In this document: in pieces, positions 1-64,000 of the stretch
Layout of the letters: every line of letters starts with the position of its first letter
Position numbering within the stretch: the stretch's first letter is position 1
Origin: Chitinispirillum alkaliphilum
Lineage (GTDB): Bacteria > Fibrobacterota > Chitinivibrionia > Chitinivibrionales > Chitinispirillaceae
NCBI GenBank assembly: GCA_001045525.1
Contig: LDWW01000003.1
Coordinates: 1-64,000, forward strand
DNA: 64,000 nucleotides
Direction: 5' to 3'
Notes under the pieces: generated by a model
Told to the model about the DNA's origin: nothing
Database searches by the model: none
What the model saw: the letters and a program-made list of their open reading frames with translations, nothing else
Program-made: the position numbers and the translations under genes

Positions 1-456
1 CTGTTATGTATTGGTAAAGACAGGAAAGCGAAAACGCTTTTGCGATTTTTCCACGATTTTGGGAAAGAACGTACTGAACGAATAAGAGTCATCTGTTCGG
101 ATATGTGGAAACCATACCTTAAGGTTATAGCAAAAAAAGCTGTGAATGCAGTAAATGTCCTTGACAGGTTTCATATAATGAAGATGTTTAATGATGCCTT
201 GGACAAGGTTCGCAGGGAAGAGAGTGCCAAACTTTCAAAGGATGGCTATGAACCTGTTTTAAAAAACACACGCTGGTTATTGGCAAAACGCCCGGAAAAC
301 CTTACCGATAAACAACGGCCCCGCTTAAAGGAACTATTGAGCTATAATATCAAATCTGTCCGTGCTTATCTGCTGCGGGAGGATTTTCAACAATTCTGGG
401 AATATGTGTCTCCGACATGGGCTATGAAGTTCCTTAATTCATGGATCCGTACATGA
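1..456 (+). pseudogene. ISL3-family transposase, C-terminal remnant
   Basis: The reading frame is open from the first base, so the gene enters from the left of the window. The visible part contains the ISL3 DDE-domain signature ICSDMWKPYLKVI, followed by a NVLDRFHIMK segment and a K/R-rich helical region, all typical of ISL3 transposases. The frame stops after LNSWIRT at 456. In related proteins the chain continues with a region starting roughly MNSRLEP; a similar MNSRL is readable in the next frame at about 455-470, so a frameshift has broken the gene. No terminal inverted repeat was recognised. It is probably an inactive insertion-sequence relic. The family call is confident; the point of breakage is approximate. 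Confidence 0.8.
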
Positions 457-661
457 ATTCCCGACTGCATTGAATGGGTAGCGGAAGATTCAGGTGTCCG
501 CACCTGAAGCTACAGCGAGGGAAATACTTTTCCTATCCAAATAAATCTGATAAATTTTATGCCTTGTATAGAGCATCCCTGTGCTCTGGCTGGAGGGACT
601 GGCCAATTAGAATCGTCCAGGCTGTGTCCCCCTGAATATTGCCGAAAAAAAATGAGAAAAG
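457..661. other. Short region after the broken transposase, no gene seen
   Basis: About 200 bases follow the broken transposase. The first 20 or so still resemble transposase sequence in a shifted frame. The rest shows no convincing start signal, RNA gene or insertion-sequence end. Confidence 0.4.
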
Positions 662-689
662 TTGACTAAATCTTGCGTCATCATATATT
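662..689 (+). promoter_or_regulatory. Putative sigma-70 promoter
   Basis: TTGACT (662-667) and TATATT (684-689) are separated by 16 bases. This matches a housekeeping promoter about 95 bases upstream of the GTG start at 784. Identified by eye only. Confidence 0.4.
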
Positions 690-783
690 TACTCGTAAAT
701 AAAATGAAGGCTTGTCATGCAAAAAAACAGTACTTTCATGGTTTACTCCTTCCACTCTGTTGGCTCTTTTATAGGAGGTTATT

Positions 784-1461
784 GTGTTTTCAGGTACAAC
801 TGGGAAAAGAATTTTCAATACACTCTGCTTTTTTATAATTCTGATGAGTGGCATTTGTATAGCTCAGGACAAAGAACTTGAGTTTAAAGGTATATATGCA
901 GAAATTGATATGAGCAAAGACCTTGAGGTGATCGAAGCACTATCTTCACAAGACCCTGAGACAGTAGAGGAAGCAATTACCAAAGTACTTGAAAACCCCT
1001 CTCTGTACACGCCGTTAATTTTATATGCTGTTTCCAACCTTCTTTTCCTTGCTGAGATGAAAGATTATGCATCAATGTGGTTCTACTTAGGACAGTTAAG
1101 AGCGAGGTATGATGCAAACAGATGTGCAGATCCCACTGCCTCAATGGCTGTACATATACTCAATCAACAGTATGGTCCGATGATAAATCAGTACACATTT
1201 CAGGATTTAGACAAACTCGAAAGAATCGTTGATCAGGTTATGGAGATTGATAGAATAGTTCCCTACAATTACGATCACCGATGGATAAATCTACATGGAA
1301 TGGAAGCTGTAAATATGCTTTTGAATGATGACAGCGAAACAGCAGAAGAACCGGTCCTGAGTTTACCTCAAGAGCAGTGGGAGGAGATATGGGAAAAAAC
1401 CAGAGATGAATATCTTTCCGATTTCAGAGAGGGAATTAAGCAGCTCAGAGAATCAGAGTGA
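784..1461 (+). CDS. Secreted protein of unknown function
   Basis: A 225-aa protein starting at GTG, with a near-perfect AGGAGG ribosome site (773-778) five bases upstream. Residues 1-28 form a signal peptide: a basic N-terminus, the hydrophobic stretch TLCFFIILMSGICIA, and probable cleavage before QDKE. The mature part is acidic and helix-rich with no repeats, cysteine pattern or metal motif that I recognise. It stands alone between a broken transposase and a convergent kinase-like gene. Export to the periplasm or outside is well supported; the function is unknown. Confidence 0.75.
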   Translation: MFSGTTGKRIFNTLCFFIILMSGICIAQDKELEFKGIYAEIDMSKDLEVIEALSSQDPETVEEAITKVLENPSLYTPLILYAVSNLLFLAEMKDYASMWFYLGQLRARYDANRCADPTASMAVHILNQQYGPMINQYTFQDLDKLERIVDQVMEIDRIVPYNYDHRWINLHGMEAVNMLLNDDSETAEEPVLSLPQEQWEEIWEKTRDEYLSDFREGIKQLRESE

Positions 1462-1552
1462 AACCTATGAATTTACACAAATGTACAGGCCGAAATAGTT
1501 TGCCGGATCAGCCTGTTTTTCTGTTTCGGGCTGTAAAAACACCCCCAAAAAA

Positions 1553-1591
1553 GGAAACAGTCTTTTACTTTATCAATAAATGACTGTTTCC
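1553..1591. terminator. Hairpin between convergent genes
   Basis: GGAAACAGTC (1553-1562) and GACTGTTTCC (1582-1591) form a perfect 10-bp stem with a 19-base AT-rich loop. It lies between the secreted-protein gene and the convergent gene that ends at 1767. There is no good U-tract, so it may be a weak terminator or a mobile-element end. Confidence 0.35.
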
Positions 1592-1766
1592 CCCATATTA
1601 TGCCGACAGAGATTATTGTTGTAACTATCTTAACTAATTACTTTTGAATGTTACATTCACTACCTCCGCACTTTTTTTGCGGTCTCTGTATCGTTAAGGC
1701 GTGCGCATTCAAGTCGCTAATGCAAGTGCAAGTTGAAAGTACGGGACTCTTATTTCTGCGTGGTCA

Positions 1767-2279
1767 CTATTTTCCTTTCCACTTTTTCTTCACCTTCAGT
1801 CCTAATATCCGGATGATGGTATCAGTGACCTCGTCGATGTTTTTATCTGTTGTATCTACTATTGTTGAGAAAGAAGGCTTTGCCAGCCCATTTTCGTGCA
1901 TCCATTTAATTCGATCAATTTCATAATCTGTTAATTCTCTACTGCCTCGATTTTCTAAATTTTTGTTCAGATCACAATAGAGAGTTATACATTCGATATT
2001 GCATTCAAAGTCAATCAGGCGTTTAACATATTGAAAGTCATCATCTGATAGAGGATATGCAAAGAGTACATCAACCTTTTCTTCTATAAAGTTTTTTGAA
2101 ACAGCTAAACCATTTTTGATATTGATTGGAACAGCTTTTTCAATTGGCATCCAGGGAATAAAATTGTGAAGATCATCCAATTCTACAAATGCTATATTTT
2201 CACATTTAGACAAAATATCTTTCCCAATAGTCGATTTGCCTGAGTTTACACATCCGTTTAGAAAAATCAATTTATTCAT
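1767..2279 (-). CDS. Small P-loop kinase-like NTPase
   Basis: A 170-aa protein. The Walker A motif GCVNSGKST is at residues 8-16, directly after a first beta strand (KLIFLN), as in small-molecule kinases of the shikimate-kinase/chloramphenicol-phosphotransferase/AAA_33 type. An acidic VELDDLH segment could hold a catalytic aspartate, and NRGSREL could be part of an arginine-bearing lid. I chose the ATG at 2279 because GGAGGAAGG lies just upstream and the P-loop then sits at the usual distance; an upstream in-frame start at 2312 would add only 11 residues. The substrate cannot be told. No operon partners. Confidence 0.65.
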   Translation of the reverse strand: MNKLIFLNGCVNSGKSTIGKDILSKCENIAFVELDDLHNFIPWMPIEKAVPINIKNGLAVSKNFIEEKVDVLFAYPLSDDDFQYVKRLIDFECNIECITLYCDLNKNLENRGSRELTDYEIDRIKWMHENGLAKPSFSTIVDTTDKNIDEVTDTIIRILGLKVKKKWKGK

Positions 2280-3395
2280 AGTGTCTTTTTCCTTCCTCCC
2301 GCTCCGGCGCAATATACGTAAGTTTAATTCAGAACAAAAAATTGCTCATAAAGTTTTTCGGTACACCTGATTTGTGCGACTATACTATATAAAAACCACC
2401 GCATAAGACTTTGCATACTGTGGGGTTAATGCTGTTGAGCATAGCCTTCGGCAGTAAAACCACACAAAGCTTCTAAGAATCCACTCCCACCATAGCAATC
2501 AAAGGGGCAGCAAGAATATAATTGACACAGGTTCTTAATCCAGCCAATTATTTCTCAGCCTCACAGAAAGGCGTTTTTTCACCTTAACACATAGGAGGGT
2601 CATAATAACTCCGCTTCGTGCCCGTTTCATTGCCCACTCTTCACCTCAAAAGTTACTCTGGTAAGATTCAGAGAAACTATCTTTCATTCGTAATCCAGTT
2701 TTTCCCGCAGGTTTAAACGTTAACCCGATACCCTGACCAGGGATGAGTTTCACCGGTACCTTTTCTATCCTAATCCTGAGCGGATACTGGCCATACGTAC
2801 ATTAAATATACACATTTACTTATATAAGTGTTTCCGTTAATTCATTTTACCAGAAACAAACCTCATGGCCTCCCTTAACCGTCTTAAAGAACCACGTCAT
2901 CACCCCGATATTATCAGCCGTGAAAAGTGAGATCTGATATCGGAACAGAGCAGAACCTAAAGTGAATGGGTTGAAGCATTCGCTGATATGTATTGAGTGT
3001 GAATACGGGTTATTGGAACTGGTACAAGTCATACTGTCCGGTCTGGAGGTGTGTAATGGAAACACAGGAGCTGAATGTGAGATAAAAGTGTGTGCTATTG
3101 TGTTGTTAAGGATCAAAAATGACGCTCAAAGCCCTTTAATGAAAGTACCAAAATCAGCCAACAGCAGTTTACCGTCATTACCGTGCTCTGGTTAATTGCG
3201 CAGTGTAGCCACTAACAGGTTTGTTTAGGGAACAGTGCCTGGGTTTGTCAATGTCGAAGAAGTTGAACCGTTAGAAATAGAGTCGGACTGGATTCAGTCA
3301 AGCCTAAGCAGGAAGTTGGCTGATACAAAAAAACGTCTCGGGCGTAACCAAAAATAATACTATAGTAATTTGTGGGATTTTCAGTATAGCAGGTA
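2280..3395. other. Long region without a recognisable gene
   Basis: About 1.1 kb of mixed composition with only short, overlapping open frames on both strands and no convincing ribosome sites. Base composition shifts along its length, as expected for eroded mobile DNA, but no transposase, intron or toxin motif was recognised. Confidence 0.4.
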
Positions 3396-3434
3396 CCCTT
3401 CGACTCCGGCGGGCCTTCGCTCAGGGCGAGCGGA
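3396..3434. repeat. Dispersed CCTTCGACT...CTCAGGG...GAGCGGA element
   Basis: This short element contains CCCTTCGACT, then CGCTCAGGG and GAGCGGA. Related degenerate copies occur at 33729-33765, 34101-34137 and, in a hairpin-bearing form, 33371-33414. It resembles intergenic palindromic elements built on a CTGAGCG/AGTCGAAG theme. It is non-coding. Confidence 0.4.
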
Positions 3435-3439
3435 TATTC

Positions 3440-3476
3440 AAAAGAGCTCTACTATTGAAATGTAGAGCTCTTTTTT
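3440..3476. terminator. Intrinsic terminator, likely bidirectional
   Basis: AAAAGAGCTCTAC (3440-3452) pairs with GTAGAGCTCTTTT (3462-3474) across a 9-base loop, with a T run on the right and A's on the left. It lies downstream of the leftward gene ending at 3550 and would stop its transcript. Confidence 0.7.
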
Positions 3477-3549
3477 GAAAATAATCTCTGTTTATCAGCC
3501 TGAGTTCAATGGCCAATAATTTTAGGAGATCTGTTTTTGCCATTAGATG

Positions 3550-4662
3550 CTATCTGCTGAAAATCCTTTGTGAAATAGTTTTCTGTCCATTGGATAATTT
3601 TACTATATAGGAACCAGCCGGGAGACGTTTGAGGGGGTATACATTTGTTCCATTCGTAAGTGTCACATTGTCTCTCAGAATACTTCTCCCCATAACATCA
3701 AAGATAATGACCGAAAAATCACCAGTTACACCGGACTCGATTTTCAAGTTATTGCTGATGGTATTTACCAGGGTAACGCCAGTTATGTTTGAATGTCCTC
3801 TTTGCATAGTTGTACTAACATTGTCATCATAGGACAAAACAGATTTTGTGTATGAATGTGGTGTCTGGTATTTTATTGCAGAGGGACGCATGTGTGAATC
3901 GTATTCCATGTAGATGCCGGACTGAACTTCATCATTTGAAGAAAGAAGGGTTTCCTTAGTTTTGATTTTCTTTTGCAGACAAAGAATTGTTCTGACATAC
4001 AGAGAATCATCTTTCCATTTTTCTGTATATGGATCAAAAACTCTTCTCCGTTCTTCTGTTATCTGTTCGCCATTGGATCCTGTAGAGTAGGTAAAAACTT
4101 CAATTTCAACAGGTGTGTTATTTCTAAAACTGACAATACTGTCTGGGTTTTCATCTTGTGATGAGTAGTAGTATTCTGAATAAAGAGTATCTGTAGTGAC
4201 ATTGAAAACGCTGTTGCGGGAGTGGTTTGCTGTTATCGTACTTACCACACGATTATTGAGCGAATCTTGAATGTAAGTAGTGTTTTGTGTTTGGGAAGAA
4301 AAGCCAGAGCCTACTCCACTATTTTGTTCAAAAGACTCTGACACACGTTGCCCGTTTGAAAACTGGGTTTTGTTCAAAATACGGGTTGTGCTGATGGACA
4401 ATTGATCTATGATTTTTTCAAGTGAACCGCAGGGAGAGAATATGGCAGTATGTACCCATCCACCTGCTGGTGAACGATTGTCCAGTTCATGCAAATGCTT
4501 ACCATCTTCATACCTGATTGTTATATCTTTATCCCCAGAATGTACCCATTCTGATGATGAGAACTCATAATGATAACGGCTCACCCGAGTTGCTCCCCAT
4601 TGAAGGTAATTGTTGGAAAACGATACTGAAAAAAGGCAAAGCATTAATAGAGCTGGTTTCAT
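3550..4662 (-). CDS. Secreted protein with C-terminal sorting domain (type IX-like)
   Basis: A 370-aa protein. Residues 1-16 (MKPALLMLCLFSVSFS) look like a signal peptide. The central part is rich in Ser/Thr/Asn and tyrosine, typical of a beta-rich extracellular protein. The last ~70 residues match the Por/type IX secretion C-terminal domain: VIIFDVMGRSIL, then LPAGSYIVKLSNG, then a closing SQRIFSR strand. This module is characteristic of the FCB group and directs passage across the outer membrane. No enzymatic motif was seen. The gene is monocistronic, with a strong hairpin about 75 bases downstream. Confidence 0.75.
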   Translation of the reverse strand: MKPALLMLCLFSVSFSNNYLQWGATRVSRYHYEFSSSEWVHSGDKDITIRYEDGKHLHELDNRSPAGGWVHTAIFSPCGSLEKIIDQLSISTTRILNKTQFSNGQRVSESFEQNSGVGSGFSSQTQNTTYIQDSLNNRVVSTITANHSRNSVFNVTTDTLYSEYYYSSQDENPDSIVSFRNNTPVEIEVFTYSTGSNGEQITEERRRVFDPYTEKWKDDSLYVRTILCLQKKIKTKETLLSSNDEVQSGIYMEYDSHMRPSAIKYQTPHSYTKSVLSYDDNVSTTMQRGHSNITGVTLVNTISNNLKIESGVTGDFSVIIFDVMGRSILRDNVTLTNGTNVYPLKRLPAGSYIVKLSNGQKTISQRIFSR

Positions 4663-4740
4663 ATTATCTTCCCCCCCTGAATTGTTATTGGATTTTTTTC
4701 CTCGTAATAGGTTTAATATAACTGAAATCGTCGCATACAG

Positions 4741-6468
4741 ATGTATGTTATTTTGACATTGGGTAAAAAAACGTTCCCCGGTGTTCCCCGGTTTGAGTTT
4801 GTCCCGTCAGTGCAAGGGGAACAGATATATCCTGTCAGGTTTTGGTTTGGGGAAATGCTTCCAAATGGCCAGATAAGCTACCTGTTCAATGATACCACAA
4901 ACAATCTCACCGCCATTCAGAGTCTGGATGCGGATATCTCCTACAGCTATGATGGCTCGATGATTACAGAGACTCAGTGGTCAGGAGCAGTTAACGGCAG
5001 TGTGGGAATCGCTTTCAATAACAACTTTCAGATCGCATCCCGCACGGTTAACGGGGCTCATGCAATAGAATACACTTATGATAAAGATGGCCAGCCGGTA
5101 ACAGTAGGTGATATGAGTTTTAGTCTCGATGAGCATAATGGGAGGCTTAACGGTTCGGTACTGCATGCTGTTTCTGATAACTATTCTTATAATAATTTTG
5201 GCGATCTCACCTCCTACACGGCTACTCTGGGTGGCTCGGAGCTGTACAGCGTTCAGCACACAGAAACAGATGCGCTGGGAAGACTCGTTAACAGAACTGA
5301 AACCGTAGAGGGTGAAACTGTTTTATACAACTACAACTACGATCTTAACGGCCAGCTCACCACAGTTTACAGAAACGGTTCTCTGTATTCTTCATACGGC
5401 TATGACTCCAATGGCAACAGGATAAGCTATGTTGGTCCGCGAGGAAACGTAACCGGCTCTTACGACAACCAGGACCGCATGCTCTCCTATGGGGACAACA
5501 CCTACCAGTACACTGATAATGGTGAACTCCTGAGCAAAACCAACAGTGAAGGCACAACCCATTACAATTATGATGTCCTTGGAAATCTCCTCTCTGTCAC
5601 ATTGCCAGACGGAACCAATATCGAGTATATTATCGATGGACGCAACCGCCGCATAGGCAGACGTGTCAACGGCTCTTTGATAAGTAAGTATCTCTACCAG
5701 GACCAGCTAAACCCTGTAGCCGAACTTGACCCATTCGGAAATGTAGTCTCCCGTTTTGTCTACGGAACAAGGATGAATGTTCCTGATTACATGATACGTG
5801 ACGGAGTAACCTACAGAATCATAAGTGACCATCTGGGAAGTGTAAGGCTGGTGGTTAATGCTCAGAGCGGGGAAGTGGTTCAGAGGATTGATTATGATGA
5901 GTTTGGGGTTGTGTTGTTTGACTCAAATCCCGGATTCCAGCCGTTTGGATTTGCGGGTGGGTTGTATGATGAGTTGACGGGGCTGGTGAGGTTTGGGGCG
6001 AGGGATTATGATGCGGAGAGTGGGAGGTGGACGAGTAAGGATCCGATAGGGTTTGATGGTGGTCATCCTAACATTTACAGTTATTGTGGAAATAGTCCTG
6101 TGGAGTTTATTGATCCAACAGGAAAGATTGCTGCAACAGCAACTATTGCCGCAACATCTCCAATTTGGGGACCTCCTGTTCTCAAAGGGATTTTATACAT
6201 CGGAAGTGTTTTAGCTGTAGATGAACTGTTGATAAAACCTTTCTTTAGGGATCGATCAAATCCATTCAGAGGGCCACCTGGTGGTGTATGTGAAATCCCA
6301 GGTAAACAGACTCGTAAATACGGACCTGATGGATTTCCTGATATTGATATAGATTTTGATCATGACCATGGACAGGGTACACCACATGAACACAAGTGGA
6401 GACGGCCATCAGACGGCAGTCCGCCAACACACAAAGATAGAGGGCATGGTACACCAGTAAAGGAATAA
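4741..6468 (+). CDS. RHS-core protein, module 1, with His/Asp-rich C-terminal tip
   Basis: 575 aa. YD-type repeats fill residues ~40-330. They are followed by the RHS-associated core ([55 protein letters not shown]), ending with the boundary motif NSPVEFIDPTG near residue 460. The tip after it (~115 aa) has a hydrophobic stretch and then a charged end with YGPDGFPDIDIDFDHDHG, PHEHKW and several further histidines, suggesting a metal-dependent nuclease-type toxin; this is inferred. Compared with full RHS exporters the N-terminus is very short, without a signal peptide, PAAR or other delivery domain, and I see no good ribosome site. It may be an orphan tip cassette rather than an expressed full-length gene. 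A candidate immunity gene follows after 9 bases. Confidence 0.8.
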   Translation: MYVILTLGKKTFPGVPRFEFVPSVQGEQIYPVRFWFGEMLPNGQISYLFNDTTNNLTAIQSLDADISYSYDGSMITETQWSGAVNGSVGIAFNNNFQIASRTVNGAHAIEYTYDKDGQPVTVGDMSFSLDEHNGRLNGSVLHAVSDNYSYNNFGDLTSYTATLGGSELYSVQHTETDALGRLVNRTETVEGETVLYNYNYDLNGQLTTVYRNGSLYSSYGYDSNGNRISYVGPRGNVTGSYDNQDRMLSYGDNTYQYTDNGELLSKTNSEGTTHYNYDVLGNLLSVTLPDGTNIEYIIDGRNRRIGRRVNGSLISKYLYQDQLNPVAELDPFGNVVSRFVYGTRMNVPDYMIRDGVTYRIISDHLGSVRLVVNAQSGEVVQRIDYDEFGVVLFDSNPGFQPFGFAGGLYDELTGLVRFGARDYDAESGRWTSKDPIGFDGGHPNIYSYCGNSPVEFIDPTGKIAATATIAATSPIWGPPVLKGILYIGSVLAVDELLIKPFFRDRSNPFRGPPGGVCEIPGKQTRKYGPDGFPDIDIDFDHDHGQGTPHEHKWRRPSDGSPPTHKDRGHGTPVKE

Positions 6469-6477
6469 GGAACCAAC

Positions 6478-6870
6478 ATGCAGCAAATTACGCTCAATCA
6501 TTCATTTCATGACTGTTATTTTATAGGTTTTTTACTACAGAATGAAACTACTGCTAAGCTATTTATTAAAGATCTGAATGGGGATAACTTCGAGATACAT
6601 CTTTTGGATATTGAAAAAATTAGAATCGATAATTTTAGAGAAGGCAATATTATATTATCAATTTCGAGTGGCAACGAAATACTTGCAGACGATCCGCTGA
6701 TTGACCGGCTTCTTGAAATTGAAACTGAAGAAATGAGAGGAAAGGAATATTATAAAACCCTAATCAGCAAACTCAAATCAGGTGATTTAATTGCCTTTAC
6801 AATTGATCCATCATATGGAGCAAAAGTGTTAGCATTGTGTAAAAATATTTCTGTAGTAAAAGTTTCATAA
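6478..6870 (+). CDS. Candidate immunity protein for RHS module 1
   Basis: A 130-aa soluble, acidic protein with no signal peptide or membrane segment. It starts nine bases after the stop of the RHS tip gene and has no family motif that I recognise. The alternating hydrophobic pattern at the N-terminus (SFHDCYFIGFLLQN) and ELSI-type strands suggest an alpha/beta fold. Position directly after a toxin-like RHS tip, small size and solubility are what is expected for a cognate immunity protein that binds a cytoplasm-acting nuclease toxin. Function is inferred from context only. Confidence 0.6.
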   Translation: MQQITLNHSFHDCYFIGFLLQNETTAKLFIKDLNGDNFEIHLLDIEKIRIDNFREGNIILSISSGNEILADDPLIDRLLEIETEEMRGKEYYKTLISKLKSGDLIAFTIDPSYGAKVLALCKNISVVKVS

Positions 6871-6904
6871 ACGAATTTCAGTCAGAATATCGATAATTTC
6901 TTTT

Positions 6905-7518
6905 CCTTTCCCCTTATGCTTGGGGGTTTCTTATCCTACAAGGAAATATACCTTGAGGGATATGCGCGGGTGGGCGGCGGCTTAGGGTGTTAAAAAATTG
7001 CCTGCCGCCACGGAGTTTGTATATAATGCATTTTGCGACATGCGCTATGATAAAGTAATACCTTATTTTAAGCATGTGTGGAGCCATTGACGGCGGAGCG
7101 GACGCAAGAAGGAATTTTATGTAAAAGTCAAACATCCATGGATGGTGTTTGACGGCCCTGGGCGGATAGGCCTACCACCAGTTTCTATCTTCAAATCTTT
7201 CCGGACAAGAAAACTGTGGTGCAGCAGCTCGTCAAAGCAAACAAAGTAGCCCATTCGATTCAAGCTCAAACCCGAAACACCTCCTGTAAACATTACAATA
7301 CAAATAAAAAGACTGTGCATGAAAACGCAGCCCGGGTAAGCGCGCAAGGTTGGACGGAGGGTGACACTTTCTTAAGTGTCAGTGTGCTCAACAGGGCGGA
7401 GTCTTCGCAGCCCTATAAACGACGCACCGAGCGATTAGCGAGCCTGTAGGAGAACCGACCCGAGTCCTCGAAGGGTTGCGCCATAATAAATATCTTTATT
7501 TCCCAAACACTCTACCAG
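6905..7518. repeat. 0.6 kb intermodular repeat, copy 1
   Basis: Nearly the same sequence recurs at 11711-12304. In both places it starts just after a candidate immunity gene and ends at the identical junction ACTCTACCAG|TGGTGAACTCC, where RHS-core homology begins. It is more GC-rich than the immunity genes and contains an imperfect GTGGGCGG.../...GCCGCCAC stem near 6970-7014 and a perfect GACACTT-TCTT-AAGTGTC hairpin near 7362-7379. An internal block (about 7020-7082) differs between copies. Open frames inside it are short and lack start signals, so I treat it as non-coding. It could be a structured RNA, a recombination element or a degraded gene. Confidence 0.75.
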
Positions 7519-7519
7519 T

Positions 7520-8498
7520 GGTGAACTCCTGAGCAAAACCAACAGTGAAGGCACAACCCATTACAATTATGATGTCCTTGGAAATCTCCTCTCTGTCACA
7601 TTGCCAGACGGAACCAATATCGAGTATATTATCGATGGACGCAACCGTCGCATAGGCAGACGTGTCAACGGCTCTTTGATAAGTAAGTATCTCTACCAGG
7701 ACAAGCTAAACCCTGTAGCTGAACTTGATCCATCCGGCAATGTAGTCTCCCGTTTTGTCTACGGAACAAAAATGAATGTTCCTGATTACATGATACGGGA
7801 CGGGGTAACCTACAGGATCATAAGTGATCATCTGGGAAGTGTGAGGCTGGTGGTTAATGCTCAGAGCGGGGAAGTGGTTCAGAGGATTGATTATGATGAG
7901 TTTGGGGTTGTATTGTTTGACTCAAATCCCGGATTCCAGCCCTTTGGATTTGCGGGCGGATTGTATGATGAATTGACGGGGCTGGTGAGGTTTGGGGCGA
8001 GGGATTATGATGCGGAGAGTGGGAGGTGGACGAGTGGGAGGTGGACGAGTGGGAGGTGGACGAGTAAGGATCCGATAAGGTTTGATGGTGGGGATGGGAA
8101 TTTGTATAGATACTGTTTCAATGATCCGATTGAACTATGTGGATCCGGAGGGGGAAAGCCTTATTGGTACGGGTGCTTTGGTAGTGGGAATCGGTGTTGG
8201 AATATGGAAAGCATATGAGTATTGGAAATCTATAGGAGAACTCTCAGAATCGGTTAGAACGCAACGAGAAGAAATTCAAGATCTAAAAATTTTGACCGAA
8301 GAGGATTATTATTCATATCGTGAAACTTATTCCGAATGTTATGTTGATATTAGAAACAAAGCAAAAAATGCATTAGAAAATTCACCTTCCGGAACAGGTT
8401 TAACCGGAACACCAATAACATCCAGGTATGATGCAGTTATTGAGGGTTTAAAAATGTCATGGAGGAAAATAAGGGGTTTTTTCAAAAATGAGAAATAA
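7520..8498 (+). pseudogene. RHS-core fragment, module 2, frameshifted
   Basis: The sequence encodes the C-terminal part of the RHS core (from [11 protein letters not shown] through the GARDYDAE region) without any start. A 15-base unit coding GRWTS is tandemly triplicated at 8021-8065. Near 8125 the frame shifts: the core continues as NDPI and then, in another frame, as [12 protein letters not shown], leading to a ~110-aa tip that ends at 8498. The tip has one hydrophobic segment ([16 protein letters not shown]), a charged coiled region and a basic C-terminus (WRKIRGFFKNEK). It resembles module 4's tip in layout: membrane segment, Tyr/Glu-rich helix, basic Phe-Lys end. With no start and a frameshift, it is a silent cassette unless recombined onto an intact RHS gene. 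Confidence 0.75.
8021..8065 (+). repeat. Triple 15-bp tandem repeat in RHS core
   Basis: The unit gggaggtggacgagt occurs three times in tandem, coding GRWTS three times. Modules 1, 3, 4 and 5 have it once. The length change keeps frame, so it is a slippage or unequal-crossover product within the otherwise highly conserved core. Confidence 0.9.
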
Positions 8499-8994
8499 TA
8501 ATAGAAAAAAATTAATGATATTTGCCATTATAATCGCATTACTGCTTGTAGCGAGCACGTTTAAAAATGATATAATTTTTTTAACAGGTTCAATACTTTG
8601 GCGGTTGAATAATGGAAGTATGATTACGTTTCATGGAATGAGTTTAAAAGTACCTCTAAATTGGAAAATAGATGAAAATACTGATGAGTTACTAACAATG
8701 TATACATTATCCAAAAGTAAAGATAATAAAATTAATATGATTGGTTTTGAACGAGAAGAGGCCACTAGAAGGGGTGTGTATTATAAAGAGCATAAGAATC
8801 CAGCTATAATACAGGAGGATATAGAGGTAAATGAAAAATATAAAGTTAGAAGTGTTAGGTTCCTTACAGAAAACGACTCTATATTTTTAAAAGAATACAT
8901 CTATATTCCGCAGTTTGATATAGTTATGAAAGCTGCTAATCCAAGTAAAAAAATGCGACGTGAATATTTAGATTTGTTAGGTGAAATTAAGTAG
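8488..8994 (+). CDS. Candidate membrane-anchored immunity protein, module 2
   Basis: 168 aa, overlapping the RHS tip by 11 bases, which implies translational coupling. Residues 8-25 (KLMIFAIIIALLLVAS) form an N-terminal membrane anchor; a second hydrophobic patch (IIFLTGSILW) follows. The remainder is a hydrophilic domain of about 125 residues with mixed charge, probably on the periplasmic side. No family recognised. An anchored partner would fit a tip that acts at the inner membrane or periplasm. The immunity role is inferred from position. Confidence 0.6.
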   Translation: MRNNNRKKLMIFAIIIALLLVASTFKNDIIFLTGSILWRLNNGSMITFHGMSLKVPLNWKIDENTDELLTMYTLSKSKDNKINMIGFEREEATRRGVYYKEHKNPAIIQEDIEVNEKYKVRSVRFLTENDSIFLKEYIYIPQFDIVMKAANPSKKMRREYLDLLGEIK

Positions 8995-9002
8995 GTGAAT
9001 GA

Positions 9003-10133
9003 CTTGCCTCCAATGGCAACAGGATAAGCCATGTCGGCCCAAATGGAAACGTAAGTGGCTCTTACGACAACCAGGACCGCATGCTCACTTACGGCGGCAA
9101 CACCTACCAGTACACCGACAACGGTGAACTCCTGAGCAAAACCAACAGCGAAGGGACTACATACTATAACTACGATGTGTTAGGAAACCTCCTCTCTGTC
9201 ACATTGCCAGATGGAACCAACATCCAGTATATTATCGATGGACGCAACCGCAGAACCGGCAGACGTGTCAATGGCTCTTTGATAAGCAAATATCTCTACC
9301 AGGACCAGCTAAACCCTGTAGCCGAACTCGACAATTCCGGCAATGTAGTCTCCCGTTTTGTCTACGGAACAAAAATGAAGGTTCCTGATTACAAGATACG
9401 GGACGGGGTAACCTACAGAATCATAAGTGACCACCTGGGAAGTGTAAGGCTGGTGGTTAATGCTCAGAGCGGGGAAGTGGTTCAGAGGATTGATTATGAT
9501 GAGTTTGGGGTAGTGCTTTTTGACTCAAATCCCGGTTTTCAGCCGTTTGGGTTTGCGGGGGGATTGTATGACGAGCTGACTGGGCTGGTGAGGTTTGGGG
9601 CGAGGGATTATGATGCGGAGACGGGGAGGTGGACAAGTAAGGATCCGATAAGGTTTGAGGGCGGGGATGGGAATTTGTATAGGTACTGTGGGAATGATCC
9701 GGTGAATTTTGTGGATCCTGATGGTGAAGCTGGGATTTCATCAATTTTAATAGGTGCAGCGGCACTGATACTGTTTCCTTTCGCAACAGACCCTATTAGC
9801 TTCCTTTTATCGCCGTTATTAGATTGGTTAGGCATTTCGCCACAACAGCTTGGAGATGGCACTCTTAAACAAAATGAATTTATACTTCCTGCTATCGATG
9901 GAACAGATACAAAAAAAATATGCAGAGATAATGAATCAAATAATAAATGGAATGATATTTTTGATAGGGCTGCATACGACGAGAGGAGTAGAGCTTTAGC
10001 AGAAGAACGCAAATATAGAGAAGCTAATCGTTGGGTAATGATAATGGAGTATGGGGGTACACGAGAAAGAATTTGGGGTGTTCATGGCCGTCCGTACCTT
10101 GGGGGGCGCACAATAAAACCAATAGGAAATTGA
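9003..10133 (+). CDS. RHS-core fragment, module 3, with hydrophobic tip
   Basis: The frame is open from 9003 with no credible start; RHS homology begins at 9009 ([11 protein letters not shown]) and reads uninterrupted through the core and [11 protein letters not shown] boundary. The ~140-aa tip begins with two hydrophobic stretches ([16 protein letters not shown] and [13 protein letters not shown]), then a polar end with [25 protein letters not shown] and a C-terminal [12 protein letters not shown] segment. The same tip type, decayed, is found in module 5. Probably an orphan cassette: intact tip frame but no translation start or delivery domain. An internal ATG at 9081 could start a 350-aa product. 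A partner gene overlaps the stop (TGATG). Confidence 0.72.
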
Positions 10134-10312
10134 TGAAAAGGAAAATACTGTTTTACAAAAAGATATTGGCATATGCAATAGTTTTCGGGTACTTTATTCT
10201 AAGCTATGTTGGGATAAAAGCTGAATTTTCGTTTATAACACATTTAGTTTTTGTTGCGCTGACATTTACACTGCTGTTTTTATTAGCTGATATTGCAGAC
10301 AGAATAAAATGA
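10133..10312 (+). CDS. Small two-helix membrane protein, candidate immunity, module 3
   Basis: 59 aa, starting at the ATG of a TGATG overlap with the module 3 stop. The sequence has a basic start ([10 protein letters not shown]), a first membrane helix (ILAYAIVFGYFILSYVG) and a second (THLVFVALTFTLLFLLA). Stop-start overlap with a toxin-type tip and an all-membrane composition suggest an inner-membrane immunity protein, matching the hydrophobic tip. No family known to me. Confidence 0.55.
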   Translation: MKRKILFYKKILAYAIVFGYFILSYVGIKAEFSFITHLVFVALTFTLLFLLADIADRIK

Positions 10313-10392
10313 CCCTTGCTAGTGTAAATTTTACGCATATTATTTTCTGTAAAAATTGACAGTCTTAAGCAATTCAAAGTTAAATCGATCTG

Positions 10393-11369
10393 CGTGGAAA
10401 CGTAAGTGGCTCTTATGACAACCAGGACCGCATGCTCACTTACGGCGGCAACACCTACCAGTACACCGACAACGGTGAACTCCTGAGCAAAACCAACAGC
10501 GAAGGCACTACCCACTACAACTATGATGTCCTTGGAAACCTCCTCTCTGTCACATTGCCAGATGGAACCAATATCGAGTATATTATCGATGGACGCAACC
10601 GCCGCATAGGCAGACGTGTCAACGGCTCTTTGATAAGCAAATACCTCTACCAGGACCAGCTAAACCCTGTAGCCGAACTTGACCCACCCGGCAATGTAGT
10701 CTCCCGTTTTGTCTACGGAACAAAAATGAATGTTCCTGATTACATGATCAGGGACGGGGTAACCTACAGGATCATAAGTGATCATCTGGGAAGTGTGAGG
10801 CTGGTGGTTAATGCTCAGAGCGGGGAAGTGGTTCAGAGGATTGATTATGATGAGTTTGGGGTTGTATTGTTTGACTCAAATCCCGGATTCCAGCCCTTTG
10901 GATTTGCGGGCGGTTGTATGATCAGAAGACCGGGCTGGTGAGATTCGGGGCGAGGGATTATGATGCAGAGAGTGGGAGGTGGACGGCGAAGGATCCGATA
11001 AGGTTTGCGGGTGGGGATGGGAATTTGTATCGGTATTGTGGGAATGATCCGGTGAATTTTATAGATCCAAGCGGTGAGCTTCTAATTGAAGTTACTGTTG
11101 GTGTAGTACTTGTAGGGATTATAGTTTCTCCAATTATCTATTATGCATATCGAAAAGGCTTGCACGAAGGGCCGGTAATTAATGAAATCGATCCACTGTC
11201 AGCAAGTTATGATGAGTATAGAGCTCAAGTACGTGAAGCAAAAACAGTTTGTGAAGTAACAGCACGAGGTGCAGATGCTTCAGATTATTCGAATCCATTT
11301 GCTGGGGCAATTAAGGGAGCAATCACAGGTTTTAAGAGACTTTTCAAATTACCGGAGGAACCCAAATGA
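10393..11369 (+). pseudogene. RHS-core fragment, module 4, frameshifted
   Basis: RHS homology begins abruptly at [12 protein letters not shown] one-base deletion at about 10914, inside the conserved GGLYDE codons (GGCGGTTGT where other copies read GGCGGATTGT), breaks the frame. The core resumes at 10914 in the next frame with [11 protein letters not shown]. The ~110-aa tip after NDPVNFIDPSG has one strong membrane helix (VTVGVVLVGIIVSPIIYYAY), a Glu/Arg-rich helix with a cysteine, and a glycine-containing basic end (FAGAIKGAITGFKRLFK). The tip itself is intact, so only the core is broken. Confidence 0.75.
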
Positions 11370-11689
11370 AACTGATTATATTGGGTATTCAAATCGTTTG
11401 TTTCATATTTTTCGCAGTATTTATTTATAAGAACAAGAAATTTAAACCTGTAATGAAGTACGTCCTATTCTCAATTTGGACCATATGTATGGTTATTGCA
11501 GGTTTATGGCAATATTACCAAAGATTCGAAATTGTCGGTGATTATTTTTACTTGGTTAGTAACAATGAAAAAAGTTTCTATATATGCCAAAAAGGCCTGA
11601 AATATTACACCGATAACCCAGTAATTTTTCCACTCTTTGTTGATAAGAGAAGTTTGGAAGAATGCATGTATCGTGCATGCAAGGAATGA
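11366..11689 (+). CDS. Candidate membrane immunity protein, module 4
   Basis: 107 aa. Its ATG overlaps the TGA of the module 4 tip (ATGA). It has two predicted membrane helices (LIILGIQIVCFIFFAVFIY and YVLFSIWTICMVIAGLW) and a short polar domain with YYQRFE, three cysteines and an acidic end. It has the same genetic position and membrane character as the partners of modules 2 and 3. The function as an immunity protein is inferred. Confidence 0.58.
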   Translation: MKLIILGIQIVCFIFFAVFIYKNKKFKPVMKYVLFSIWTICMVIAGLWQYYQRFEIVGDYFYLVSNNEKSFYICQKGLKYYTDNPVIFPLFVDKRSLEECMYRACKE

Positions 11690-11710
11690 TTATTCATCTT
11701 CCCCCGTGCA

Positions 11711-12304
11711 CCTTTTCCCCTTATGCTTGGGGGTTTCTTCTCTTAGAAGGAAATATCCCTTGAGGGAAACGCGCGGGTGGGCGGCGGCTTAGGGTGTTAA
11801 AAAATTGCCTGCCGCCACGGAGTTTATCATAAAATTCCTTTTGCGATCCCCGATAGAAAATCGGGGGAGCCATTGACGGCGGAGCGGACGCAAGAAGGAA
11901 TTTTATGTAAAAGGCAAACATCCATGGATGGTGTTTGACGGCCCTGGGCGGATAGGCCTACCACCAGTTTCTATCTTCAAATCTTTCCGGACAAGAAAAC
12001 TGTGGTGCAGCAGCTCGTCAAAGCAAACAAAGTAGCCCATTCGATTCAAGCTCAAACCCGAAACACCTCCTGTAAACATTACAATACAAATAAAAAGACT
12101 GTGCATGAAAACGCAGCCCGGGTAAGCGCGCAAGGTTGAACGGAGGGTGACACTTTCTTAAGTGTCAGTGTGCTTAACAGGGCGGAGTCTTCGCAGCCCT
12201 ATAAACGACGCACCGAGCGATTAGCGAGCCTGTAGGAGAACCGACCCGAGTCCTCGAAGGGTTGCGCCATAATAAATATCTTTATTTCCCAAACACTCTA
12301 CCAG
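11711..12304. repeat. 0.6 kb intermodular repeat, copy 2
   Basis: Second copy of the element at 6905-7518, nearly identical outside one block. In that block this copy carries a palindrome, CCCCGAT-AGAAA-ATCGGGG (about 11843-11861), absent from copy 1. It again lies after a candidate immunity gene and ends at the same RHS junction. Copy 1 plus module 2 and copy 2 plus module 5 therefore share more than 1 kb, enough for homologous recombination. Confidence 0.75.
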
Positions 12305-12305
12305 T

Positions 12306-13174
12306 GGTGAACTCCTGAGCAAAACCAACAGTGAAGGCACAACCCATTACAATTATGATGTCCTTGGAAATCTCCTCTCTGTCACATTGCCAGACGGAAC
12401 CAATATCGAGTATATTATCGATGGACGCAACCGCCGCATCGGCAGACGTGTCAACGGCTCTTTGATAAGTAAATATCTCTACCAGGACCAGCTAAACCCT
12501 GTAGCTGAACTTGACCCATCCGGCAATGTAGTCTCCCGTTTTGTCTACGGAACAAAAAATGTTCCTGATTACATGATACGTGACGGAGTGACTTACAGAA
12601 TCATAAGCGATCATCTGGGAAGTGTAAGGCTGGTGGTTAATGCCCAGAGCGGGGAAGTGGTTCAGAGGATTGATTATGATGAGTTTGGGGTTGTGCTGTT
12701 TGACAGTAATCCCGGATTCCAGCCGTTTGGATTTGCGGGTGGGTTGTATGATGAGTTGACGGGGCTGGTGAGGTTTGGAGCGAGGGGTTATGATGCAGAG
12801 AGTGGGAGGTGGACTGCGAAGGATCCGATAAGGTTTGCGGGTGGGGATGGGAATTTGTACCGGTATTGTGGGAATGATCCGGTGAATTTTGTGGATCCTG
12901 AGGGGGGAAGCGGGGATTTCATCAATTTTGATAGGTGCAGCGATAGCAATATTATCTCCTTTTCCAACTGATCCTATCAGCGCATTGTTATCTCCGTTAT
13001 TAAATTGGTTAGGTATTTCGCCACAACAGCTCGGAGATGGTACTCCAAGATGGAATTGAACTGCCTTTTGAGGACGTAATTGAAGCAGGACAAGATGTGT
13101 GTAGAAATAATGGTTCAAATACATGGCGTAATATTTTTGACAGAGCTGCTGAAGCTAGCCTGAATTATGCATAA
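12306..13174 (+). pseudogene. RHS-core fragment, module 5, decayed
   Basis: Starts at the same GELLSK junction as module 2. The core is in frame but has lost one codon (GTKNVPDY against GTKMNVPDY). Just after VDPEG a one-base insertion in a G run shifts the frame. The remaining tip, read in other frames, matches module 3: [29 protein letters not shown], then GSNTWRNIFDRAA and a stop at 13174. At least two frameshifts make it inactive. No partner gene follows; an IS1380-type fragment lies 83 bases downstream and may have replaced it. Confidence 0.75.
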
Positions 13175-13257
13175 AAAAAGGCAGCATTGGATTTAAGTTG
13201 TTGTTATATTATAAGTTAGACACAAATTAATATCAACCAACATTTCCAATAACTGCC

Positions 13258-13980
13258 ATGTATAAATATACACAATCAGAACTTGTTTTTGAAAGCCTTA
13301 AAGGTAAAAAAGTGACTGCGGATTTTGAAGGAGGTTATATCACCAGTGATGCAGGTTTACTTCTTTTACGATCTCTCTCGAAAAGAGCCGGATTAATAGA
13401 TAATGCCGCTGGATCGATAAGAGACCGACGACATTCATCATACATCGACCACACCATTAAAACCCTTCTCAACCAGCGAATAATGCAGATCGCTTTGGGG
13501 TATTACCATTCACTTGATTGTAACAGAATGCGTGATGATGTCGCGTTAAAAATTGCTTGTGACAAATCAAACAAGAAGCCTTTAAGCAGCCAGTCAACAA
13601 TGAGCAGATTGGAAAACAGCCTGAGCAGGACAGATTTATACAGACTAAGCCTTGCGATCTGCAACCAATTTACTGCATCATTACAGGAAGCCACCCAAAA
13701 AATAATTCTTGATATTGACGATACCTGTGACCCTACCCATGGAGCGCAGCAGCTAAGCATATTCAATGCCTTTGATAACACCTATTGCTACCGTCCCTTA
13801 CATATCTATGAGGGCAAAACAGGAAAGCTTGTTACCGCAGTTCTTAGACCAGGCAAACGCCCAAGCGGGACTGAGGCCAGAAGCATTCTGAAACGAGTAA
13901 TTAAAGAGATCCGAAGCAGGTGGCCAAAGGTAAAGATCCTTATCAGGGGAGATTCACCCGATGCGGCGGTTGTGTCCTGA
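13258..13980 (+). pseudogene. IS1380-family transposase, C-terminally truncated
   Basis: 240 aa against roughly 430-460 for complete members. N-terminal features are typical: FEGGYITSDAGLLLLR, then IDHTIKTLLNQRIMQIALGY, the first catalytic aspartate region (IILDIDDTCDPTHGAQQ) and VLRPGKRPSGTEA. The chain reaches RGDSPDAAVVS and stops where intact proteins continue with the second acidic region, so it cannot be active. The break coincides with a 12-bp inverted repeat at 13974-14014, suggesting that another element inserted or recombined here. Confidence 0.85.
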
Positions 13981-14014
13981 CCGGTTATTCTCACTCAAAG
14001 TGACCGGTCAGGAC
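13974..14014. repeat. 12-bp perfect inverted repeat at transposase break
   Basis: GTCCTGACCGGT (13974-13985) and ACCGGTCAGGAC (14003-14014) are separated by 17 bases. The left arm overlaps the last codons of the truncated transposase. It could be a mobile-element end or target scar, or a hairpin. Confidence 0.55.
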
Positions 14015-14118
14015 GCAAAATATATTTTACAACTGTTATTAGCCTTCTGTTAAACAGCGAAAATGGTCACATAACTTGAGAATTACCGCTCACATAACTG
14101 AGAACGAGCATGATAAAG

Positions 14119-15357
14119 CAGCATGTGTGCAAAAAATGGCAATACTCAATTAAACCGATGATACTCATGTCCGGTGCATTATGAAGGTCTGTGACTGGTG
14201 ACAGGGGTTACAATTTTACAAAGGAACATTTGAAATGAAAAACCTTATACGTATTTCTCTTCTTGCAGTTCTTCTTTGTGTGTCGTACCTGTATCCTTTC
14301 TATGTCAAATTACCGGCTTCTTTTACAGCTTCCTCAGAAATAAACATATACTCCCGGCCAGACAGTTCTGCTGCCGTAATCAAAAATATCAAAGCATCAG
14401 AGGAAGTAACTGTCCTTGCTCTTATCGATATGCCAGAATCCCCGGATGCTCCTGCGATCCCTGCGGATATTGCACGTGTATACGAGTGGGAATCTTTGCG
14501 GTTTCTGTATAGAAACACGTGGGCTCAAGTCGTATACCACCAGGGCGACGAAGAGATTACCGGATATTGCAGGTATAATTCATTAGAATTCCCAGCCTAT
14601 ACCATGAAAATTGATGATGACAATGCTGTAAGATATCCACTGGTAAATGGTCACTGCAAAAAGGGGGGAGCTGGATTTATGTGTGACATTCCTCTCCCTG
14701 AGCCACGAAGTGAACTCTTTTCAATGATGGAGCTATCAGAACTGTTTTTTAAAGCAACGCACATCAATTTCAATATAAAGCATTTTGATATGTTAATGCA
14801 GAAGCATGAGATATCATACACATACGATGATGATCAGATTGTACTCAACAGACCCTTATGGTTTACCTATATTACCGAAGATTCTGTGGGGATTTCCTCT
14901 TCTTCGCAGATTAACACTGTAAATTTCTCAACTTTTGAGCCTTATTGTTTTGATCTGGTTCGTGGGCGCTACAAAATAATTAGATTACCCGAAGGGTTGA
15001 ACTCGTCAACAAAGGCTGTCCTGTTTGGCTTCCCTCTGAAAGATTCCGCTACCGGTACTTTGCCTGATTTGTCACGGGCGCAGATAGAAAAAGAAATTAT
15101 TGGTAACCGCTATGAGTTAACCAGCGAAAATTATTGTTCTGGCAACAGGACATTTGATACAAATCGTGACTATCGTGAAATATTGAGGGTTGATCTGAAC
15201 AGAGATGGTTTGATTGATTTAATAATAGTCGAAAGGAGTCATTTTAATTGCCACAATAGTGAACTGCAGACCAATCGGTCCATCGCAGTGAGCCACAGGG
15301 GGGAATGGTACTTAGTCTCATTCAGCATACATGGCACTCCAGAATAATGGCAACCGA
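14119..15357 (+). repeat. Direct duplication, copy 1 (~1.24 kb)
   Basis: This segment, from GCATGTGTGCAAAAAATGGC to the CAACCGATCAAT just after the gene, recurs at 17700-18942 with scattered substitutions and small indels. The shared part includes about 115 bases upstream of the gene, so promoter and gene were duplicated together. Confidence 0.85.
14235..15347 (+). CDS. Secreted SH3-like protein, duplicate A
   Basis: 370 aa. It has an N-terminal signal segment (LIRISLLAVLLCVSYLYPF), then an SH3-like region (INIYSRPDSSAAVIKNI through NTWAQVVYHQGDEEITGYCRYNSLEF, residues ~30-115), of the type seen in bacterial SH3 domains that bind cell-wall or surface ligands. The C-terminal part has FDTNRDYREILRVDLNRDGLIDLIIVER, whose DLNRDGLID is a calcium-binding EF-hand/FG-GAP-like loop. 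Six or more cysteines suggest disulfides outside the cytoplasm. The start ATG follows AAAGGAACATTTGAA. A close paralogue lies 3.5 kb downstream. Function unknown. Confidence 0.75.
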   Translation: MKNLIRISLLAVLLCVSYLYPFYVKLPASFTASSEINIYSRPDSSAAVIKNIKASEEVTVLALIDMPESPDAPAIPADIARVYEWESLRFLYRNTWAQVVYHQGDEEITGYCRYNSLEFPAYTMKIDDDNAVRYPLVNGHCKKGGAGFMCDIPLPEPRSELFSMMELSELFFKATHINFNIKHFDMLMQKHEISYTYDDDQIVLNRPLWFTYITEDSVGISSSSQINTVNFSTFEPYCFDLVRGRYKIIRLPEGLNSSTKAVLFGFPLKDSATGTLPDLSRAQIEKEIIGNRYELTSENYCSGNRTFDTNRDYREILRVDLNRDGLIDLIIVERSHFNCHNSELQTNRSIAVSHRGEWYLVSFSIHGTPE

Positions 15358-15899
15358 TCAATAGAGTCACAATCACCACACACATTTGATAAATCAAAAC
15401 CGACCCTTCAGGGCTCCGGAAAAAAAACAGGGAATTCCAGCACGGTGCAAAGGAAGCCCCGTGCTGTTATGGAGCGCTCTTTCAGAGCTTTGGGAGAACA
15501 GGGGAGTTTGACAAGGCTGAATGTGTTCAACTACACTCTATACTACTGCCACGGCCTTGAAAATAAACCTTCACTCTAAAGGGCTACAATATTCGCCATC
15601 CAAAATGTGCCCGCGGGATGTATGACCGCATTGAAGGGGTACCCGAAAATCACGGCGAGGTCCGCCGAACCGAGAGTTGAGGGTAGGGGAATGCTTTCCC
15701 TATCAGAAAATTCCTCATCACAATTTCCCCCTCCTTTCAATCTCCACCTTCCTAAAAAATAACAACCAGTATATTGTATCATCATACCATAGTAATTTAT
15801 CTTATAAAGTCAATTAATTTGTTGTGAGGAATAGAATGTTGGATTATGTGTTGTCTATAACCGTAATAGTTCAGGGTAGAATGTTGCAGGAGGGTTAAC
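15358..15899. other. Region without a supported gene
   Basis: A ~540-bp stretch with an 82-codon frame (15331-15579) that has no ribosome site and overlaps the preceding gene's end. A short CAGCACGG/CCGTGCTG inverted repeat sits near 15439-15467. The right part is low-quality coding sequence at best. Confidence 0.4.
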
Positions 15900-16560
15900 A
15901 TGAGAAAAAATTATGCAAATATAATTCTTACTATGCTTGGTCTGTTTAGCATATCTTTCGCAGATACATCTTTTGTAAGTTGGTGGGAAGATTGGGGAAG
16001 AAGGATTATTCCAATAATTTGACTAAGGAAGACAGTATAATTATTCACGATACAAAAAGATATGACTACGTTGATTTAGAGATATATGAAGTAAAAAGTA
16101 AAAAAATACTTAGTACAGATTCTGTTAATTATACAACACGTATAATATATGGATATAATGGTGAAAAGTGGCTGGTCAAAGTACCTGTTTTTACATTCGA
16201 AACAGGTTGTTTTGAAGAGATGGAACTGTGTCAAAATATGAATTCATGGCTATATTCAAAGTCAAAAATGCAACTCACAAGATTAACATAAACCCATATT
16301 GTGATTATTACTATCATGCAGATGATGTGACATTTGATATTTACACTGTTCAATCTGACAAATACTACCTCTCAGCAATTTGGAACGGACCTGCGTGTGG
16401 CCCAAGTATTTTGTTTATTTTGATAAAGAAACTGGAAAATTTCATAAAGTCTCAGAGATATGCATACATTGAGCTTATATATAATCAACAAACCGATTCC
16501 GGATTAACTACAATTTGGAAGATAAAACATGAAAAAAACTCATTCTATTTCTATGAATAA
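15900..16560 (+). pseudogene. Broken secreted-protein gene with two frameshifts
   Basis: ATG at 15900 is preceded by AGGAGGG and encodes a signal peptide (MRKNYANIILTMLGLFSISFA) and WWEDWG. The frame then stops at 16023, but coding continues in another frame (KKDYSNNLTKEDSI through VKVPVFTFETGCFEEMELCQNMN), and from about 16250 in a third frame to 16560 (NATHKININPYCDYYYH ...). Joined, this makes a secreted protein of about 220 residues. Two frameshifts within 300 bases show decay, or less likely sequencing error. No family recognised. Confidence 0.6.
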
Positions 16561-17470
16561 TCTGTCAATTAAAGTAATCACAATTTTGATGTTTTTTATT
16601 ATTGTTTCGGGTACTACCGATACAGCATCGTCTCAGAAATCCGAAGAATCAAAAGTGAAAGAACAGTGGTTATCTCTGGGGTACGAAAAACTCGATTCCG
16701 CAGGGATGATTTATGGAAGGGAAGAAGCACGGTTAAGATTACCTGTAAGTAATGTGAATTCGTTTTTTGATTCTTTGGGGGCACAAGGTTTCCTTATGAA
16801 GCCTGTTCTTGATGAAGAGGTGATGTTTTCCTTAAATGAACTTCGGTTTTTTTTAAATAATAATTTTGAAACAGATTCGGTTGCATTTTCATTTTCCTCT
16901 GAACCGTCACGCGGACGCGATTCTACTTCTTTCTGGGAAATCTTCTCTCCAATTGTGAGGGATATTACTTTCTCTAAATCCCTTCCAATCTTGATTTTTT
17001 CTTCAGATGGTTCTTATCGTTATTCAGAAATTCAGGTACTCTCCTCTATAGGATTTGGAGGTCATCAACGAGACATTTTTCTCATTAACGGGCATGAGCG
17101 ATTTGATGATAACAGCGTTCCCATTGTATATACATTTAATGAACTAACTGAAAATGACATCGCTATAGCCTTTTTAAGCAGAAGTGCTTATCTTCAAATG
17201 AGTCGCAGCACTATTGAGGTAAAAAAAGTGGAAATTCCTGGTAGGGAATGCATTGGATGTTATCAACCCTGTTATGAGAGTGACAAAGCCTACTTTTTTC
17301 ACTTAAATAACAGCCAATCTGCTGAAGCAGTACTTTTTCTTATGGAGGACTGTCCTGAAGGTACGTGTTATTTTTGTTTTACTGCGTTAACAATGGCAAT
17401 TCACCTGCATGATAGCTGGTATAGAACTGCGCTTCGGCAGTATGACCATGATGGATTTGTTGGTTTTTAA
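16553..17470 (+). CDS. Secreted protein of unknown function
   Basis: 305 aa from the ATG at 16553; an in-frame ATG at 16529 would add eight residues. The N-terminus (MNNLSIKVITILMFFIIVSG) is a signal peptide. The mature protein is acidic, Phe/Ser-rich, and has a cluster of cysteines late in the chain (ECIGCYQPCYES, EDCPEGTCYFC) that could form disulfides or bind metal. It overlaps the end of the broken gene before it, hinting at an old operon. No known family. Confidence 0.65.
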   Translation: MNNLSIKVITILMFFIIVSGTTDTASSQKSEESKVKEQWLSLGYEKLDSAGMIYGREEARLRLPVSNVNSFFDSLGAQGFLMKPVLDEEVMFSLNELRFFLNNNFETDSVAFSFSSEPSRGRDSTSFWEIFSPIVRDITFSKSLPILIFSSDGSYRYSEIQVLSSIGFGGHQRDIFLINGHERFDDNSVPIVYTFNELTENDIAIAFLSRSAYLQMSRSTIEVKKVEIPGRECIGCYQPCYESDKAYFFHLNNSQSAEAVLFLMEDCPEGTCYFCFTALTMAIHLHDSWYRTALRQYDHDGFVGF

Positions 17471-17699
17471 GAACTTTAGCCACAGAGTTATCACTGCCTT
17501 GGAACTCCAACTATGAGCCTCACAAGAAGGGCACTGTATAATTTCAGGGTGCATCATTATCTTCTTGTTGGCGGAGACTCTGCGTGGCTCTTAGTGAAAA
17601 CTATGAAATTGACGAAACGCTCATAGAAAAGCTTGATGATGTTGCTCCGCTCAAGAGTATGCAGAATCAACAGACTCCTACCGAATCATTATTATAAAC
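17471..17699. other. Junction region before duplicated segment
   Basis: Non-coding except for a short frame ending YEIDETLIEKLDDVAPLKS...TESLL before the stop at about 17696, which could be the tail of a lost gene. The duplicated segment begins immediately after it. Confidence 0.35.
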
Positions 17700-18942
17700 A
17701 GCATGTGTGCAAAAAATGGCAATACTCAATTAAACCGATTATACTCATGTCCGGTGCATTAAGAAGGTCAGTGACTGGTGACAGGGGTTACAAATTTACA
17801 AAGGAACTTTGAAATGAAAAACCTTATACGTAATTCTCTTCTTGCAGTCCTTGTTTGTGTGTCGTACCTGTATCCTTTCTATGTCAAATTACCGTCTTCT
17901 TTTACAGCTTCCTCAGACATAAACATATACTCCCGGCCAGACAGTTCCGCTTCCATAACCAAAAATATCAAAGCATCAGAGGAAGTAACTGTCCTTACTC
18001 TTATCGATATGCCAGAATCCCCGGATGATCCTGCGATCCCTGCGGATATTGCACGTGTATACGAGTGGGGGGAATCTTCACGGTTTCTATATAGAAACAC
18101 GTGGGCTCAAGTCGTATACCACCAGGGCGACGAAGAGATTACCGGATATTGCAGGTATAATTCATTAAAATTCCCGGCTTATACCATGAAAATTGATGAT
18201 GACAATGCTGCAAGATATCCACTGGTAAATGGTTACTGCAAAAAGGGAGAGGCTGGATTTATGTGTGACATTCCTCTCCCTGAGCCACGAAGTTCACTCT
18301 TTTCCATGATGGAGCTATCAGAACTGTTTTTTAAAGCAACGCACATCAATTTCAATATAAAGCATTTTGATATGTTAATGCAGAAGCATGAGATATCATA
18401 CACATACGATGATGATCAGATTGTCCTCAGCAGACCCTTATGGTTTACCTATATTACCGAAGATTCTGTGGGGATTTCCTCTTCTTCGCAGTTTGATGCT
18501 GTAAATTCCTCAAATTATGACCCTTATTGTTTTGATCTGGTTCGTGGGCCATACAAGATAGTTAGATTACCGGAAGGTTTGAACTCGTCAATAAAGGCTG
18601 TCCTGTTTGGCTTCCCTCTGAAAGATTCCGCAACCGGTACTTTGCCTGATTTGTCACGGGCGCAGATAGAAAAAGAAATTATCGGTAATCGCTATGAGTT
18701 AACCGGCGAAAATTATTGTTCTGGCGACAGAACATTTGATACAAATCGTGACTATCGTGAAATATTCAGGGTTGATCTGAACAGTGATGGTGTGATTGAT
18801 TTAGTAATATTCGAAAGGAGTTATTTTAATTGCCACGATAATGAACTGCAGACCATTCGGTCCATCGCAGTGAGCCACAGAGGGGAATGGTACTTAATCT
18901 CATTTAGCATACATGGCACTCCAGAATAATGGCAACCGATCA
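17700..18942 (+). repeat. Direct duplication, copy 2
   Basis: Second copy of 14119-15357. The upstream ~115 bases, the gene and the first bases after its stop are shared; homology ends shortly after CAACCGATCAAT. Confidence 0.85.
17814..18929 (+). CDS. Secreted SH3-like protein, duplicate B
   Basis: 371 aa, about 90% identical by eye to the protein at 14235-15347. The ATG at 17814 matches the start of the paralogue and follows AAAGGAACTTTGAA; an upstream GTG at 17778 would add 12 unlikely residues. Signal peptide, SH3-like region and DLNSDGVIDLVIFER calcium-type loop are all kept, and the reading frame is intact, so both copies may be functional. Differences are spread along the chain and many change amino acids, consistent with divergence after duplication. 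Confidence 0.75.
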   Translation: MKNLIRNSLLAVLVCVSYLYPFYVKLPSSFTASSDINIYSRPDSSASITKNIKASEEVTVLTLIDMPESPDDPAIPADIARVYEWGESSRFLYRNTWAQVVYHQGDEEITGYCRYNSLKFPAYTMKIDDDNAARYPLVNGYCKKGEAGFMCDIPLPEPRSSLFSMMELSELFFKATHINFNIKHFDMLMQKHEISYTYDDDQIVLSRPLWFTYITEDSVGISSSSQFDAVNSSNYDPYCFDLVRGPYKIVRLPEGLNSSIKAVLFGFPLKDSATGTLPDLSRAQIEKEIIGNRYELTGENYCSGDRTFDTNRDYREIFRVDLNSDGVIDLVIFERSYFNCHDNELQTIRSIAVSHRGEWYLISFSIHGTPE

Positions 18943-19086
18943 ATTATAAAGAACAGAAAATGACTTCATTTTTCTGAACTATCATCATTTCTATACTCTC
19001 CGATCTTGGGGTACCTGGAGAGATACAGATCCATGGCTTTGAATACAACCTTTCAACAGACTCGCACGCGGGCTAACGATTATTAT
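18943..19086. other. Short spacer without a gene
   Basis: About 140 bases after the duplicated gene with no start signal or motif on either strand. Confidence 0.3.
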
Positions 19087-19340
19087 CTCTCAGCTCCCTT
19101 ATCTTCTCAATACCCAGTGCGGTTATTTTTTCAATCTGTTCATCACCCATCCCCAGTTCAATCATTTTCTTCGCATTTTCAATCTTGCCCTCGGTTTCCA
19201 TCCTTAAACTATTTTTCAGCTATAGTAGGCATTTTTTTTATCCTCCGATCAGCGCACTTTCTATGAACTCCTGATTTAACTGTTCTGCATTTTTGGCATC
19301 CGTTATGGTGCTGAGATAACGGTATAAGGTTTTTTCAACA
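19087..19340 (-). pseudogene. Rpn/PD-(D/E)XK nuclease-transposase family, C-terminal remnant
   Basis: Read on the minus strand, the fragments FIYVEKTLYRYLSTI, DAKNAEQLNQEFIESAL, MPTIAEK and GKIENAKKMIELGMGDEQIEKITALGIEKI appear in order but in different frames with stops between. This is the usual C-terminal layout of Rpn-type recombination-promoting nucleases (a MPTIAE-like segment, then EGK.E.AK.ML..G..). The catalytic N-terminal domain is not visible. A dead remnant. Confidence 0.6.
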
Positions 19341-19669
19341 TATATAAAAATGCCGGTTTACTACTTAGTTTAACACCGTAAAGGATATATATATCCGGGC
19401 AGGTTTTGGTTTAAAAAAATGCTTCGTAGTGCAAAATGTAGCTTCTTAAATAAAGGCAGCAGTTATATTAGTGTACATGATAGGTAATCTCTTCTGCTTT
19501 GCTGTTAAGGATTTCTTTACATTTAATCTGTTTTAATGGTTATTATATTTTAAATGTTGATCGTAATCATTAGGAAATCTTACAGTGCGGGACCGCTCTT
19601 GGAACACTTCAGAGTTTGATATCTGCAGCTGAAATATCTTTGGGATTGTCACAATATAAACAATATTTT
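19341..19669. other. AT-rich region upstream of helicase gene
   Basis: No gene seen. At 19399-19425 it carries CAGGTTTTGGTTTAAAAAAATGCTTC, close to a sequence at 4837-4862 just before the RHS module 1 homology. Confidence 0.4.
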
Positions 19670-19691
19670 TGAGAGAGAATCATATCTCTCA
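19670..19691 (+). promoter_or_regulatory. Hairpin next to helicase ribosome site
   Basis: TGAGAGA (19670-19676) pairs with TCTCTCA (19685-19691) over an 8-base loop. It lies immediately before AGAAGAG and the ATG at 19704. It could modulate translation or RNA stability of the helicase mRNA, as in cold-induced helicases. Speculative. Confidence 0.3.
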
Positions 19692-19703
19692 GAGAAGAGT
19701 ACT

Positions 19704-20948
19704 ATGAGTTTTACATCACTGGGATTAGAGGAAACCATTATTCAGGCTGTATACGCCTGCGGACACTGCACTCCTACCCATATTCAAACACAAGCTATCC
19801 CGCCCGTTCTTCAGGGCAGGGACATTATCGGCTGTGCGCCGACCGGAACAGGAAAAACTGCAGCATTTGTTCTTCCAGTTCTCAGCCGTATGGTCAAGGA
19901 TCCCGGCTCCAACTTTAGCCGCAGCCCCAAAGTACTGGTTTTAACTCCTACACGTGAGCTTGCACTACAGGTAGAAGAAGCATTCAGAAGTTACTGCATG
20001 TATACCGAATTACGCGTCCTTTCGGTATATGGTGGAGTCAGTATCAATAATCAGCTTCGGGAACTGAAAAGGGGAGTGGATATAATTGTTGCCACACCCG
20101 GTCGGTTATTGGATCATCTGCAGCGTCGCACCATTGACCTTTCCAAAATAGCGACCCTTGTCCTCGATGAAGCTGACAGGATGTACGATATGGGGTTTGT
20201 CAATGATGTGAAGAAAATTGTTGCCATGGTTCAGAAAAGGCGCCAGACACTTCTTTTTTCAGCCACCATGTCAGATGAAATCCGTTCTCTTGTGGTAAAA
20301 TTTATGAATTCGCCCAAATTTATTGGTATGGAAGAAAAATCAGCTCCTGCCAAAACAATAACACAGCAATTTTTTGAAATACCCCGAGATCAAAAATTTA
20401 ATCTTCTGAAGCATATACTCCAACAGGAGAATGCAGAAACGGTACTTGTTTTTTCCAGAACCAAACATGGTGCAGACAGAATCAAAAAACGGCTCGACAG
20501 AAATGGGATCGCTTCTGCTGCAATACATTCCAACCGTTCACAGGGACAACGTCAGCGTGCTTTGGAGGGTTTTAAAAAGCGGCAATTCAGGGTTTTGGTG
20601 GCTACAGATATCGCTGCACGCGGGATCGATATTGCAGGTGTCTCACATGTGGTAAACTTTGATACCCCCGCTTTTGTGGAGGATTATATTCATCGCATAG
20701 GAAGAACCGGAAGAGCAGAGCTAAAGGGTAAGGCTATGACACTTGTTTCAGAGGAAGAAATCAAGAGTTTCAGAAAAATTGAAAAGCATACAGGCTGCAG
20801 GTTTAAGTTAACACAGTACCCCGGATTTAAATCTTCAGAGGTTCCCCCAAAATCAGAGAAGTTTTCATCACATAAGCATATGGCAAAAAGAGCTGGGAAA
20901 AAATACAGAAAACCTGCCGGCACTTCATCTGTAAAGGTAAAGGTATGA
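19704..20948 (+). CDS. rhlE: DEAD-box RNA helicase (RhlE-like)
   Basis: 414 aa; an ATP-dependent RNA-unwinding enzyme acting in ribosome assembly or RNA decay. All motifs are present: the Q motif around CGHCTPTHIQTQAIP (~19-33), motif I APTGTGKT (~46-53), PTRELA, TPGR, DEAD (in VLDEADRMYDMGF), SAT, and in the second RecA domain VFSRTKHGADRI, IHSNRSQGQRQRAL, VATDIAARGIDI and HRIGRTGRAE. A short basic tail (KHMAKRAGKKYRK) may bind RNA. Length and tail fit the RhlE group; assignment to RhlE rather than another subfamily is less sure. The next gene starts 25 bases downstream. Confidence 0.93.
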   Translation: MSFTSLGLEETIIQAVYACGHCTPTHIQTQAIPPVLQGRDIIGCAPTGTGKTAAFVLPVLSRMVKDPGSNFSRSPKVLVLTPTRELALQVEEAFRSYCMYTELRVLSVYGGVSINNQLRELKRGVDIIVATPGRLLDHLQRRTIDLSKIATLVLDEADRMYDMGFVNDVKKIVAMVQKRRQTLLFSATMSDEIRSLVVKFMNSPKFIGMEEKSAPAKTITQQFFEIPRDQKFNLLKHILQQENAETVLVFSRTKHGADRIKKRLDRNGIASAAIHSNRSQGQRQRALEGFKKRQFRVLVATDIAARGIDIAGVSHVVNFDTPAFVEDYIHRIGRTGRAELKGKAMTLVSEEEIKSFRKIEKHTGCRFKLTQYPGFKSSEVPPKSEKFSSHKHMAKRAGKKYRKPAGTSSVKVKV

Positions 20949-20973
20949 GGTAATCCCAGGAAGGTAAGTTTAC

Positions 20974-21414
20974 ATGAAGATAATCGTTGATGCAGATGCC
21001 TGTCCCAGGGCAATAAAGGATATTCTTTTCAGGGCTGCACAGAAAGCTGAAATTGAAACTGTTTTGGTGGCTAATACACATATACGTACCCCACCTTCTT
21101 CTCTCTTTACATCTGTAACGGTTTCATCCGGGTTTAACGACGCTGATGACAGGATTGTAGAACTGGTGGGCGAAAAAGATCTGGTTATTACTGCAGATAT
21201 CCCTCTTGCCAGCCGGGTAATTGAAAAGGGTGCAGTTGCCCTTGATCCGCGCGGCCAGCTCTACACAGAGGAGAATGTGGGTTCACGTCTCAGTGTTCGC
21301 GATTTCATGGAGGAATTACGGTACTGCGGGGTAAACACAGGGGGACCTGCGCCTCTGGGGCCCAGAGACCGCCAGAATTTTGCCAATCAGCTGCAGAAAT
21401 TTCTGAACAGGTAA
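20974..21414 (+). CDS. UPF0178 (YaiI/YqxD, DUF188) family protein
   Basis: 146 aa, the normal family length. Hallmarks: MKIIVDADACPRAIKDIL at the N-terminus, SSGFNDADDRIVELV, LVITADIPLASRVIEKGA, LDPRGQLYTEENV and GGPAPLGPRDRQNFANQL near the C-terminus. The fold is related to PIN/NYN nucleases, with conserved aspartates in the first and central motifs; the cellular role is unknown. It starts 25 bases after the helicase and is probably co-transcribed with it. A long perfect inverted repeat follows. Confidence 0.92.
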   Translation: MKIIVDADACPRAIKDILFRAAQKAEIETVLVANTHIRTPPSSLFTSVTVSSGFNDADDRIVELVGEKDLVITADIPLASRVIEKGAVALDPRGQLYTEENVGSRLSVRDFMEELRYCGVNTGGPAPLGPRDRQNFANQLQKFLNR

Positions 21415-21432
21415 GATGTTTGGATAAATTGC

Positions 21433-21470
21433 ACTCTACTGAATAAAAAAGGAATCATATTCAGTAGAGT
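21433..21470. terminator. Perfect 13-bp hairpin between convergent genes
   Basis: ACTCTACTGAATA (21433-21445) and TATTCAGTAGAGT (21458-21470) flank a 12-base loop. It is placed between two convergent genes and would fold in both transcripts. The U-tract is weak. Confidence 0.5.
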
Positions 21471-21504
21471 TGATCTCTCCTTCTTAATCGGCTTATCGGG
21501 ATGG

Positions 21505-21978
21505 TTAATCCAAACCTATCGATTTGAACCACGCTTTCTGCTTTTCTCCCATCTCCTCTGGACTTACTTCCCATTTATAACTTGCGATGGACCAGCGGAT
21601 TCCGAACGGATCCTGGATCTGTCCCAAACGGTCGCCCCAGAACTGGTCCTCCATCTCCATGGTGACTTTACCCCCTGCTTCTATGGCATTTTTGAAAGTT
21701 GTGTCGCAATCTTCGACGTAAATCCACAGATGGATGGCATCTCCCACAACTGCTCTGTTCTGCTCAAAATTATCGGACATCATTATATTGCTGTCTCCGA
21801 TTTTTATAACCGTATGCATAACTCTGCCATCGGGGGATTCCATGACCGGCATTGGGAGGGTAGCTCCAAAAGCCTTTTTGTAGTATTCTATTGCTTCTTT
21901 GCAACCACCATTGAAATTGAGATAGGCCGTAACAGTGTTATACCCCTCGGGAACCGCTTTTTCTGCTTTTTTTGTCAT
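21505..21978 (-). CDS. VOC-family (PhnB-like) protein
   Basis: 157 aa. The fold is that of glyoxalase/bleomycin-resistance proteins: YNTVTAYLNFNGGCKEAIEYYKKAFGA at the start, then VMHTVIKIGDSNIMMSD, and the C-terminal half DAIHLWIYVEDCDTTFKNAIEAG and FWGDRLGQIQDPFGIRWSIA. This is the PhnB-like subfamily, of largely unknown substrate. SD AGAGGT precedes the ATG. It forms a pair with the SRPBCC gene upstream on the same strand. Confidence 0.9.
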   Translation of the reverse strand: MTKKAEKAVPEGYNTVTAYLNFNGGCKEAIEYYKKAFGATLPMPVMESPDGRVMHTVIKIGDSNIMMSDNFEQNRAVVGDAIHLWIYVEDCDTTFKNAIEAGGKVTMEMEDQFWGDRLGQIQDPFGIRWSIASYKWEVSPEEMGEKQKAWFKSIGLD

Positions 21979-22016
21979 GATTGTATACCTCTTTCGATTG
22001 GCGTATTAATGGTCAG

Positions 22017-22460
22017 TTACTTTTCACACAACTCTTTTAACCTGGCCAACCCCTCCTCCCACATTTGGGAGAAAGAGTCAAAGTAGTCTTCTGTTATATC
22101 CTGTTCGATACTCAGCTCGGTAAATTTCCCGCTTTGTGATACTTTGTAGGTTTCTTTAAAGCCCTGCCATTCTTTGATTTCCGGAGCTGAATATTCCTCT
22201 TTACCATTTTTTATACTTCCAAGGTATATAAATGAGATAACCTCTGATGGTTTGTGGGTAATAATTCTGCTTACCATTCCATCTTCTTCCGGGGTTTTAA
22301 AATAAACCTTACTGTCTTCCCGCCAATCTGAAGTCTGAGCATAGGTGCCGGGATAAAATGCCGATGCCCATTGAGGGTAGGTTTTATCACCGAGTAAAAC
22401 CTCCCAGACACGCTCCTTTGAGGCACTTATAATTATCGACTTTTTTATCGTTTTTTTCAT
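22017..22460 (-). CDS. SRPBCC (START/AHSA1-like) domain protein
   Basis: 147 aa. The start TIKKSIIISASKERVWEVLLGDKTYPQWA is the classic N-terminus of the polyketide-cyclase/AHSA1 helix-grip fold, and the C-terminal helix (DSFSQMWEEGLARLKELCEK) closes the pocket. Such proteins bind hydrophobic ligands; AHSA1-like members often pair with VOC proteins or ArsR regulators. It reads into the VOC gene 38 bases downstream, so the two are likely one transcript. Ligand unknown. Confidence 0.88.
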   Translation of the reverse strand: MKKTIKKSIIISASKERVWEVLLGDKTYPQWASAFYPGTYAQTSDWREDSKVYFKTPEEDGMVSRIITHKPSEVISFIYLGSIKNGKEEYSAPEIKEWQGFKETYKVSQSGKFTELSIEQDITEDYFDSFSQMWEEGLARLKELCEK

Positions 22461-22747
22461 TGTGACAAACCCGTGCTTTTTTAATTGTATTCTGGTAAAT
22501 TCAAAAATTGTGTTTAGTATGTTTTTTGCAGTACCAACTGTCTCTTAAGTATGTATGGAGAAACGTGTCTGTATCACTTGCAAGAAATATACCTGATCGG
22601 ACTGCTGAGGAAATAAACGCCTGGATAAGCCGGGAAAAAAGAAATCCGATTACTGCATCCGTTTGTAGGTTTTGGACAGAAATTAACAACCAAACCCCCA
22701 TACAGACATATATTATCAGTTCATAACATAACCAAGGAGCAAATGTC
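22461..22747. other. Divergent intergenic region
   Basis: Separates the leftward SRPBCC gene from the rightward GyrI-like gene. A 72-codon frame (22508-22726) with ARNIPDRTAEEINAWISREK is open here but has no ribosome site and no recognisable family; I leave it uncalled. Confidence 0.35.
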
Positions 22748-23203
22748 ATGGAAATCAGAGATGTAAAAGAGCAAAAAGCACTTGCTGTCAATTTAACGAC
22801 TCCCTTTTCAGAACTACCCAATGTAATAGGTAAAGTATACGGGGAAATAATGGAGTATATGGGGCGTAAGGAGATACCAATAAAGGGATTTCCCTATGTG
22901 CTGTATCATAATATGGATATGGATAACCTGAAAATCGATATCGGATGGCAGATCGATCAGGATGATGAGGGTGAAGGACGAATCAAACAAACTGTGATTC
23001 CCGCAGGTAAGGTGGTGTATGCGATGCATACCGGTCCCTATTCAACTCTGGAAAAAACCTACAACGAGGTCATGGATTATATGGAAAAAGAGGGGATCAA
23101 AACTGAAGAGTGGATGTATGAAGTGTATCTCAATTCCCCGGAAAACACTCCTGAAGACCAGTTGAAAACCGAGATTCACTTTCCTGTTAAATCAGAAAAG
23201 TAG
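22748..23203 (+). CDS. GyrI-like small-molecule-binding protein
   Basis: 151 aa. MEIRDVKEQKALAVNLTTPFSELPNVIGKVYGEIM, then IKGFPYVLYHNMDMDNLKIDIGWQI, IPAGKVVYAMHTGPYSTLEKTYNEVMDYM and a final EVYLNSPENTPEDQLKTEIHFPV. This is the stand-alone effector-binding domain of the GyrI/BmrR/AraC C-terminal family. Typical partners are drug-like or lipophilic small molecules. AAGGAG lies upstream of the ATG. No DNA-binding domain is present. Confidence 0.9.
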   Translation: MEIRDVKEQKALAVNLTTPFSELPNVIGKVYGEIMEYMGRKEIPIKGFPYVLYHNMDMDNLKIDIGWQIDQDDEGEGRIKQTVIPAGKVVYAMHTGPYSTLEKTYNEVMDYMEKEGIKTEEWMYEVYLNSPENTPEDQLKTEIHFPVKSEK

Positions 23204-23634
23204 TACAACCCCCAATTTTCAGCGTGGACTGAGGCCCCCGAAAACTTTGCAAGGGGACAGAGCAATTCACTAAGTCCGGTTTGTCTTTTAAGCATTGAGA
23301 AATCTTTGTTCATTTTGTCCTGTCAAATGATGGAGCATCCCCTTGCACAGTAGGGGATGCCAATCACCAATGGGGGGCTGCAGAGCTTAAGAGGAAGAGC
23401 CTTTCTTTTTGGTTTTGCTTATCCCGCTCTGTTTTACAGAATCCCTGAAAACATCAAAAAAATTTCATCCCAAGATGCGTTTTGCTCCATGGGGAATATT
23501 GCGAGAGGATTTAACATTGGTAGCAGTGGTTGAGGGAGCATAACAAGAAAGAAAATGAGATTTCAAAACGTAAAACAATGACTTTCGCTGATAAACCCGC
23601 CGGGGGCTTCTCTTATGCTTGGGCAAACCAAGGG
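23204..23634. other. Region without a gene, with a hairpin
   Basis: No convincing frame. GCATCCCC (23335-23342) pairs with GGGGATGC (23353-23360) over a 10-base loop. It could end the transcript of either neighbour. Confidence 0.4.
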
Positions 23635-23997
23635 CTACTGTTCAAAACCGCTATTTACTTTTTGGATGAAATTTTTCCGGTTTTCTTTTGACACTATGTC
23701 ATCTGCACCGGCATTGATAGCCCTCTCTCTGTACAAGTCTACCTCATGCCCTGTGACAACAAGAATATACATAGATTTGTTTGCTGGTCTAATTTTTCTT
23801 ATCAATTCCAATCCATCCATACCCGGCAGCGATATATCCACCAGAATCAAATGAGGATTCAGGTGTGGAATATCTTCGAGAGCTTGTTCTGCAGTTTCAC
23901 TTTCACCCACGATCTCGATAGATGGAAAATTTTTTTTCAACGTTCTTTTGAGGATAATTCTCATATCCTCATGGTCTTCAACAATATAGACTTTCAT
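23635..23997 (-). CDS. Stand-alone response-regulator receiver protein
   Basis: 120 aa, one REC domain and nothing else. The acidic pocket is DHEDM near residue 8-12, the phosphorylated aspartate is D54 in ILVDISLPGMDG, the threonine is in VVTGHE (~82) and the lysine is K104 in IVSKENRK. All conserved residues are present, so it should accept phosphate, but there is no output domain. It follows the two kinase genes on the same strand, so it is probably their phosphate acceptor, acting by protein-protein contact or a phosphorelay. Confidence 0.92.
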   Translation of the reverse strand: MKVYIVEDHEDMRIILKRTLKKNFPSIEIVGESETAEQALEDIPHLNPHLILVDISLPGMDGLELIRKIRPANKSMYILVVTGHEVDLYRERAINAGADDIVSKENRKNFIQKVNSGFEQ

Positions 23998-24058
23998 TTA
24001 TTCACCTGGTTTAGAATGAAGCAGTATATAAGTATTGTACAGTAAAATGTGGGAATTG

Positions 24059-27000
24059 TCAACATCTCTCGTCAGGTAAAAAGATGCTGCAACTGGTACC
24101 TTTGCCCGGTTTTGAATCGATTATAAAATTGCCTCCGAAAAGTTTCAGTCTCTCCTCGATGCTGAAGAGTCCAAGCATTGTTTCTTCTCCCATCCTTTTT
24201 CGTGCTTCAGTTACACTAAATCCGCGGCCTTTGTCGCTTATCTTTATTATGATATCTTTTTCTTGGCACTTTGCCACTAATTTGGCTTCGAGAACACCGG
24301 AATGCCTTACAACGTTAAAAAGCAGTTCTCTTATCATCTGTATCAGCATAAGTTGTATATCATTTTTGATTTTACTGATATGTGGATCGATCTGCAGGGT
24401 AGTTTGCAACTTGTAGTGGCGCAACATGTGTGCTGCAAGCCAGTTCAGGGCTGCATCCAGTCCCTGATTTTTCAGAACCGGAGGATTGAGCTCTATAGAG
24501 GTTGCTTTGGTAACCTGGAGAGATTTTTCAATAAGTCGTATTGTTTCTGCTATTTCATCGGTGTGGGTTGCACAGATTTCTTCACCTTCTTTGTGTTCTT
24601 CGAGATGCTGTCCAAGTTGCATCTTTGCAGCGAGCAGAAGCTGTTGGAGGTTTTCGTGAAGAATGTGTGAAAAACGTTTACGTTCTTTCTGCTCTGCTAT
24701 GGTAAGTGCTTTTGTGAGTGTGCGAACCTGGTCGGTTCGCTGTACTACGAGATCTTCAAGATTTTCATTCAGTACCTTGAGTCTGTTTTCACTTTTTAGC
24801 AAAGATTCCTGAGCTTCTTTGATATTGTCAATGTTGGTAGCGGTCCCATACCATTTGATCACTTTACCATCTTTATTTCTAACCGGTACAGCACGACTCA
24901 GGTACCAGTGAAATGTAGAGTCTGCATGTTTGACTCTGTGCTCAATCTGATAGATTTCACCCGTCTCAACCGATCGGTTCCAGGCATCGACTGATGGTTG
25001 CAGATCTGATTCGTGAAGAACCGGTGTCCAGCTCCATTCACCAGTGGACCTTTGGTATATACCACTGAACTGTTTGAAATTTTGATTGTAATAATCAATC
25101 CTACCGTCAGGCTCTGCAGTCCATACAAGCTGGGGCATCGAGTCTGCCAGATTACGGAATTTTTTCTCACTCTCCAAAAGCGAGTCCTGTATCTTTTTGA
25201 GATCTGTTATGTCCCTTGCTATGCCAATGATTTCCCTGACGTTACCGGAATCATCCCTCGAAAAAGGGGTTACCCTCAGATCCATCCAGCGCATTGACCC
25301 ATCCTTATGAATAGCTCTGTGTGTCAGAGTTAGAATATCGTCCTCTGATGCCCCGATCATATTTTTAAAAAAACGCTCTGTTTTCTCAAAATCCTCTCTG
25401 GCTACTACAATCTTAAGAAGGTTTTCCATACCGGAGAATTCCTGTGAAGTGTAACCCAGAACTTCAGAGATGCTTCTATTGGTGTATACATTTCTGTTTT
25501 TGGAAATGTCAAGCACGAATATGACATCCGGAGTAGTATCAGCAACTCTTTCAAGCCACTGTCCGGTACGCTCGACTTCCAGTTCGTATTTTTTGCGCTC
25601 TGTTATATCCAGTACAAATGCAAGAATATGTTTGTGCGGTCCGGGAAGCATGGTGTCAGCCAGAAGAACCCACACTCTCGAACCATCTTTTCTGATATAT
25701 TCCTTTTCGTAAGGTGTGGCCGTTCCTTTCTCATCCAGTTCTTTCAGAGCTTTGCGGTCGGATTGTTCATATTCTGGTGGAGTCAGGTCTGTCCACTTTA
25801 TTTTTCCTTCCTGAAACTCTTCTCTGCTGTATCCAATAGTTCTTAAAAAATAGTCATTTGCTTCGAGTATCCCGCCGTAAGGGTCTGCGATAACGATACC
25901 CGTAATATCAGATTCGAATATTCTCTGGAAACGAACAGAATAGGCTTGAAGCTGCTCCTGGAGGACTTTCTGCTCGGTGATATCGGTGTTGGTGCCAAAC
26001 CAGCGGATCACGTCTCCCGCACTGTCCCGCACTGGAACCGCTCTGGAGAGAAACCACCGGTACTCTCCGTCTTTGCTGAGCAAGGGAAAGGTATCTTCCC
26101 AGACCTCTCCGGTATCCCAGGAGTGCTGAATTTTTTTAACAACTCTGTCCACATACTCTGGATGATGCACCGATCTCCACCCCCATCCCTTCATCTGCTC
26201 AAAAGTAGTACCGGTGTAATCGTACCACCTCTTGTTATACCAGAATATGTAGCCTGCTTTATCCGCCATCCAGGCAAGTTGCGAGATGTTATCTGCCAGA
26301 TTTCTGAATTTTTCCTCGTTTTGCCGCAGTTGGTTTTCAGCTTCCTCGATCCTTTTTCGCGCTAAGACCTGATCGGTAATTTCGTTTGCGACTGAAAGGG
26401 TAAGAGATTGATTCTCTTCGGAATACGGCAGAGGAACTACATGGTGATTAAAATAGGCAAGGCGTCTCTCTTTGCCTATCCCCACATAGGTTTCCAGTTC
26501 CTTTTGGTATTGTTCTTTTCCGGTCTTTCTGGCTTTCTCAAAGATTTCAAGCCCACCCTGAGAAACGTAATCGGGAAACACTTCGCCGATTGACTTACCG
26601 ATCATTTCAAAAGGGAGTGAGCCTGGAATACGGGAGTATGTGGGGTTAACATACTCATAGGTGTAGTCATCTGCTCTTACAATTGCAATTCCAACCGGTG
26701 CAGTTTTAATGATAGTTTTGTAGAACTCGCTCTGAGATCTGTTTTTCTTAAGCAGACGGTCTCTTTCTTTTGCCATACTTCTCTCCTTCAACAGAGAGCG
26801 GCTTCTTGCGGTGATAGTGAAAGTAAAAGCCCATAAAACCACAATCGATATAGCCCTGTTAATAAGTGCTATCATAAATGGGAGACCGGGGGGGGAAAAA
26901 ACAATCCCCAGAATGAGGAAAAGGGATAAAACGGCTGAAATCTGGTAGATGATATGCCTCTTTACAAACCCCGAAAAAAACAGTATCGGAATCAGATAAA

Positions 27001-27103
27001 GTACACCTGCCCCGTAACCCAGTGGCAGAAACAGGTCTGCAATCACTACCAAAACAAAAAAGAGTGTAACCAAACCGATCGTAATTTTTTGAGGTATAAC
27101 CAT
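24059..27103 (-). CDS. Membrane multi-PAS histidine kinase (NarL/DesK-type)
   Basis: 1014 aa from the ATG at 27103; an ATG at 27220 would overlap the gene before it by 83 bases, so I prefer the shorter form. The N-terminus has about four membrane helices (IGLVTLFFVLVVIADLFLPL, GAGVLYLIPILFFSG, ISAVLSLFLILGIVF, AISIVVLWAFTFTIT). Five or so PAS/PAC units follow, each ending in a W..TDITE- or GIARDIT-like PAC motif. The kinase core is HisKA_3-like: EQKERKRFSHILHENLQQLL holds the phosphorylated histidine, and GRGFSV and GKGTSCSIFLP are ATP-lid motifs. It probably senses several signals and phosphorylates the receiver 61 bases downstream. Confidence 0.88.
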   Translation of the reverse strand: MVIPQKITIGLVTLFFVLVVIADLFLPLGYGAGVLYLIPILFFSGFVKRHIIYQISAVLSLFLILGIVFSPPGLPFMIALINRAISIVVLWAFTFTITARSRSLLKERSMAKERDRLLKKNRSQSEFYKTIIKTAPVGIAIVRADDYTYEYVNPTYSRIPGSLPFEMIGKSIGEVFPDYVSQGGLEIFEKARKTGKEQYQKELETYVGIGKERRLAYFNHHVVPLPYSEENQSLTLSVANEITDQVLARKRIEEAENQLRQNEEKFRNLADNISQLAWMADKAGYIFWYNKRWYDYTGTTFEQMKGWGWRSVHHPEYVDRVVKKIQHSWDTGEVWEDTFPLLSKDGEYRWFLSRAVPVRDSAGDVIRWFGTNTDITEQKVLQEQLQAYSVRFQRIFESDITGIVIADPYGGILEANDYFLRTIGYSREEFQEGKIKWTDLTPPEYEQSDRKALKELDEKGTATPYEKEYIRKDGSRVWVLLADTMLPGPHKHILAFVLDITERKKYELEVERTGQWLERVADTTPDVIFVLDISKNRNVYTNRSISEVLGYTSQEFSGMENLLKIVVAREDFEKTERFFKNMIGASEDDILTLTHRAIHKDGSMRWMDLRVTPFSRDDSGNVREIIGIARDITDLKKIQDSLLESEKKFRNLADSMPQLVWTAEPDGRIDYYNQNFKQFSGIYQRSTGEWSWTPVLHESDLQPSVDAWNRSVETGEIYQIEHRVKHADSTFHWYLSRAVPVRNKDGKVIKWYGTATNIDNIKEAQESLLKSENRLKVLNENLEDLVVQRTDQVRTLTKALTIAEQKERKRFSHILHENLQQLLLAAKMQLGQHLEEHKEGEEICATHTDEIAETIRLIEKSLQVTKATSIELNPPVLKNQGLDAALNWLAAHMLRHYKLQTTLQIDPHISKIKNDIQLMLIQMIRELLFNVVRHSGVLEAKLVAKCQEKDIIIKISDKGRGFSVTEARKRMGEETMLGLFSIEERLKLFGGNFIIDSKPGKGTSCSIFLPDERC

Positions 27104-27137
27104 TTTGTCAACCAGTGTTCGATGTAAGCGTAAACAA

Positions 27138-30100
27138 TTAAAAATCTCCCAGTGTAAAATAAAAGATTGCTCCCTTGTTTTCACCTCCTTGTGCCCAAAT
27201 CTTTCCGCCATGCCTTTCAATCACTCGTTGAACCATTGATAAACCTATTCCCGTGCCGCTGAATTCTTTCTCCGCATGAACCCTTTTAAATGGCTCAAAA
27301 ATTGATTTTGCAAATTTAGGTTCAAACCCCACTCCGTTATCCTTTATGTAATAAACAGACTTTTTGTTTCGGGTAAATGCACCAAATTCGATTATGGCTT
27401 TCTCTTTTTTACGTGTATATTTCCAGGAATTTCGCAGCAGGTTTTCGACTGCTATATGTAACAGACGGGGATCTGCTTTGATTTTTATCCCCCCCTTGGC
27501 TATAAGCTCAATTGCCCTCTGAGGTTCATCCCTTTTAAGCTCCGCAAAATAATCCTCTATCATTTCGCTTAGATCAACCTCCCTGATGTGTACTTCCTGG
27601 CGGTTTATCCGGGAGAGGTTCAATATGTCGTTAATAAGTTTTTTAGACTTCTCCACACTTGTGAATATTCGGGCTAGATAGTCTGCCCCCTCAGCATCAA
27701 GCTGATCGGAGTAGTCCTGAAGAAGCAGAGTGGTGAATCCGGCAATGGTGTTGAGCGGTCCCTTGAGATCATGTGATACCGAGTAGGAAAATGCTTCAAG
27801 ATACTCATTTGCTCTTGCCAATTCCTCTGCTCTGTTTTGGAGTTGTTCCTGAAGATGTTTTAAATTCGTGACATCGGAAAACTGCATCACCACACCAAGT
27901 TTTCTGTTATCAGGTCCGGTTACAGGGGAGGCGCTGGCTGCGACCCAATAGGACTGGCTGCCATGGGTTATCCGCATCACCTCATCCCGAACCGTTTCTC
28001 CTCTGTTCTGCGCGCGCAATGCGGGGGTTCCCTCTGCTGGATATAACTCTCCTTGGGGGGTTTCAATTTTTACATATCCCATCATTTCATTGTAACTGAG
28101 CCCTGTACGATCATTATCAAAACCCATTAATTTTTTTGTAACCTCATTCATTCTTCTGATCGTACCATCCGTATCGTAGAGAATGTAGCCGTTGGGCAGA
28201 GAGTTCAGGGTTGCTTCAAGCTCTGCTGCTTTTTTTTCACTCTCCTCAAGAATCTGTTTTCTGTCCGTGATATCTATCCCTGTGGCGATAATGAATTCTA
28301 CCTTGCCATCTTCATCACAAAGCACCGTATTGCGCCACCTGATATAATGTTCTGATCCATCGCGGGTTATCAGAATGCTTTCATATTCAACAGGATGCTC
28401 AAAGCTAATATCAGCATACACTCTTTTTATACCATCTAAATCTTCATTACGGAAAAAATCCCAGAATATCCTTCCCTGCAGCTCGTCTGCGGTAAAGCCG
28501 GTATTTGATTCACATGCTCTGTTGAAGTAGACAATTTTTCCCTCTCTGTCGAAAATGATTACTATAGCACCCTGGGTCTGAAGGATTTTTGAATAGAAAT
28601 TCCTCTCATCGGAAAGCTGTTGTTCCATTTTTTTCCGGGAGGTGATATTCCTCTTTATTATTACCGACAGGATCTGCTCACCACTTTCGTTTTTAACAGG
28701 TTCACCACTTATACTAACAAATACCCCTTCCCCGGAACCAACCTTTTTACCGTACAATTCCCAATCTTTCACAGATTCCCCGTTTATTACCTTATATTCC
28801 GGCCATTGATCAGGAGGTACAATGCTATCATCGGGATAATACAACTCATACTTTTGTGTAAGAGAAGAGAGATTGTCCTGCTTTTGTTCGTTATCGGGAA
28901 CATTTATTATTCTTCTGAGTGCTTCATTTATCATTATGATATTCCCGTCTTTGTCAAACACCACTACACCCTCACTCATAGCCCCGAATACAGCTTTCAA
29001 TTGTGCCTCACTGCTTCTTAAAGCTTCTTCTGCAACTTTGCGCAAAGTAACATCATGGATAATAGAGAACAGAAGCTCTCGTCCCTCAGTTCTTACCGGA
29101 GATGAATACACCTCTACCCAGCGCTCCGTGCCATCTGCACGCTTATGGGGGAAAACAAAGTAGTCCCTCTCTTCATAAAGGGCCCTCTGTCTTTCCCGAA
29201 ATATCTCTTCTTTAGTAAGCTGGTTAATCTGCTCGATATTCATTGTGCGGAGTTTCTCACGGGGAAAACCGTAGAATTTCTCTGCAGCCGGGTTTGCATC
29301 TACAATCGCTCCATTTTCCGGTTCGATCAGCAGCATAATTGCCTTGTGGGTTTCAAACATGGTACGGAATCGGTTTTCGCTTTCGTAAATTGCTCTGTCA
29401 GCCAGTTTTTTATCTGTTATATCCCGCCAGACTCCAATGACTCCTTTTACTCTGTTGTGCTTGTCCATAACAGGAACAGTATTAACTGATATGTGATGGA
29501 TTGAGCCGTTTTGGCTAATCCCAAGCTCATAATTGCTCAGGGCAGTTTTGGTTTGCGCTGACTTTGAGAGCGGGAGCTCACATCCGGTACACTCTTTACC
29601 ACCCGAATTTATTAAATGAAGAAGGCTGAGACGTTCGGTTGCGTCTCTGTGTAAAAGATCCGCTGCCTTCACCCCAAATAACTCTTCAGTTTGTCTGCTT
29701 ACAACTTTGATCCGGTCATTTTCATCTGTTATAATTATCCCTTCCGGTATAAACTCAAGAAGCATGTTGAAAAGGGTGGTTTTGTCCTCAAGCTGGTTGT
29801 TGAGCTGCTCTATTTCCTGCTGTTTCCTTTTTTCTTCCTGCTCTGCTCTCTTTTCACCTGTTATGTCGGAGATTGTCAGAATAATCAGCTTATTTTTGCT
29901 GTCGCTCAGTTCTAACAATTCCGCTGATAACTGAAAATGCTGAACAGGGGTATAGTGTTCATCACAAAAACAAAGTTCAGTCTCATTGAGAGATTTCTTT
30001 TCTTCAATAATGGTTTCGAGTAGTTTTCTGAGCTCCTCAATGTCCCACTTTTGATTATCAATGTCATAAAAGGGGTGATTTATCACACCCTTTTTGTCCA

Positions 30101-30242
30101 GCTTAAATTTAGTGTAGAAAGAGGCATTTGCCTCTAAAATCTTTAGATTTTCGTCAAGTATTAAAATAGAATCCCTGGCACTGTTAAGTATGCTCTCTAC
30201 AAGTACCATGGTATCTTCTATGGTGTGACACAGCTTTTTCAT
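27138..30242 (-). CDS. Soluble multi-PAS histidine kinase
   Basis: 1034 aa without membrane helices. About six PAS domains run from residue ~15 to ~780, several separated by coiled-coil linkers (AEQEEKRKQQEIEQLNNQLE; LQEQLQNRAEELARANEYLE). The catalytic part has the HisKA motif SVSHDLKGPLNTIAGF with the phosphorylated histidine, the N box (VENLLRNSWKYT), G1 (KDNGVGFEP), F and G2 (GTGIGLSMV) motifs. PAS number 2 includes GGKECTGCELPL, which might bind metal or redox cofactor; that is a guess. The next kinase begins 34 bases downstream, so the two kinases and the receiver form one operon. Confidence 0.88.
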   Translation of the reverse strand: MKKLCHTIEDTMVLVESILNSARDSILILDENLKILEANASFYTKFKLDKKGVINHPFYDIDNQKWDIEELRKLLETIIEEKKSLNETELCFCDEHYTPVQHFQLSAELLELSDSKNKLIILTISDITGEKRAEQEEKRKQQEIEQLNNQLEDKTTLFNMLLEFIPEGIIITDENDRIKVVSRQTEELFGVKAADLLHRDATERLSLLHLINSGGKECTGCELPLSKSAQTKTALSNYELGISQNGSIHHISVNTVPVMDKHNRVKGVIGVWRDITDKKLADRAIYESENRFRTMFETHKAIMLLIEPENGAIVDANPAAEKFYGFPREKLRTMNIEQINQLTKEEIFRERQRALYEERDYFVFPHKRADGTERWVEVYSSPVRTEGRELLFSIIHDVTLRKVAEEALRSSEAQLKAVFGAMSEGVVVFDKDGNIIMINEALRRIINVPDNEQKQDNLSSLTQKYELYYPDDSIVPPDQWPEYKVINGESVKDWELYGKKVGSGEGVFVSISGEPVKNESGEQILSVIIKRNITSRKKMEQQLSDERNFYSKILQTQGAIVIIFDREGKIVYFNRACESNTGFTADELQGRIFWDFFRNEDLDGIKRVYADISFEHPVEYESILITRDGSEHYIRWRNTVLCDEDGKVEFIIATGIDITDRKQILEESEKKAAELEATLNSLPNGYILYDTDGTIRRMNEVTKKLMGFDNDRTGLSYNEMMGYVKIETPQGELYPAEGTPALRAQNRGETVRDEVMRITHGSQSYWVAASASPVTGPDNRKLGVVMQFSDVTNLKHLQEQLQNRAEELARANEYLEAFSYSVSHDLKGPLNTIAGFTTLLLQDYSDQLDAEGADYLARIFTSVEKSKKLINDILNLSRINRQEVHIREVDLSEMIEDYFAELKRDEPQRAIELIAKGGIKIKADPRLLHIAVENLLRNSWKYTRKKEKAIIEFGAFTRNKKSVYYIKDNGVGFEPKFAKSIFEPFKRVHAEKEFSGTGIGLSMVQRVIERHGGKIWAQGGENKGAIFYFTLGDF

Positions 30243-30420
30243 GTAATCTCACACTCTGATTTTATCAGTTCGGGTTTATTAATTTAATGAAAGGAACGCA
30301 TCGTTATTGAGAGGTGAAGGATTCCGTTTCTCTATCATAAGTAAAAAAGGGTATTGTTTAAGTATCTGCAATTATCCGTCCAATTTATTAGCAATCCCGT
30401 TTAGGCCCTGTAAAAAAAAC

Positions 30421-30449
30421 TTGCATACTGTTCAAATGTACAGTATATT
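30421..30449 (+). promoter_or_regulatory. SOS-type promoter with LexA-like operator
   Basis: TTGCAT (30421-30426) and TATATT (30444-30449) lie 17 bases apart as -35 and -10 boxes. The spacer holds TACTGTTCAAATGTACAGTA (30426-30445), a perfect outer palindrome TACTGT-N8-ACAGTA identical to the proteobacterial LexA consensus. It is 53 bases upstream of the small ORF at 30499 and ~360 bases upstream of lexA. The match is read directly; LexA binding is inferred. Confidence 0.75.
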
Positions 30450-30498
30450 TAAAATGAAGCAAAAAATTGAACAAATCTCTCTTCAAGGAGTGTGTGGC

Positions 30499-30741
30499 AT
30501 GATCAGGTCAACAGGTTTCAGACCCACAGGAGTGCAGAGCAAACAGTTGGGGATTGAAAAAACATTATCTATGCTAAAGCCGCTGCACTCCTGGATCAGA
30601 ACTGGAGAGACTGACTCGTCCAAGGTCGGTGGTGCAGATCATAAATGTGGTGTAAATGCCCGTTTCAGTATCAAGGGTGGTTTTACCGGAAGCGGTGTTA
30701 ACAGGCGCATGGTTATAGTGGGAAAAATAGGCAGGTTCTGA
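30499..30741 (+). CDS. Small basic ORF behind the SOS-type promoter
   Basis: 80 aa from ATG 30499. The start was chosen because AAGGAG (30485-30490) is eight bases upstream; an in-frame ATG at 30454 lies too near the -10 box for a leader. The protein is basic and Gly/Ser-rich, with two cysteine-free halves around one cysteine (DHKCGVNA), no signal peptide and no membrane helix. No family recognised. It lies between an operator and lexA (62-base gap), so transcription should reach lexA. Small SOS-induced proteins are often division inhibitors or toxins, but nothing here shows this. Confidence 0.55.
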   Translation: MIRSTGFRPTGVQSKQLGIEKTLSMLKPLHSWIRTGETDSSKVGGADHKCGVNARFSIKGGFTGSGVNRRMVIVGKIGRF

Positions 30742-30802
30742 AAAGTACAATGCAGGTCATTTGGCTAAGGCAATTAATTATTAAGACTCTAAGGATATAA
30801 AA

Positions 30803-31435
30803 ATGAGTTCACTTTTGACCTCAGAACAAAGCAGGGTTTTACAGTTTATCATTCACTATAAAAAAGAGAATGGGTTTCCTCCCACGGTAAGGGAGATTGC
30901 AGAGCATTTCGGCTATAAAAGTATAAACAATGTGCGGCAGCATCTGAGGCTAATCGAGCGCAAGGGTTATGTGCGTATTTTGCAGGGAAAGGCCCGGGGA
31001 ATTGAGATCGTTGAGGACCCTTTTTCGGCTGATCTTTCAAATGAGGCTGAGGCCGATATGGGGATTCCGCTTGTGGGGTCTGTTGCAGCAGGAAAGCCCA
31101 TCACCGCCATAGAAAATTTTGATGGCTATGTTACTCTGGACAGAACGATTTTCAGAGGGGATGATCTCTTTGCGCTGAGGATAAAAGGTGACAGCATGAG
31201 AGATATCGGGGTGCTTCATAATGATATCGTGGTGGTCCGGAAAAAAAATACTGCAGAAAACGGGGAAGTGGTGGTTGCCATTATGGATGGCGAAGCTACT
31301 CTGAAGCGGTTTCTGCGTAAAAAGGATTGCATAGTTTTACGGCCGGAAAACTGCGAATATGATGATATCGTGGTGGAAAACGGCAGTGATATCCAGATCG
31401 TGGGTAAACTGGTGGGAGTGATAAGGAAGTATTGA
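30803..31435 (+). CDS. lexA: SOS repressor LexA
   Basis: 210 aa, the usual length. The N-terminal winged helix is at residues 1-70 (FPPTVREIAEHFGYKSINNVRQHLRLIERKGYV), with recognition-helix residues Ser and Asn as in E. coli LexA but Arg-Gln where that has Glu-Glu. The self-cleavage site is the Ala-Gly in GSVAAGKPI; the catalytic Ser is in KGDSMRDIG and the Lys in DGEATLKRF. RecA-stimulated autocleavage would derepress the SOS genes. It likely controls itself through the operator at 30426. AAGGAT precedes the ATG. Confidence 0.95.
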   Translation: MSSLLTSEQSRVLQFIIHYKKENGFPPTVREIAEHFGYKSINNVRQHLRLIERKGYVRILQGKARGIEIVEDPFSADLSNEAEADMGIPLVGSVAAGKPITAIENFDGYVTLDRTIFRGDDLFALRIKGDSMRDIGVLHNDIVVVRKKNTAENGEVVVAIMDGEATLKRFLRKKDCIVLRPENCEYDDIVVENGSDIQIVGKLVGVIRKY

Positions 31436-31485
31436 GGAGGGGGGAGTGTCGGGTGTCGGGGGTAAGAAAGGGACAACGAGGAAAT

Positions 31486-31842
31486 ATGAATCAAAACGCT
31501 CTGAATAGCTTTGGTGCCTACCGCAAATCCATCGAACTTTTTGATCTTGTTGTGAGTGATATGGGGCAGTTGTCCAAAAATTTCATGTGTAACAGATTAG
31601 TTGTTCAGCAAATTGCCAGTGCTGATTCAATTGCTTCGAATATCGAAGACGGGTATGGAAGGCTGAGCAGAGTTGAGTATAGACGTTTTCTCGATTTTGC
31701 CCGGGGCTCTGCGCGGGAAACATGGGGAAGGTATGGCAGGATGAAACACTGGATTTCCACAGAAATTATAGGTCAGCGTCAGGGTCTTCTTGATGAGATA
31801 ATCGGCATCCTTTCTGCCACAATCACAACACTCGGGAGATAG
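31486..31842 (+). CDS. Four-helix-bundle protein (23S rRNA IVP family)
   Basis: 118 aa from the ATG at 31486, preceded by GAGGAAAT. The sequence AYRKSIELFDLVVSDM, RLVVQQIASADSIASNIEDGYGR, YRRFLDFARGSARETWGRYGR and the final DEIIGILSATITTL match the four-helix-bundle family often found in rRNA intervening sequences and as stray genes. Function unknown. The last codons are inside a 13-bp tandem repeat, with the TAG stop provided by the first repeat unit. It lies between lexA and the radical-SAM gene, so co-regulation is likely. Confidence 0.85.
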   Translation: MNQNALNSFGAYRKSIELFDLVVSDMGQLSKNFMCNRLVVQQIASADSIASNIEDGYGRLSRVEYRRFLDFARGSARETWGRYGRMKHWISTEIIGQRQGLLDEIIGILSATITTLGR

Positions 31843-31895
31843 GCTCGGGAGATAGGCTCGGGAGATAGGCTCGGGAGATAGGCTCGGGAGATAGG
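31831..31895 (+). repeat. 13-bp tandem repeat, five copies
   Basis: The unit ctcgggagatagg occurs five times without change, followed by ctcgggtgtcggg. It starts within the last four codons of the upstream gene. Purine-rich on the plus strand. Confidence 0.9.
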
Positions 31896-31929
31896 CTCGG
31901 GTGTCGGGGAAGAATAGGAAAAAAGAAAG

Positions 31930-31978
31930 AGTGCGGAGTGGGGAGAGTATCTTTCCTACCCCTCACCACTCCACACTC
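31930..31978. repeat. Imperfect inverted repeat upstream of radical-SAM gene
   Basis: GAGTGCGGAGTGGGG (from 31930) opposes CCCCTCACCACTCCACACTC (to 31978) as an imperfect stem. It could be a terminator or a mobile palindrome. Confidence 0.35.
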
Positions 31979-32026
31979 TACCCTCCCTTTCCCTTTCTCG
32001 CCCCTCGACACCCGACACTTTCTTTT

Positions 32027-33145
32027 ATGAACACACATGATAAACTAAAAATCCTCTCCGACGCCTCCCGCTTTGATCTCTCCTGTGCCTGTGGGTCAAA
32101 GGAGCAGGACGGGCGGGTTAGGGGCAGGGATGGCACCTGGGTGTATCCGGCTTCACTCCCGGGCGGGGGCAACAGCGTGATGCTCAAGAGTCTGATGTCT
32201 ACGGTGTGTGTAAGTGATTGTAAATATTGTCCTTACAGGTCTGAGTCTGATGTTCCCCGTTATACGCTTGGTCCCGATGAAATGGCATCATCCTTTATGG
32301 AGTTTGTGCGCAAAAAAAGGGTGTTTGGGTTATTTCTGAGCAGCGGTATTATTGGTACCCCGGACAGAACCATGGAGTGCCTCAATGCCACAGCACGCAT
32401 TCTGCGGAAAAAATATGAGTACAGGGGCTATATTCATCTCAAGATTATACCCGGAGCATCTGATGGGGCAATCGATGAAGCACTTTCTCTCTCCAACGGG
32501 GTTTCCCTGAACATAGAGGCACCGGGGGAAAAGAACTTTGCCAAACTTTCGACCAGTAAAAATTACCTCGATCATATCATCCGCCCCATGAAACGGATCG
32601 GGGAACTTACGGCAAGAGGAATGAAATATTCCCGTGTGAAACAGACCACCCAGTTTATCGTGGGGGCTGCAGGGGAGAGTGATGCTGAAATTATAAGGTA
32701 CACTGCCGGTTTATACAAAAAGCTTAATCTTAACCGGGTGTATTTTTCCGCTTATCAGCGCGGGCTGGGTGACAGGGGAATTCCCGGTGAACAGCAGGTT
32801 GGTTTTGGGGATCAGGCCTTTGTACGAGAGCACAGGCTTTATCAGACCGATTTTCTTTTGCGCAAATACGGGTTTTCAGATCATGAAATTTTGTTTGATA
32901 CTGCAGGACGTCTTTTTTATGACAAAGATCCAAAGCTTGCCTGGGCCCAGGCTAACCCCCAGTTTTTTCCGCTCAATATAAACAGATGCACCAAAAGTGA
33001 GCTTCTCAGGGTTCCCGGAATAGGCCCGCTTACTGCAAAACGCATTATCGCCATGCGCAAAAACGGCAGGATACATACGCTTGATACCATTGGGGCACGG
33101 GGTAGTAAGCGCATGGAGCTGGCAAGAAAGTATCTGAGGGTGTGA
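32027..33145 (+). CDS. Putative DNA modification/repair radical-SAM protein with HhH
   Basis: 372 aa from ATG 32027, where the conserved region begins (KLKILSDASRFDLSCACGS); 42 upstream in-frame residues are repeat-derived. A radical-SAM [4Fe-4S] motif, CVSDCKYC (C-x3-C-x2-C), follows MLKSLMSTV, and the C-terminus carries a helix-hairpin-helix (LLRVPGIGPLTAKRIIAM), suggesting DNA contact. The architecture fits the radical-SAM family usually paired with a uracil-DNA-glycosylase-like or DUF4130 protein; no such partner is in the window. It could reverse or install a base modification. It lies in the lexA-imuB-dnaE2 block. Confidence 0.85.
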   Translation: MNTHDKLKILSDASRFDLSCACGSKEQDGRVRGRDGTWVYPASLPGGGNSVMLKSLMSTVCVSDCKYCPYRSESDVPRYTLGPDEMASSFMEFVRKKRVFGLFLSSGIIGTPDRTMECLNATARILRKKYEYRGYIHLKIIPGASDGAIDEALSLSNGVSLNIEAPGEKNFAKLSTSKNYLDHIIRPMKRIGELTARGMKYSRVKQTTQFIVGAAGESDAEIIRYTAGLYKKLNLNRVYFSAYQRGLGDRGIPGEQQVGFGDQAFVREHRLYQTDFLLRKYGFSDHEILFDTAGRLFYDKDPKLAWAQANPQFFPLNINRCTKSELLRVPGIGPLTAKRIIAMRKNGRIHTLDTIGARGSKRMELARKYLRV

Positions 33146-33445
33146 GACGTGTAAGAGGCTGAAAATAGGCTGGATAGGGGGGTTTGTTGAAGTTGGATGT
33201 GGGGTGTGTGAGGGGGAGGCTCTATGCAGGAGGACAGGGGGATTGTCATTGGCTTTTGAGGCCCCTTATTCTCCCGATAACAATCGGGAGACTTTCGTAA
33301 AGGAGCAGAAAAAGGGTAGACAGAAAAGGAAGCTGGCGGGGTGTTTTTAATCTCTGTGGTGTCCGTTTCCGCTCACACTGAGCGCCCCGATTTCCGAATC
33401 GGGGCAGTCGAAGTGTTCCTGTGTTTTTTATCAGGAGGATAAAAT
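33146..33445. other. Intergenic region with two palindromes
   Basis: CTCCCGAT-AACA-ATCGGGAG (33271-33290) and GCCCCGATT-TCCG-AATCGGGGC (33384-33405) form short perfect hairpins. The second interrupts a CTGAGC...AGTCGAAG element. No gene. Confidence 0.6.
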
Positions 33446-33805
33446 ATGTTTTACGTTTACATGTTACGTTGCTCCGATGGATCATACTACACAGGTCATA
33501 CCGATAATCTGGAAAAAAGACTGTATGAACATAATGAGGGAATTTTTAAAAACTATACAGAGACAAGACGGCCGGTGAGGTTGGTTTTTCAGCAGGTATT
33601 TAATACCAGAGATGACGCATTTCGGGCTGAAGTGAGGATTAAGGGGTGGAGCAGAAAAAAGAAGGAGGCGTTGATTAAGAATGATTGGTTGGAGATTTCT
33701 GTGTTGAGTAGGAGGAAGGGGAGTAGGAACCCTTCAGACCTGGGAGCTCAGGGTGAGCGGAGGGGGAAAGGAAGCAGGAGTAGGACAGGAGTAGGACAGG
33801 AGTAG
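33446..33805 (+). CDS. GIY-YIG nuclease domain protein
   Basis: 119 aa. FYVYMLRCSDGSYYTGHTDNLEKRLYEHN contains the GIY-like (VYM...YTG) and catalytic Arg features; later KGWSRKKKEALIKNDW is typical of the UvrC-type single-domain family. AGGAGG lies before the ATG. The normal protein ends near residue 90; here the frame runs through a dispersed element and into a tandem repeat, adding about 30 basic residues (SRRKGSRNPSDLGAQGERRG...) of doubtful value. Such proteins are common and mostly uncharacterised structure-specific nucleases. Confidence 0.88.
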   Translation: MFYVYMLRCSDGSYYTGHTDNLEKRLYEHNEGIFKNYTETRRPVRLVFQQVFNTRDDAFRAEVRIKGWSRKKKEALIKNDWLEISVLSRRKGSRNPSDLGAQGERRGKGSRSRTGVGQE

Positions 33806-34092
33806 GACAGGAGTAGGACAGGAGCAGGACAGGAGCAGGATAGGAGCAGGATAGGAGCAGGATAGGAGCAGGATAGGAGCAGGATAGGAGCAGGATAGGA
33901 GCAGGATAGGAGCAGGATAGGAGCAGGATAGGAGCAGGATAGGAGCAGGATAGGAGCAGGATAGGAGCAGGATAGGAGCAGGATAGGAGCAGGATAGGAG
34001 CAGGATAGGAGCAGGATAGGAGCAGGATAGGAGCAGGAGATATAGAGGAGATATAGAGGAGATATAGAGGAGATATAGAGGAGATATAGAGG
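33776..34092 (+). repeat. 11-bp tandem array (aggagcaggat type), then agatatagagg
   Basis: Starts with aggagtaggac x4, aggagcaggac x2, then about 18 copies of aggagcaggat, then five copies of agatatagagg, all in an 11-bp period. Strongly purine-rich on the plus strand. It overlaps the end of the GIY-YIG gene. Confidence 0.92.
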
Positions 34093-34139
34093 AGATTAGG
34101 AACCCTTCGACTGGGAGCTCAGGGTGAGCGGAGGGGGGA

Positions 34140-34287
34140 AAGGAAGCGGGAAGCGGGAAGCGGGAAGCGGGAAGCGGGAAGCAGGAAGCAGGAAGCAGGA
34201 AGCAGGAAGCAGGAACTGGAACTGGAACTGGAACTGGAACTGGAACTGGAACTGGAACTGGGACTGGGACTGGGACTGGGACTGGGA
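34140..34287 (+). repeat. Low-complexity arrays (gaagcgg, gaagcag, aactgg, gactgg)
   Basis: A 7-bp array (gaagcgg then gaagcag, about five each) runs directly into hexamers aactgg (about 8) and gactgg (about 4). A copy of the dispersed element (34096-34142) separates it from the 11-bp array; the same element (33724-33770) precedes the 11-bp array, so the two bracket it. Confidence 0.9.
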
Positions 34288-34450
34288 TGAAAAGCCCGGA
34301 AACCGAAAGCAAATATAAGAATCAGAACCACAGCGAAACACATAAAGAACCAGTATAAACAGTACCCGTAAAAGATCTGAAATCAATCACTAAACACAAC
34401 ATTTCATTTCCGGCCTTCATACCGGAATGTATCATCCGAAGGTAAGCGCT

Positions 34451-35239
34451 ATGGGGCAGGTAATCGTAGGCACAAGCGGGTTTTCCTATGCAGACTGGAT
34501 CGGGCCTTTTTATCCTGCAGGGATGAAACAGAAAGATTTTCTGGGCTTTTATGCAGAAAAACTCAGCATGACCGAACTGAATTTCACCTATTACCGAATG
34601 CCGGGTGCTGACAGTTTAAGGCGTATGGGAAAGATTGCGGGAGAGCATTTCCGCTTTTCGGTCAAGGCGCACCGTTCCCTTACCCATGAGATCGACAGGG
34701 AAAGTCTGCAGTCCGGCACTGAGCAGTTCATACGTGGTGTGGAACCGCTCATGGAATCAGGGCAGCTCTCTGCGATTCTGCTTCAGTTTCCTTTCAGTTT
34801 TCGCTATAGCCCCCATAACCGTCGTTATCTCGATTCGCTCTGCAGCGGTTTTGACGGATTTCCCCTGGTGATAGAGTTCCGCAGGGATGAGTGGATGCAG
34901 GAGAAGGTGTATAGCGGACTGAGAGAACGCCGTATTGCTGTTGCCAATGTGGATGCTCCCGCTCTTCCGGGGTTGCCTGCCAAATCGGCAGTTGTCACTT
35001 CTGATACCGGGTATGTGCGTTTTCATGGCCGCAATGAAAAGAACTGGTGGAGCGGGGATAATGTGACCCGTTATGATTATCTCTACAGCCAGAGCGAACT
35101 TGAGGATTGGGTGCCCCAAATTGTCCGTATGGCTCAGAGGGCGGGTGTCGTTTTTGCTGTTTTTAATAATCATGCCAGAGGGCAGGCGGTGGAAAATGCC
35201 AGGGCTCTTAATGTGTTGATAAAAAGCAGGTTAGGTTAA
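34451..35239 (+). CDS. DUF72 family protein
   Basis: 262 aa from ATG 34451, where GQVIVGTSGFSYADWIGPFYP begins as in the family; an ATG at 34427 adds 8 residues. Further DUF72 motifs: YAEKLSMTELNFTYYRMP, FRFSVKAHRSLTHEI, LLQFPFSFRY, VIEFRRDEWM, YVRFHGRNEKNWWSG and FAVFNNHARGQAVENA. The fold is a TIM-like barrel; the reaction is unknown, though members sit near DNA-repair genes. It ends 84 bases before imuB on the same strand, so it is probably in the same transcript. Confidence 0.9.
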   Translation: MGQVIVGTSGFSYADWIGPFYPAGMKQKDFLGFYAEKLSMTELNFTYYRMPGADSLRRMGKIAGEHFRFSVKAHRSLTHEIDRESLQSGTEQFIRGVEPLMESGQLSAILLQFPFSFRYSPHNRRYLDSLCSGFDGFPLVIEFRRDEWMQEKVYSGLRERRIAVANVDAPALPGLPAKSAVVTSDTGYVRFHGRNEKNWWSGDNVTRYDYLYSQSELEDWVPQIVRMAQRAGVVFAVFNNHARGQAVENARALNVLIKSRLG

Positions 35240-35323
35240 ACTGTCTGAAACTTCGGTTAAAGGTCAGATTGTTTGGTTTCATGGTTGCGTGGTGTTAACG
35301 ATCTTAGATAAAGCAGTGTAGAA

Positions 35324-36481
35324 GTGGAAAGAACTGTAGTTCATATAAATATAGTCAATTTTTATGTTTCTGTGGCCAGGATGCTTCAGCCCCGGATCAT
35401 GAGCTACCCGGTAGCGGTGGTGAGCCCCGGGGCAGGCCGGAGGGTTGTGCTCGATGTTTCCTCTGAAGCTGCCCAGGCCGGGGTAAGAAAGGGTATGGCT
35501 GCAGAGGCCGCCTTGCGTATATGCAGAGACCTGGTGATTACCCATCCTGTTCCCGCTGCCTATGAGAAGGTTGAACAGGTTCTTATGGAAAGGGCCTGCA
35601 CTGTTTCTCCCAGGGCAGAAATCGCCGGTCCCGGACACCTCTTTGTTGATGTCACGGGAACCAGACGCCTTTTGGGCAGTGCGGTTGATGTCGGTGACCG
35701 GTTAAGCAAAAGTATAAAGGAGCAGCTGAGTTTTGAGAGTGCAGTAGGGGTGGCTTCCAATCGTCTGGTCAGTAAAATAGCCACCAGGGTAATTAAGCCC
35801 AAAGGACTCTGCAGTGTGATTAATGGCTGCGAAGAGGAGTTTATGGCCCCGCTTTCTGTGTATCTTCTGCCCGGGCTCGAGAAACACCTTCTGATGAAAC
35901 TGCTTCAGTTTAATATCCGTTTTAACAATCAAATCTTTGAAATTTCGGCATCAGATCTTGCTGCCGCCCTGGGGCCATCGGCACACGAAATCTGCACCCT
36001 GGCAAGGGGTATCGATCAAACCATAGTGCGGGAGATTGTGCAGCCCCCTCCTGTCGTACAGGAACAGATTGTTTTAAAGGAGCAAACCAATGATGAAAAT
36101 CAGATTGCAGCTGCGCTGTTTACCATGATATCCCGGGCTGGTGTCCGGATCAGAAAAATGGGCCTTGCCGCAGGGAATCTCTTTTTGCGTATTACCTATG
36201 CCGATGGATCGGTGGCGTGGAGAAAAATAAAACTTTCGCCTCCTGTGCGGGGAGATCTGACCCTGTTTGAAACTGCCCACCTGTTGCTTAAAAAAATGTG
36301 CTCCCGCAGGGTGCGCCTTGCACGGCTGGACATGAAAGTAACCGATCTGACTTTCCCGTATGGCCAGACCGATCTTTTTCAGGACTGTGAAAAAGAGGAA
36401 AACCTTATGAGTGCGCTGGATTCAATACGGGATAGTTTCGGGGAGGGGTCGATAAAATTCTGGGGCAGAAGCGGGGGATGA
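35324..36481 (+). CDS. imuB: ImuB-like, catalytically inactive Y-family polymerase homologue
   Basis: 385 aa starting at GTG. The fold is that of DinB, but the metal-binding acidic residues are lost: DinB's HIDMDAFFASVE corresponds to HINIVNFYVSVA, and SIDEAFLDVTG corresponds to AGPGHLFVDVTG. This is the hallmark of ImuB, a non-polymerising scaffold of the ImuB-DnaE2 mutasome. The palm/fingers core (GVASNRLVSKIATRVIKPKG, LLPGLEKHLLMKL) is kept. Near the end, QTDLF matches a beta-clamp-binding QxxLF motif, followed by the ALDSIRDSFGEGSI tail. dnaE2 starts 13 bases downstream. ImuA, normally a third partner, is not in the window. Confidence 0.85.
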   Translation: MERTVVHINIVNFYVSVARMLQPRIMSYPVAVVSPGAGRRVVLDVSSEAAQAGVRKGMAAEAALRICRDLVITHPVPAAYEKVEQVLMERACTVSPRAEIAGPGHLFVDVTGTRRLLGSAVDVGDRLSKSIKEQLSFESAVGVASNRLVSKIATRVIKPKGLCSVINGCEEEFMAPLSVYLLPGLEKHLLMKLLQFNIRFNNQIFEISASDLAAALGPSAHEICTLARGIDQTIVREIVQPPPVVQEQIVLKEQTNDENQIAAALFTMISRAGVRIRKMGLAAGNLFLRITYADGSVAWRKIKLSPPVRGDLTLFETAHLLLKKMCSRRVRLARLDMKVTDLTFPYGQTDLFQDCEKEENLMSALDSIRDSFGEGSIKFWGRSGG

Positions 36482-36494
36482 GCTTTGTGTGTAG

Positions 36495-39400
36495 ATGTAT
36501 CCAACGGATCTGTTTAAAAAATTTACCCTTCAGCGGGGTTTTGTCCGTTCCTTTTCTCCTTTCTGCTGCGTGCAGGGATTGATGCTTTCTATGTCTGTTC
36601 TGTTGAGTGTGGTCAGTAATTTTTCGCTTCTCAGGGGTGTATTGTCTCCGGAGCAGATTTGCAGAAGAGCAAAAGAGCTTAGTTATACCGCCGTTGCACT
36701 TACCGACACCGATAATCTCTACGGTCTTCCGGAATTTCTCTCCGGCTGCAGGGATTATGGTCTTCGCGCCATTATTGCTTCGCAGCTGAGTTGTTCTGCT
36801 GGAACAGTACTGCTTTATGCCCGCGGGAATGATGGATACCGCAATCTCTGCCGCATTATCAGCGAAAAGCACTGCAGTGAGAAATTCGATATTCATGAAT
36901 CGATAAAAAAAGATTCTTCCGGCCTCTGCGGGGTCAGCAATGAGCGTCAGGTGATTTCTTCGCTTCATGGAATTCTGCCACTCTACTACCGTATAACATC
37001 CCTTAAAGCGGTACCTGCCTGGGTTAAAGAGCTCAATATGAAATCGCTTGTGATACCTCAGGCGGTTTTCTCTCATGCCTCTCAATACCAGACCCATCGA
37101 TTACTCAGGGCGATCTCGCTCAATACGACTCTTTCAGCGCTCAGCTCTGATCAGCTGTTTCCGTGTGATGCGCTTATGCGTTCCCCCCAGCAGATATACG
37201 ACAGATTTGAAGTATTTGAGGAGGCGCTTCAAACCACCAGACAATTTGGAGAAAATCTCTTTTCCAGAGATGATTTCGGGCAGTTTATTATGCCGGTGTT
37301 TCCGGATTCCCATCCAAATTCAGCAGAAGTGCTGCGGAAAAAAGCCTTTGAAGGAGCAAAATGGAGGTATGGAGAGCTCTCTGAGGCGGTGGTGAAAAGA
37401 CTCGGCTATGAGCTTGAACTCATAGAGAGTAAGGGTTTTTGCGACTATTTCCTGGTTGTGGATGATATCGTAAAACAATCCCCCCGGACCTGTGGCAGGG
37501 GATCGGGGGCGGCAAGTATTGTGGCATTTTGTCTTGGAATCACCAATGTTGACCCTATCCGCTATAATCTGATGTTTGAGCGGTTTCTCAACCCCGGACG
37601 CACCGATCCGCCCGATATCGACATTGACTTTGCCTGGGATGAACGTGACGAGGTGCTTCGTTATGTTTTTGAGAGATACGGGGAGGAGCATACCGCCATG
37701 ATCGCCACGCATCAGACCTTTGGCACCCGTATGGCCATACGGGAGACTGCCCGTGTGTACGGGTGTACAGAGCAGGAGATCAGTGATGTAACCAGAAAGA
37801 TTCCCTGGTTTGCACAATTATGCCAGGATGACAGTCAGCTTGAGGATGAGTTACGATCATTGCCGGTTGCAAGGGATCTCAGTCTCGATCCGCCCTGGCC
37901 GCAAATTCTTTCGGAAGCCAAAAAGATAATCGGTATGCCCAGTGGCATTGGTACCCACTGCGGGGGAGTGGTTATCACTCCCGGGCCAATCAGGGAAATG
38001 GCCCCTGTGCAGTATTCGGCCAAGGGGTTTCCCATAGTTCAGTGGGAGAAGGATGGGGCAGAAGCGATGGGGCTTGTAAAGATCGATCTTCTGGGCAACA
38101 GGTCTCTGGCGGTTATCAGGGATGCTATCGCCAATATACAAGAGGAGGGGGTGGAGTTTGATGAAAACAGCTGGGACCCTCAGAGTGATCCCCAAACAAT
38201 GGATCTTTTTGCCCGGGGGGAGAGTATGGGGGTTTTTTATGTGGAATCTCCGGCTATGCGTCTTCTTCAGAAAAAAAGCGGCAGGGGTGATTTTGAGCAT
38301 CTGGTGATTCATTCATCTATAATCCGTCCTGCGGCGAATGCATATATCAGAAAATATCTGGAGCGGCTTCACGGAGCATCCTTTGAGGTTCTTCACCCGG
38401 TTTTTAAAGAGGTGCTCAGCGAGACATTTGGTATCATGGTCTATCAGGAGGATGTCTCCAGGGTGGCCATGGCTCTGGCCGGATTTTCATCCGAAGATGC
38501 TGATATGCTCAGAAAAATCGTATCCAAAAAGGCCCGTAACAGGCGTTTTGAAGACTATAAACAGAAATTTTTCCACGGTGCAGCTGCACGGGGTGTTTCA
38601 AAGAGTATCATACAGGAAATATGGAATATGATGCTTTCCTTTTCCGGGTATTCATTCTGCAAACCCCATTCTGCAAGTTATGTGCAGGTTTCTTTTCAGT
38701 CTGCATACCTGAAGGTGCACTATCCGGCTTCATTTATGGCGGCTGTGCTCTCAAACTACGGGGGGTATTATTCGACTCAGGCGTATATCAGCGAAGCGAT
38801 GCGGCTTGGCATAAAGGTTTTCCCTCCGGATGTGAATCTCAGTCAGATCAACTACAGAGCTGCTGGAAACACTCTTTTTGTGGGGCTGTGTCAGATAAAG
38901 GGGCTCACTCATAACGCACAGAACAGAATCGTAGAGAGGCGCCGGTGTGATGGCCCCTACAGAGATATGACCGATTTTATGAAAAGAACGAATCTGGATG
39001 AAACCGACATGGAACGGCTTCTCTACGCGGGGGCTTTTGATAATCTTTGCAGGAATATCAACCGTTCCCAGCAGTTCTGGCAGATGAGAAGCTTTTATCT
39101 GGGCGGCAGATCCGGTGGTTCTTTGCCCGGGCTCAAACCGCTAACGCAGGCTCAGTATCTCTCATATCAGTATAAAACCATAGGGTTTCTCACCCCGCAT
39201 CATCCGGTTACCTATGTGCGGTACCATGCCCGGAATTCATGTATAAAGATAGGGCAGATCGATGGCTGTTTGGGCAAAATGGTCACATTTTTAGGCTGGT
39301 GCATAACGTCAAAGACCGTTTTTACCAAAACCGGTGATGACATGGTTTTTGTCACCTTTGAGGATGAAAGCGGTTTGTGCGAAGGGGTATTGTTCCCCGA

Positions 39401-39542
39401 TGTGTATAAAAGATATGCATGGCTCATTGCTCATCACACGGTGGTACTGGTAAAGGGAAAGGTAACTGAGGAGTTTGGGGTGAAGACTGTGGAGATATCA
39501 TGGTTGGGGAGGGTGAGGAGGGTCGAGAGGTTGAGAGGTTGA
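36495..39542 (+). CDS. dnaE2: DnaE2-like error-prone DNA polymerase III alpha
   Basis: 1015 aa at most, about the length of DnaE2 and shorter than replicative DnaE. The catalytic Asp pair is in PPDIDIDFAWDERDEV, and AMGLVKIDLLGNRSLAVI provides the third region. A PHP-like N-terminus reads VVSNFSLLRG where DnaE has HLHVHSHYSLL, so PHP metal ligands are lost. HhH (FSFCKPHSASYVQVSFQS) and OB (KTGDDMVFVTFEDESGLCEGVLFP) regions are typical. It does translesion synthesis with ImuB. The start may be 36495, 36582 or 36591; the conserved part begins at MSVLLSVVSN (36591). The last codons are repeat-like. Confidence 0.9.
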   Translation: MYPTDLFKKFTLQRGFVRSFSPFCCVQGLMLSMSVLLSVVSNFSLLRGVLSPEQICRRAKELSYTAVALTDTDNLYGLPEFLSGCRDYGLRAIIASQLSCSAGTVLLYARGNDGYRNLCRIISEKHCSEKFDIHESIKKDSSGLCGVSNERQVISSLHGILPLYYRITSLKAVPAWVKELNMKSLVIPQAVFSHASQYQTHRLLRAISLNTTLSALSSDQLFPCDALMRSPQQIYDRFEVFEEALQTTRQFGENLFSRDDFGQFIMPVFPDSHPNSAEVLRKKAFEGAKWRYGELSEAVVKRLGYELELIESKGFCDYFLVVDDIVKQSPRTCGRGSGAASIVAFCLGITNVDPIRYNLMFERFLNPGRTDPPDIDIDFAWDERDEVLRYVFERYGEEHTAMIATHQTFGTRMAIRETARVYGCTEQEISDVTRKIPWFAQLCQDDSQLEDELRSLPVARDLSLDPPWPQILSEAKKIIGMPSGIGTHCGGVVITPGPIREMAPVQYSAKGFPIVQWEKDGAEAMGLVKIDLLGNRSLAVIRDAIANIQEEGVEFDENSWDPQSDPQTMDLFARGESMGVFYVESPAMRLLQKKSGRGDFEHLVIHSSIIRPAANAYIRKYLERLHGASFEVLHPVFKEVLSETFGIMVYQEDVSRVAMALAGFSSEDADMLRKIVSKKARNRRFEDYKQKFFHGAAARGVSKSIIQEIWNMMLSFSGYSFCKPHSASYVQVSFQSAYLKVHYPASFMAAVLSNYGGYYSTQAYISEAMRLGIKVFPPDVNLSQINYRAAGNTLFVGLCQIKGLTHNAQNRIVERRRCDGPYRDMTDFMKRTNLDETDMERLLYAGAFDNLCRNINRSQQFWQMRSFYLGGRSGGSLPGLKPLTQAQYLSYQYKTIGFLTPHHPVTYVRYHARNSCIKIGQIDGCLGKMVTFLGWCITSKTVFTKTGDDMVFVTFEDESGLCEGVLFPDVYKRYAWLIAHHTVVLVKGKVTEEFGVKTVEISWLGRVRRVERLRG

Positions 39543-39854
39543 GTGAGGAGGGTCGAGTGAGGAGAGAGTCGAGTGAAGAGAGGGTCGAGTGAAGAGAGGG
39601 TCGAGTGAAGAGAGGGTCGAGTGAGGAGGGTCGAGTGAAGAGAGGGTCGAGTGTCGAGAGGGTCGAGTGAAGAGAGGGTCGAGTGAAGAGAGGGTCGAGT
39701 GAAGAGAGGGTCGAGTGAAGAGAGGGTCGAGTGAAGAGAGGGTCGAGTGAAGAGAGGGTCGAGTGAAGAGAGGGGCGAGTGAAGAGAGGGGCGAGTGAAG
39801 AGAGGGTCGAGTGAAGAGAGGGGCGAGTGAAGAGAGGGGCGAGTGAAGAGAGGG
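39543..39854 (+). repeat. 16-bp tandem array (gtcgagtgaagagagg), ~19 copies
   Basis: The unit varies slightly (tcgagtgaag/gcgagtgaag, with some gtgaggagg). It starts in the last codons of dnaE2 and ends before ATATGCAGCACTG. Purine-rich on the plus strand. On the minus strand it reads as an artificial 'SLHSPLSS' frame. Confidence 0.9.
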
Positions 39855-40069
39855 ATATGCAGCACTGTTTTTGGAGGGGGGAGTGTTAAGATTTTTGTGT
39901 GATGCGAGTTATATACTATTACTGTTGAGCGGCAATGCCCCTGTGAGTCTATGAATTTAGTTAAAAATTTGCCCATAACTATCTGAGGAGTATATTTTGT
40001 ATATGTTTGAAAGTTATAATACCTGATAGTGATCTATTATTTAATTGTTTAAGTGAAAGCGGGGCAAAA
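39855..40069. other. Upstream region of secreted-protein gene
   Basis: No gene. The region is AT-rich near its right end and may hold a promoter for the gene at 40070, but no box pair is convincing. Confidence 0.35.
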
Positions 40070-41242
40070 ATGAACCGAAGAAAAATCAACCGTGTAGGTG
40101 TTGCGGTGATGATGTTTTTGACATTAACTGTAACAGTTTTTCCCGTGCAGGCGCGTGACATGCTCGCACGATACATTAACGATGTAAAAGCAGGACCATC
40201 GATTTATTACACGCCTGAGGCAGCACAGTACTATCACAGAACCGCCGGGCTTTCGGTTTCAGCCGACAGAAATGCAGCCGAGAAAAGTTACGAGGCAATG
40301 ATTAAACTCGCTGAAATGGGTATGGTTTCTTCACCGGCGATCCCTACAATTGTTGACAAATTCCCAACTGCAGTGCATGTGTCCACTGTTTCCGGAGCAA
40401 GATTTACAGGTAATGAACCTTTTGAAGACTGGTTAAGTGCATTCATCGTTTCTGCCAAAAACAACTTCCTGCTCTCAGCACCATTTCTAAACATTGAGAC
40501 TATGAATATATGTGAATCATTCATAGAGGTTTCACATACTACTGATTTCAGGGAAAGAAGCCCTGCATCCGGTAACACTATCCGATCTGCAGTTGTGGAC
40601 ATTAACATCATCTTCAAGGTTCATGTGGGTGCCTGCATGCTTTCCAGAATAACAGGGATAAGCGGGATTACATCTGCTGAAGGATGGCGTCACTGGCTCA
40701 ATGAAAACAGACACACCGTGTCAGGCGTCGATACTGCTCCTACTCATATTGCACCGCATGTTCATGGTCATTCCAACCTTAAAGACTTTGTGGAAAATGG
40801 ACGTTATCGTCTGATGATGGTTTCACGTCAGGACATCGAAGGAGAAGTTATTTCTGTTGATGGTGATGAAATCATCTTCCATACCACAGAGGACAGACGT
40901 TTCCGTCTGAACAGAAATCAGATATTCAGAAGCCGTCTTTTGGCTCTTCCCGAGCAGAATCCCGAACAATCTCAGCAACAGGGGGCCCGGCCAGTTCAGA
41001 CTTCACAGACAACCACTACTACCACAAGAACTGTAGATGGGGAGCAACAGGGCAGAATATGGGCTTTTGAGGATCTCAATCTCCTGAGGGAAAATACAGA
41101 ATTGAGAGTTAGGCTGAATAATGGTTCACTTCTGATCGGAACACTACACAGTTTCGATAATAATGTGCTTACAGTTGAGATGCTTGGGCTTAGAATCCCA
41201 TTAAGAAATTCTGTCGTTGAGGAGATTGTTGTTTTCAGGTAA
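40070..41242 (+). CDS. Exported protein with C-terminal SH3/Sm-like domain
   Basis: 390 aa from ATG 40070; the ATG-like start at 40007 adds 21 residues before the signal peptide. Residues 1-30 (VGVAVMMFLTLTVTVFPVQA) are a signal peptide with probable cleavage after VQA. The N-terminal half (HRTAGLSVSADRNAAEK...) is helical. A Gln/Thr-rich linker (QSQQQGARPVQTSQTTTTTTRT) leads to a final domain with LRVRLNNGSLLIGTLHSFDNNVLTVEMLGLRIPL, resembling an Sm/SH3 barrel. Another similar hairpin (EGEVISVDGDEIIFHTTEDRRFRLNR) precedes the linker. Family unknown. A terminator follows. Confidence 0.7.
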   Translation: MNRRKINRVGVAVMMFLTLTVTVFPVQARDMLARYINDVKAGPSIYYTPEAAQYYHRTAGLSVSADRNAAEKSYEAMIKLAEMGMVSSPAIPTIVDKFPTAVHVSTVSGARFTGNEPFEDWLSAFIVSAKNNFLLSAPFLNIETMNICESFIEVSHTTDFRERSPASGNTIRSAVVDINIIFKVHVGACMLSRITGISGITSAEGWRHWLNENRHTVSGVDTAPTHIAPHVHGHSNLKDFVENGRYRLMMVSRQDIEGEVISVDGDEIIFHTTEDRRFRLNRNQIFRSRLLALPEQNPEQSQQQGARPVQTSQTTTTTTRTVDGEQQGRIWAFEDLNLLRENTELRVRLNNGSLLIGTLHSFDNNVLTVEMLGLRIPLRNSVVEEIVVFR

Positions 41243-41270
41243 TATGTTGAGAAGGAATAGAGTAAAATGA

Positions 41271-41304
41271 AGGCTCTGCGGAAGAAGGCAGGGCCTTTTT
41301 TTTT
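41271..41304 (+). terminator. Intrinsic terminator
   Basis: AGGCTCTGC (41271-41279) pairs with GCAGGGCCT (41288-41296), with one G-T wobble and an 8-base loop, followed by eight T's. It sits 28 bases after the stop of the exported-protein gene. Confidence 0.8.
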
Positions 41305-41477
41305 GTTGATGGGGAATAGAAAAATGTGAGTTGATATTAGATATTAGTACATACAGATTGTATACTGTTGTGGGTTGGGTGCTACACGCTAAAAACAACC
41401 ATTCAGTAATGACCGTAAACCACTTCTAAAGACTACAAGAGCAGGCAACTTGTTTGCAAATTTTCATCCTCAAACTA

Positions 41478-42551
41478 TCACCCTTTTCGATTCCACTGTG
41501 ATTGCATTGAATAATTTTGGTGGTCTGTTTCTTTGATAACAGCGTTCCACTCATAAGTTGAGGGCCAATTTTTGAAAATCTTCACCAGACCATATATCAA
41601 CCGAAGTGAAAATTTGGTTGGACGTGGTATCCACCCCAATGAGGGTATAAGTTTAGCTGTTATGATATTGTTGGTCTTATCAATTGTATAAAAACCTTCA
41701 ATGCTGCCGGTGGAAGAGTGTGCTTTTATTGTGAATCTTCCTTTACGGTGAGTTGTATCAGGCAATGTCTGCAGGTCAGGAAAAGCCGGTTCGAAACATA
41801 GCTCTACCGGTTGTGTTTCATTGACCCGTGTGATTTTTTCTATTGAAGGTCCCTCTCCTTGGTTCCAGTTTATGTGGATTGTATGTCCATCTTTTTCAAA
41901 TACTTTTGTGACCGCAGGTATCTTGATGGTATCAACCACACCGCTAAATGCAGGGTTCAACAATGCAATGAGTGGTTTGGGACTGTAGCGGGCAAAGTAC
42001 ATTTTACTCCAGTCCATTGGTAACGGGAGTTTATCTGGTTTATGTGTTCTGCCATTTATACCAATTGTTATTTCTGTGTGGTTTTTTCTTACAAAATAGA
42101 AATCATAAAGGAATACCAAAGGCATAGATGAGGGGGATTCTGCAGCATGTCCCATTGGTGCCAGTAAACCGAAGGGTTTACGCTTTTTTGGATTTTTTTC
42201 TCTGACAGTGAGTACAATTTTTCTATCAAGAATATCTGTAAACTCATAGTGAGCCTGCACTCCAAAACTGCTGATCTCGTAAAAGGCCTGAGAGAACTGA
42301 GTTTCAACAATATTTGCAAGACCCTTACCTGTAATGTTGTACTTCTCCGGTCTAAGTGTTAATGATGATTCATGGAACACATCCACTCTACCATCTTTTC
42401 TCCAACCGATAACCAGATGCCCCTTACCGTTAACTGCATCTTCAAATACCTGAGGTTCAAAGCCTATGTAGGTTGAGTCCGGATCATTTTCAATGTTTAC
42501 AAGCAATAGCCTGTTCATGGGGTCTATATTGATTCGAAAAGGATTAATCAT
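41478..42551 (-). CDS. Protein of unknown function
   Basis: 357 aa. No signal peptide (the start is MINPFRINIDPMNRLLLVNIENDPD). The sequence is beta-rich with repeats of short strands (HLVIGWRKDGRVDVFHESSLTLRPEKYNI) and a central YSPKPLIALLNPAFSGV. No motif recognised; it does not look like a membrane protein. It might be a carbohydrate or lipid-binding protein, but that is a guess. It is oriented leftward between a rightward terminator and the next leftward gene 148 bases away. Confidence 0.65.
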   Translation of the reverse strand: MINPFRINIDPMNRLLLVNIENDPDSTYIGFEPQVFEDAVNGKGHLVIGWRKDGRVDVFHESSLTLRPEKYNITGKGLANIVETQFSQAFYEISSFGVQAHYEFTDILDRKIVLTVREKNPKKRKPFGLLAPMGHAAESPSSMPLVFLYDFYFVRKNHTEITIGINGRTHKPDKLPLPMDWSKMYFARYSPKPLIALLNPAFSGVVDTIKIPAVTKVFEKDGHTIHINWNQGEGPSIEKITRVNETQPVELCFEPAFPDLQTLPDTTHRKGRFTIKAHSSTGSIEGFYTIDKTNNIITAKLIPSLGWIPRPTKFSLRLIYGLVKIFKNWPSTYEWNAVIKETDHQNYSMQSQWNRKG

Positions 42552-42699
42552 TAAAACTGTTTTCCTGTAGTTCGAGACGGTTATAAAAAAAGCTGCTTAG
42601 TTTCAAAGTTGGCGTGGTGTTAGTATTTGGAGTGATGGTTAGCAGAAGAAAACTGGAGATTATAATTAATTTCCGAGCTGTATACAGCACTTTTAATAT

Positions 42700-43665
42700 T
42701 TAAAACAGAGAGGCAAAGAGGTCAAGCTGCATATTGGCCGGTTCTTTCTTTTTTTTGGCAGATCTTTCTTCCGGTATTATGACTGTTGTTTTCTGATCTT
42801 CACAGATACCATTTACTCTTATTACATTATAGCTTACAATCTTCTCTACTCCTTCGTTATCGATCTTCTTCTTAATTTCCAGTATACAATCGATTGCTGT
42901 TCCGTTTTTGAAATGAATATCCCCATTCAGTACCATTTTCCTGAACTGTTCCGACTTCATATTGAACGATATCCTTTTTCCGTCATAGATACCTACCCAC
43001 TTAAGATTTCCGTCTTTAAGAACAGGAGAGATTATCGTAATTATGGTGTCAGTTTCTGTTGGATCAAGGTCATCACGGACAAGGACGTGTCTTTTGAACT
43101 GATCACGTGACAAGGCACTTTGGTTTGCGACAATGTACTGCTTGTCATCATCAACCAGTGCAAAAGAAACCCTCTGCACTCTGGGATATTTTTTTAACGC
43201 GGAGTAAAAGTTTGATTTCTTTCTCTTGATTACACTGCTGTGGCTGAGTTCTCTGTTTTTATTCAGAATTTCTGCTTTGAGTGTGTCAAAATCCGGATTT
43301 TGACTTGCAAGTTTTTTGAACTCAGAATTTGTGAAGATTTTTTTGAGGATTTTTTCGGTATTCGTGGAGAGGTCTTTAGTGATGGAAGTGATGAAAATCC
43401 CAGTCGCAAGGGCAGCTATACAGGTCCGGGTAACAGAAGCAATATCACTTTTGTTCTTGCCATCTATCTTAAACCATCTGCGCACACCTGAATCTGTTGC
43501 TGATTCTGTTTCTATAGAAATTCTGGATCCTAGAACAGATGCAACTTCTTTAAGAACGCCAAGAAACTCATACTCACATCTGTTCTGAACAAAAGCATCC
43601 ATGGTATATGAATCGTTATCAAAGCTATAGTGCAGTTCCAGTGTGTTTGCATCAAGTAATGACAT
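42700..43665 (-). CDS. Unknown protein ending in a beta-clamp-like QLDLF motif
   Basis: 321 aa from ATG 43665, preceded by AGGAAGAG; an in-frame GTG at 43698 would add 11 residues. A central stretch (SVTRTCIAALATGIFITSI) is hydrophobic, and later strands (VQRVSFALVDDDKQYIVANQ; GIYDGKRISFNMKSEQFRKMV) suggest a beta-domain. The lysine-rich end (RSAKKKKEPAN) leads to MQLDLFASLF, where QLDLF matches the consensus beta-clamp-binding pentapeptide. Otherwise no family recognised. Leftward, separate from the hisG operon by a terminator. Confidence 0.65.
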   Translation of the reverse strand: MSLLDANTLELHYSFDNDSYTMDAFVQNRCEYEFLGVLKEVASVLGSRISIETESATDSGVRRWFKIDGKNKSDIASVTRTCIAALATGIFITSITKDLSTNTEKILKKIFTNSEFKKLASQNPDFDTLKAEILNKNRELSHSSVIKRKKSNFYSALKKYPRVQRVSFALVDDDKQYIVANQSALSRDQFKRHVLVRDDLDPTETDTIITIISPVLKDGNLKWVGIYDGKRISFNMKSEQFRKMVLNGDIHFKNGTAIDCILEIKKKIDNEGVEKIVSYNVIRVNGICEDQKTTVIIPEERSAKKKKEPANMQLDLFASLF

Positions 43666-43842
43666 TTTCTCTTCCTGTTCATCCTTTTTCTTATTCACGG
43701 AAATCCTGATGTTTATTTTTATTGCAATTCATATTATCAGACAAGCTGAAACGAGCTCTCAGGGTCAAAACATACGGGCCCCGGAAAGGAAACTGGCAGA
43801 AACTCTCATATCCAGAGTAGCCGGGGGAAAAATCGGACTGTC

Positions 43843-43880
43843 TCTCAAAAAAATGATCCTGTCAACAAAAAGACAGGATC
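43843..43880 (-). terminator. Intrinsic terminator for the etf-hisG operon
   Basis: On the minus strand GATCCTGTC and GACAGGATC (plus-strand 43855-43863 and 43872-43880) form a perfect 9-bp stem, followed by ATTTTTTT. It lies 34 bases past the hisG stop. Confidence 0.8.
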
Positions 43881-43913
43881 GCTATATAAAACTTGTTATG
43901 AGTCATGTACAAC

Positions 43914-44783
43914 TCAGGCGATAACCTTATTTACAGGGTACTCGACTATCCCTGTAGCACCTGCGTGTTTAAGCAGGGGAATAACATGTTTTGTGTCATA
44001 GAAAGGAAGAATTGTCTCTACGGCACACCATCCGCTATCAGAAAGATGGGATACAGTAGGGTTATGAAGTGCGGGAAGTATTTTCAGCACCGTTTCAAGA
44101 TTCTTCTCTTCTACATTACATTTTAAACCTACATAGTTTTCTGCATCAAGGGTTCCGTGAAGCAGCATTTTGAGGTTTTCAAGCTTACCTCGTTTTTCCT
44201 TGTCACTCCAGGCTGCTTTACTTGCAATGATCACAGTGCAGGTCTCCATCAGCATATCTATAATTCTGAGTCTGTTTGCTCTGAGAGATGATCCTGTTTC
44301 TGTTATGTCGACTATAGCATCAACCAGTCTGGGAGGCTTTACTTCGGTTGCACCCCATGAAAACTCAACATTCACAGGGATGTTTTTGTTTGCGAAAAAT
44401 CTCTTGGTAGTTTCCACAAGTTCTGTAGCGATTCTCTTACCCTTGAGATCTTCTGCAACCTGATAAGGTGATTCTTCAGGAACAGCAAGAACCCACCGGC
44501 ATTTCTGGCGGGATGATTTGCTATACCTGAGCTCTGCTATTTCAACCACATCTGAGTTGTTCTCTGTAACCCAGTCCTGACCTGTAATTCCGCAATCAAT
44601 TATACCCTGTTCCACATAACGGGGTATTTCCTGAGGACGCATAATGATCAGATCAAGCTCAGGATCATCGCAGCTGGGGTAGTAGGATCTATCCTTACAC
44701 TTGATGTGAATACCGGTCTTGTTGAAAAGACTGATAGTTGACTTTTCAAGACTACCTTTTGGTAATCCTAATGAGAGTTTCAT
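43914..44783 (-). CDS. hisG: ATP phosphoribosyltransferase, long form
   Basis: 289 aa; catalyses the first step of histidine synthesis, ATP + PRPP to phosphoribosyl-ATP. N-terminal lobe: KLSLGLPKGSLEKSTISLF and PQEIPRYVEQGIIDCGITGQDWV; PRPP-binding region: LVDAIVDITETGSSLRANRL. The length (~290) and the extra C-terminal region (KNLETVLKILPALHNPTVSHLSDSGWCAVETILP) mark the HisG-L type, with a histidine-feedback regulatory domain, so it works without HisZ. The ATG overlaps the etfA stop (ATGA), which couples their translation. No other his gene is near. Confidence 0.95.
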   Translation of the reverse strand: MKLSLGLPKGSLEKSTISLFNKTGIHIKCKDRSYYPSCDDPELDLIIMRPQEIPRYVEQGIIDCGITGQDWVTENNSDVVEIAELRYSKSSRQKCRWVLAVPEESPYQVAEDLKGKRIATELVETTKRFFANKNIPVNVEFSWGATEVKPPRLVDAIVDITETGSSLRANRLRIIDMLMETCTVIIASKAAWSDKEKRGKLENLKMLLHGTLDAENYVGLKCNVEEKNLETVLKILPALHNPTVSHLSDSGWCAVETILPFYDTKHVIPLLKHAGATGIVEYPVNKVIA

Positions 44784-45988
44784 GTAAGACAGTTTTCCTG
44801 TTCGTTCTTGAACTCTTTGATAAGTTGTGGTAATATTTCTATTGCATCACCAACAATACCTACATTTGCAATCTGAAAGATATCTGCATCGGGGTCTTTG
44901 TTGATTGCTATAATGTAATCGGAAGACTGCATACCTGCCATGTGCTGGACTGAGCCGGAAATACCACAGGCTATGTACACTTTGGGACAAACGGTTTTTC
45001 CGGTCTGACCGACCTGGTGAGAGTAGGGGATCCATTCATTGTCTACAGCTGCACGGCTGGCACCTACAGCGCCGCCCAGTACTTCAGCAAGTTCTCTTAA
45101 GTATGCAAAATTTTCTGGTTTACCCATACCACGCCCGCCAGCAACAATTATATCGGCTTCGGTGATATTTACTGTAGATTCAATCTCCTTGACAATGTCT
45201 ACAACCTTTGTGCGTTCCCTGGCATGTGCAGGTTCTATGTTGTGAACAACCAACTCTCCTGTACGGTTTTCATCCCGTTCTGCAGCTTTCATAACTTTAT
45301 GTCTCACAGTTGCTATCTGCGGGCGGTGATTTGGGCAGATAATTGTCGCCATGAGATTACCTCCGAAAGCCGGACGGGTGCCAAGGAGCAGTTTACGCTC
45401 AACATCAACTTCAAGTTTAGTACAATCCGCTGTAAGCCCGCCCCATACTCTTGCAGCAACTTTTGGAATAAATGAACGTCCTATAGCAGTTGCTCCGGCC
45501 AGTAGAATGGATGGTTTTTCCTGATCGATGAATTCACATACCAGCTGTGCGTAAGTGTCATCACGGAATGTTTTAAGCTCGGTTCCATTCATATACACCA
45601 CTTTATCAGCACCATATTTTATGAGAGTTTCGGCAACACTGTTCATATCGTTTCCGATAAGAACCGCAACCAGATCCTCTCCAAGCTGATCTGCAAGCTT
45701 ACGGCCCTCACCAAGCATTTCGTAAGAAACACCTGCGATAGAGCCATCGTGCTGTTCGATAAATACTGCTACGTTTTTGTACTGTGAAATATCGATATCT
45801 GTAGTTGATTCCTTGGTGATTGTAATTGCCTCGAACTTCTTACAGGCATCGACACAAGCAGAGCAGAGGTTACACTTGGACAGGTCAATAACAGCTTTTT
45901 TGTCAACGATTTCGATTGCATTTTGAGCACATGCTCTTACGCAAAGACTGCAACCTATACACTTCTCAAGTTCAACATTAATTCCCAT
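44780..45988 (-). CDS. etfA: Electron-transfer flavoprotein alpha subunit with ferredoxin domain
   Basis: 402 aa. Residues 1-60 carry a two-[4Fe-4S] ferredoxin domain: CIGCSLCVRACAQ and CNLCSACVDACKK. The ETF-alpha N-domain follows (YKNVAVFIEQHDGSIAGVSYEMLGEGRKLADQL), and the C-terminal FAD domain includes GGRGMGKPENF, GASRAAVDNEWIPYSHQVGQTGKTV and ACGISGSVQHMAGMQSSDYIIAINKD. Extra clusters are known in anaerobe ETFs, where they allow electron exchange with a ferredoxin pool. It pairs with etfB, 15 bases upstream. Likely carries electrons from an acyl-CoA dehydrogenase or similar. Confidence 0.93.
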   Translation of the reverse strand: MGINVELEKCIGCSLCVRACAQNAIEIVDKKAVIDLSKCNLCSACVDACKKFEAITITKESTTDIDISQYKNVAVFIEQHDGSIAGVSYEMLGEGRKLADQLGEDLVAVLIGNDMNSVAETLIKYGADKVVYMNGTELKTFRDDTYAQLVCEFIDQEKPSILLAGATAIGRSFIPKVAARVWGGLTADCTKLEVDVERKLLLGTRPAFGGNLMATIICPNHRPQIATVRHKVMKAAERDENRTGELVVHNIEPAHARERTKVVDIVKEIESTVNITEADIIVAGGRGMGKPENFAYLRELAEVLGGAVGASRAAVDNEWIPYSHQVGQTGKTVCPKVYIACGISGSVQHMAGMQSSDYIIAINKDPDADIFQIANVGIVGDAIEILPQLIKEFKNEQENCLT

Positions 45989-46003
45989 GTGTATGTGCTC
46001 CTT

Positions 46004-46792
46004 CTATTTAATTACGTCGAGATTCATGATTATGGATTTTGCTTTTTCAACCAGTTCAGGTAATTCGCCCTTGAAAATTTCTCCGCCGCTTTTTCTTTCA
46101 GGAACAAAGGAGCGCAATACCTGGGTAGGACTGCCGTTCAGTCCTATGCGGCTCTTATCTAAATCCATATTTTCTGTACTCAGGGTGACAATTTGAGCTT
46201 TTTTGGCTTTCATCTTTCCTTTAAGGGATGCCATTCTTGGAGTGTTGATTTCCTTAACTACTGTAATAAGGCCGGGCAGAGGCATCTCCACTACATCATA
46301 GCCCTCTTCCATCAATCTCTCAACTCGAATGGAGGAATCGGAGATCTCCTCAATTTTTCGTACCCATGCTACAAAAGGAATGTCAAGCATTTCTGCCACA
46401 CCGGGGCCAACCTGTGCGGTATCCCCGTCTATAGCCTGTTTTCCGCAGATAATAAGGTCAACTTTCCCGAGAGTTTCGATTCCCTTTGACAGTGTATAGG
46501 AAGTTGCCCAAGTATCTGAACCAGCAAAAGCACGGTCTGAAATCAGGTATCCTTCATCGGCTCCCATAGAAATTGCTGTTTTTAGTGCACTTTCAGCCTG
46601 TGGTGGACCCATTGTAACAACTTTCACCACCCCGCCCACTTTCTCTTTAATCCTTATTGCTTCCTCTATCGCGTATTCATCAAAAGGATTAACTACTGCT
46701 TCAACTCCGGAACGAATCAGGGTACCGGTTTCAGGATTGATTTTTACCTGGGTAGTACCTGGTACCTGTTTGATCAACACAACAATATTCAC
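46004..46792 (-). CDS. etfB: Electron-transfer flavoprotein beta subunit
   Basis: 262 aa, usual length. MNIVVLIKQVPGTTQVKINPETGTL is the standard start; then NPFDEYAIEEAIRIKE, VVTMGPPQAESALKTAISMGADEGYLI and GKQAIDGDTAQVGPGVAEML (AMP/FAD-site loop), and PRMASLKGKMKAKK later. It forms a heterodimer with EtfA. GGATCCTCC on the plus strand upstream gives AGGAGGATCC as a ribosome site. First gene of the leftward operon etfB-etfA-hisG. Confidence 0.95.
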   Translation of the reverse strand: MNIVVLIKQVPGTTQVKINPETGTLIRSGVEAVVNPFDEYAIEEAIRIKEKVGGVVKVVTMGPPQAESALKTAISMGADEGYLISDRAFAGSDTWATSYTLSKGIETLGKVDLIICGKQAIDGDTAQVGPGVAEMLDIPFVAWVRKIEEISDSSIRVERLMEEGYDVVEMPLPGLITVVKEINTPRMASLKGKMKAKKAQIVTLSTENMDLDKSRIGLNGSPTQVLRSFVPERKSGGEIFKGELPELVEKAKSIIMNLDVIK

Positions 46793-47278
46793 TGGGATCC
46801 TCCTTGAGGATAAACTGAATTCCTGACTTAAAACTGTTTAGAACATGCAAATATAGCTTATTGAACTATAATAGTGCAATTGAAACAGTTTTGAAACATT
46901 ACGACCCGGTGAAACTCGTTATTTTACAGTTAAAGAATCATTGATTTTGTACTCGTGCCCATAAGTAAAATGATCTGAAACTTAAAACAAATTCGAGAAA
47001 ATTAGCTTGAACATTTTCATTTCTTGGTTGTATTTTTATGACGCAATTTTTAATCATTCGCAATATCAAACCAGAGAGGAGAGATTCCGTGAGCAACGAT
47101 GGTAATAGTGGTTGCGACGATGTTCCTTTATGTAGCAGAATCATATATTGCACCATAGATCAAATTCTTAGGGTGGTTTGGTAGAATAAAATTGCACTTC
47201 TTGCTCCTTATTCAGATCCTTACACCCTGAACGAATCGATTATGTGCAGCACACGTTAAAAATGAAAGGATCTGGAAA
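46793..47278. other. Divergent promoter region between etfB and mgtE
   Basis: About 485 bases of AT-rich sequence with only short frames. It must hold promoters for both directions. I looked for a Mg2+-sensing leader upstream of mgtE but could not identify one by eye. Confidence 0.4.
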
Positions 47279-48628
47279 ATGGATAAGGAAATACTGCACG
47301 AAAAGATCCGCGAGATACTTCAGGGTGAGCCCGTAGGCGAAGTAAAATCTCTGCTTGACACATTACATCCATCAGTAACAAAAGAAGCTCTTGAGGGGTT
47401 TTCACTCGATGAAATTTACAAAGTTCTGAATCTGATTGAGCCTGAGAAGAGGGCTGATCTGTTCAGTTATTTTGAAATTTCTGAACAGATTGAGATCATG
47501 GACAGAATGGATGAGAGGTCAATTTTTGATCTGGTGACCTGTATTCATAATGACGAGATGGTGGATATCCTCCTTGAATTACCCGAGGATCGTCACAGGG
47601 CAATATTTCGCATGATGGCGAAGAAAAAACGGGAAGATCTCCTGAGACTGGAATCTTACACTGAGGGAACTGTTGGGTCAATTATGACCTCTGATTACGC
47701 ATTTTTACCACCATCAATTACTGCAAGCCAGGCCATTAACAAATTGCGTCGGGAGTCTTCTGATGCTGAAACAATTTTCTATGCCTATGTTCTTGATGAA
47801 AACGATCATCTGCTTGGAGTGGTTTCACTCAAACAATTGATTTTGGCAAATTCCGGAGCCATTATCGATAATTTTATGCAAAAAGATGTTATTACCTTAT
47901 CAGCTGTCGCACCCGTTGGGGAAGCTGTTATAGAGTTGGAGAAATCCGACCTGATCGCTATGCCTGTTCTCGACAAAAGAGGCAGAATGGCTGGAATTGT
48001 TACTCACGATGACATCGCTGATGTGGCAAAAGAGGAAACTACGGAGGATTTCCATCGAATGGCTGCTGCACCAGGTCTGGCCAGTATGAATATAAAGATG
48101 ATGGGTGTACCCCAATTACTTGTAAAAAGGTTGCCGTGGCTATTGGCTCTCGTATTTATGAATGTTTTTTCCGGTGCTGGTATTGCCTACTTTGAAGATA
48201 CAATCGAAGCCGTCGTCGCACTGGTCTTTTTTCTCCCTCTGCTTATTGACAGCGGTGGTAATGCCGGGGCTCAGTCTGCAACTCTTATTATCCGGGCTCT
48301 GGCTGTGGGTGATGTGAGGGTAAGGGACTGGTTCTATTTTTTGCGCAAGGAATTTACCATTGCTCTTACAATGGGTTTAGCGATGGGGGCGGCCGTTTCT
48401 CTGGTTGCGCTGTTCAGGGCACCTGATGTAATGATCGTTGTTGCGATTACAATGATATGCACTGTGATAGTAGGCAGCCTCATAGGGATGCTTCTGCCAT
48501 TTGCTCTTACCAAATTAAAAATGGACCCGGCTACTGCAAGTGCACCACTAATAACATCATTGGCTGATATAAGCGGTGTTCTGATTTATTTCTCTATCGC
48601 TTCATGGTATTTCGGGCGGCTGGGCTAA
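47279..48628 (+). CDS. mgtE: Magnesium transporter MgtE
   Basis: 449 aa, the normal length. The N-terminal helical domain (LHPSVTKEALEGFSLDEIYKVLNLIEP, LPEDRHRAIFRMM) senses Mg2+ with two CBS domains (residues ~130-255: GSIMTSDYAFLPPSITASQAINKL; VISLKQLILANSG-like and RMAGIVTHDDIADVAKEE). The plug-helix and five membrane helices follow, with WLLALVFMNVFSGAGIAYFE, VVALVFFLPLLIDSGGNAGAQSATLIIRALAVGD (selectivity region) and the final TSLADISGVLIYFSIASWYF. A Mg2+-gated channel in the inner membrane. Confidence 0.95.
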   Translation: MDKEILHEKIREILQGEPVGEVKSLLDTLHPSVTKEALEGFSLDEIYKVLNLIEPEKRADLFSYFEISEQIEIMDRMDERSIFDLVTCIHNDEMVDILLELPEDRHRAIFRMMAKKKREDLLRLESYTEGTVGSIMTSDYAFLPPSITASQAINKLRRESSDAETIFYAYVLDENDHLLGVVSLKQLILANSGAIIDNFMQKDVITLSAVAPVGEAVIELEKSDLIAMPVLDKRGRMAGIVTHDDIADVAKEETTEDFHRMAAAPGLASMNIKMMGVPQLLVKRLPWLLALVFMNVFSGAGIAYFEDTIEAVVALVFFLPLLIDSGGNAGAQSATLIIRALAVGDVRVRDWFYFLRKEFTIALTMGLAMGAAVSLVALFRAPDVMIVVAITMICTVIVGSLIGMLLPFALTKLKMDPATASAPLITSLADISGVLIYFSIASWYFGRLG

Positions 48629-48650
48629 TTAAGTCCAAAGTAACTTGTTG

Positions 48651-48681
48651 GGCCGGGTTTGCTTATATGCACAACCCGGTC
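48651..48681 (+). terminator. Hairpin after mgtE
   Basis: GGCCGGGTT (48651-48659) pairs with AACCCGGTC (48673-48681), with one G-T wobble and a 13-base loop. There is no T run, so termination strength is doubtful. Confidence 0.45.
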
Positions 48682-48798
48682 CTGCTGTCTTGCGTTAAGC
48701 GGGGCCGGGGTTGACGTAATACCGGAAAACTCTCCGTTTTAAAACACTCCAAGGTTTCCACCCAAATAATTACTTCCTAAGCAGATGATATATTGTAG

Positions 48799-48828
48799 GG
48801 CAGATCTTTCAAAACTAAAAGATCTGCC
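48799..48828. terminator. Perfect 11-bp hairpin between convergent genes
   Basis: GGCAGATCTTT (48799-48809) and AAAGATCTGCC (48818-48828) flank an 8-base loop. It lies between mgtE and the convergent beta-helix gene and may stop either transcript. Confidence 0.5.
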
Positions 48829-48915
48829 TGGCTTCTTAGATGTAAGGTCGGATTTATTTGAAGGAACACAAAGAATCCGGATTTGGGTATTGAAAAGCAG
48901 AATCTAAAACTAAAA

Positions 48916-49716
48916 TTAAAAAGCGAAAGTAAGCCCAAAACCCAAGGCTGATAGTGCCGCAGATGCAGCACCTATTATTTGAGCTGACCGGCTTTGATTG
49001 AATTTGTTGCTGTATTTATTTGTTAAGTATGGATCATCTGTTTTATCATGGCGATCTTTGTAATGAGAATTTTGTACAGAGGCTACCGTAAAAAGGGTGA
49101 TTCCAGCTGTTGTGAGTGCTGCAGTACTTATTCTTAAGATTGTTCTTTGGGGATTTCGTCTTTCTGGCTCAGCAGTTACAATTGTGGTTGTATCAACGTT
49201 CCATGAAATACTGAAAGGAACCTCAGGTGTTACTGCAACCATCCTTCCATCCCTTGCGATATGTGCATATCCGTTGTTGATAAAAGTAGTATTATCTAGA
49301 AAAATTTCGGAGTCGTAGGAGTGCACATTTAATCCGAAGGTACTGTGTTTTATTTTTGTATTTACTAGGAATATTTGCTGTGCTTCCTCTGATGCTTCTA
49401 TTCCGTTCCAGTCAAAAGATCCGGGCGCTTCATGTGCATCAGCATGTTCATTGATTGAGGTAAACGTAACATGATTTTCAGCTGTACCTTCACTCACCAG
49501 GCTACCTCGTACCGTTATGCCAGTAAATGGCTTAAAAAAGATGGTAACCCCCGGAGAAATGTGAAGCTCTTCTCCTTCTGGTATGTACACTGTCCCATTT
49601 ACAATATATTCGCCAGATTCAACATGTCCGGATATTTCACCTGAGATATGTTGTTCTGCTAAGGGAATGGAATTAAAAGCAAAGCTAATGGTAAAAAGCA
49701 ATATTACAGTTTTCAT
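48916..49716 (-). CDS. Exported right-handed beta-helix protein with two C-terminal helices
   Basis: 266 aa. The start MKTVILLFTISFAFNSIPLA is a signal peptide. The next part is typical of beta-helix proteins: GTVYIPEGEELHISPGVTIFFKPFTGITVRGSLVSEGTAENHVTFTS, then WNGIEAS and a ladder of short strands. After an Arg-rich linker (ERRNPQRTILR), two hydrophobic segments (ISTAALTTAGITLFTVAS; IIGAASAALSALGFGLTFAF) could anchor the chain in a membrane. Genes with this two-segment end are often envelope proteins. Its link to the type VI genes next door is positional only. Confidence 0.7.
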   Translation of the reverse strand: MKTVILLFTISFAFNSIPLAEQHISGEISGHVESGEYIVNGTVYIPEGEELHISPGVTIFFKPFTGITVRGSLVSEGTAENHVTFTSINEHADAHEAPGSFDWNGIEASEEAQQIFLVNTKIKHSTFGLNVHSYDSEIFLDNTTFINNGYAHIARDGRMVAVTPEVPFSISWNVDTTTIVTAEPERRNPQRTILRISTAALTTAGITLFTVASVQNSHYKDRHDKTDDPYLTNKYSNKFNQSRSAQIIGAASAALSALGFGLTFAF

Positions 49717-50014
49717 ACAATCCTTTCGGGGTAGATAAAACAGGTATTCAGTTGTCTGTAACCTGATTATCCGGAAATGACAGGAGCGGATATATAATTC
49801 GATACAAATCAGAACATGGTCAATAATATAGTGAATTATAAACAGATTTGAACGGACTTTTCTTCATTGTTGTATTTATTGATCTCAGCGGGTTAAAAAA
49901 AATTTTTTGCCCCTATAAATATCGGCTAAAGAGTAAACGCCGGTTTGTGATTGACCTTTTATTAAGGTGGTTTTTAGCACAAAGTATCTTTACACAGATC
50001 CCTGAACTCACGTT
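49717..50014. other. Region without a gene
   Basis: About 300 AT-rich bases. A short rightward frame (49848-50180) runs into the end of tssL on the other strand; it has no ribosome site. Nothing else seen. Confidence 0.4.
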
Positions 50015-50767
50015 TCAATTTAAAAGCTCTACAATCGTAGCTACATTGTTTCCAGAAACAAAACGCATTACAAACCATGCTGCAAAAGTTACCCCAGCCA
50101 TTGCGGTTCCAATAGCCCATAGAGGGAGAAAAAAAGCTTTCTTGACACTGGTTTTCCTGTTTTTCAGAGAAAATCTATAGGCATGTGGTGAGAGCGTATC
50201 GAATTGAGCTTTGCCGCATTTGACCAGTATTTTTGCAAGATTTGTAATGATTTCTTCTCTTTCTTCTGTGTTCCCCAGCTTATACTTTCCATAAAACCCA
50301 AGAGAGAGGCACAGGTAGTACACTTCGAGCGCATCGCGGTGTTTATCCGCAGTACTCATCAATTTGTCGAGTTTGTTATAAAATTCTCTTCCCGCTATAT
50401 TGTCCCCGAATAACTCCAGCTGCATTGGATTGACTACCCAAAAATCACGTGCCTGTCCTGGAATTGATAATACAGTTTCATCAAGAACTGCAATTAAGGC
50501 ATACTTAACATATTCTACAGTTTGTTTATCAACTCCCATCACAGCGCAGTTTTTATCAAATTCTTTAATGTAATACAGGATTAACTTTCTCAAAGCAGAA
50601 GTTTCTCCCAGATCCTCAGCTTCCCGCATTTTAATAACAATGAGTAAAATGTCAGTGCACAGGGTTGTGAGGCTTTCGATATGCTGATCTGCCTTAGAAA
50701 GCTTAAGATCCATTGTCATCGACATTATGTCTTTGGTAAAAGAGCTTGTTGCCATGCTTTGCCTCAC
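50015..50767 (-). CDS. tssL: Type VI secretion inner-membrane protein TssL/DotU
   Basis: 250 aa. The cytoplasmic DotU domain shows LRKLILYYIKEFDKNCAVMGV, VKYALIAVLDETVLSIPG, NPMQLELFGDNIAGREFYNKLDKLMS and LEVYYLCLSLGFYGKYKLGNTEEREEII, all core TssL motifs. One membrane helix near the end (AFFLPLWAIGTAMAGVTFAAWFVM) anchors it; no peptidoglycan-binding extension is present. The GTG start overlaps the tssK stop (GTGA), so the two are translationally coupled. TssL joins TssM and TssJ in the membrane complex. Confidence 0.92.
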   Translation of the reverse strand: MRQSMATSSFTKDIMSMTMDLKLSKADQHIESLTTLCTDILLIVIKMREAEDLGETSALRKLILYYIKEFDKNCAVMGVDKQTVEYVKYALIAVLDETVLSIPGQARDFWVVNPMQLELFGDNIAGREFYNKLDKLMSTADKHRDALEVYYLCLSLGFYGKYKLGNTEEREEIITNLAKILVKCGKAQFDTLSPHAYRFSLKNRKTSVKKAFFLPLWAIGTAMAGVTFAAWFVMRFVSGNNVATIVELLN

Positions 50768-52113
50768 GATGTTATTGCAAGTAATTCAATTTTAAGATTA
50801 GGGTAGTCGTTTGGAAAATAGAGCGCCATCGACCCGGTTGCCTTTATTGCATCCCAGAAAGAGTTTTGCTGGTTCAATGAAAAATAAATGTAGCCTGGTT
50901 TTGTTGACAGATCTTTCGGGGGGTTGGCATTGAACATAACCGGCAAACCCGGCATTGCAGACTGGATTAAAGTGTCCAGCTGGTTTCTGGAACTGATTTT
51001 TACCCGTGACAGCGAACCTACTATAAGTTCTTTCTCTGGTACATCTGCACTTATCCCAAGATAAAATGCCGCCAAATCAAACAACTTCTCATCCGGTACA
51101 TTTATGGTGTAAGTTGCGGGACTGATTTCGTTGAGAGCTAAATTGATGCATCCTGCAGAGATATCAGCTCCAAGAATTTCCCTGATTATGTGAGTTAATC
51201 TTTCGAACGATTCGGCCGGAGCAGTATGCCTGTACTGGGGCAGTAAATCAATTGATTGTGATGAAGAGAATGTACATAGAGCACCTGAAAAAGAAAGCAT
51301 AAGAAGAAACAGATCATGGGGATGAATATTTGAATTTTTCAGGTGATTGTTTAAAAGGGGGGTATAGGAGTTTATGACTGTAAGCAATGCAAGTGGAGTA
51401 GTGTCATGAGGTGCAAACTCTGCAAAACCACCTTTGAGCTGTTTTCTGCCCTGAGAGAGACTGCTGCTTTTGGCTAAAAGCATCTCCAGCAGAGACTTTA
51501 TCTGATTACAGAGTGTGTGTGATGCTCCGATGCGAAGAACCGGGGGAATAAAGGTTTTATCAAGCCCTATCTGTCCATTTGACATGCGGGTGAGTCTTGC
51601 AAGGGGGAGTGTTGAATAATTGTCCCTGGATTCGTTTCCGAACAGAATCGTAAAGTTTGATCTTCCCAGTTCGATATCTTTACTGCTCTCACCATAGACC
51701 TCATCCACTACATTGTGTGTTTCTGTTTTATATCGTGCATTAGAAACTAAGGTCTTCTCATCTGTGACCGAACCCCTTCCGGACAGTACAAGAGGTAAGC
51801 CAAGATAAACATCAAGAGATTTTTGATCATGGGTGAAGTGCTCTCCAAAATTTCTTGCCTGTGGAGGAGAACTTGAATCAGGAATAGAGAAAAAAGTTCC
51901 GTCGGGCAAAACACCCTGAGCAAAATTCAGAGTAAACGAATCATTTGCAAGGGAATCAGTGTTGATATCAAAATTAAGAAATCCGGAATAGAACTGATTA
52001 TAGGCAGAAAACCTGGCTTGCATACAAGACGATAGATATCTTTCAGACTGTTGGAAATGCTGTGGCTGTAGAAAAATTCCTTCCTTCCATATTACTTTTT
52101 CACTTACAAACAT
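50764..52113 (-). CDS. tssK: Type VI secretion baseplate protein TssK
   Basis: 449 aa from ATG 52113, chosen because AGGAG lies eight bases upstream (52122-52126); a GTG three codons earlier overlaps that site. The N-terminus VIWKEGIFLQPQHFQQSERYL is the TssK signature. Mid-chain ILFGNESRDNYSTLPLARLTR and the C-terminal receptor-binding region (YFSLNQQNSFWDAIKATGSMALYFP) fit the family. TssK links the baseplate to the TssL-TssM membrane complex. No other tss genes are in the window; tssA-tssM would be elsewhere. Confidence 0.92.
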   Translation of the reverse strand: MFVSEKVIWKEGIFLQPQHFQQSERYLSSCMQARFSAYNQFYSGFLNFDINTDSLANDSFTLNFAQGVLPDGTFFSIPDSSSPPQARNFGEHFTHDQKSLDVYLGLPLVLSGRGSVTDEKTLVSNARYKTETHNVVDEVYGESSKDIELGRSNFTILFGNESRDNYSTLPLARLTRMSNGQIGLDKTFIPPVLRIGASHTLCNQIKSLLEMLLAKSSSLSQGRKQLKGGFAEFAPHDTTPLALLTVINSYTPLLNNHLKNSNIHPHDLFLLMLSFSGALCTFSSSQSIDLLPQYRHTAPAESFERLTHIIREILGADISAGCINLALNEISPATYTINVPDEKLFDLAAFYLGISADVPEKELIVGSLSRVKISSRNQLDTLIQSAMPGLPVMFNANPPKDLSTKPGYIYFSLNQQNSFWDAIKATGSMALYFPNDYPNLKIELLAITS

Positions 52114-52237
52114 CACTTTCACTCCTGTAAAAGATTCTGTAGAATTTACCAGAGAATAAAACCCTGAAAAATCATCGAACGAAAATTTTCGCTCAAACCA
52201 TAGAAATACTGTATTTTGGTATGTAATATGAGCTATA

Positions 52238-52270
52238 TTGTTACATTATTTAATGTATCAATATACAGTA
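52238..52270 (+). promoter_or_regulatory. Putative promoter with a near-LexA palindrome
   Basis: TTGTTA (52238-52243) and TATACA (52262-52267) could be -35/-10 boxes with an 18-base spacer. TAATGTATCAATATACAGTA (52251-52270) matches TACTGT-N8-ACAGTA with one mismatch and covers the -10. It points towards the PEGA-kinase genes and is ~140 bases from tssK on the other strand. Weak evidence. Confidence 0.3.
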
Positions 52271-52484
52271 TGTATCTTTTTAAATAAAAGAACCTTTTTT
52301 ACTTTTTAGAGTTTTTTTAAGGTGTAAAAAATGTTTTGAATCTAAGATGAACTCTATTCTATTCGATTCTGAAGAAAAACATTCAATAATGATGTTTGTA
52401 AAATTCTTCTTAATTCAATTCAAGGACATTTATTTATTTATCTTTATAAAGTACAACAGAAAATTTGAACCGGGAGTAGGAAAA

Positions 52485-53207
52485 GTGAAACTCAGCGTTC
52501 TTAAGATTGTCTCTCTTTTTTTATTTGTTATATTTTTAAACAATCTGTCAGCTCAGGGGCGACTTACGGTTATTACAGACCCTCAGGGAGTCGAGGTGTG
52601 GCTTGGGGAAAACTTTCTGGGTAATTCGCCTATTGTCGAACGACAAGTAGAATCCGGAAGATACCTTGTAAAGCTGGTCGATCCGGTTCAGAGAGTCAGC
52701 CACGAAGAACACATTATGATTACAACCGGGCAAACTATTACAATTGATAGAAAAATGCAAAGAAGGTTCGGTACTTTAAGCGTGTCCACAACTCCGGAAA
52801 ATGCAGAAGTATACCTGACTGTTCCTTTGGGCAGCTCTCCAATAAAAAACGAATTCATTGTCCCCGGACAGTACCTTCTTGAAATACGTCATCCGGATCC
52901 CAAATACCATCCTCTAAGTAAAAATGTTTTGGTTAGTGAAGATGCCACAGTGGAGTTGAGTGAAACACTCACATATGATGAAGAGTCGTTCAGGGAACGA
53001 TTTTTAAATACAAAAACAATTGCCAGAGTGGGACTTGGGTTTGGCGCTGCCGCAGGATATATTTGGGCTGTTGTTGAAAATGGAAGAAGAGAAGCTTATT
53101 TACATAGAGATATAGATAAATCAAGGAATGCCGCAACCCGCAGAAATTTGGGTATAATTGTCGGGTCTCTCTGTGTTGCTGGTTTTCAGATCGTGGCATT
53201 CTTTTAA
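52485..53207 (+). CDS. Exported protein with two PEGA domains
   Basis: 240 aa from GTG 52485, preceded by GGGAGTAGGAAAA; frames open further upstream add a non-signal leader. A signal peptide (LKIVSLFLFVIFLNNLSA) precedes two PEGA modules, GRLTVITDPQGVEVWLGENFLGNSPI at ~25-70 and GTLSVSTTPENAEVYLTVPLGSSPI at ~105-150. PEGA modules often occur in envelope proteins and in Hanks-type kinases. The C-terminus has one or two hydrophobic stretches (VGLGFGAAAGYIWAVV; GIIVGSLCVAGFQIVAFF), so it may be membrane-bound. The kinase gene starts 24 bases after it. Confidence 0.8.
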   Translation: MKLSVLKIVSLFLFVIFLNNLSAQGRLTVITDPQGVEVWLGENFLGNSPIVERQVESGRYLVKLVDPVQRVSHEEHIMITTGQTITIDRKMQRRFGTLSVSTTPENAEVYLTVPLGSSPIKNEFIVPGQYLLEIRHPDPKYHPLSKNVLVSEDATVELSETLTYDEESFRERFLNTKTIARVGLGFGAAAGYIWAVVENGRREAYLHRDIDKSRNAATRRNLGIIVGSLCVAGFQIVAFF

Positions 53208-53231
53208 ATCCATATTCGGAATGGTTAGGAT

Positions 53232-55202
53232 ATGAGTACAAATGAATTTTCAGATCATGATGGGCTGGACAGAACAATAGATGAAAGTGTTCTGGGACAG
53301 AATAAAGATCAAAATGGCGCATCTGATGATAAACAAAGTGAAAGGATTAATCCCTACACCCAGCCGGGTGCTTCATTCACACCTCTAACCGATTCATTTT
53401 CCGAACTTCCGGATGGAAAAAAGCCAATACCACTTGGTTCCGGTATAATTGATGGTGTATTGGGTGAAGGGGGGATGGCCAGAGTTTATAAAATCTGGAA
53501 TGAAAAACTCGAAGTCTACAGAGCCGTTAAGGTATTTCTTCCCACCGCGCATCCCGATTTGAAGAAACGCTTCGAGACAGAAATAAAAATTTCCGCTAAA
53601 CTTCATCACCCAAATATCATTGAAATCTATAATGTCGGAGAATTCAATGGTTTGCCATATATTGAAATGGAGCTGGTTGAGGGGGTTTCTCTTGATGATA
53701 TCATAACAAATCATAAGAAAATACCTTCAGAGATAATTACCGCTATAGGTATTCAGGTAGCAAAGGCCCTTGATTATGCGCATAATCAGGAATTCCTCTT
53801 ATACGGAGAAACTTATAAGGGAATAATACACCGTGATCTCAAACCTGCCAACATAATAATAAAAAATAACGGGATTGTTAAGCTGCTTGACTTTGGAATC
53901 GCCCGCCCCCAAGAGGTCGGTTTGCATACTGTCGCTGGAAATATAGTTGGAACCTTACCCTATCTTTCTCCGGAGCAGATGGACGATACTGACATTGACT
54001 GCAGAAGCGATATATATTCCCTTGGAACTATTTTGTATGAAGGATTAACTGGAGAAAAAACATTTCCACAGGCTACTATGACCAGCCTTATGAAAATGAA
54101 AGCAACCAATTCATACAGGAAATTCAGTTCGTTTCCAATTGAAATATATACACCATTGGGAAAAATTGTCGAAAAAAGTCTGAGTCTAAGCAAATATGAT
54201 CGGTTCAGCACTGCCGCCGATTTCAAAAAAGAATTATTGACAGTTTATAACAAAATGACCTGTGATTCGCCTGAACAGCTTGTACTAAGGTATAAACAGG
54301 ATCCGGATGGGTACACTCCTGTAAAAAAGAAAGGGAATTCATGGTGGGGAAAATTTCCGGTTAAATCAAAATACATTGCAGCTGGTGCTGTTTCCATCTC
54401 TATACTGGCTTTAGTGACATTTATCTCTATTATAGCCTATTCAGATAAAGATGATGTTGTTAAGACAACCGTTATTACTCCTGTAAATGAAAATGATGAT
54501 ATTTTGCAAAGTATATATAGTGATGATCCTGAAGAAAGTACCGATGAAGAGTCAATAATTGAGGTTGAAGATGATATAAGTCAAACAACTGATGAGGGGG
54601 ATGATGATGAAGAGATTCAGCCCGATCGAAATACTACTGAAAATCCGGTTAGAATTGGGCCGACTCCGCCAAGGGAAACTCTGATTGATAGATTGAAAAG
54701 AATTCATAAAAGTAACGATTATCTGCACATTGGTGAAGCTGAGTACAATTCCGGCAACTATTCCAATGCCATTGTTGCACTTCAGAGAACACCTTCATCT
54801 CATGAGGGCAAATCCAGGGCAAACATATTGCTTGCAAATGCATATCTTGAGACAAATAACATCTCCCAGGCACACCAAGCCGCACAGTCAGTTCAAAGCA
54901 ATGATGCGTTCCATCTTCTGACTATGGGGCGTATTGCTTTTGCTCAAAATAATGAACATAGAGCTTTGGAGTTATTTCAACTTGCATTGATGCGTCCCAG
55001 CGAAATTAAACAACCCCAGCTTATCAGAAGTGATATACTGTACTATACTGCAATTATATACCACAAAAGATATACTGATAACCCCACTCCGGAATCAAAA
55101 CAACTTGCAGTCACCGGATGGGAAAATCTGAAAAGGATGTACGGTTCACAGCCCGGAAGTGCCAGATACAGGAAAGCATCAGAAAAGCTCGCGTGCTTTT
55201 AG
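53232..55202 (+). CDS. Hanks-type Ser/Thr protein kinase with outer TPR-like domain
   Basis: 656 aa. Kinase domain at ~75-345: glycine loop LGEGGMARVY, catalytic Lys in YRAVKVF, HRDLKPANI (catalytic loop) and DFGIAR (DFG). A glutamate-rich activation segment LPYLSPEQM replaces APE. One membrane helix at ~380-402 (YIAAGAVSISILALVTFISIIAYS), then an acidic linker and a TPR-like region (~490-650) outside. In type VI loci such kinases (PpkA/TagE type) switch secretion on through phosphorylation; this is inferred from proximity to tssK-tssL. No matching phosphatase or FHA gene is seen. Confidence 0.9.
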   Translation: MSTNEFSDHDGLDRTIDESVLGQNKDQNGASDDKQSERINPYTQPGASFTPLTDSFSELPDGKKPIPLGSGIIDGVLGEGGMARVYKIWNEKLEVYRAVKVFLPTAHPDLKKRFETEIKISAKLHHPNIIEIYNVGEFNGLPYIEMELVEGVSLDDIITNHKKIPSEIITAIGIQVAKALDYAHNQEFLLYGETYKGIIHRDLKPANIIIKNNGIVKLLDFGIARPQEVGLHTVAGNIVGTLPYLSPEQMDDTDIDCRSDIYSLGTILYEGLTGEKTFPQATMTSLMKMKATNSYRKFSSFPIEIYTPLGKIVEKSLSLSKYDRFSTAADFKKELLTVYNKMTCDSPEQLVLRYKQDPDGYTPVKKKGNSWWGKFPVKSKYIAAGAVSISILALVTFISIIAYSDKDDVVKTTVITPVNENDDILQSIYSDDPEESTDEESIIEVEDDISQTTDEGDDDEEIQPDRNTTENPVRIGPTPPRETLIDRLKRIHKSNDYLHIGEAEYNSGNYSNAIVALQRTPSSHEGKSRANILLANAYLETNNISQAHQAAQSVQSNDAFHLLTMGRIAFAQNNEHRALELFQLALMRPSEIKQPQLIRSDILYYTAIIYHKRYTDNPTPESKQLAVTGWENLKRMYGSQPGSARYRKASEKLACF

Positions 55203-55332
55203 TTGCTTAGTTCTGAGGTGAGAAACAAATAGTTATATGCATGGATTGAGAATGCGGGACTGCGCAATTTTTCTCAATGGATTGAAATTGCGCAGTTCAA
55301 TAAAAAGGACCATCCGTTTTACTTACAAAAAA

Positions 55333-56790
55333 TTACAACTTCTGCTCCCCTTTGATCATCAGGTAAGTGCTGTACCCGTTGTACACCGCATTCCAGATAC
55401 CCCCGCCTGGTTTACCCCAGTGGCCGGACTGATAGATGTTTTTGATATGCGTTTTTGAAGGTAGTTTTGCTTCACCGTAAATGCTTTTAGTGTTTTCAAA
55501 GCCATACAGAGAACCATCAGTGTTTGATGTATACCTGAAAAATGTGTCGGGTGAGCCTGTTTCCTTCATGCTTACTCTTTTGCTTAAACCAGGATAAATT
55601 GATTCTGCTTTATCCAGCATCTTTTGAGCAAAGAGGTGTTTGTCGGTTTTCCAGTTGTCAGAACAGCTGTTTCTGACAAAATTCATAAGCGTAAGTGTAG
55701 GTCCACCAACATGATGTGCTGGCCTAAGCAATATTAAGTGATCTGGTTCATCTCTGCAGTTTGCTGATTTTGCACTTGAATATATTGCTTCATCGTCATT
55801 ATGTGCATACCAGAACGTAATGTTTTCTTTTGTAAAATCATCGATGTCTTCTGTGAGGCCAAGATACAAAATGACGGATGATAATGAGGGGGTAAGATTG
55901 CCTAAGCGTCTTAGCCACAACTTATTTCTTGCATGAGAATCTATAAGCTCAGAGTGAAGTGAGTATGGGCTTATGTTTGAGATGATCAGATCGGCGAAGT
56001 ACTCTTCATTCTTGGAAGTTGTAACTCTCTTTGCAAGGCCGTTTTCTACATGTATCCCTGTTACTTTTTTTCTTGTAAGTACGGCTCCTCCATTGTCGGT
56101 GATAACTGAAGCCAGTGCATCGGCCAGTTTACTGAACCCGCCTTCAAGATAATGGGAGCCTTCCATTGCATGTACCATGAACATTAACACGTAATAAGCA
56201 ACCGGTGCACCAGAAGGAGGTGTTCCACCAAAGGGCCATTGGGAGTAGAATACCCTGCGTACTCTATCATCTGTAAGAAATGAATCGAGATATTCTTTAT
56301 ATGAACGGTTTTGAAATGTGTTTATGAATTCGCGATATGAGGTAGTTTCATCAAGAGACCCCTTTTTGACCGGATCTATCAGGGATTCATAAAAAGAGCG
56401 CATCGAATCAAAAACATTGCGGATGTTGGTTTTTTCTTTTGGAAAATCACTGCCAAGCGCTCTTATTATATCATCACAATATGGGGGAAGAGTGTACGAG
56501 AAATCAGGCCATATGGATCTGTACATTGAGTTATGGGGAATGGTTTTAATTTTTTCCCCGATACCCAGCTGATTCAAGAGGTGAAATATCAGTCCGTGAG
56601 GACTCATTGGAACAGAATGTACGGCGGATTCGAAATTAAATCCGCGTCGCTTAAAGCTGTGAGTATATCCACCAATCTGATAATGTTGCTCAAGGACAAG
56701 TACTTTTTTTCCGCTGTTGGCAAGAAATGCTCCGCTTGTTAAACCGCCAATACCGGAACCAATAACAATAACATCATATTTATTAGACAA
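55333..56790 (-). CDS. CrtI-like FAD-dependent oxidoreductase
   Basis: 485 aa from TTG 56790, since the ATG at 56943 would overlap the acyltransferase by 160 bases and adds a non-homologous leader; GAGGA lies just upstream of the TTG. The N-terminus has the FAD dinucleotide fold VIVIGSGIGGLTSGAFLANSGKKVLVLEQ, GGYTHSF. The C-terminus GHWGKPGGGIWNAVYNGYSTYLM is the phytoene-desaturase/carotenoid-isomerase (CrtI/CrtISO) signature. It could desaturate or isomerise a polyene chain. Last gene of the leftward lipid operon. Confidence 0.88.
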   Translation of the reverse strand: MSNKYDVIVIGSGIGGLTSGAFLANSGKKVLVLEQHYQIGGYTHSFKRRGFNFESAVHSVPMSPHGLIFHLLNQLGIGEKIKTIPHNSMYRSIWPDFSYTLPPYCDDIIRALGSDFPKEKTNIRNVFDSMRSFYESLIDPVKKGSLDETTSYREFINTFQNRSYKEYLDSFLTDDRVRRVFYSQWPFGGTPPSGAPVAYYVLMFMVHAMEGSHYLEGGFSKLADALASVITDNGGAVLTRKKVTGIHVENGLAKRVTTSKNEEYFADLIISNISPYSLHSELIDSHARNKLWLRRLGNLTPSLSSVILYLGLTEDIDDFTKENITFWYAHNDDEAIYSSAKSANCRDEPDHLILLRPAHHVGGPTLTLMNFVRNSCSDNWKTDKHLFAQKMLDKAESIYPGLSKRVSMKETGSPDTFFRYTSNTDGSLYGFENTKSIYGEAKLPSKTHIKNIYQSGHWGKPGGGIWNAVYNGYSTYLMIKGEQKL

Positions 56791-57652
56791 ACGGAATTTC
56801 CTCGTGTAAAAAATACCACTGTTCGGGATTGTTTTTTGCTGTGTGTTCAAGCTGTTTGAAAAGAGATTCAATTGGATTTGCCAGGTCGGCTTTAAGAAGT
56901 GTAAAGGAATACCTTTCGTGCTCTGTACGCACCATGAATGCAAGGAAGAGATCTGCTTGTGAGCCGCAGAATCGCAGTATTCTGTCTATACCAGCTCCTC
57001 CATAGATTTTTTTTCCAAACATCTCTACAGGCTTGCTGTATTCAGTTTTTTCATCAAACATACTAAGAAGAATTTCTTTTCTCCTAAGAACTGCTGCCAT
57101 TTCAAGTGCGGCTGCAGATCCCGGTTTGCCGATTTCAATAAATCCGATTTTTTTAAAATCACCCTGAGAGGACATCTCTTTAGCCCGTCCCTTTACAGTT
57201 TCTGAAAGCCTGGGGGTTTTAAACCTAAGGACCGCATTTAAGGGAAGGTGATGCGAGGCGAGGTAGGGAACGATAAATTCAACCGCTCCGAAATGACATG
57301 AAGCAAGAAAGACACTTCTTCCTGCGTTTATGGATTCCTTTAGTGTTGAGACGTGGTCATGTCCCTGAATTCTGTCATTCAGATATTTTTTAAATTCAGC
57401 AGGTTTAAGGCAAAGACCGAGAAATTTCTCATAATAGTGAAGAATTATATTGTGTCGAATATCTTCAAGCAGCTGATTATTTGGTGTGAAACCAAAACCC
57501 TTAAGATTCTCTTCAATAAGATTACTCTCGGAGGGATTATTCTCAAACCATGCTGTGCCCAAACTAAGAATCTCTTTTTTCAATTGAAAAGGAGAGCCGT
57601 TCTGGGCCAAATTAAACAGTTTATCTTGTTGTAAAAATTCACTGAGGCTCAT
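56783..57652 (-). CDS. LpxL/HtrB-type acyltransferase
   Basis: 289 aa. Motifs: the H-x4-E catalytic pair in SVFLASCHFGAVEFIVPYLA, then AVLRFKTPRLSE, and a third block GFIEIGKPGSAAALEMAAVLRRKEILLSMFDEKTEY, with SKPVEMFGKKIYGGAGI later. The hydrophobic N-terminus common to LpxL is missing, suggesting a peripheral enzyme. In aryl-polyene clusters a similar protein attaches the product to a lipid or glycerol carrier. Overlaps the next gene by 8 bases. Confidence 0.82.
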   Translation of the reverse strand: MSLSEFLQQDKLFNLAQNGSPFQLKKEILSLGTAWFENNPSESNLIEENLKGFGFTPNNQLLEDIRHNIILHYYEKFLGLCLKPAEFKKYLNDRIQGHDHVSTLKESINAGRSVFLASCHFGAVEFIVPYLASHHLPLNAVLRFKTPRLSETVKGRAKEMSSQGDFKKIGFIEIGKPGSAAALEMAAVLRRKEILLSMFDEKTEYSKPVEMFGKKIYGGAGIDRILRFCGSQADLFLAFMVRTEHERYSFTLLKADLANPIESLFKQLEHTAKNNPEQWYFLHEEIPFV

Positions 57653-57715
57653 TTATTTCACTAAAAAGGGGAGCGAGAACTAATCCCGGCCCCCGGAAAT
57701 TAAATATGGAAATGA

Positions 57716-57976
57716 TTAGCTTTTCTGTGCAACGTATTTTTCTACGGTATCAGTACACTGATTAATAGTGGTGATGTTTGGAAACTCCGTTTCAGGAATA
57801 GTAACTCCGAACTTTTTCTCCATAGTTGCCAATACTTCGAGAAGAGCCATAGAATCAAGACCCATGTCTTCGATGAAGTGAGCTCCATCGGTGATTGTAG
57901 ACTCATCCACGTCCATATCTTCTGCAATCTCAGTTATGAGGTTGCGAATTTCGTCTTTGATTTCATCCCGGTTCAT
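57716..57976 (-). CDS. Acyl carrier protein
   Basis: 86 aa. It carries the phosphopantetheine attachment Ser in MGLDSMALLEVLATME (D-S-M), with a helical, acidic composition throughout (residues 2-10 NRDEIKDEIR; VEKYVAQKS at the end). This is a dedicated ACP, encoded just downstream of the two ketosynthases. AGGAGA lies upstream of the ATG. A second ACP is not in the window. Confidence 0.93.
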   Translation of the reverse strand: MNRDEIKDEIRNLITEIAEDMDVDESTITDGAHFIEDMGLDSMALLEVLATMEKKFGVTIPETEFPNITTINQCTDTVEKYVAQKS

Positions 57977-58024
57977 AAAATCTCCTGCTTGAAAAGAAAA
58001 TTGAAAAGGTGTAATCTGAAAAAA

Positions 58025-59218
58025 TTATATGTTTTCCAGAACTATAGCACTACAATTACCTTCACATGAAAATGAGGTAACAAGAACATACCTGGAGTTT
58101 TTTTTAACAGTTCCTCTGACCAGATTAATTTCGTTTACAGTCTCATACTCTTCATCGATTCCGCTGATTGTGCCTTTTTTCATATCGTAAATAGCACATG
58201 CTGTGATTAGAGATCCTGAAGCTCCATAGCATTCACCAAGACTGTGTTTGTATGCTGTAACGGGTGTTTCTTTTTTGAAAACAGAACTGATTGCAGCACT
58301 TTCAAATCTGTCGCTCAGAGGATTCCCACTACCGCTTGAAGCAATAAAATCAAGCTGATCTGCTGTGATTTTGGCATCCGAAAGAGCTTTTAGGATGACA
58401 TCTGCACCAACACTATTATCAGAACTATTGGAATATATATCAGGATCAAACCCGCTTGCGGTTCCAATAATCTGAACAAGCGGTTTTTTCCCATCACTTA
58501 AAGCTTCTTTTTCGTTTTCAAGCAGAAAAACCGCACACCCTTCACCAGGAATGACTCCATCGGCATTCGCTCCGAAAGGCTTCGCCGATGAGGTTTTGGA
58601 AATAATACCGCTTCGAATGAAACCGAGAAGTTCATAATAGCTAATCTCTTCAAGCCCCCCGGCAATCAGGCGATCAAGATATTGGCAGCTTATAAAATCT
58701 TTACTGTATATGAGTGAGTCGAGTCCTGAGTTGAAGCCAGTAGAAATTGTTGTGCTTAAATTTCTGACTCCGTAACGAATGTTGCCCTGTCCGGTAGGAG
58801 CATTTATCACTGTGTTGGCAAATTCCTGAGGGTTGACATTATTAACACCGTTTTCAATGGAATCACTCAGGAAATCACCAATACTTTGCACACTGCCAAA
58901 TGCTGTACCTATGCACAGTCCCGGTCTATTATGCTCCTTTTCTTCATCCATAATGTCCTTTATACTGCTTTCCATTGTAGACAGGAGCAATTTTGTTGCG
59001 TAATCCTTGTTACGTAACCCTTTCTTACCGAGTATTTCCACAGGATCAAAATCCTGTACTTTATAGACTGATAAAGGGGAGTCGAATTGGTGGAATTTGT
59101 AATCTTTCACCTCAGTAAGCGGCGCTTTTGTGGCGAGGTTTTCTGAGACTGCAGCACTGTTTATTCCAAGACTGCACATAATTCCGGTTTTACTTATGTA
59201 TACTTTGTCAGAATTCAT
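58025..59218 (-). CDS. Chain-length-factor-like ketosynthase without active-site residues
   Basis: 397 aa of the thiolase fold, but all three catalytic positions are changed. Where a ketosynthase has TACASG the sequence is STGFNSGLDS (Cys lost). HGTGT is replaced by SSGSGNPLSD, and the GH in the third motif by GECYGASG. Such KS-beta/chain-length-factor proteins form a heterodimer with an active KS and fix chain length or starter choice, as in type II polyketide and aryl-polyene systems. It starts eight bases after the active KS stop and is very likely its partner. Confidence 0.85.
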   Translation of the reverse strand: MNSDKVYISKTGIMCSLGINSAAVSENLATKAPLTEVKDYKFHQFDSPLSVYKVQDFDPVEILGKKGLRNKDYATKLLLSTMESSIKDIMDEEKEHNRPGLCIGTAFGSVQSIGDFLSDSIENGVNNVNPQEFANTVINAPTGQGNIRYGVRNLSTTISTGFNSGLDSLIYSKDFISCQYLDRLIAGGLEEISYYELLGFIRSGIISKTSSAKPFGANADGVIPGEGCAVFLLENEKEALSDGKKPLVQIIGTASGFDPDIYSNSSDNSVGADVILKALSDAKITADQLDFIASSGSGNPLSDRFESAAISSVFKKETPVTAYKHSLGECYGASGSLITACAIYDMKKGTISGIDEEYETVNEINLVRGTVKKNSRYVLVTSFSCEGNCSAIVLENI

Positions 59219-59226
59219 ATCAGCTT

Positions 59227-60456
59227 TTATCCTTGATAGCGACGCAGTGCAATAGATGAAGTATTGCCTGCAAATGCATAGGCGTTTGAAACAACTGTAT
59301 TAATTTCCTTGGCTCTGGCCGAATTTGGTACATAGTCAAGATCACAGTTGGGATCTGGTGTTTGGTAATTGATAGTTGGCAAAATAGTCTGATTTTTTAT
59401 CATCATTGCGCATGACGCAGCTTCAATAGCTGAAGCAGCTCCCATTGTATGACCAAGCATTGATTTAAGCGATGACACCGGGGTTGAGTAGGCTTTTTCC
59501 CCAAGCACTTCCTTTACAACAAATGTTTCGGTTTTGTCGTTTTCACCAGTTCCGGTTCCATGTGCACAGATATAGTCAATCTCTTCGGGCTTAATACCGC
59601 TGTTTTCGATGCATCTTCTAAGGGCAATTATCCCACCACTGCCAGAGGGGTCTGGAATAGTCATTTTGAAAGCATCACACCCAAGACCATAACCAAGAAG
59701 CTCCGCATATATAGGAGCATTTCTTGACAGAGCATGTTCCAGGGTTTCCAAAATAATAACTCCGGCGCCTTCACTAACAGCCATACCGCTTCTGTTTTTA
59801 TCGAATGGTCTGACTATATCTTCTGTAGTTGCAAGCAGTCGGTTGAAACCTGTAAAGGCTATACCGGAAAACGGATCGCTTCCACCCGCAAATACGATAT
59901 CGGCTTTGCCCAGTTTGATAAGGTCGTAGCCGTAACCTATGGCGTAGTTTCCTGCTGCACAGGCAGTGGGGATCATGGTGTGAGGACCTTTGATCCTGAG
60001 TGCACGTGCGACATTGGCCGGAATAGTAGAGCAGGGGTATTTCCCGGGCAGGGAAGAGGGGATTTTTTCAATATCATTATTCTGATATTTGATCTTCACA
60101 CCTTCTTCCAGAATCTGAGGCTCTCCCATCGTTGTACCCATACTGAGAGCTACTCTCTGGGTGTCAATATTCTGCAGGTCCAAAGACGAATCAGAAAGAG
60201 CCATTCTTGCTGCAGCAACAGCAAATTGGCTTGAACGCCCCATCATGTCGATCTCTCTCTGGCTTAAATGGTCCGGAGCATTGAAATCACGTACTTCACC
60301 ACCTGTTTTGGTTTTAAAATCAGTGGCATCAAAGAGTTCCAATGGTAAAACACCGTTTTTCCCATTGGAGGCGGCTTTCCAAAATGCCTCATTGCCAACA
60401 CCTATGGGTGTTACAACTCCAAGGCCAGTGATAACGATCCTTTTGTTATTAAGCAA
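59227..60456 (-). CDS. 3-oxoacyl-ACP synthase (ketosynthase), active form
   Basis: 409 aa from TTG 60456, the first start before the conserved KRIVITGLGVVTPIG; the upstream frame is hydrophobic non-homologous sequence. The catalytic Cys is in MIPTACAAGNYAIGYG, the first His in ICAHGTGTGENDKTE and the second in SSLKSMLGHTMGAASA, so the triad is complete. It elongates an ACP-bound chain, and with the adjacent KS-beta forms a heterodimer. The leader lacks a clear AGGAGG; AAAGGA is 10-12 bases upstream. Confidence 0.9.
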   Translation of the reverse strand: MLNNKRIVITGLGVVTPIGVGNEAFWKAASNGKNGVLPLELFDATDFKTKTGGEVRDFNAPDHLSQREIDMMGRSSQFAVAAARMALSDSSLDLQNIDTQRVALSMGTTMGEPQILEEGVKIKYQNNDIEKIPSSLPGKYPCSTIPANVARALRIKGPHTMIPTACAAGNYAIGYGYDLIKLGKADIVFAGGSDPFSGIAFTGFNRLLATTEDIVRPFDKNRSGMAVSEGAGVIILETLEHALSRNAPIYAELLGYGLGCDAFKMTIPDPSGSGGIIALRRCIENSGIKPEEIDYICAHGTGTGENDKTETFVVKEVLGEKAYSTPVSSLKSMLGHTMGAASAIEAASCAMMIKNQTILPTINYQTPDPNCDLDYVPNSARAKEINTVVSNAYAFAGNTSSIALRRYQG

Positions 60457-60569
60457 AACGGAAACAGTTCCTTTAAAAAATGTTATAAACAGAATAAGAA
60501 AATGAATATAGTAAAAAAGGAAAAAAAAATCCACCTTGAAAAGAAAAATGATGGTATAAACAGAAAAAA

Positions 60570-61013
60570 TCAACTACTTTTTCTGGCACCAAACATCAGC
60601 TCACCTTTTGCAACAGTTTTATTCTCTACTTTTGCCTTAGCCACTACCGAAGCTGTATCGCCGAATCTTTTTTCGATAGTAACAGTTGTGATCAGCTGAT
60701 CTCCCGGGAAAACAGGTCTCATGAATGATGTTTTTGAGATTTTTCCGAGGTAATAGACAGTGTCTTTATCAAGTCCTCCGGATGATTTGGCCAGTAGAAA
60801 ACATGCCGTCTGGGCCATGCTTTCTACTATGTAAACACCCGGCAGGACCGGCTTGCCCGGGAAATGGCCATCAAACTGTGCCTCATCGAATGATACGTTT
60901 TTTGCGACAGTTACCGATTCATTTGCTTTGAAATCGATTATTTTGTCAATGAGCAGAAAAGGAAAACGGTGCGGTACGTTATCCAGAATATCCTGGTAAT
61001 CAAACATTTTCAA
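60570..61013 (-). CDS. FabZ-like 3-hydroxyacyl-ACP dehydratase
   Basis: 147 aa. Start motif LDNVPHRFPFLLIDKIIDF and the active-site block FDGHFPGKPVLPGVYIVESMAQTACF (His in GHFPG, Glu in VESMAQ) are FabZ hallmarks. The C-terminal VTIEKRFGDTASVVAKAKVENKTVAKGELMF completes a hotdog fold. It would remove water to make a conjugated or trans double bond in each elongation round. Pathway-dedicated by position. Confidence 0.92.
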   Translation of the reverse strand: MKMFDYQDILDNVPHRFPFLLIDKIIDFKANESVTVAKNVSFDEAQFDGHFPGKPVLPGVYIVESMAQTACFLLAKSSGGLDKDTVYYLGKISKTSFMRPVFPGDQLITTVTIEKRFGDTASVVAKAKVENKTVAKGELMFGARKSS

Positions 61014-61044
61014 ACTCTTTCTGTATCGGGTGTGAAAACTCTAT

Positions 61045-61779
61045 TCAGGCAGTCAGACCACCATCTATTGTAAAAACCTGTCCTGTGATGTAAGCAGCCT
61101 TTTCAGATATCAGAAAAGAAACCAGGTCAGCTACTTCTCTGGCACTACCCATACGTTTCATAGGGATCATATCCCTTATTTCCTGGAGGTGCTTTTCGGG
61201 AATAGAGCCGGTCATCTCTGTGTCGATATACCCAGGAGCAACGCAGTTTACAGGTATTCTTAGCTTTGCACCCTCTTTTGCCAATGCACGTGTAAAACCG
61301 ATTATACCAGCCTTCGATGCGCAGTAGTTGGTCTGACCGGCTATGCCGATCAGGCCGCTCACTGAGGTGATGTTTACGATTTTACCTTTTTTGTTCTTGA
61401 AAAAATAGGCAACTAACTGACGGGTCATATTGAAATAGCCGGTCAGATTTGTGGCAATAACTTCGTTCCAGTCTTCTGGCTGCATTATGAATAGACTCTT
61501 ATCCCGGGTGATTCCTGCATTATTGACCAATGCATCAACATCTCCCATTGTATCTTTTGCACTATTGATAAACTCTCCGGCAGAAGCAAAATCTGTGATA
61601 TCAGCCTGAAAAGCGTGGGCTTTTCCCCCCGCGTTGGTAATTTTTTCTACCAAATTATCAGCATGTTCTTTCTGGCTGCGATAATTGAAAGCAACTTCCC
61701 AGCCTTCAAGTGCAAGGGTTTCTACAATTGATGCGCCAATACCCCGAGATCCGCCTGTTACTATTACTTTTCCTGCCAC
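61045..61779 (-). CDS. fabG: 3-oxoacyl-ACP reductase (FabG-like)
   Basis: 244 aa; short-chain dehydrogenase fold. NADPH loop GGSRGIGASIV (residues ~9-19), NNAGITRDKSLF, catalytic SVSGLIGIAGQTNYCASKAGI (Ser, Tyr-x3-Lys), and a C-terminus ISEKAAYITGQVFTIDGGLTA. It reduces the 3-oxo chain before dehydration by the FabZ. The gene lies within the operon between FabZ and the radical SAM enzyme. Confidence 0.94.
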   Translation of the reverse strand: MAGKVIVTGGSRGIGASIVETLALEGWEVAFNYRSQKEHADNLVEKITNAGGKAHAFQADITDFASAGEFINSAKDTMGDVDALVNNAGITRDKSLFIMQPEDWNEVIATNLTGYFNMTRQLVAYFFKNKKGKIVNITSVSGLIGIAGQTNYCASKAGIIGFTRALAKEGAKLRIPVNCVAPGYIDTEMTGSIPEKHLQEIRDMIPMKRMGSAREVADLVSFLISEKAAYITGQVFTIDGGLTA

Positions 61780-61809
61780 TGAATGCCTCCATCTTATAAA
61801 AATTTATAA

Positions 61810-63189
61810 TTATTTTTTGATATTATTCTTTACTTCTGCTTCCATCTTCAACTGTTTAAGACCCTTAGCAGCAGACTCTTTTACCTTAGTTGAAAATTCC
61901 CGTGATCTAATTATATTATCGATTTTCTGGTGAAATGCAGAGAGTGATTCCTCATGGTTTACATTGCTGAAAAATTCTTTCCAAAGCATTACAAAGCCGT
62001 CTCTGAGTTTTTCTACACTCGTGTGCTTTGGTTGGAACACAACATTTGCACAGTTGAATTTTTTTAGATCTATTGGATGAAGAAATCTATTTTCCTTCTG
62101 TATTGTTTTCCAGAAATCGGTGTTGGGAAATGGGGTAGCGATAAAAAACTCTGCAGTTTTTATCCCTGCTTTATGACAGAACTCAAGAATCAGATCAAAC
62201 TGGTCCTCACGGCAGGAATCAAACCCAACTCCAAAAGAGCCGAAAAACCTTATACCCCTGTCTTCCAGTTGTTTTACAAGATCAATTGTTCTTTGCCATA
62301 TGCCCGGATGCCTTCCATAAAATCTGGAGGAGAAAGGGTCACTGGCGAAAACTGTATACATACTTTTGGCTCCTCCCCTTGCTAGTGCATCCAGAAATTG
62401 CGGATCACTGTTCATAGCCGGAGAGCAGGAAAGAAACATGTTTACATTGAAGTCTTTTATCCTCTCACAAAGTTCCAGCATATAGCGCTGGAGCCTTGGG
62501 CGGTTAAGCATAATCATATCATCTGTTATGTAAAACTCCTGACCTGAAAGCGCCCTGATTTCTTCCACAACGGTTTCCATAGGGCGTAACCTCACCCTTT
62601 TCCCCTGATAATGTGGCACATTGCACCATTCGCAGCTGAATGGACACCCTCTGGTTACAGAAATAAGAGAGGCGTGCCAGTCATACTTTTCCTCGATATT
62701 GAAAATACCTGTTTTGGGTGAAGCGATAAGCTCTTCTGCCGGTAGTTGTTGGGCTTTGTAAACAGGTTTAAGCTCTCTGTTCCTGGCATCCTCGATAATT
62801 GTGTTCCATATAGTATCAGCTTCACCGATACATACACTTGTACAGTGTTTCGCTGAATCTTCGGGGTCCATTGAGGGGTGCATGCCACCCATTACAACCT
62901 GCTTATTTCGTTTTAAGAATTCGTCACCAATTTCATAGGCGTATCCGGCCTGGGGGGTAAAATAGCTTATAGCTATAAGATCACTGTCATCTTCGAAATC
63001 AATCGGTTCTATATTCTGATCAACTATTTTCCACTCGATATCCATGGGGAGAAGATTTATCAATATTGGTATACCCATGGCCGGAGGCATTCGAAATGAC
63101 CATGTTGCTGCAATAGCAGGCATTTCAGCCAGTTCCGGATAAGTTTCCAGAAATTTTTCAAACTTTGGATATATAAACGTAATTTTCAT
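61810..63189 (-). CDS. B12-binding-domain radical SAM enzyme
   Basis: 459 aa. The N-terminus (MKITFIYPKFEKFLETYP, then ILINLLPMDIEWKIVDQNIEPIDF and GGMHPSMDPEDSAKHC) is a B12-binding-like domain, although the usual DxHxxG cobalamin-His is not clear. The radical-SAM cluster motif is TRGCPFSCEWCNVPHYQGKRVRLRP (C-x3-C-x2-C), followed by ITDDMIMLNRPRLQRYMLELCERI, as in B12-dependent methylases and cyclases. It could methylate, ring-close or cross-link the chain. Directly adjacent to the next gene (stop to ATG one base apart). Confidence 0.85.
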   Translation of the reverse strand: MKITFIYPKFEKFLETYPELAEMPAIAATWSFRMPPAMGIPILINLLPMDIEWKIVDQNIEPIDFEDDSDLIAISYFTPQAGYAYEIGDEFLKRNKQVVMGGMHPSMDPEDSAKHCTSVCIGEADTIWNTIIEDARNRELKPVYKAQQLPAEELIASPKTGIFNIEEKYDWHASLISVTRGCPFSCEWCNVPHYQGKRVRLRPMETVVEEIRALSGQEFYITDDMIMLNRPRLQRYMLELCERIKDFNVNMFLSCSPAMNSDPQFLDALARGGAKSMYTVFASDPFSSRFYGRHPGIWQRTIDLVKQLEDRGIRFFGSFGVGFDSCREDQFDLILEFCHKAGIKTAEFFIATPFPNTDFWKTIQKENRFLHPIDLKKFNCANVVFQPKHTSVEKLRDGFVMLWKEFFSNVNHEESLSAFHQKIDNIIRSREFSTKVKESAAKGLKQLKMEAEVKNNIKK

Positions 63190-63190
63190 C

Positions 63191-63610
63191 TTAGTTCGAT
63201 TCTGGTGTACATTCAGCAGGGTGATTTGTATTAGTTGATTTTTGTGTGGTTTTGGTTTCTCTGACTATTTTTAACCACTCGGATGGGATTTCAATCTCCT
63301 CGCTGTTTATGCTAAAGAAAACCGGCTGGGCTTCGATCACATTCTCATCTTTCCATCTGAAGTTGTAATTCATTTCGATTTCTATGTCTTCGTTGCTTAC
63401 TACTGCACTGAGAGTTGTATCTGTTATCGAATAAGTTCCGGCGCCCTGCATCGATTCTTCGGTGCTGCTGGTAACATACAGTGAATCGTTATTTTTAAAA
63501 GTCAAAGTCAGACCATCTTCTTCGGAAAACCAAACACCTTCTATATTTTCAGATTGTGAACTTGCAAAAGTAATGGAGAATAGTGCCACAGTGAGAATGA
63601 GTGATTTCAA
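63191..63610 (-). CDS. Small exported beta-barrel-like protein
   Basis: 139 aa with a signal peptide (MKSLILTVALFSITFASSQ). The mature part resembles a lipocalin-like domain: EGVWFSEEDGLTLTFKNNDSLYVTS, GAGTYSITDTTLSAVV and EIEMNYNFRW. A threonine-rich end (ETKTTQKSTNTNHPAECTPESN) may be unstructured. It lies between an exporter and the radical-SAM gene, so it may bind or carry the product across the envelope. Function inferred. Confidence 0.65.
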   Translation of the reverse strand: MKSLILTVALFSITFASSQSENIEGVWFSEEDGLTLTFKNNDSLYVTSSTEESMQGAGTYSITDTTLSAVVSNEDIEIEMNYNFRWKDENVIEAQPVFFSINSEEIEIPSEWLKIVRETKTTQKSTNTNHPAECTPESN

Positions 63611-64000
63611 GTCGTACCCCCTGATTTGAAATGTGTGTTGTTTTTGACCCCAAAAACAGAAACTAATATTGTAATAAACAAAATCGAAAAAAGAGCACTG
63701 ATAAACATTGAAGCAAATACAAGTATTCCAAAATCCCTAACTGGCGGAAATGTGGAAAAACTAAGCACCAGGAAACCAAGCCCCACTATCATGGTGTTGA
63801 AAGCGATAGGGGTGCCCTTTCTTTTCAGAGACTTCATCAGCGCTTCTTTTGTTTGAAAATCATTTTTTAAATGTAAAAAACCGGAAAGGAAATGGATAGA
63901 GTAGTCAATTCCTATTCCGATACAGGTGTTCATGGTTATTACAGTAACAAGGTTAATATTTACACCCATTACGCCCATCAGGGCATAGACAAAAGCAGTG
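63607..64000 (-). CDS. RND/MMPL-family exporter, C-terminal end
   Basis: Only the last ~130 residues are inside the window; the gene continues to the right of 64000. Visible features: MGVNINLVTVITMNTCIGIGIDYSIHFLSGF (the RND/MMPL GIGIDYSIHF block), MKSLKRKGTPIAFNTMIVGLGFLVLSFSTFPPVRDFGILVFASMFIS and a last membrane helix before FGVKNNTHF. MMPL exporters at the edge of lipid clusters move the finished product across the inner membrane. It overlaps the small exported-protein gene by 4 bases. Confidence 0.88.
   Translation of the reverse strand, partial: TAFVYALMGVMGVNINLVTVITMNTCIGIGIDYSIHFLSGFLHLKNDFQTKEALMKSLKRKGTPIAFNTMIVGLGFLVLSFSTFPPVRDFGILVFASMFISALFSILFITILVSVFGVKNNTHFKSGGTT

Follow-up and report, generated by a model that had tools for sequence, protein, structure and literature searches.

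A conserved C-terminal clamp-binding motif in a PDC-S42 candidate defence protein of Chitinispirillum alkaliphilum

The window analysed here is a stretch of 64,000 nucleotides of Chitinispirillum alkaliphilum contig LDWW01000003.1. It encodes a 321-residue protein of the PDC-S42/LAPAL superfamily with the C-terminus ...QLDLFASLF. The aligned sequences indicate that a putative tail for binding the DnaN sliding clamp is a signature of this whole superfamily, which is a new observation here. The window protein very probably binds the host DnaN clamp physically, as far as its sequence can tell. The somewhat favoured reading is that it represents a single-gene candidate factor against phages or other mobile elements, docked on DnaN and holding an OB fold at replicating DNA. 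The gene and the parts of its product are as follows.

42700 to 43665, minus strand: coding sequence, 321 amino acids, PDC-S42/LAPAL superfamily with predicted C-terminal clamp-binding motif (open reading frame, PDLC05016 match at E=5.2e-87, alignment)
43669 to 43676 in plus-strand numbering, minus strand: AGGAAGAG, ribosome-binding-like sequence upstream of the ATG (read directly)
43462 to 43644, minus strand: N-terminal alpha/beta domain, residues 8-68, with a strand, a long helix and two strands (alignment, AlphaFold2)
43390 to 43446, minus strand: hydrophobic helix, residues 74-92 (AlphaFold2, hydropathy)
43189 to 43371, minus strand: helical region, residues 99-159, with a conserved SNFY helix (AlphaFold2, alignment)
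42778 to 43059, minus strand: OB-fold-like domain, residues 203-296, beta-beta-beta-alpha-beta-beta (AlphaFold2, full-length and isolated domain)
42730 to 42777, minus strand: flexible lysine-rich linker, residues 297-312 (AlphaFold2 pLDDT, column statistics)
42715 to 42729, minus strand: QLDLF pentapeptide, residues 313-317 of 321, predicted to bind the clamp (sequence, conservation)

The open reading frame runs from an ATG at 43663-43665 to a stop codon at 42700-42702. A GTG at 43698 could serve as the start of a longer version, but the ATG is preferred because the homologues align from it and AGGAAGAG lies directly upstream. The gene is a lone copy between hisG and an unknown ORF, with no defence operon around it. 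The adjoining minus-strand gene (41478-42551) encodes a protein of 357 amino acids with zero Pfam or NCBIfam matches. The product of a plus-strand gene at 40007-41242, 411 residues long, may include a secretion signal and weakly matches LSM/Hfq at its C-terminus; it reaches no family at cut-off.

The earlier note placed QLDLF near the C-terminus behind a flexible lysine-rich stretch, and this is confirmed. The pentapeptide ends four residues before the C-terminus, downstream of a linker with an AlphaFold pLDDT of about 50, and itself lies in the low-pLDDT tail, on the kind of exposed flexible segment expected of a clamp motif. It equals the consensus QL(S/D)LF, which is described in a review as a C-terminal bacterial clamp motif (PMC9690074). 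A second short element, TPQGK, is conserved in the linker of most relatives about 12 residues upstream of the clamp motif, and is degenerate in the window protein (residues 297-301, alignment A2).

Searches of genome contigs, phages, and viral contigs with the single sequence gave no matches, and retrieval of homologues needed an alignment query. The main homologue set, from an alignment-based scan with N-terminal patterns, comprises 42 loci in Bacteroidota, Pseudomonadota, Campylobacterota, Kiritimatiellota, and Fibrobacterota. Since these were fetched by N-terminal patterns only, the conservation of the tail is not an artefact of selection. Of 40 homologues, 37 carry a clamp motif within their final 16 residues, compared with 8 of 515 neighbouring ORFs. 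When the homologues are clustered at 60% identity and the last 26 residues are considered, the motif is present in 29 of 34 clusters, compared with 14 of the 515 neighbours; L081, which has the degenerate tail QKLNF, is entered here among the clusters without a motif. Shuffling the same tails in 2000 trials gave a mean of 1.06 motif-bearing clusters and a maximum of 6. The glutamine Q313 is retained in 29 and the phenylalanine F317 in 28 of 31 aligned sequences. The entropies of these two positions are 0.41 and 0.61 bits, whereas linker residues 290-311 average 2.24.

Among 61 close genomes searched, three have the gene, including that of the window; the tails of the other two are LQLDLFASLV and QQLDLFDCEPVAFY. 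Relatives from a plasmid collection, at about 30% identity, end in QLTLDLFG (Parabacteroides) and QGDLFETS (Vibrio). The homologues have the pentapeptides QLNLF, QGDLF, QTDLY, QTDMF, QSDLF, QEDLF, QIDFF, QYKMF, QLSLF, and QGSLF, and the hexapeptides QLTLDL, QINLDL, QLRLPL, QLELQL, and QLNIDL. Orthologues thus switch between QLxLF-type and QLxLDL/QLxLPL-type motifs. This supports clamp binding, because the two forms are alike only in fitting the clamp cleft and their exchange is otherwise hard to explain. The motif is degenerate in a few members (L015, SLEFDF; L080, QKINF), L046 has a shifted QGKLDL farther from the C-terminus, and L041 is a shorter, truncated protein without the motif. The L019 copy is frameshifted, and its second frame still ends in QQNLF. 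The LAPAL clade is mostly clamp-tailed as well, with QLPLF, QKELF, QISLEF, QINLDL, and QIALDL. The QLDLF end is therefore conserved among homologues, as the earlier note had proposed to check, being kept C-terminally down to about 25-30% identity and in the deeper sister clade.

The protein was previously considered unrecognised outside its tail, and this fails. The PADLOC profile PDLC05016 for PDC-S42 covers residues 5-317 of 321, PDC-S42 is matched by 32 of 32 aligned members, and every relative tested matches at least one of the PDC-S42 profiles PDLC05015, PDLC05016, and PDLC05017. The NCBIfam family LAPAL_fam (NF053583) matches distantly at residues 129-285 with an E-value of about 1e-16 and 58.6 bits, below the curated cut-off of 60 bits, and a related protein in genome G006 lies just above it. 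True LAPAL members correspond to PDLC05015 and form a separate deep clade, so that the window protein shares their superfamily but not their clade. The idea of a new clamp-associated factor accordingly stands in part: the conservation of the motif across homologues argues for a putative clamp-associated protein, whereas the protein itself was already recognisable as PDC-S42 and LAPAL_fam.

PDC-S42 is listed in PADLOC-DB as a single-gene phage defence candidate, and the window protein matches its profile over the full length. The PADLOC record has no description, and the conserved clamp tail is not mentioned in the sources found. PDCs are single-gene candidates that come from a guilt-by-embedding screen (PMC12988326; Payne et al. 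2024, a preprint cited in PMC12629846). The literature search found no paper naming PDC-S42, or LAPAL together with phage, and no anti-phage assay of the PDC-S42 family. The protein contains no Pfam domain in a Pfam search and has no sequence match in the PDB.

The full-length AlphaFold model has a mean pLDDT of 86 and a pTM of 0.78. The helix at residues 74-92 is TM-like in many relatives, with a 19-residue mean hydropathy of up to 2.3 (1.6 in the window protein), and may allow contact with a membrane. In the helical region, S151 and N152 are invariant in the alignment. The topology of residues 203-296 fits a barrel of five strands in which a helix separates strand 3 from strand 4. The isolated domain has a pLDDT of 86, and its top matches in a PDB fold search are mainly folds that we take to be OB folds, none with E<0.001. 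The best is the mitochondrial SSB Rim1 (probability up to 1.00, E about 0.02 (0.018)), and the others are the PolD DP1 subunit, ExoVII, lysyl-tRNA synthetase, HIN-200 domains, and bacterial SSBs. An SSB-like OB fold is thus likely from the model, though not proven, since the individual E-values are non-significant. Whether this predicted fold contacts nucleic acid is an even call. The full-length PDB fold search gave nothing informative beyond this hint, and matches in BFVD are uncharacterised phage proteins, one of them DUF6575 (probability 1.00).

The host genome (G000) has only one DnaN. Its residues L155, T172, G174, H175, R176, L177, P242, V247, M362, P363, and R365, which we take to be cleft positions, are the same as in E. 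coli, and the clamp cleft appears largely intact. Clamp clients with QLxLF include Y-family polymerases, Hda, MutL, and others. The window protein shares with them the class of short motif, terminal or internal, on a flexible segment. In contrast, their folded domains are unrelated to those of the window protein, which matches no known replication or repair enzyme in the Pfam search.

The genomic contexts of the relatives include several defence operons. In type I restriction-modification (RM) loci the gene lies between hsdS and hsdR in hsdM-hsdS-gene-hsdR order, with gaps of 12 bp and 39 bp (L019), within hsdM-hsdS-orf-gene-orf-hsdR (L044), after hsdM-hsdS at a contig end (L049), and within hsdR-gene-hsdM-hsdS with an overlapping junction (L093, from the same taxonomic family as the window). 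The gene in this last operon (L093:9176-10177) encodes a LAPAL-clade relative with QISLEF near its C-terminus. In a type II RM operon the gene follows the REase and is followed by a TIR-domain gene (L013). It is also found upstream of McrBC (L025) and next to a PglX-like methylase (L094). Genes for a helicase and a T5orf172 protein accompany it in L015 and in L028, the latter with PDC-S05 and RhuM as well, and in L100 a type IIG enzyme lies 3.8 kb away. Most other copies, like that of the window, are lone genes in varying places, many of them with housekeeping genes around them. Across distant loci, no conserved partner gene was found except RM genes and a response-regulator domain. The distribution is patchy: of 168 genomes from the phylum, 4 have the gene, and it was found in 4 of 229 genomes of a gammaproteobacterial-class sample (PDLC05017) and 12 of 247 genomes of a Bacteroidia sample (LAPAL_fam). 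A LAPAL-clade homologue with the tail QIALDLE occurs in Listeria phage vB_LmoS_188 (L077:4001-4888), in the lysogeny region between an annotated superinfection-immunity gene and the integrase.

A second clamp motif had been noted in an ImuB-like protein of the window. The genes at this site are as follows.

35324 to 36481, plus strand: ImuB-like Y-family protein, with INIVNF and an internal QTDLF
36495 to 39542, plus strand: DnaE-type polymerase III alpha, downstream of the ImuB-like gene

The QTDLF is present at residues 348-352 (36365-36379), although it is internal and not terminal. Active Y-family polymerases usually have a catalytic aspartate at the position of INIVNF, and the ImuB-like protein is therefore probably inactive as a polymerase, judging by this replacement. 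A DUF72 gene precedes it, and the DUF72, ImuB-like, and DnaE-type genes form a probable mutagenesis cassette. The nearness of the two motifs, which the earlier note pointed out, has no bearing on the protein: ImuB is on the other strand and several kb off, and a Y-family polymerase adjoins the gene at only one of about 36 homologous loci inspected (L016). There the homologue (7980-8969) is followed on the opposite strand, at 8984-10712, by genes for a UmuC-like polymerase and probably a UmuD-like protein, and genes resembling site-specific recombinases lie in the vicinity. The idea that the protein works with the ImuB/DnaE cassette was dropped for lack of synteny.

A defence role of the PDC-S42 family member is probable, being plausible from its PDC-S42 membership and the defence-operon contexts of its relatives. 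The replication fork is the probable place of action of the family, because relatives across several phyla and one phage keep the clamp tag. In the favoured mechanism, QLDLF on its flexible tail would bind the hydrophobic cleft of the host DnaN, and this docking would keep the SSB-like OB fold at the primer-template junctions of DNA that is being replicated. The tethered protein would then recognise invading DNA or block its replication, acting through the N-terminal alpha/beta and hydrophobic helical part.

A chance match of the C-terminal motif in an unrelated protein is extremely improbable. Short motifs are common, as seen in the 14 neighbouring ORFs that carry one, but across phyla and in both clades the motif positions stand out as the best conserved of a tail that varies elsewhere. 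This reading was rejected by that conservation and by the test itself, with 29 of 34 clusters observed and 1.06 expected from shuffled tails. It is unlikely that the protein is a growth inhibitor, an effector of abortive infection or of a toxin-antitoxin system that on release or induction fills the DnaN cleft and so arrests replication. Toxins are common among defence genes, a near-consensus motif would probably bind tightly, and known toxins hit the same clamp pocket (PMC12795458; PMC9690074). SocB of Caulobacter and RipA of Streptococcus pneumoniae are such sliding-clamp-targeting toxins of the DnaN hydrophobic pocket (PMC12795458). These small accessory proteins act at the site where the window protein would dock. 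Unlike the SocAB/RipA type, the window family is larger and multidomain with an OB-like fold and has no conserved antitoxin-like partner across its loci. Its 321 residues with two conserved folded domains go far beyond the needs of a competitor peptide, and the constitutive-looking lone genes speak against strong toxicity.

The tight insertions between hsdS and hsdR (L019), between hsdR and hsdM (L093), and after the type II REase (L013) would also suit an RM accessory that uses the clamp just behind the fork, where hemimethylated DNA arises, and tempers self-restriction or guides methylation of the new DNA. This is improbable, as most homologues, including that of the window, have no RM gene nearby, and the mixture of partners, which spans both RM types as well as McrBC and further systems, fits an embedded independent defence gene better. 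An origin as a replication or structural protein of a phage or other element, left as a genomic remnant and recruiting the host clamp for replication of the element, is very unlikely. It is in line with the NCBIfam name of LAPAL_fam, 'putative phage structural protein', the homologue in vB_LmoS_188, and a weak match to PHROG 3243. However, the phage gene is not among structural genes, most members do not adjoin phage genes, and the window protein has no direct match in 50,697 phage records or in viral contigs. The genomic contexts of the relatives give a structural role no support, and together with the clamp tail they suggest that the database label is misleading.

The preferred reading remains a clamp-docked candidate defence factor. 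A recent review of DNA-targeting defence names phage SSB, RecBCD inhibition, DNA ends, and topology among the triggers, and a text search of it for the replication sliding clamp, whether as trigger or as docking site, turned up nothing (PMC12904381). Tentatively, PDC-S42/LAPAL could be an undescribed immune class that uses the host clamp as docking platform or trigger, and senses or blocks foreign replication at the clamp-loaded fork. The presence of a conserved clamp tail on a candidate defence family offers an immediate and cheap mechanism-level hypothesis, namely that protection would depend on three motif residues.
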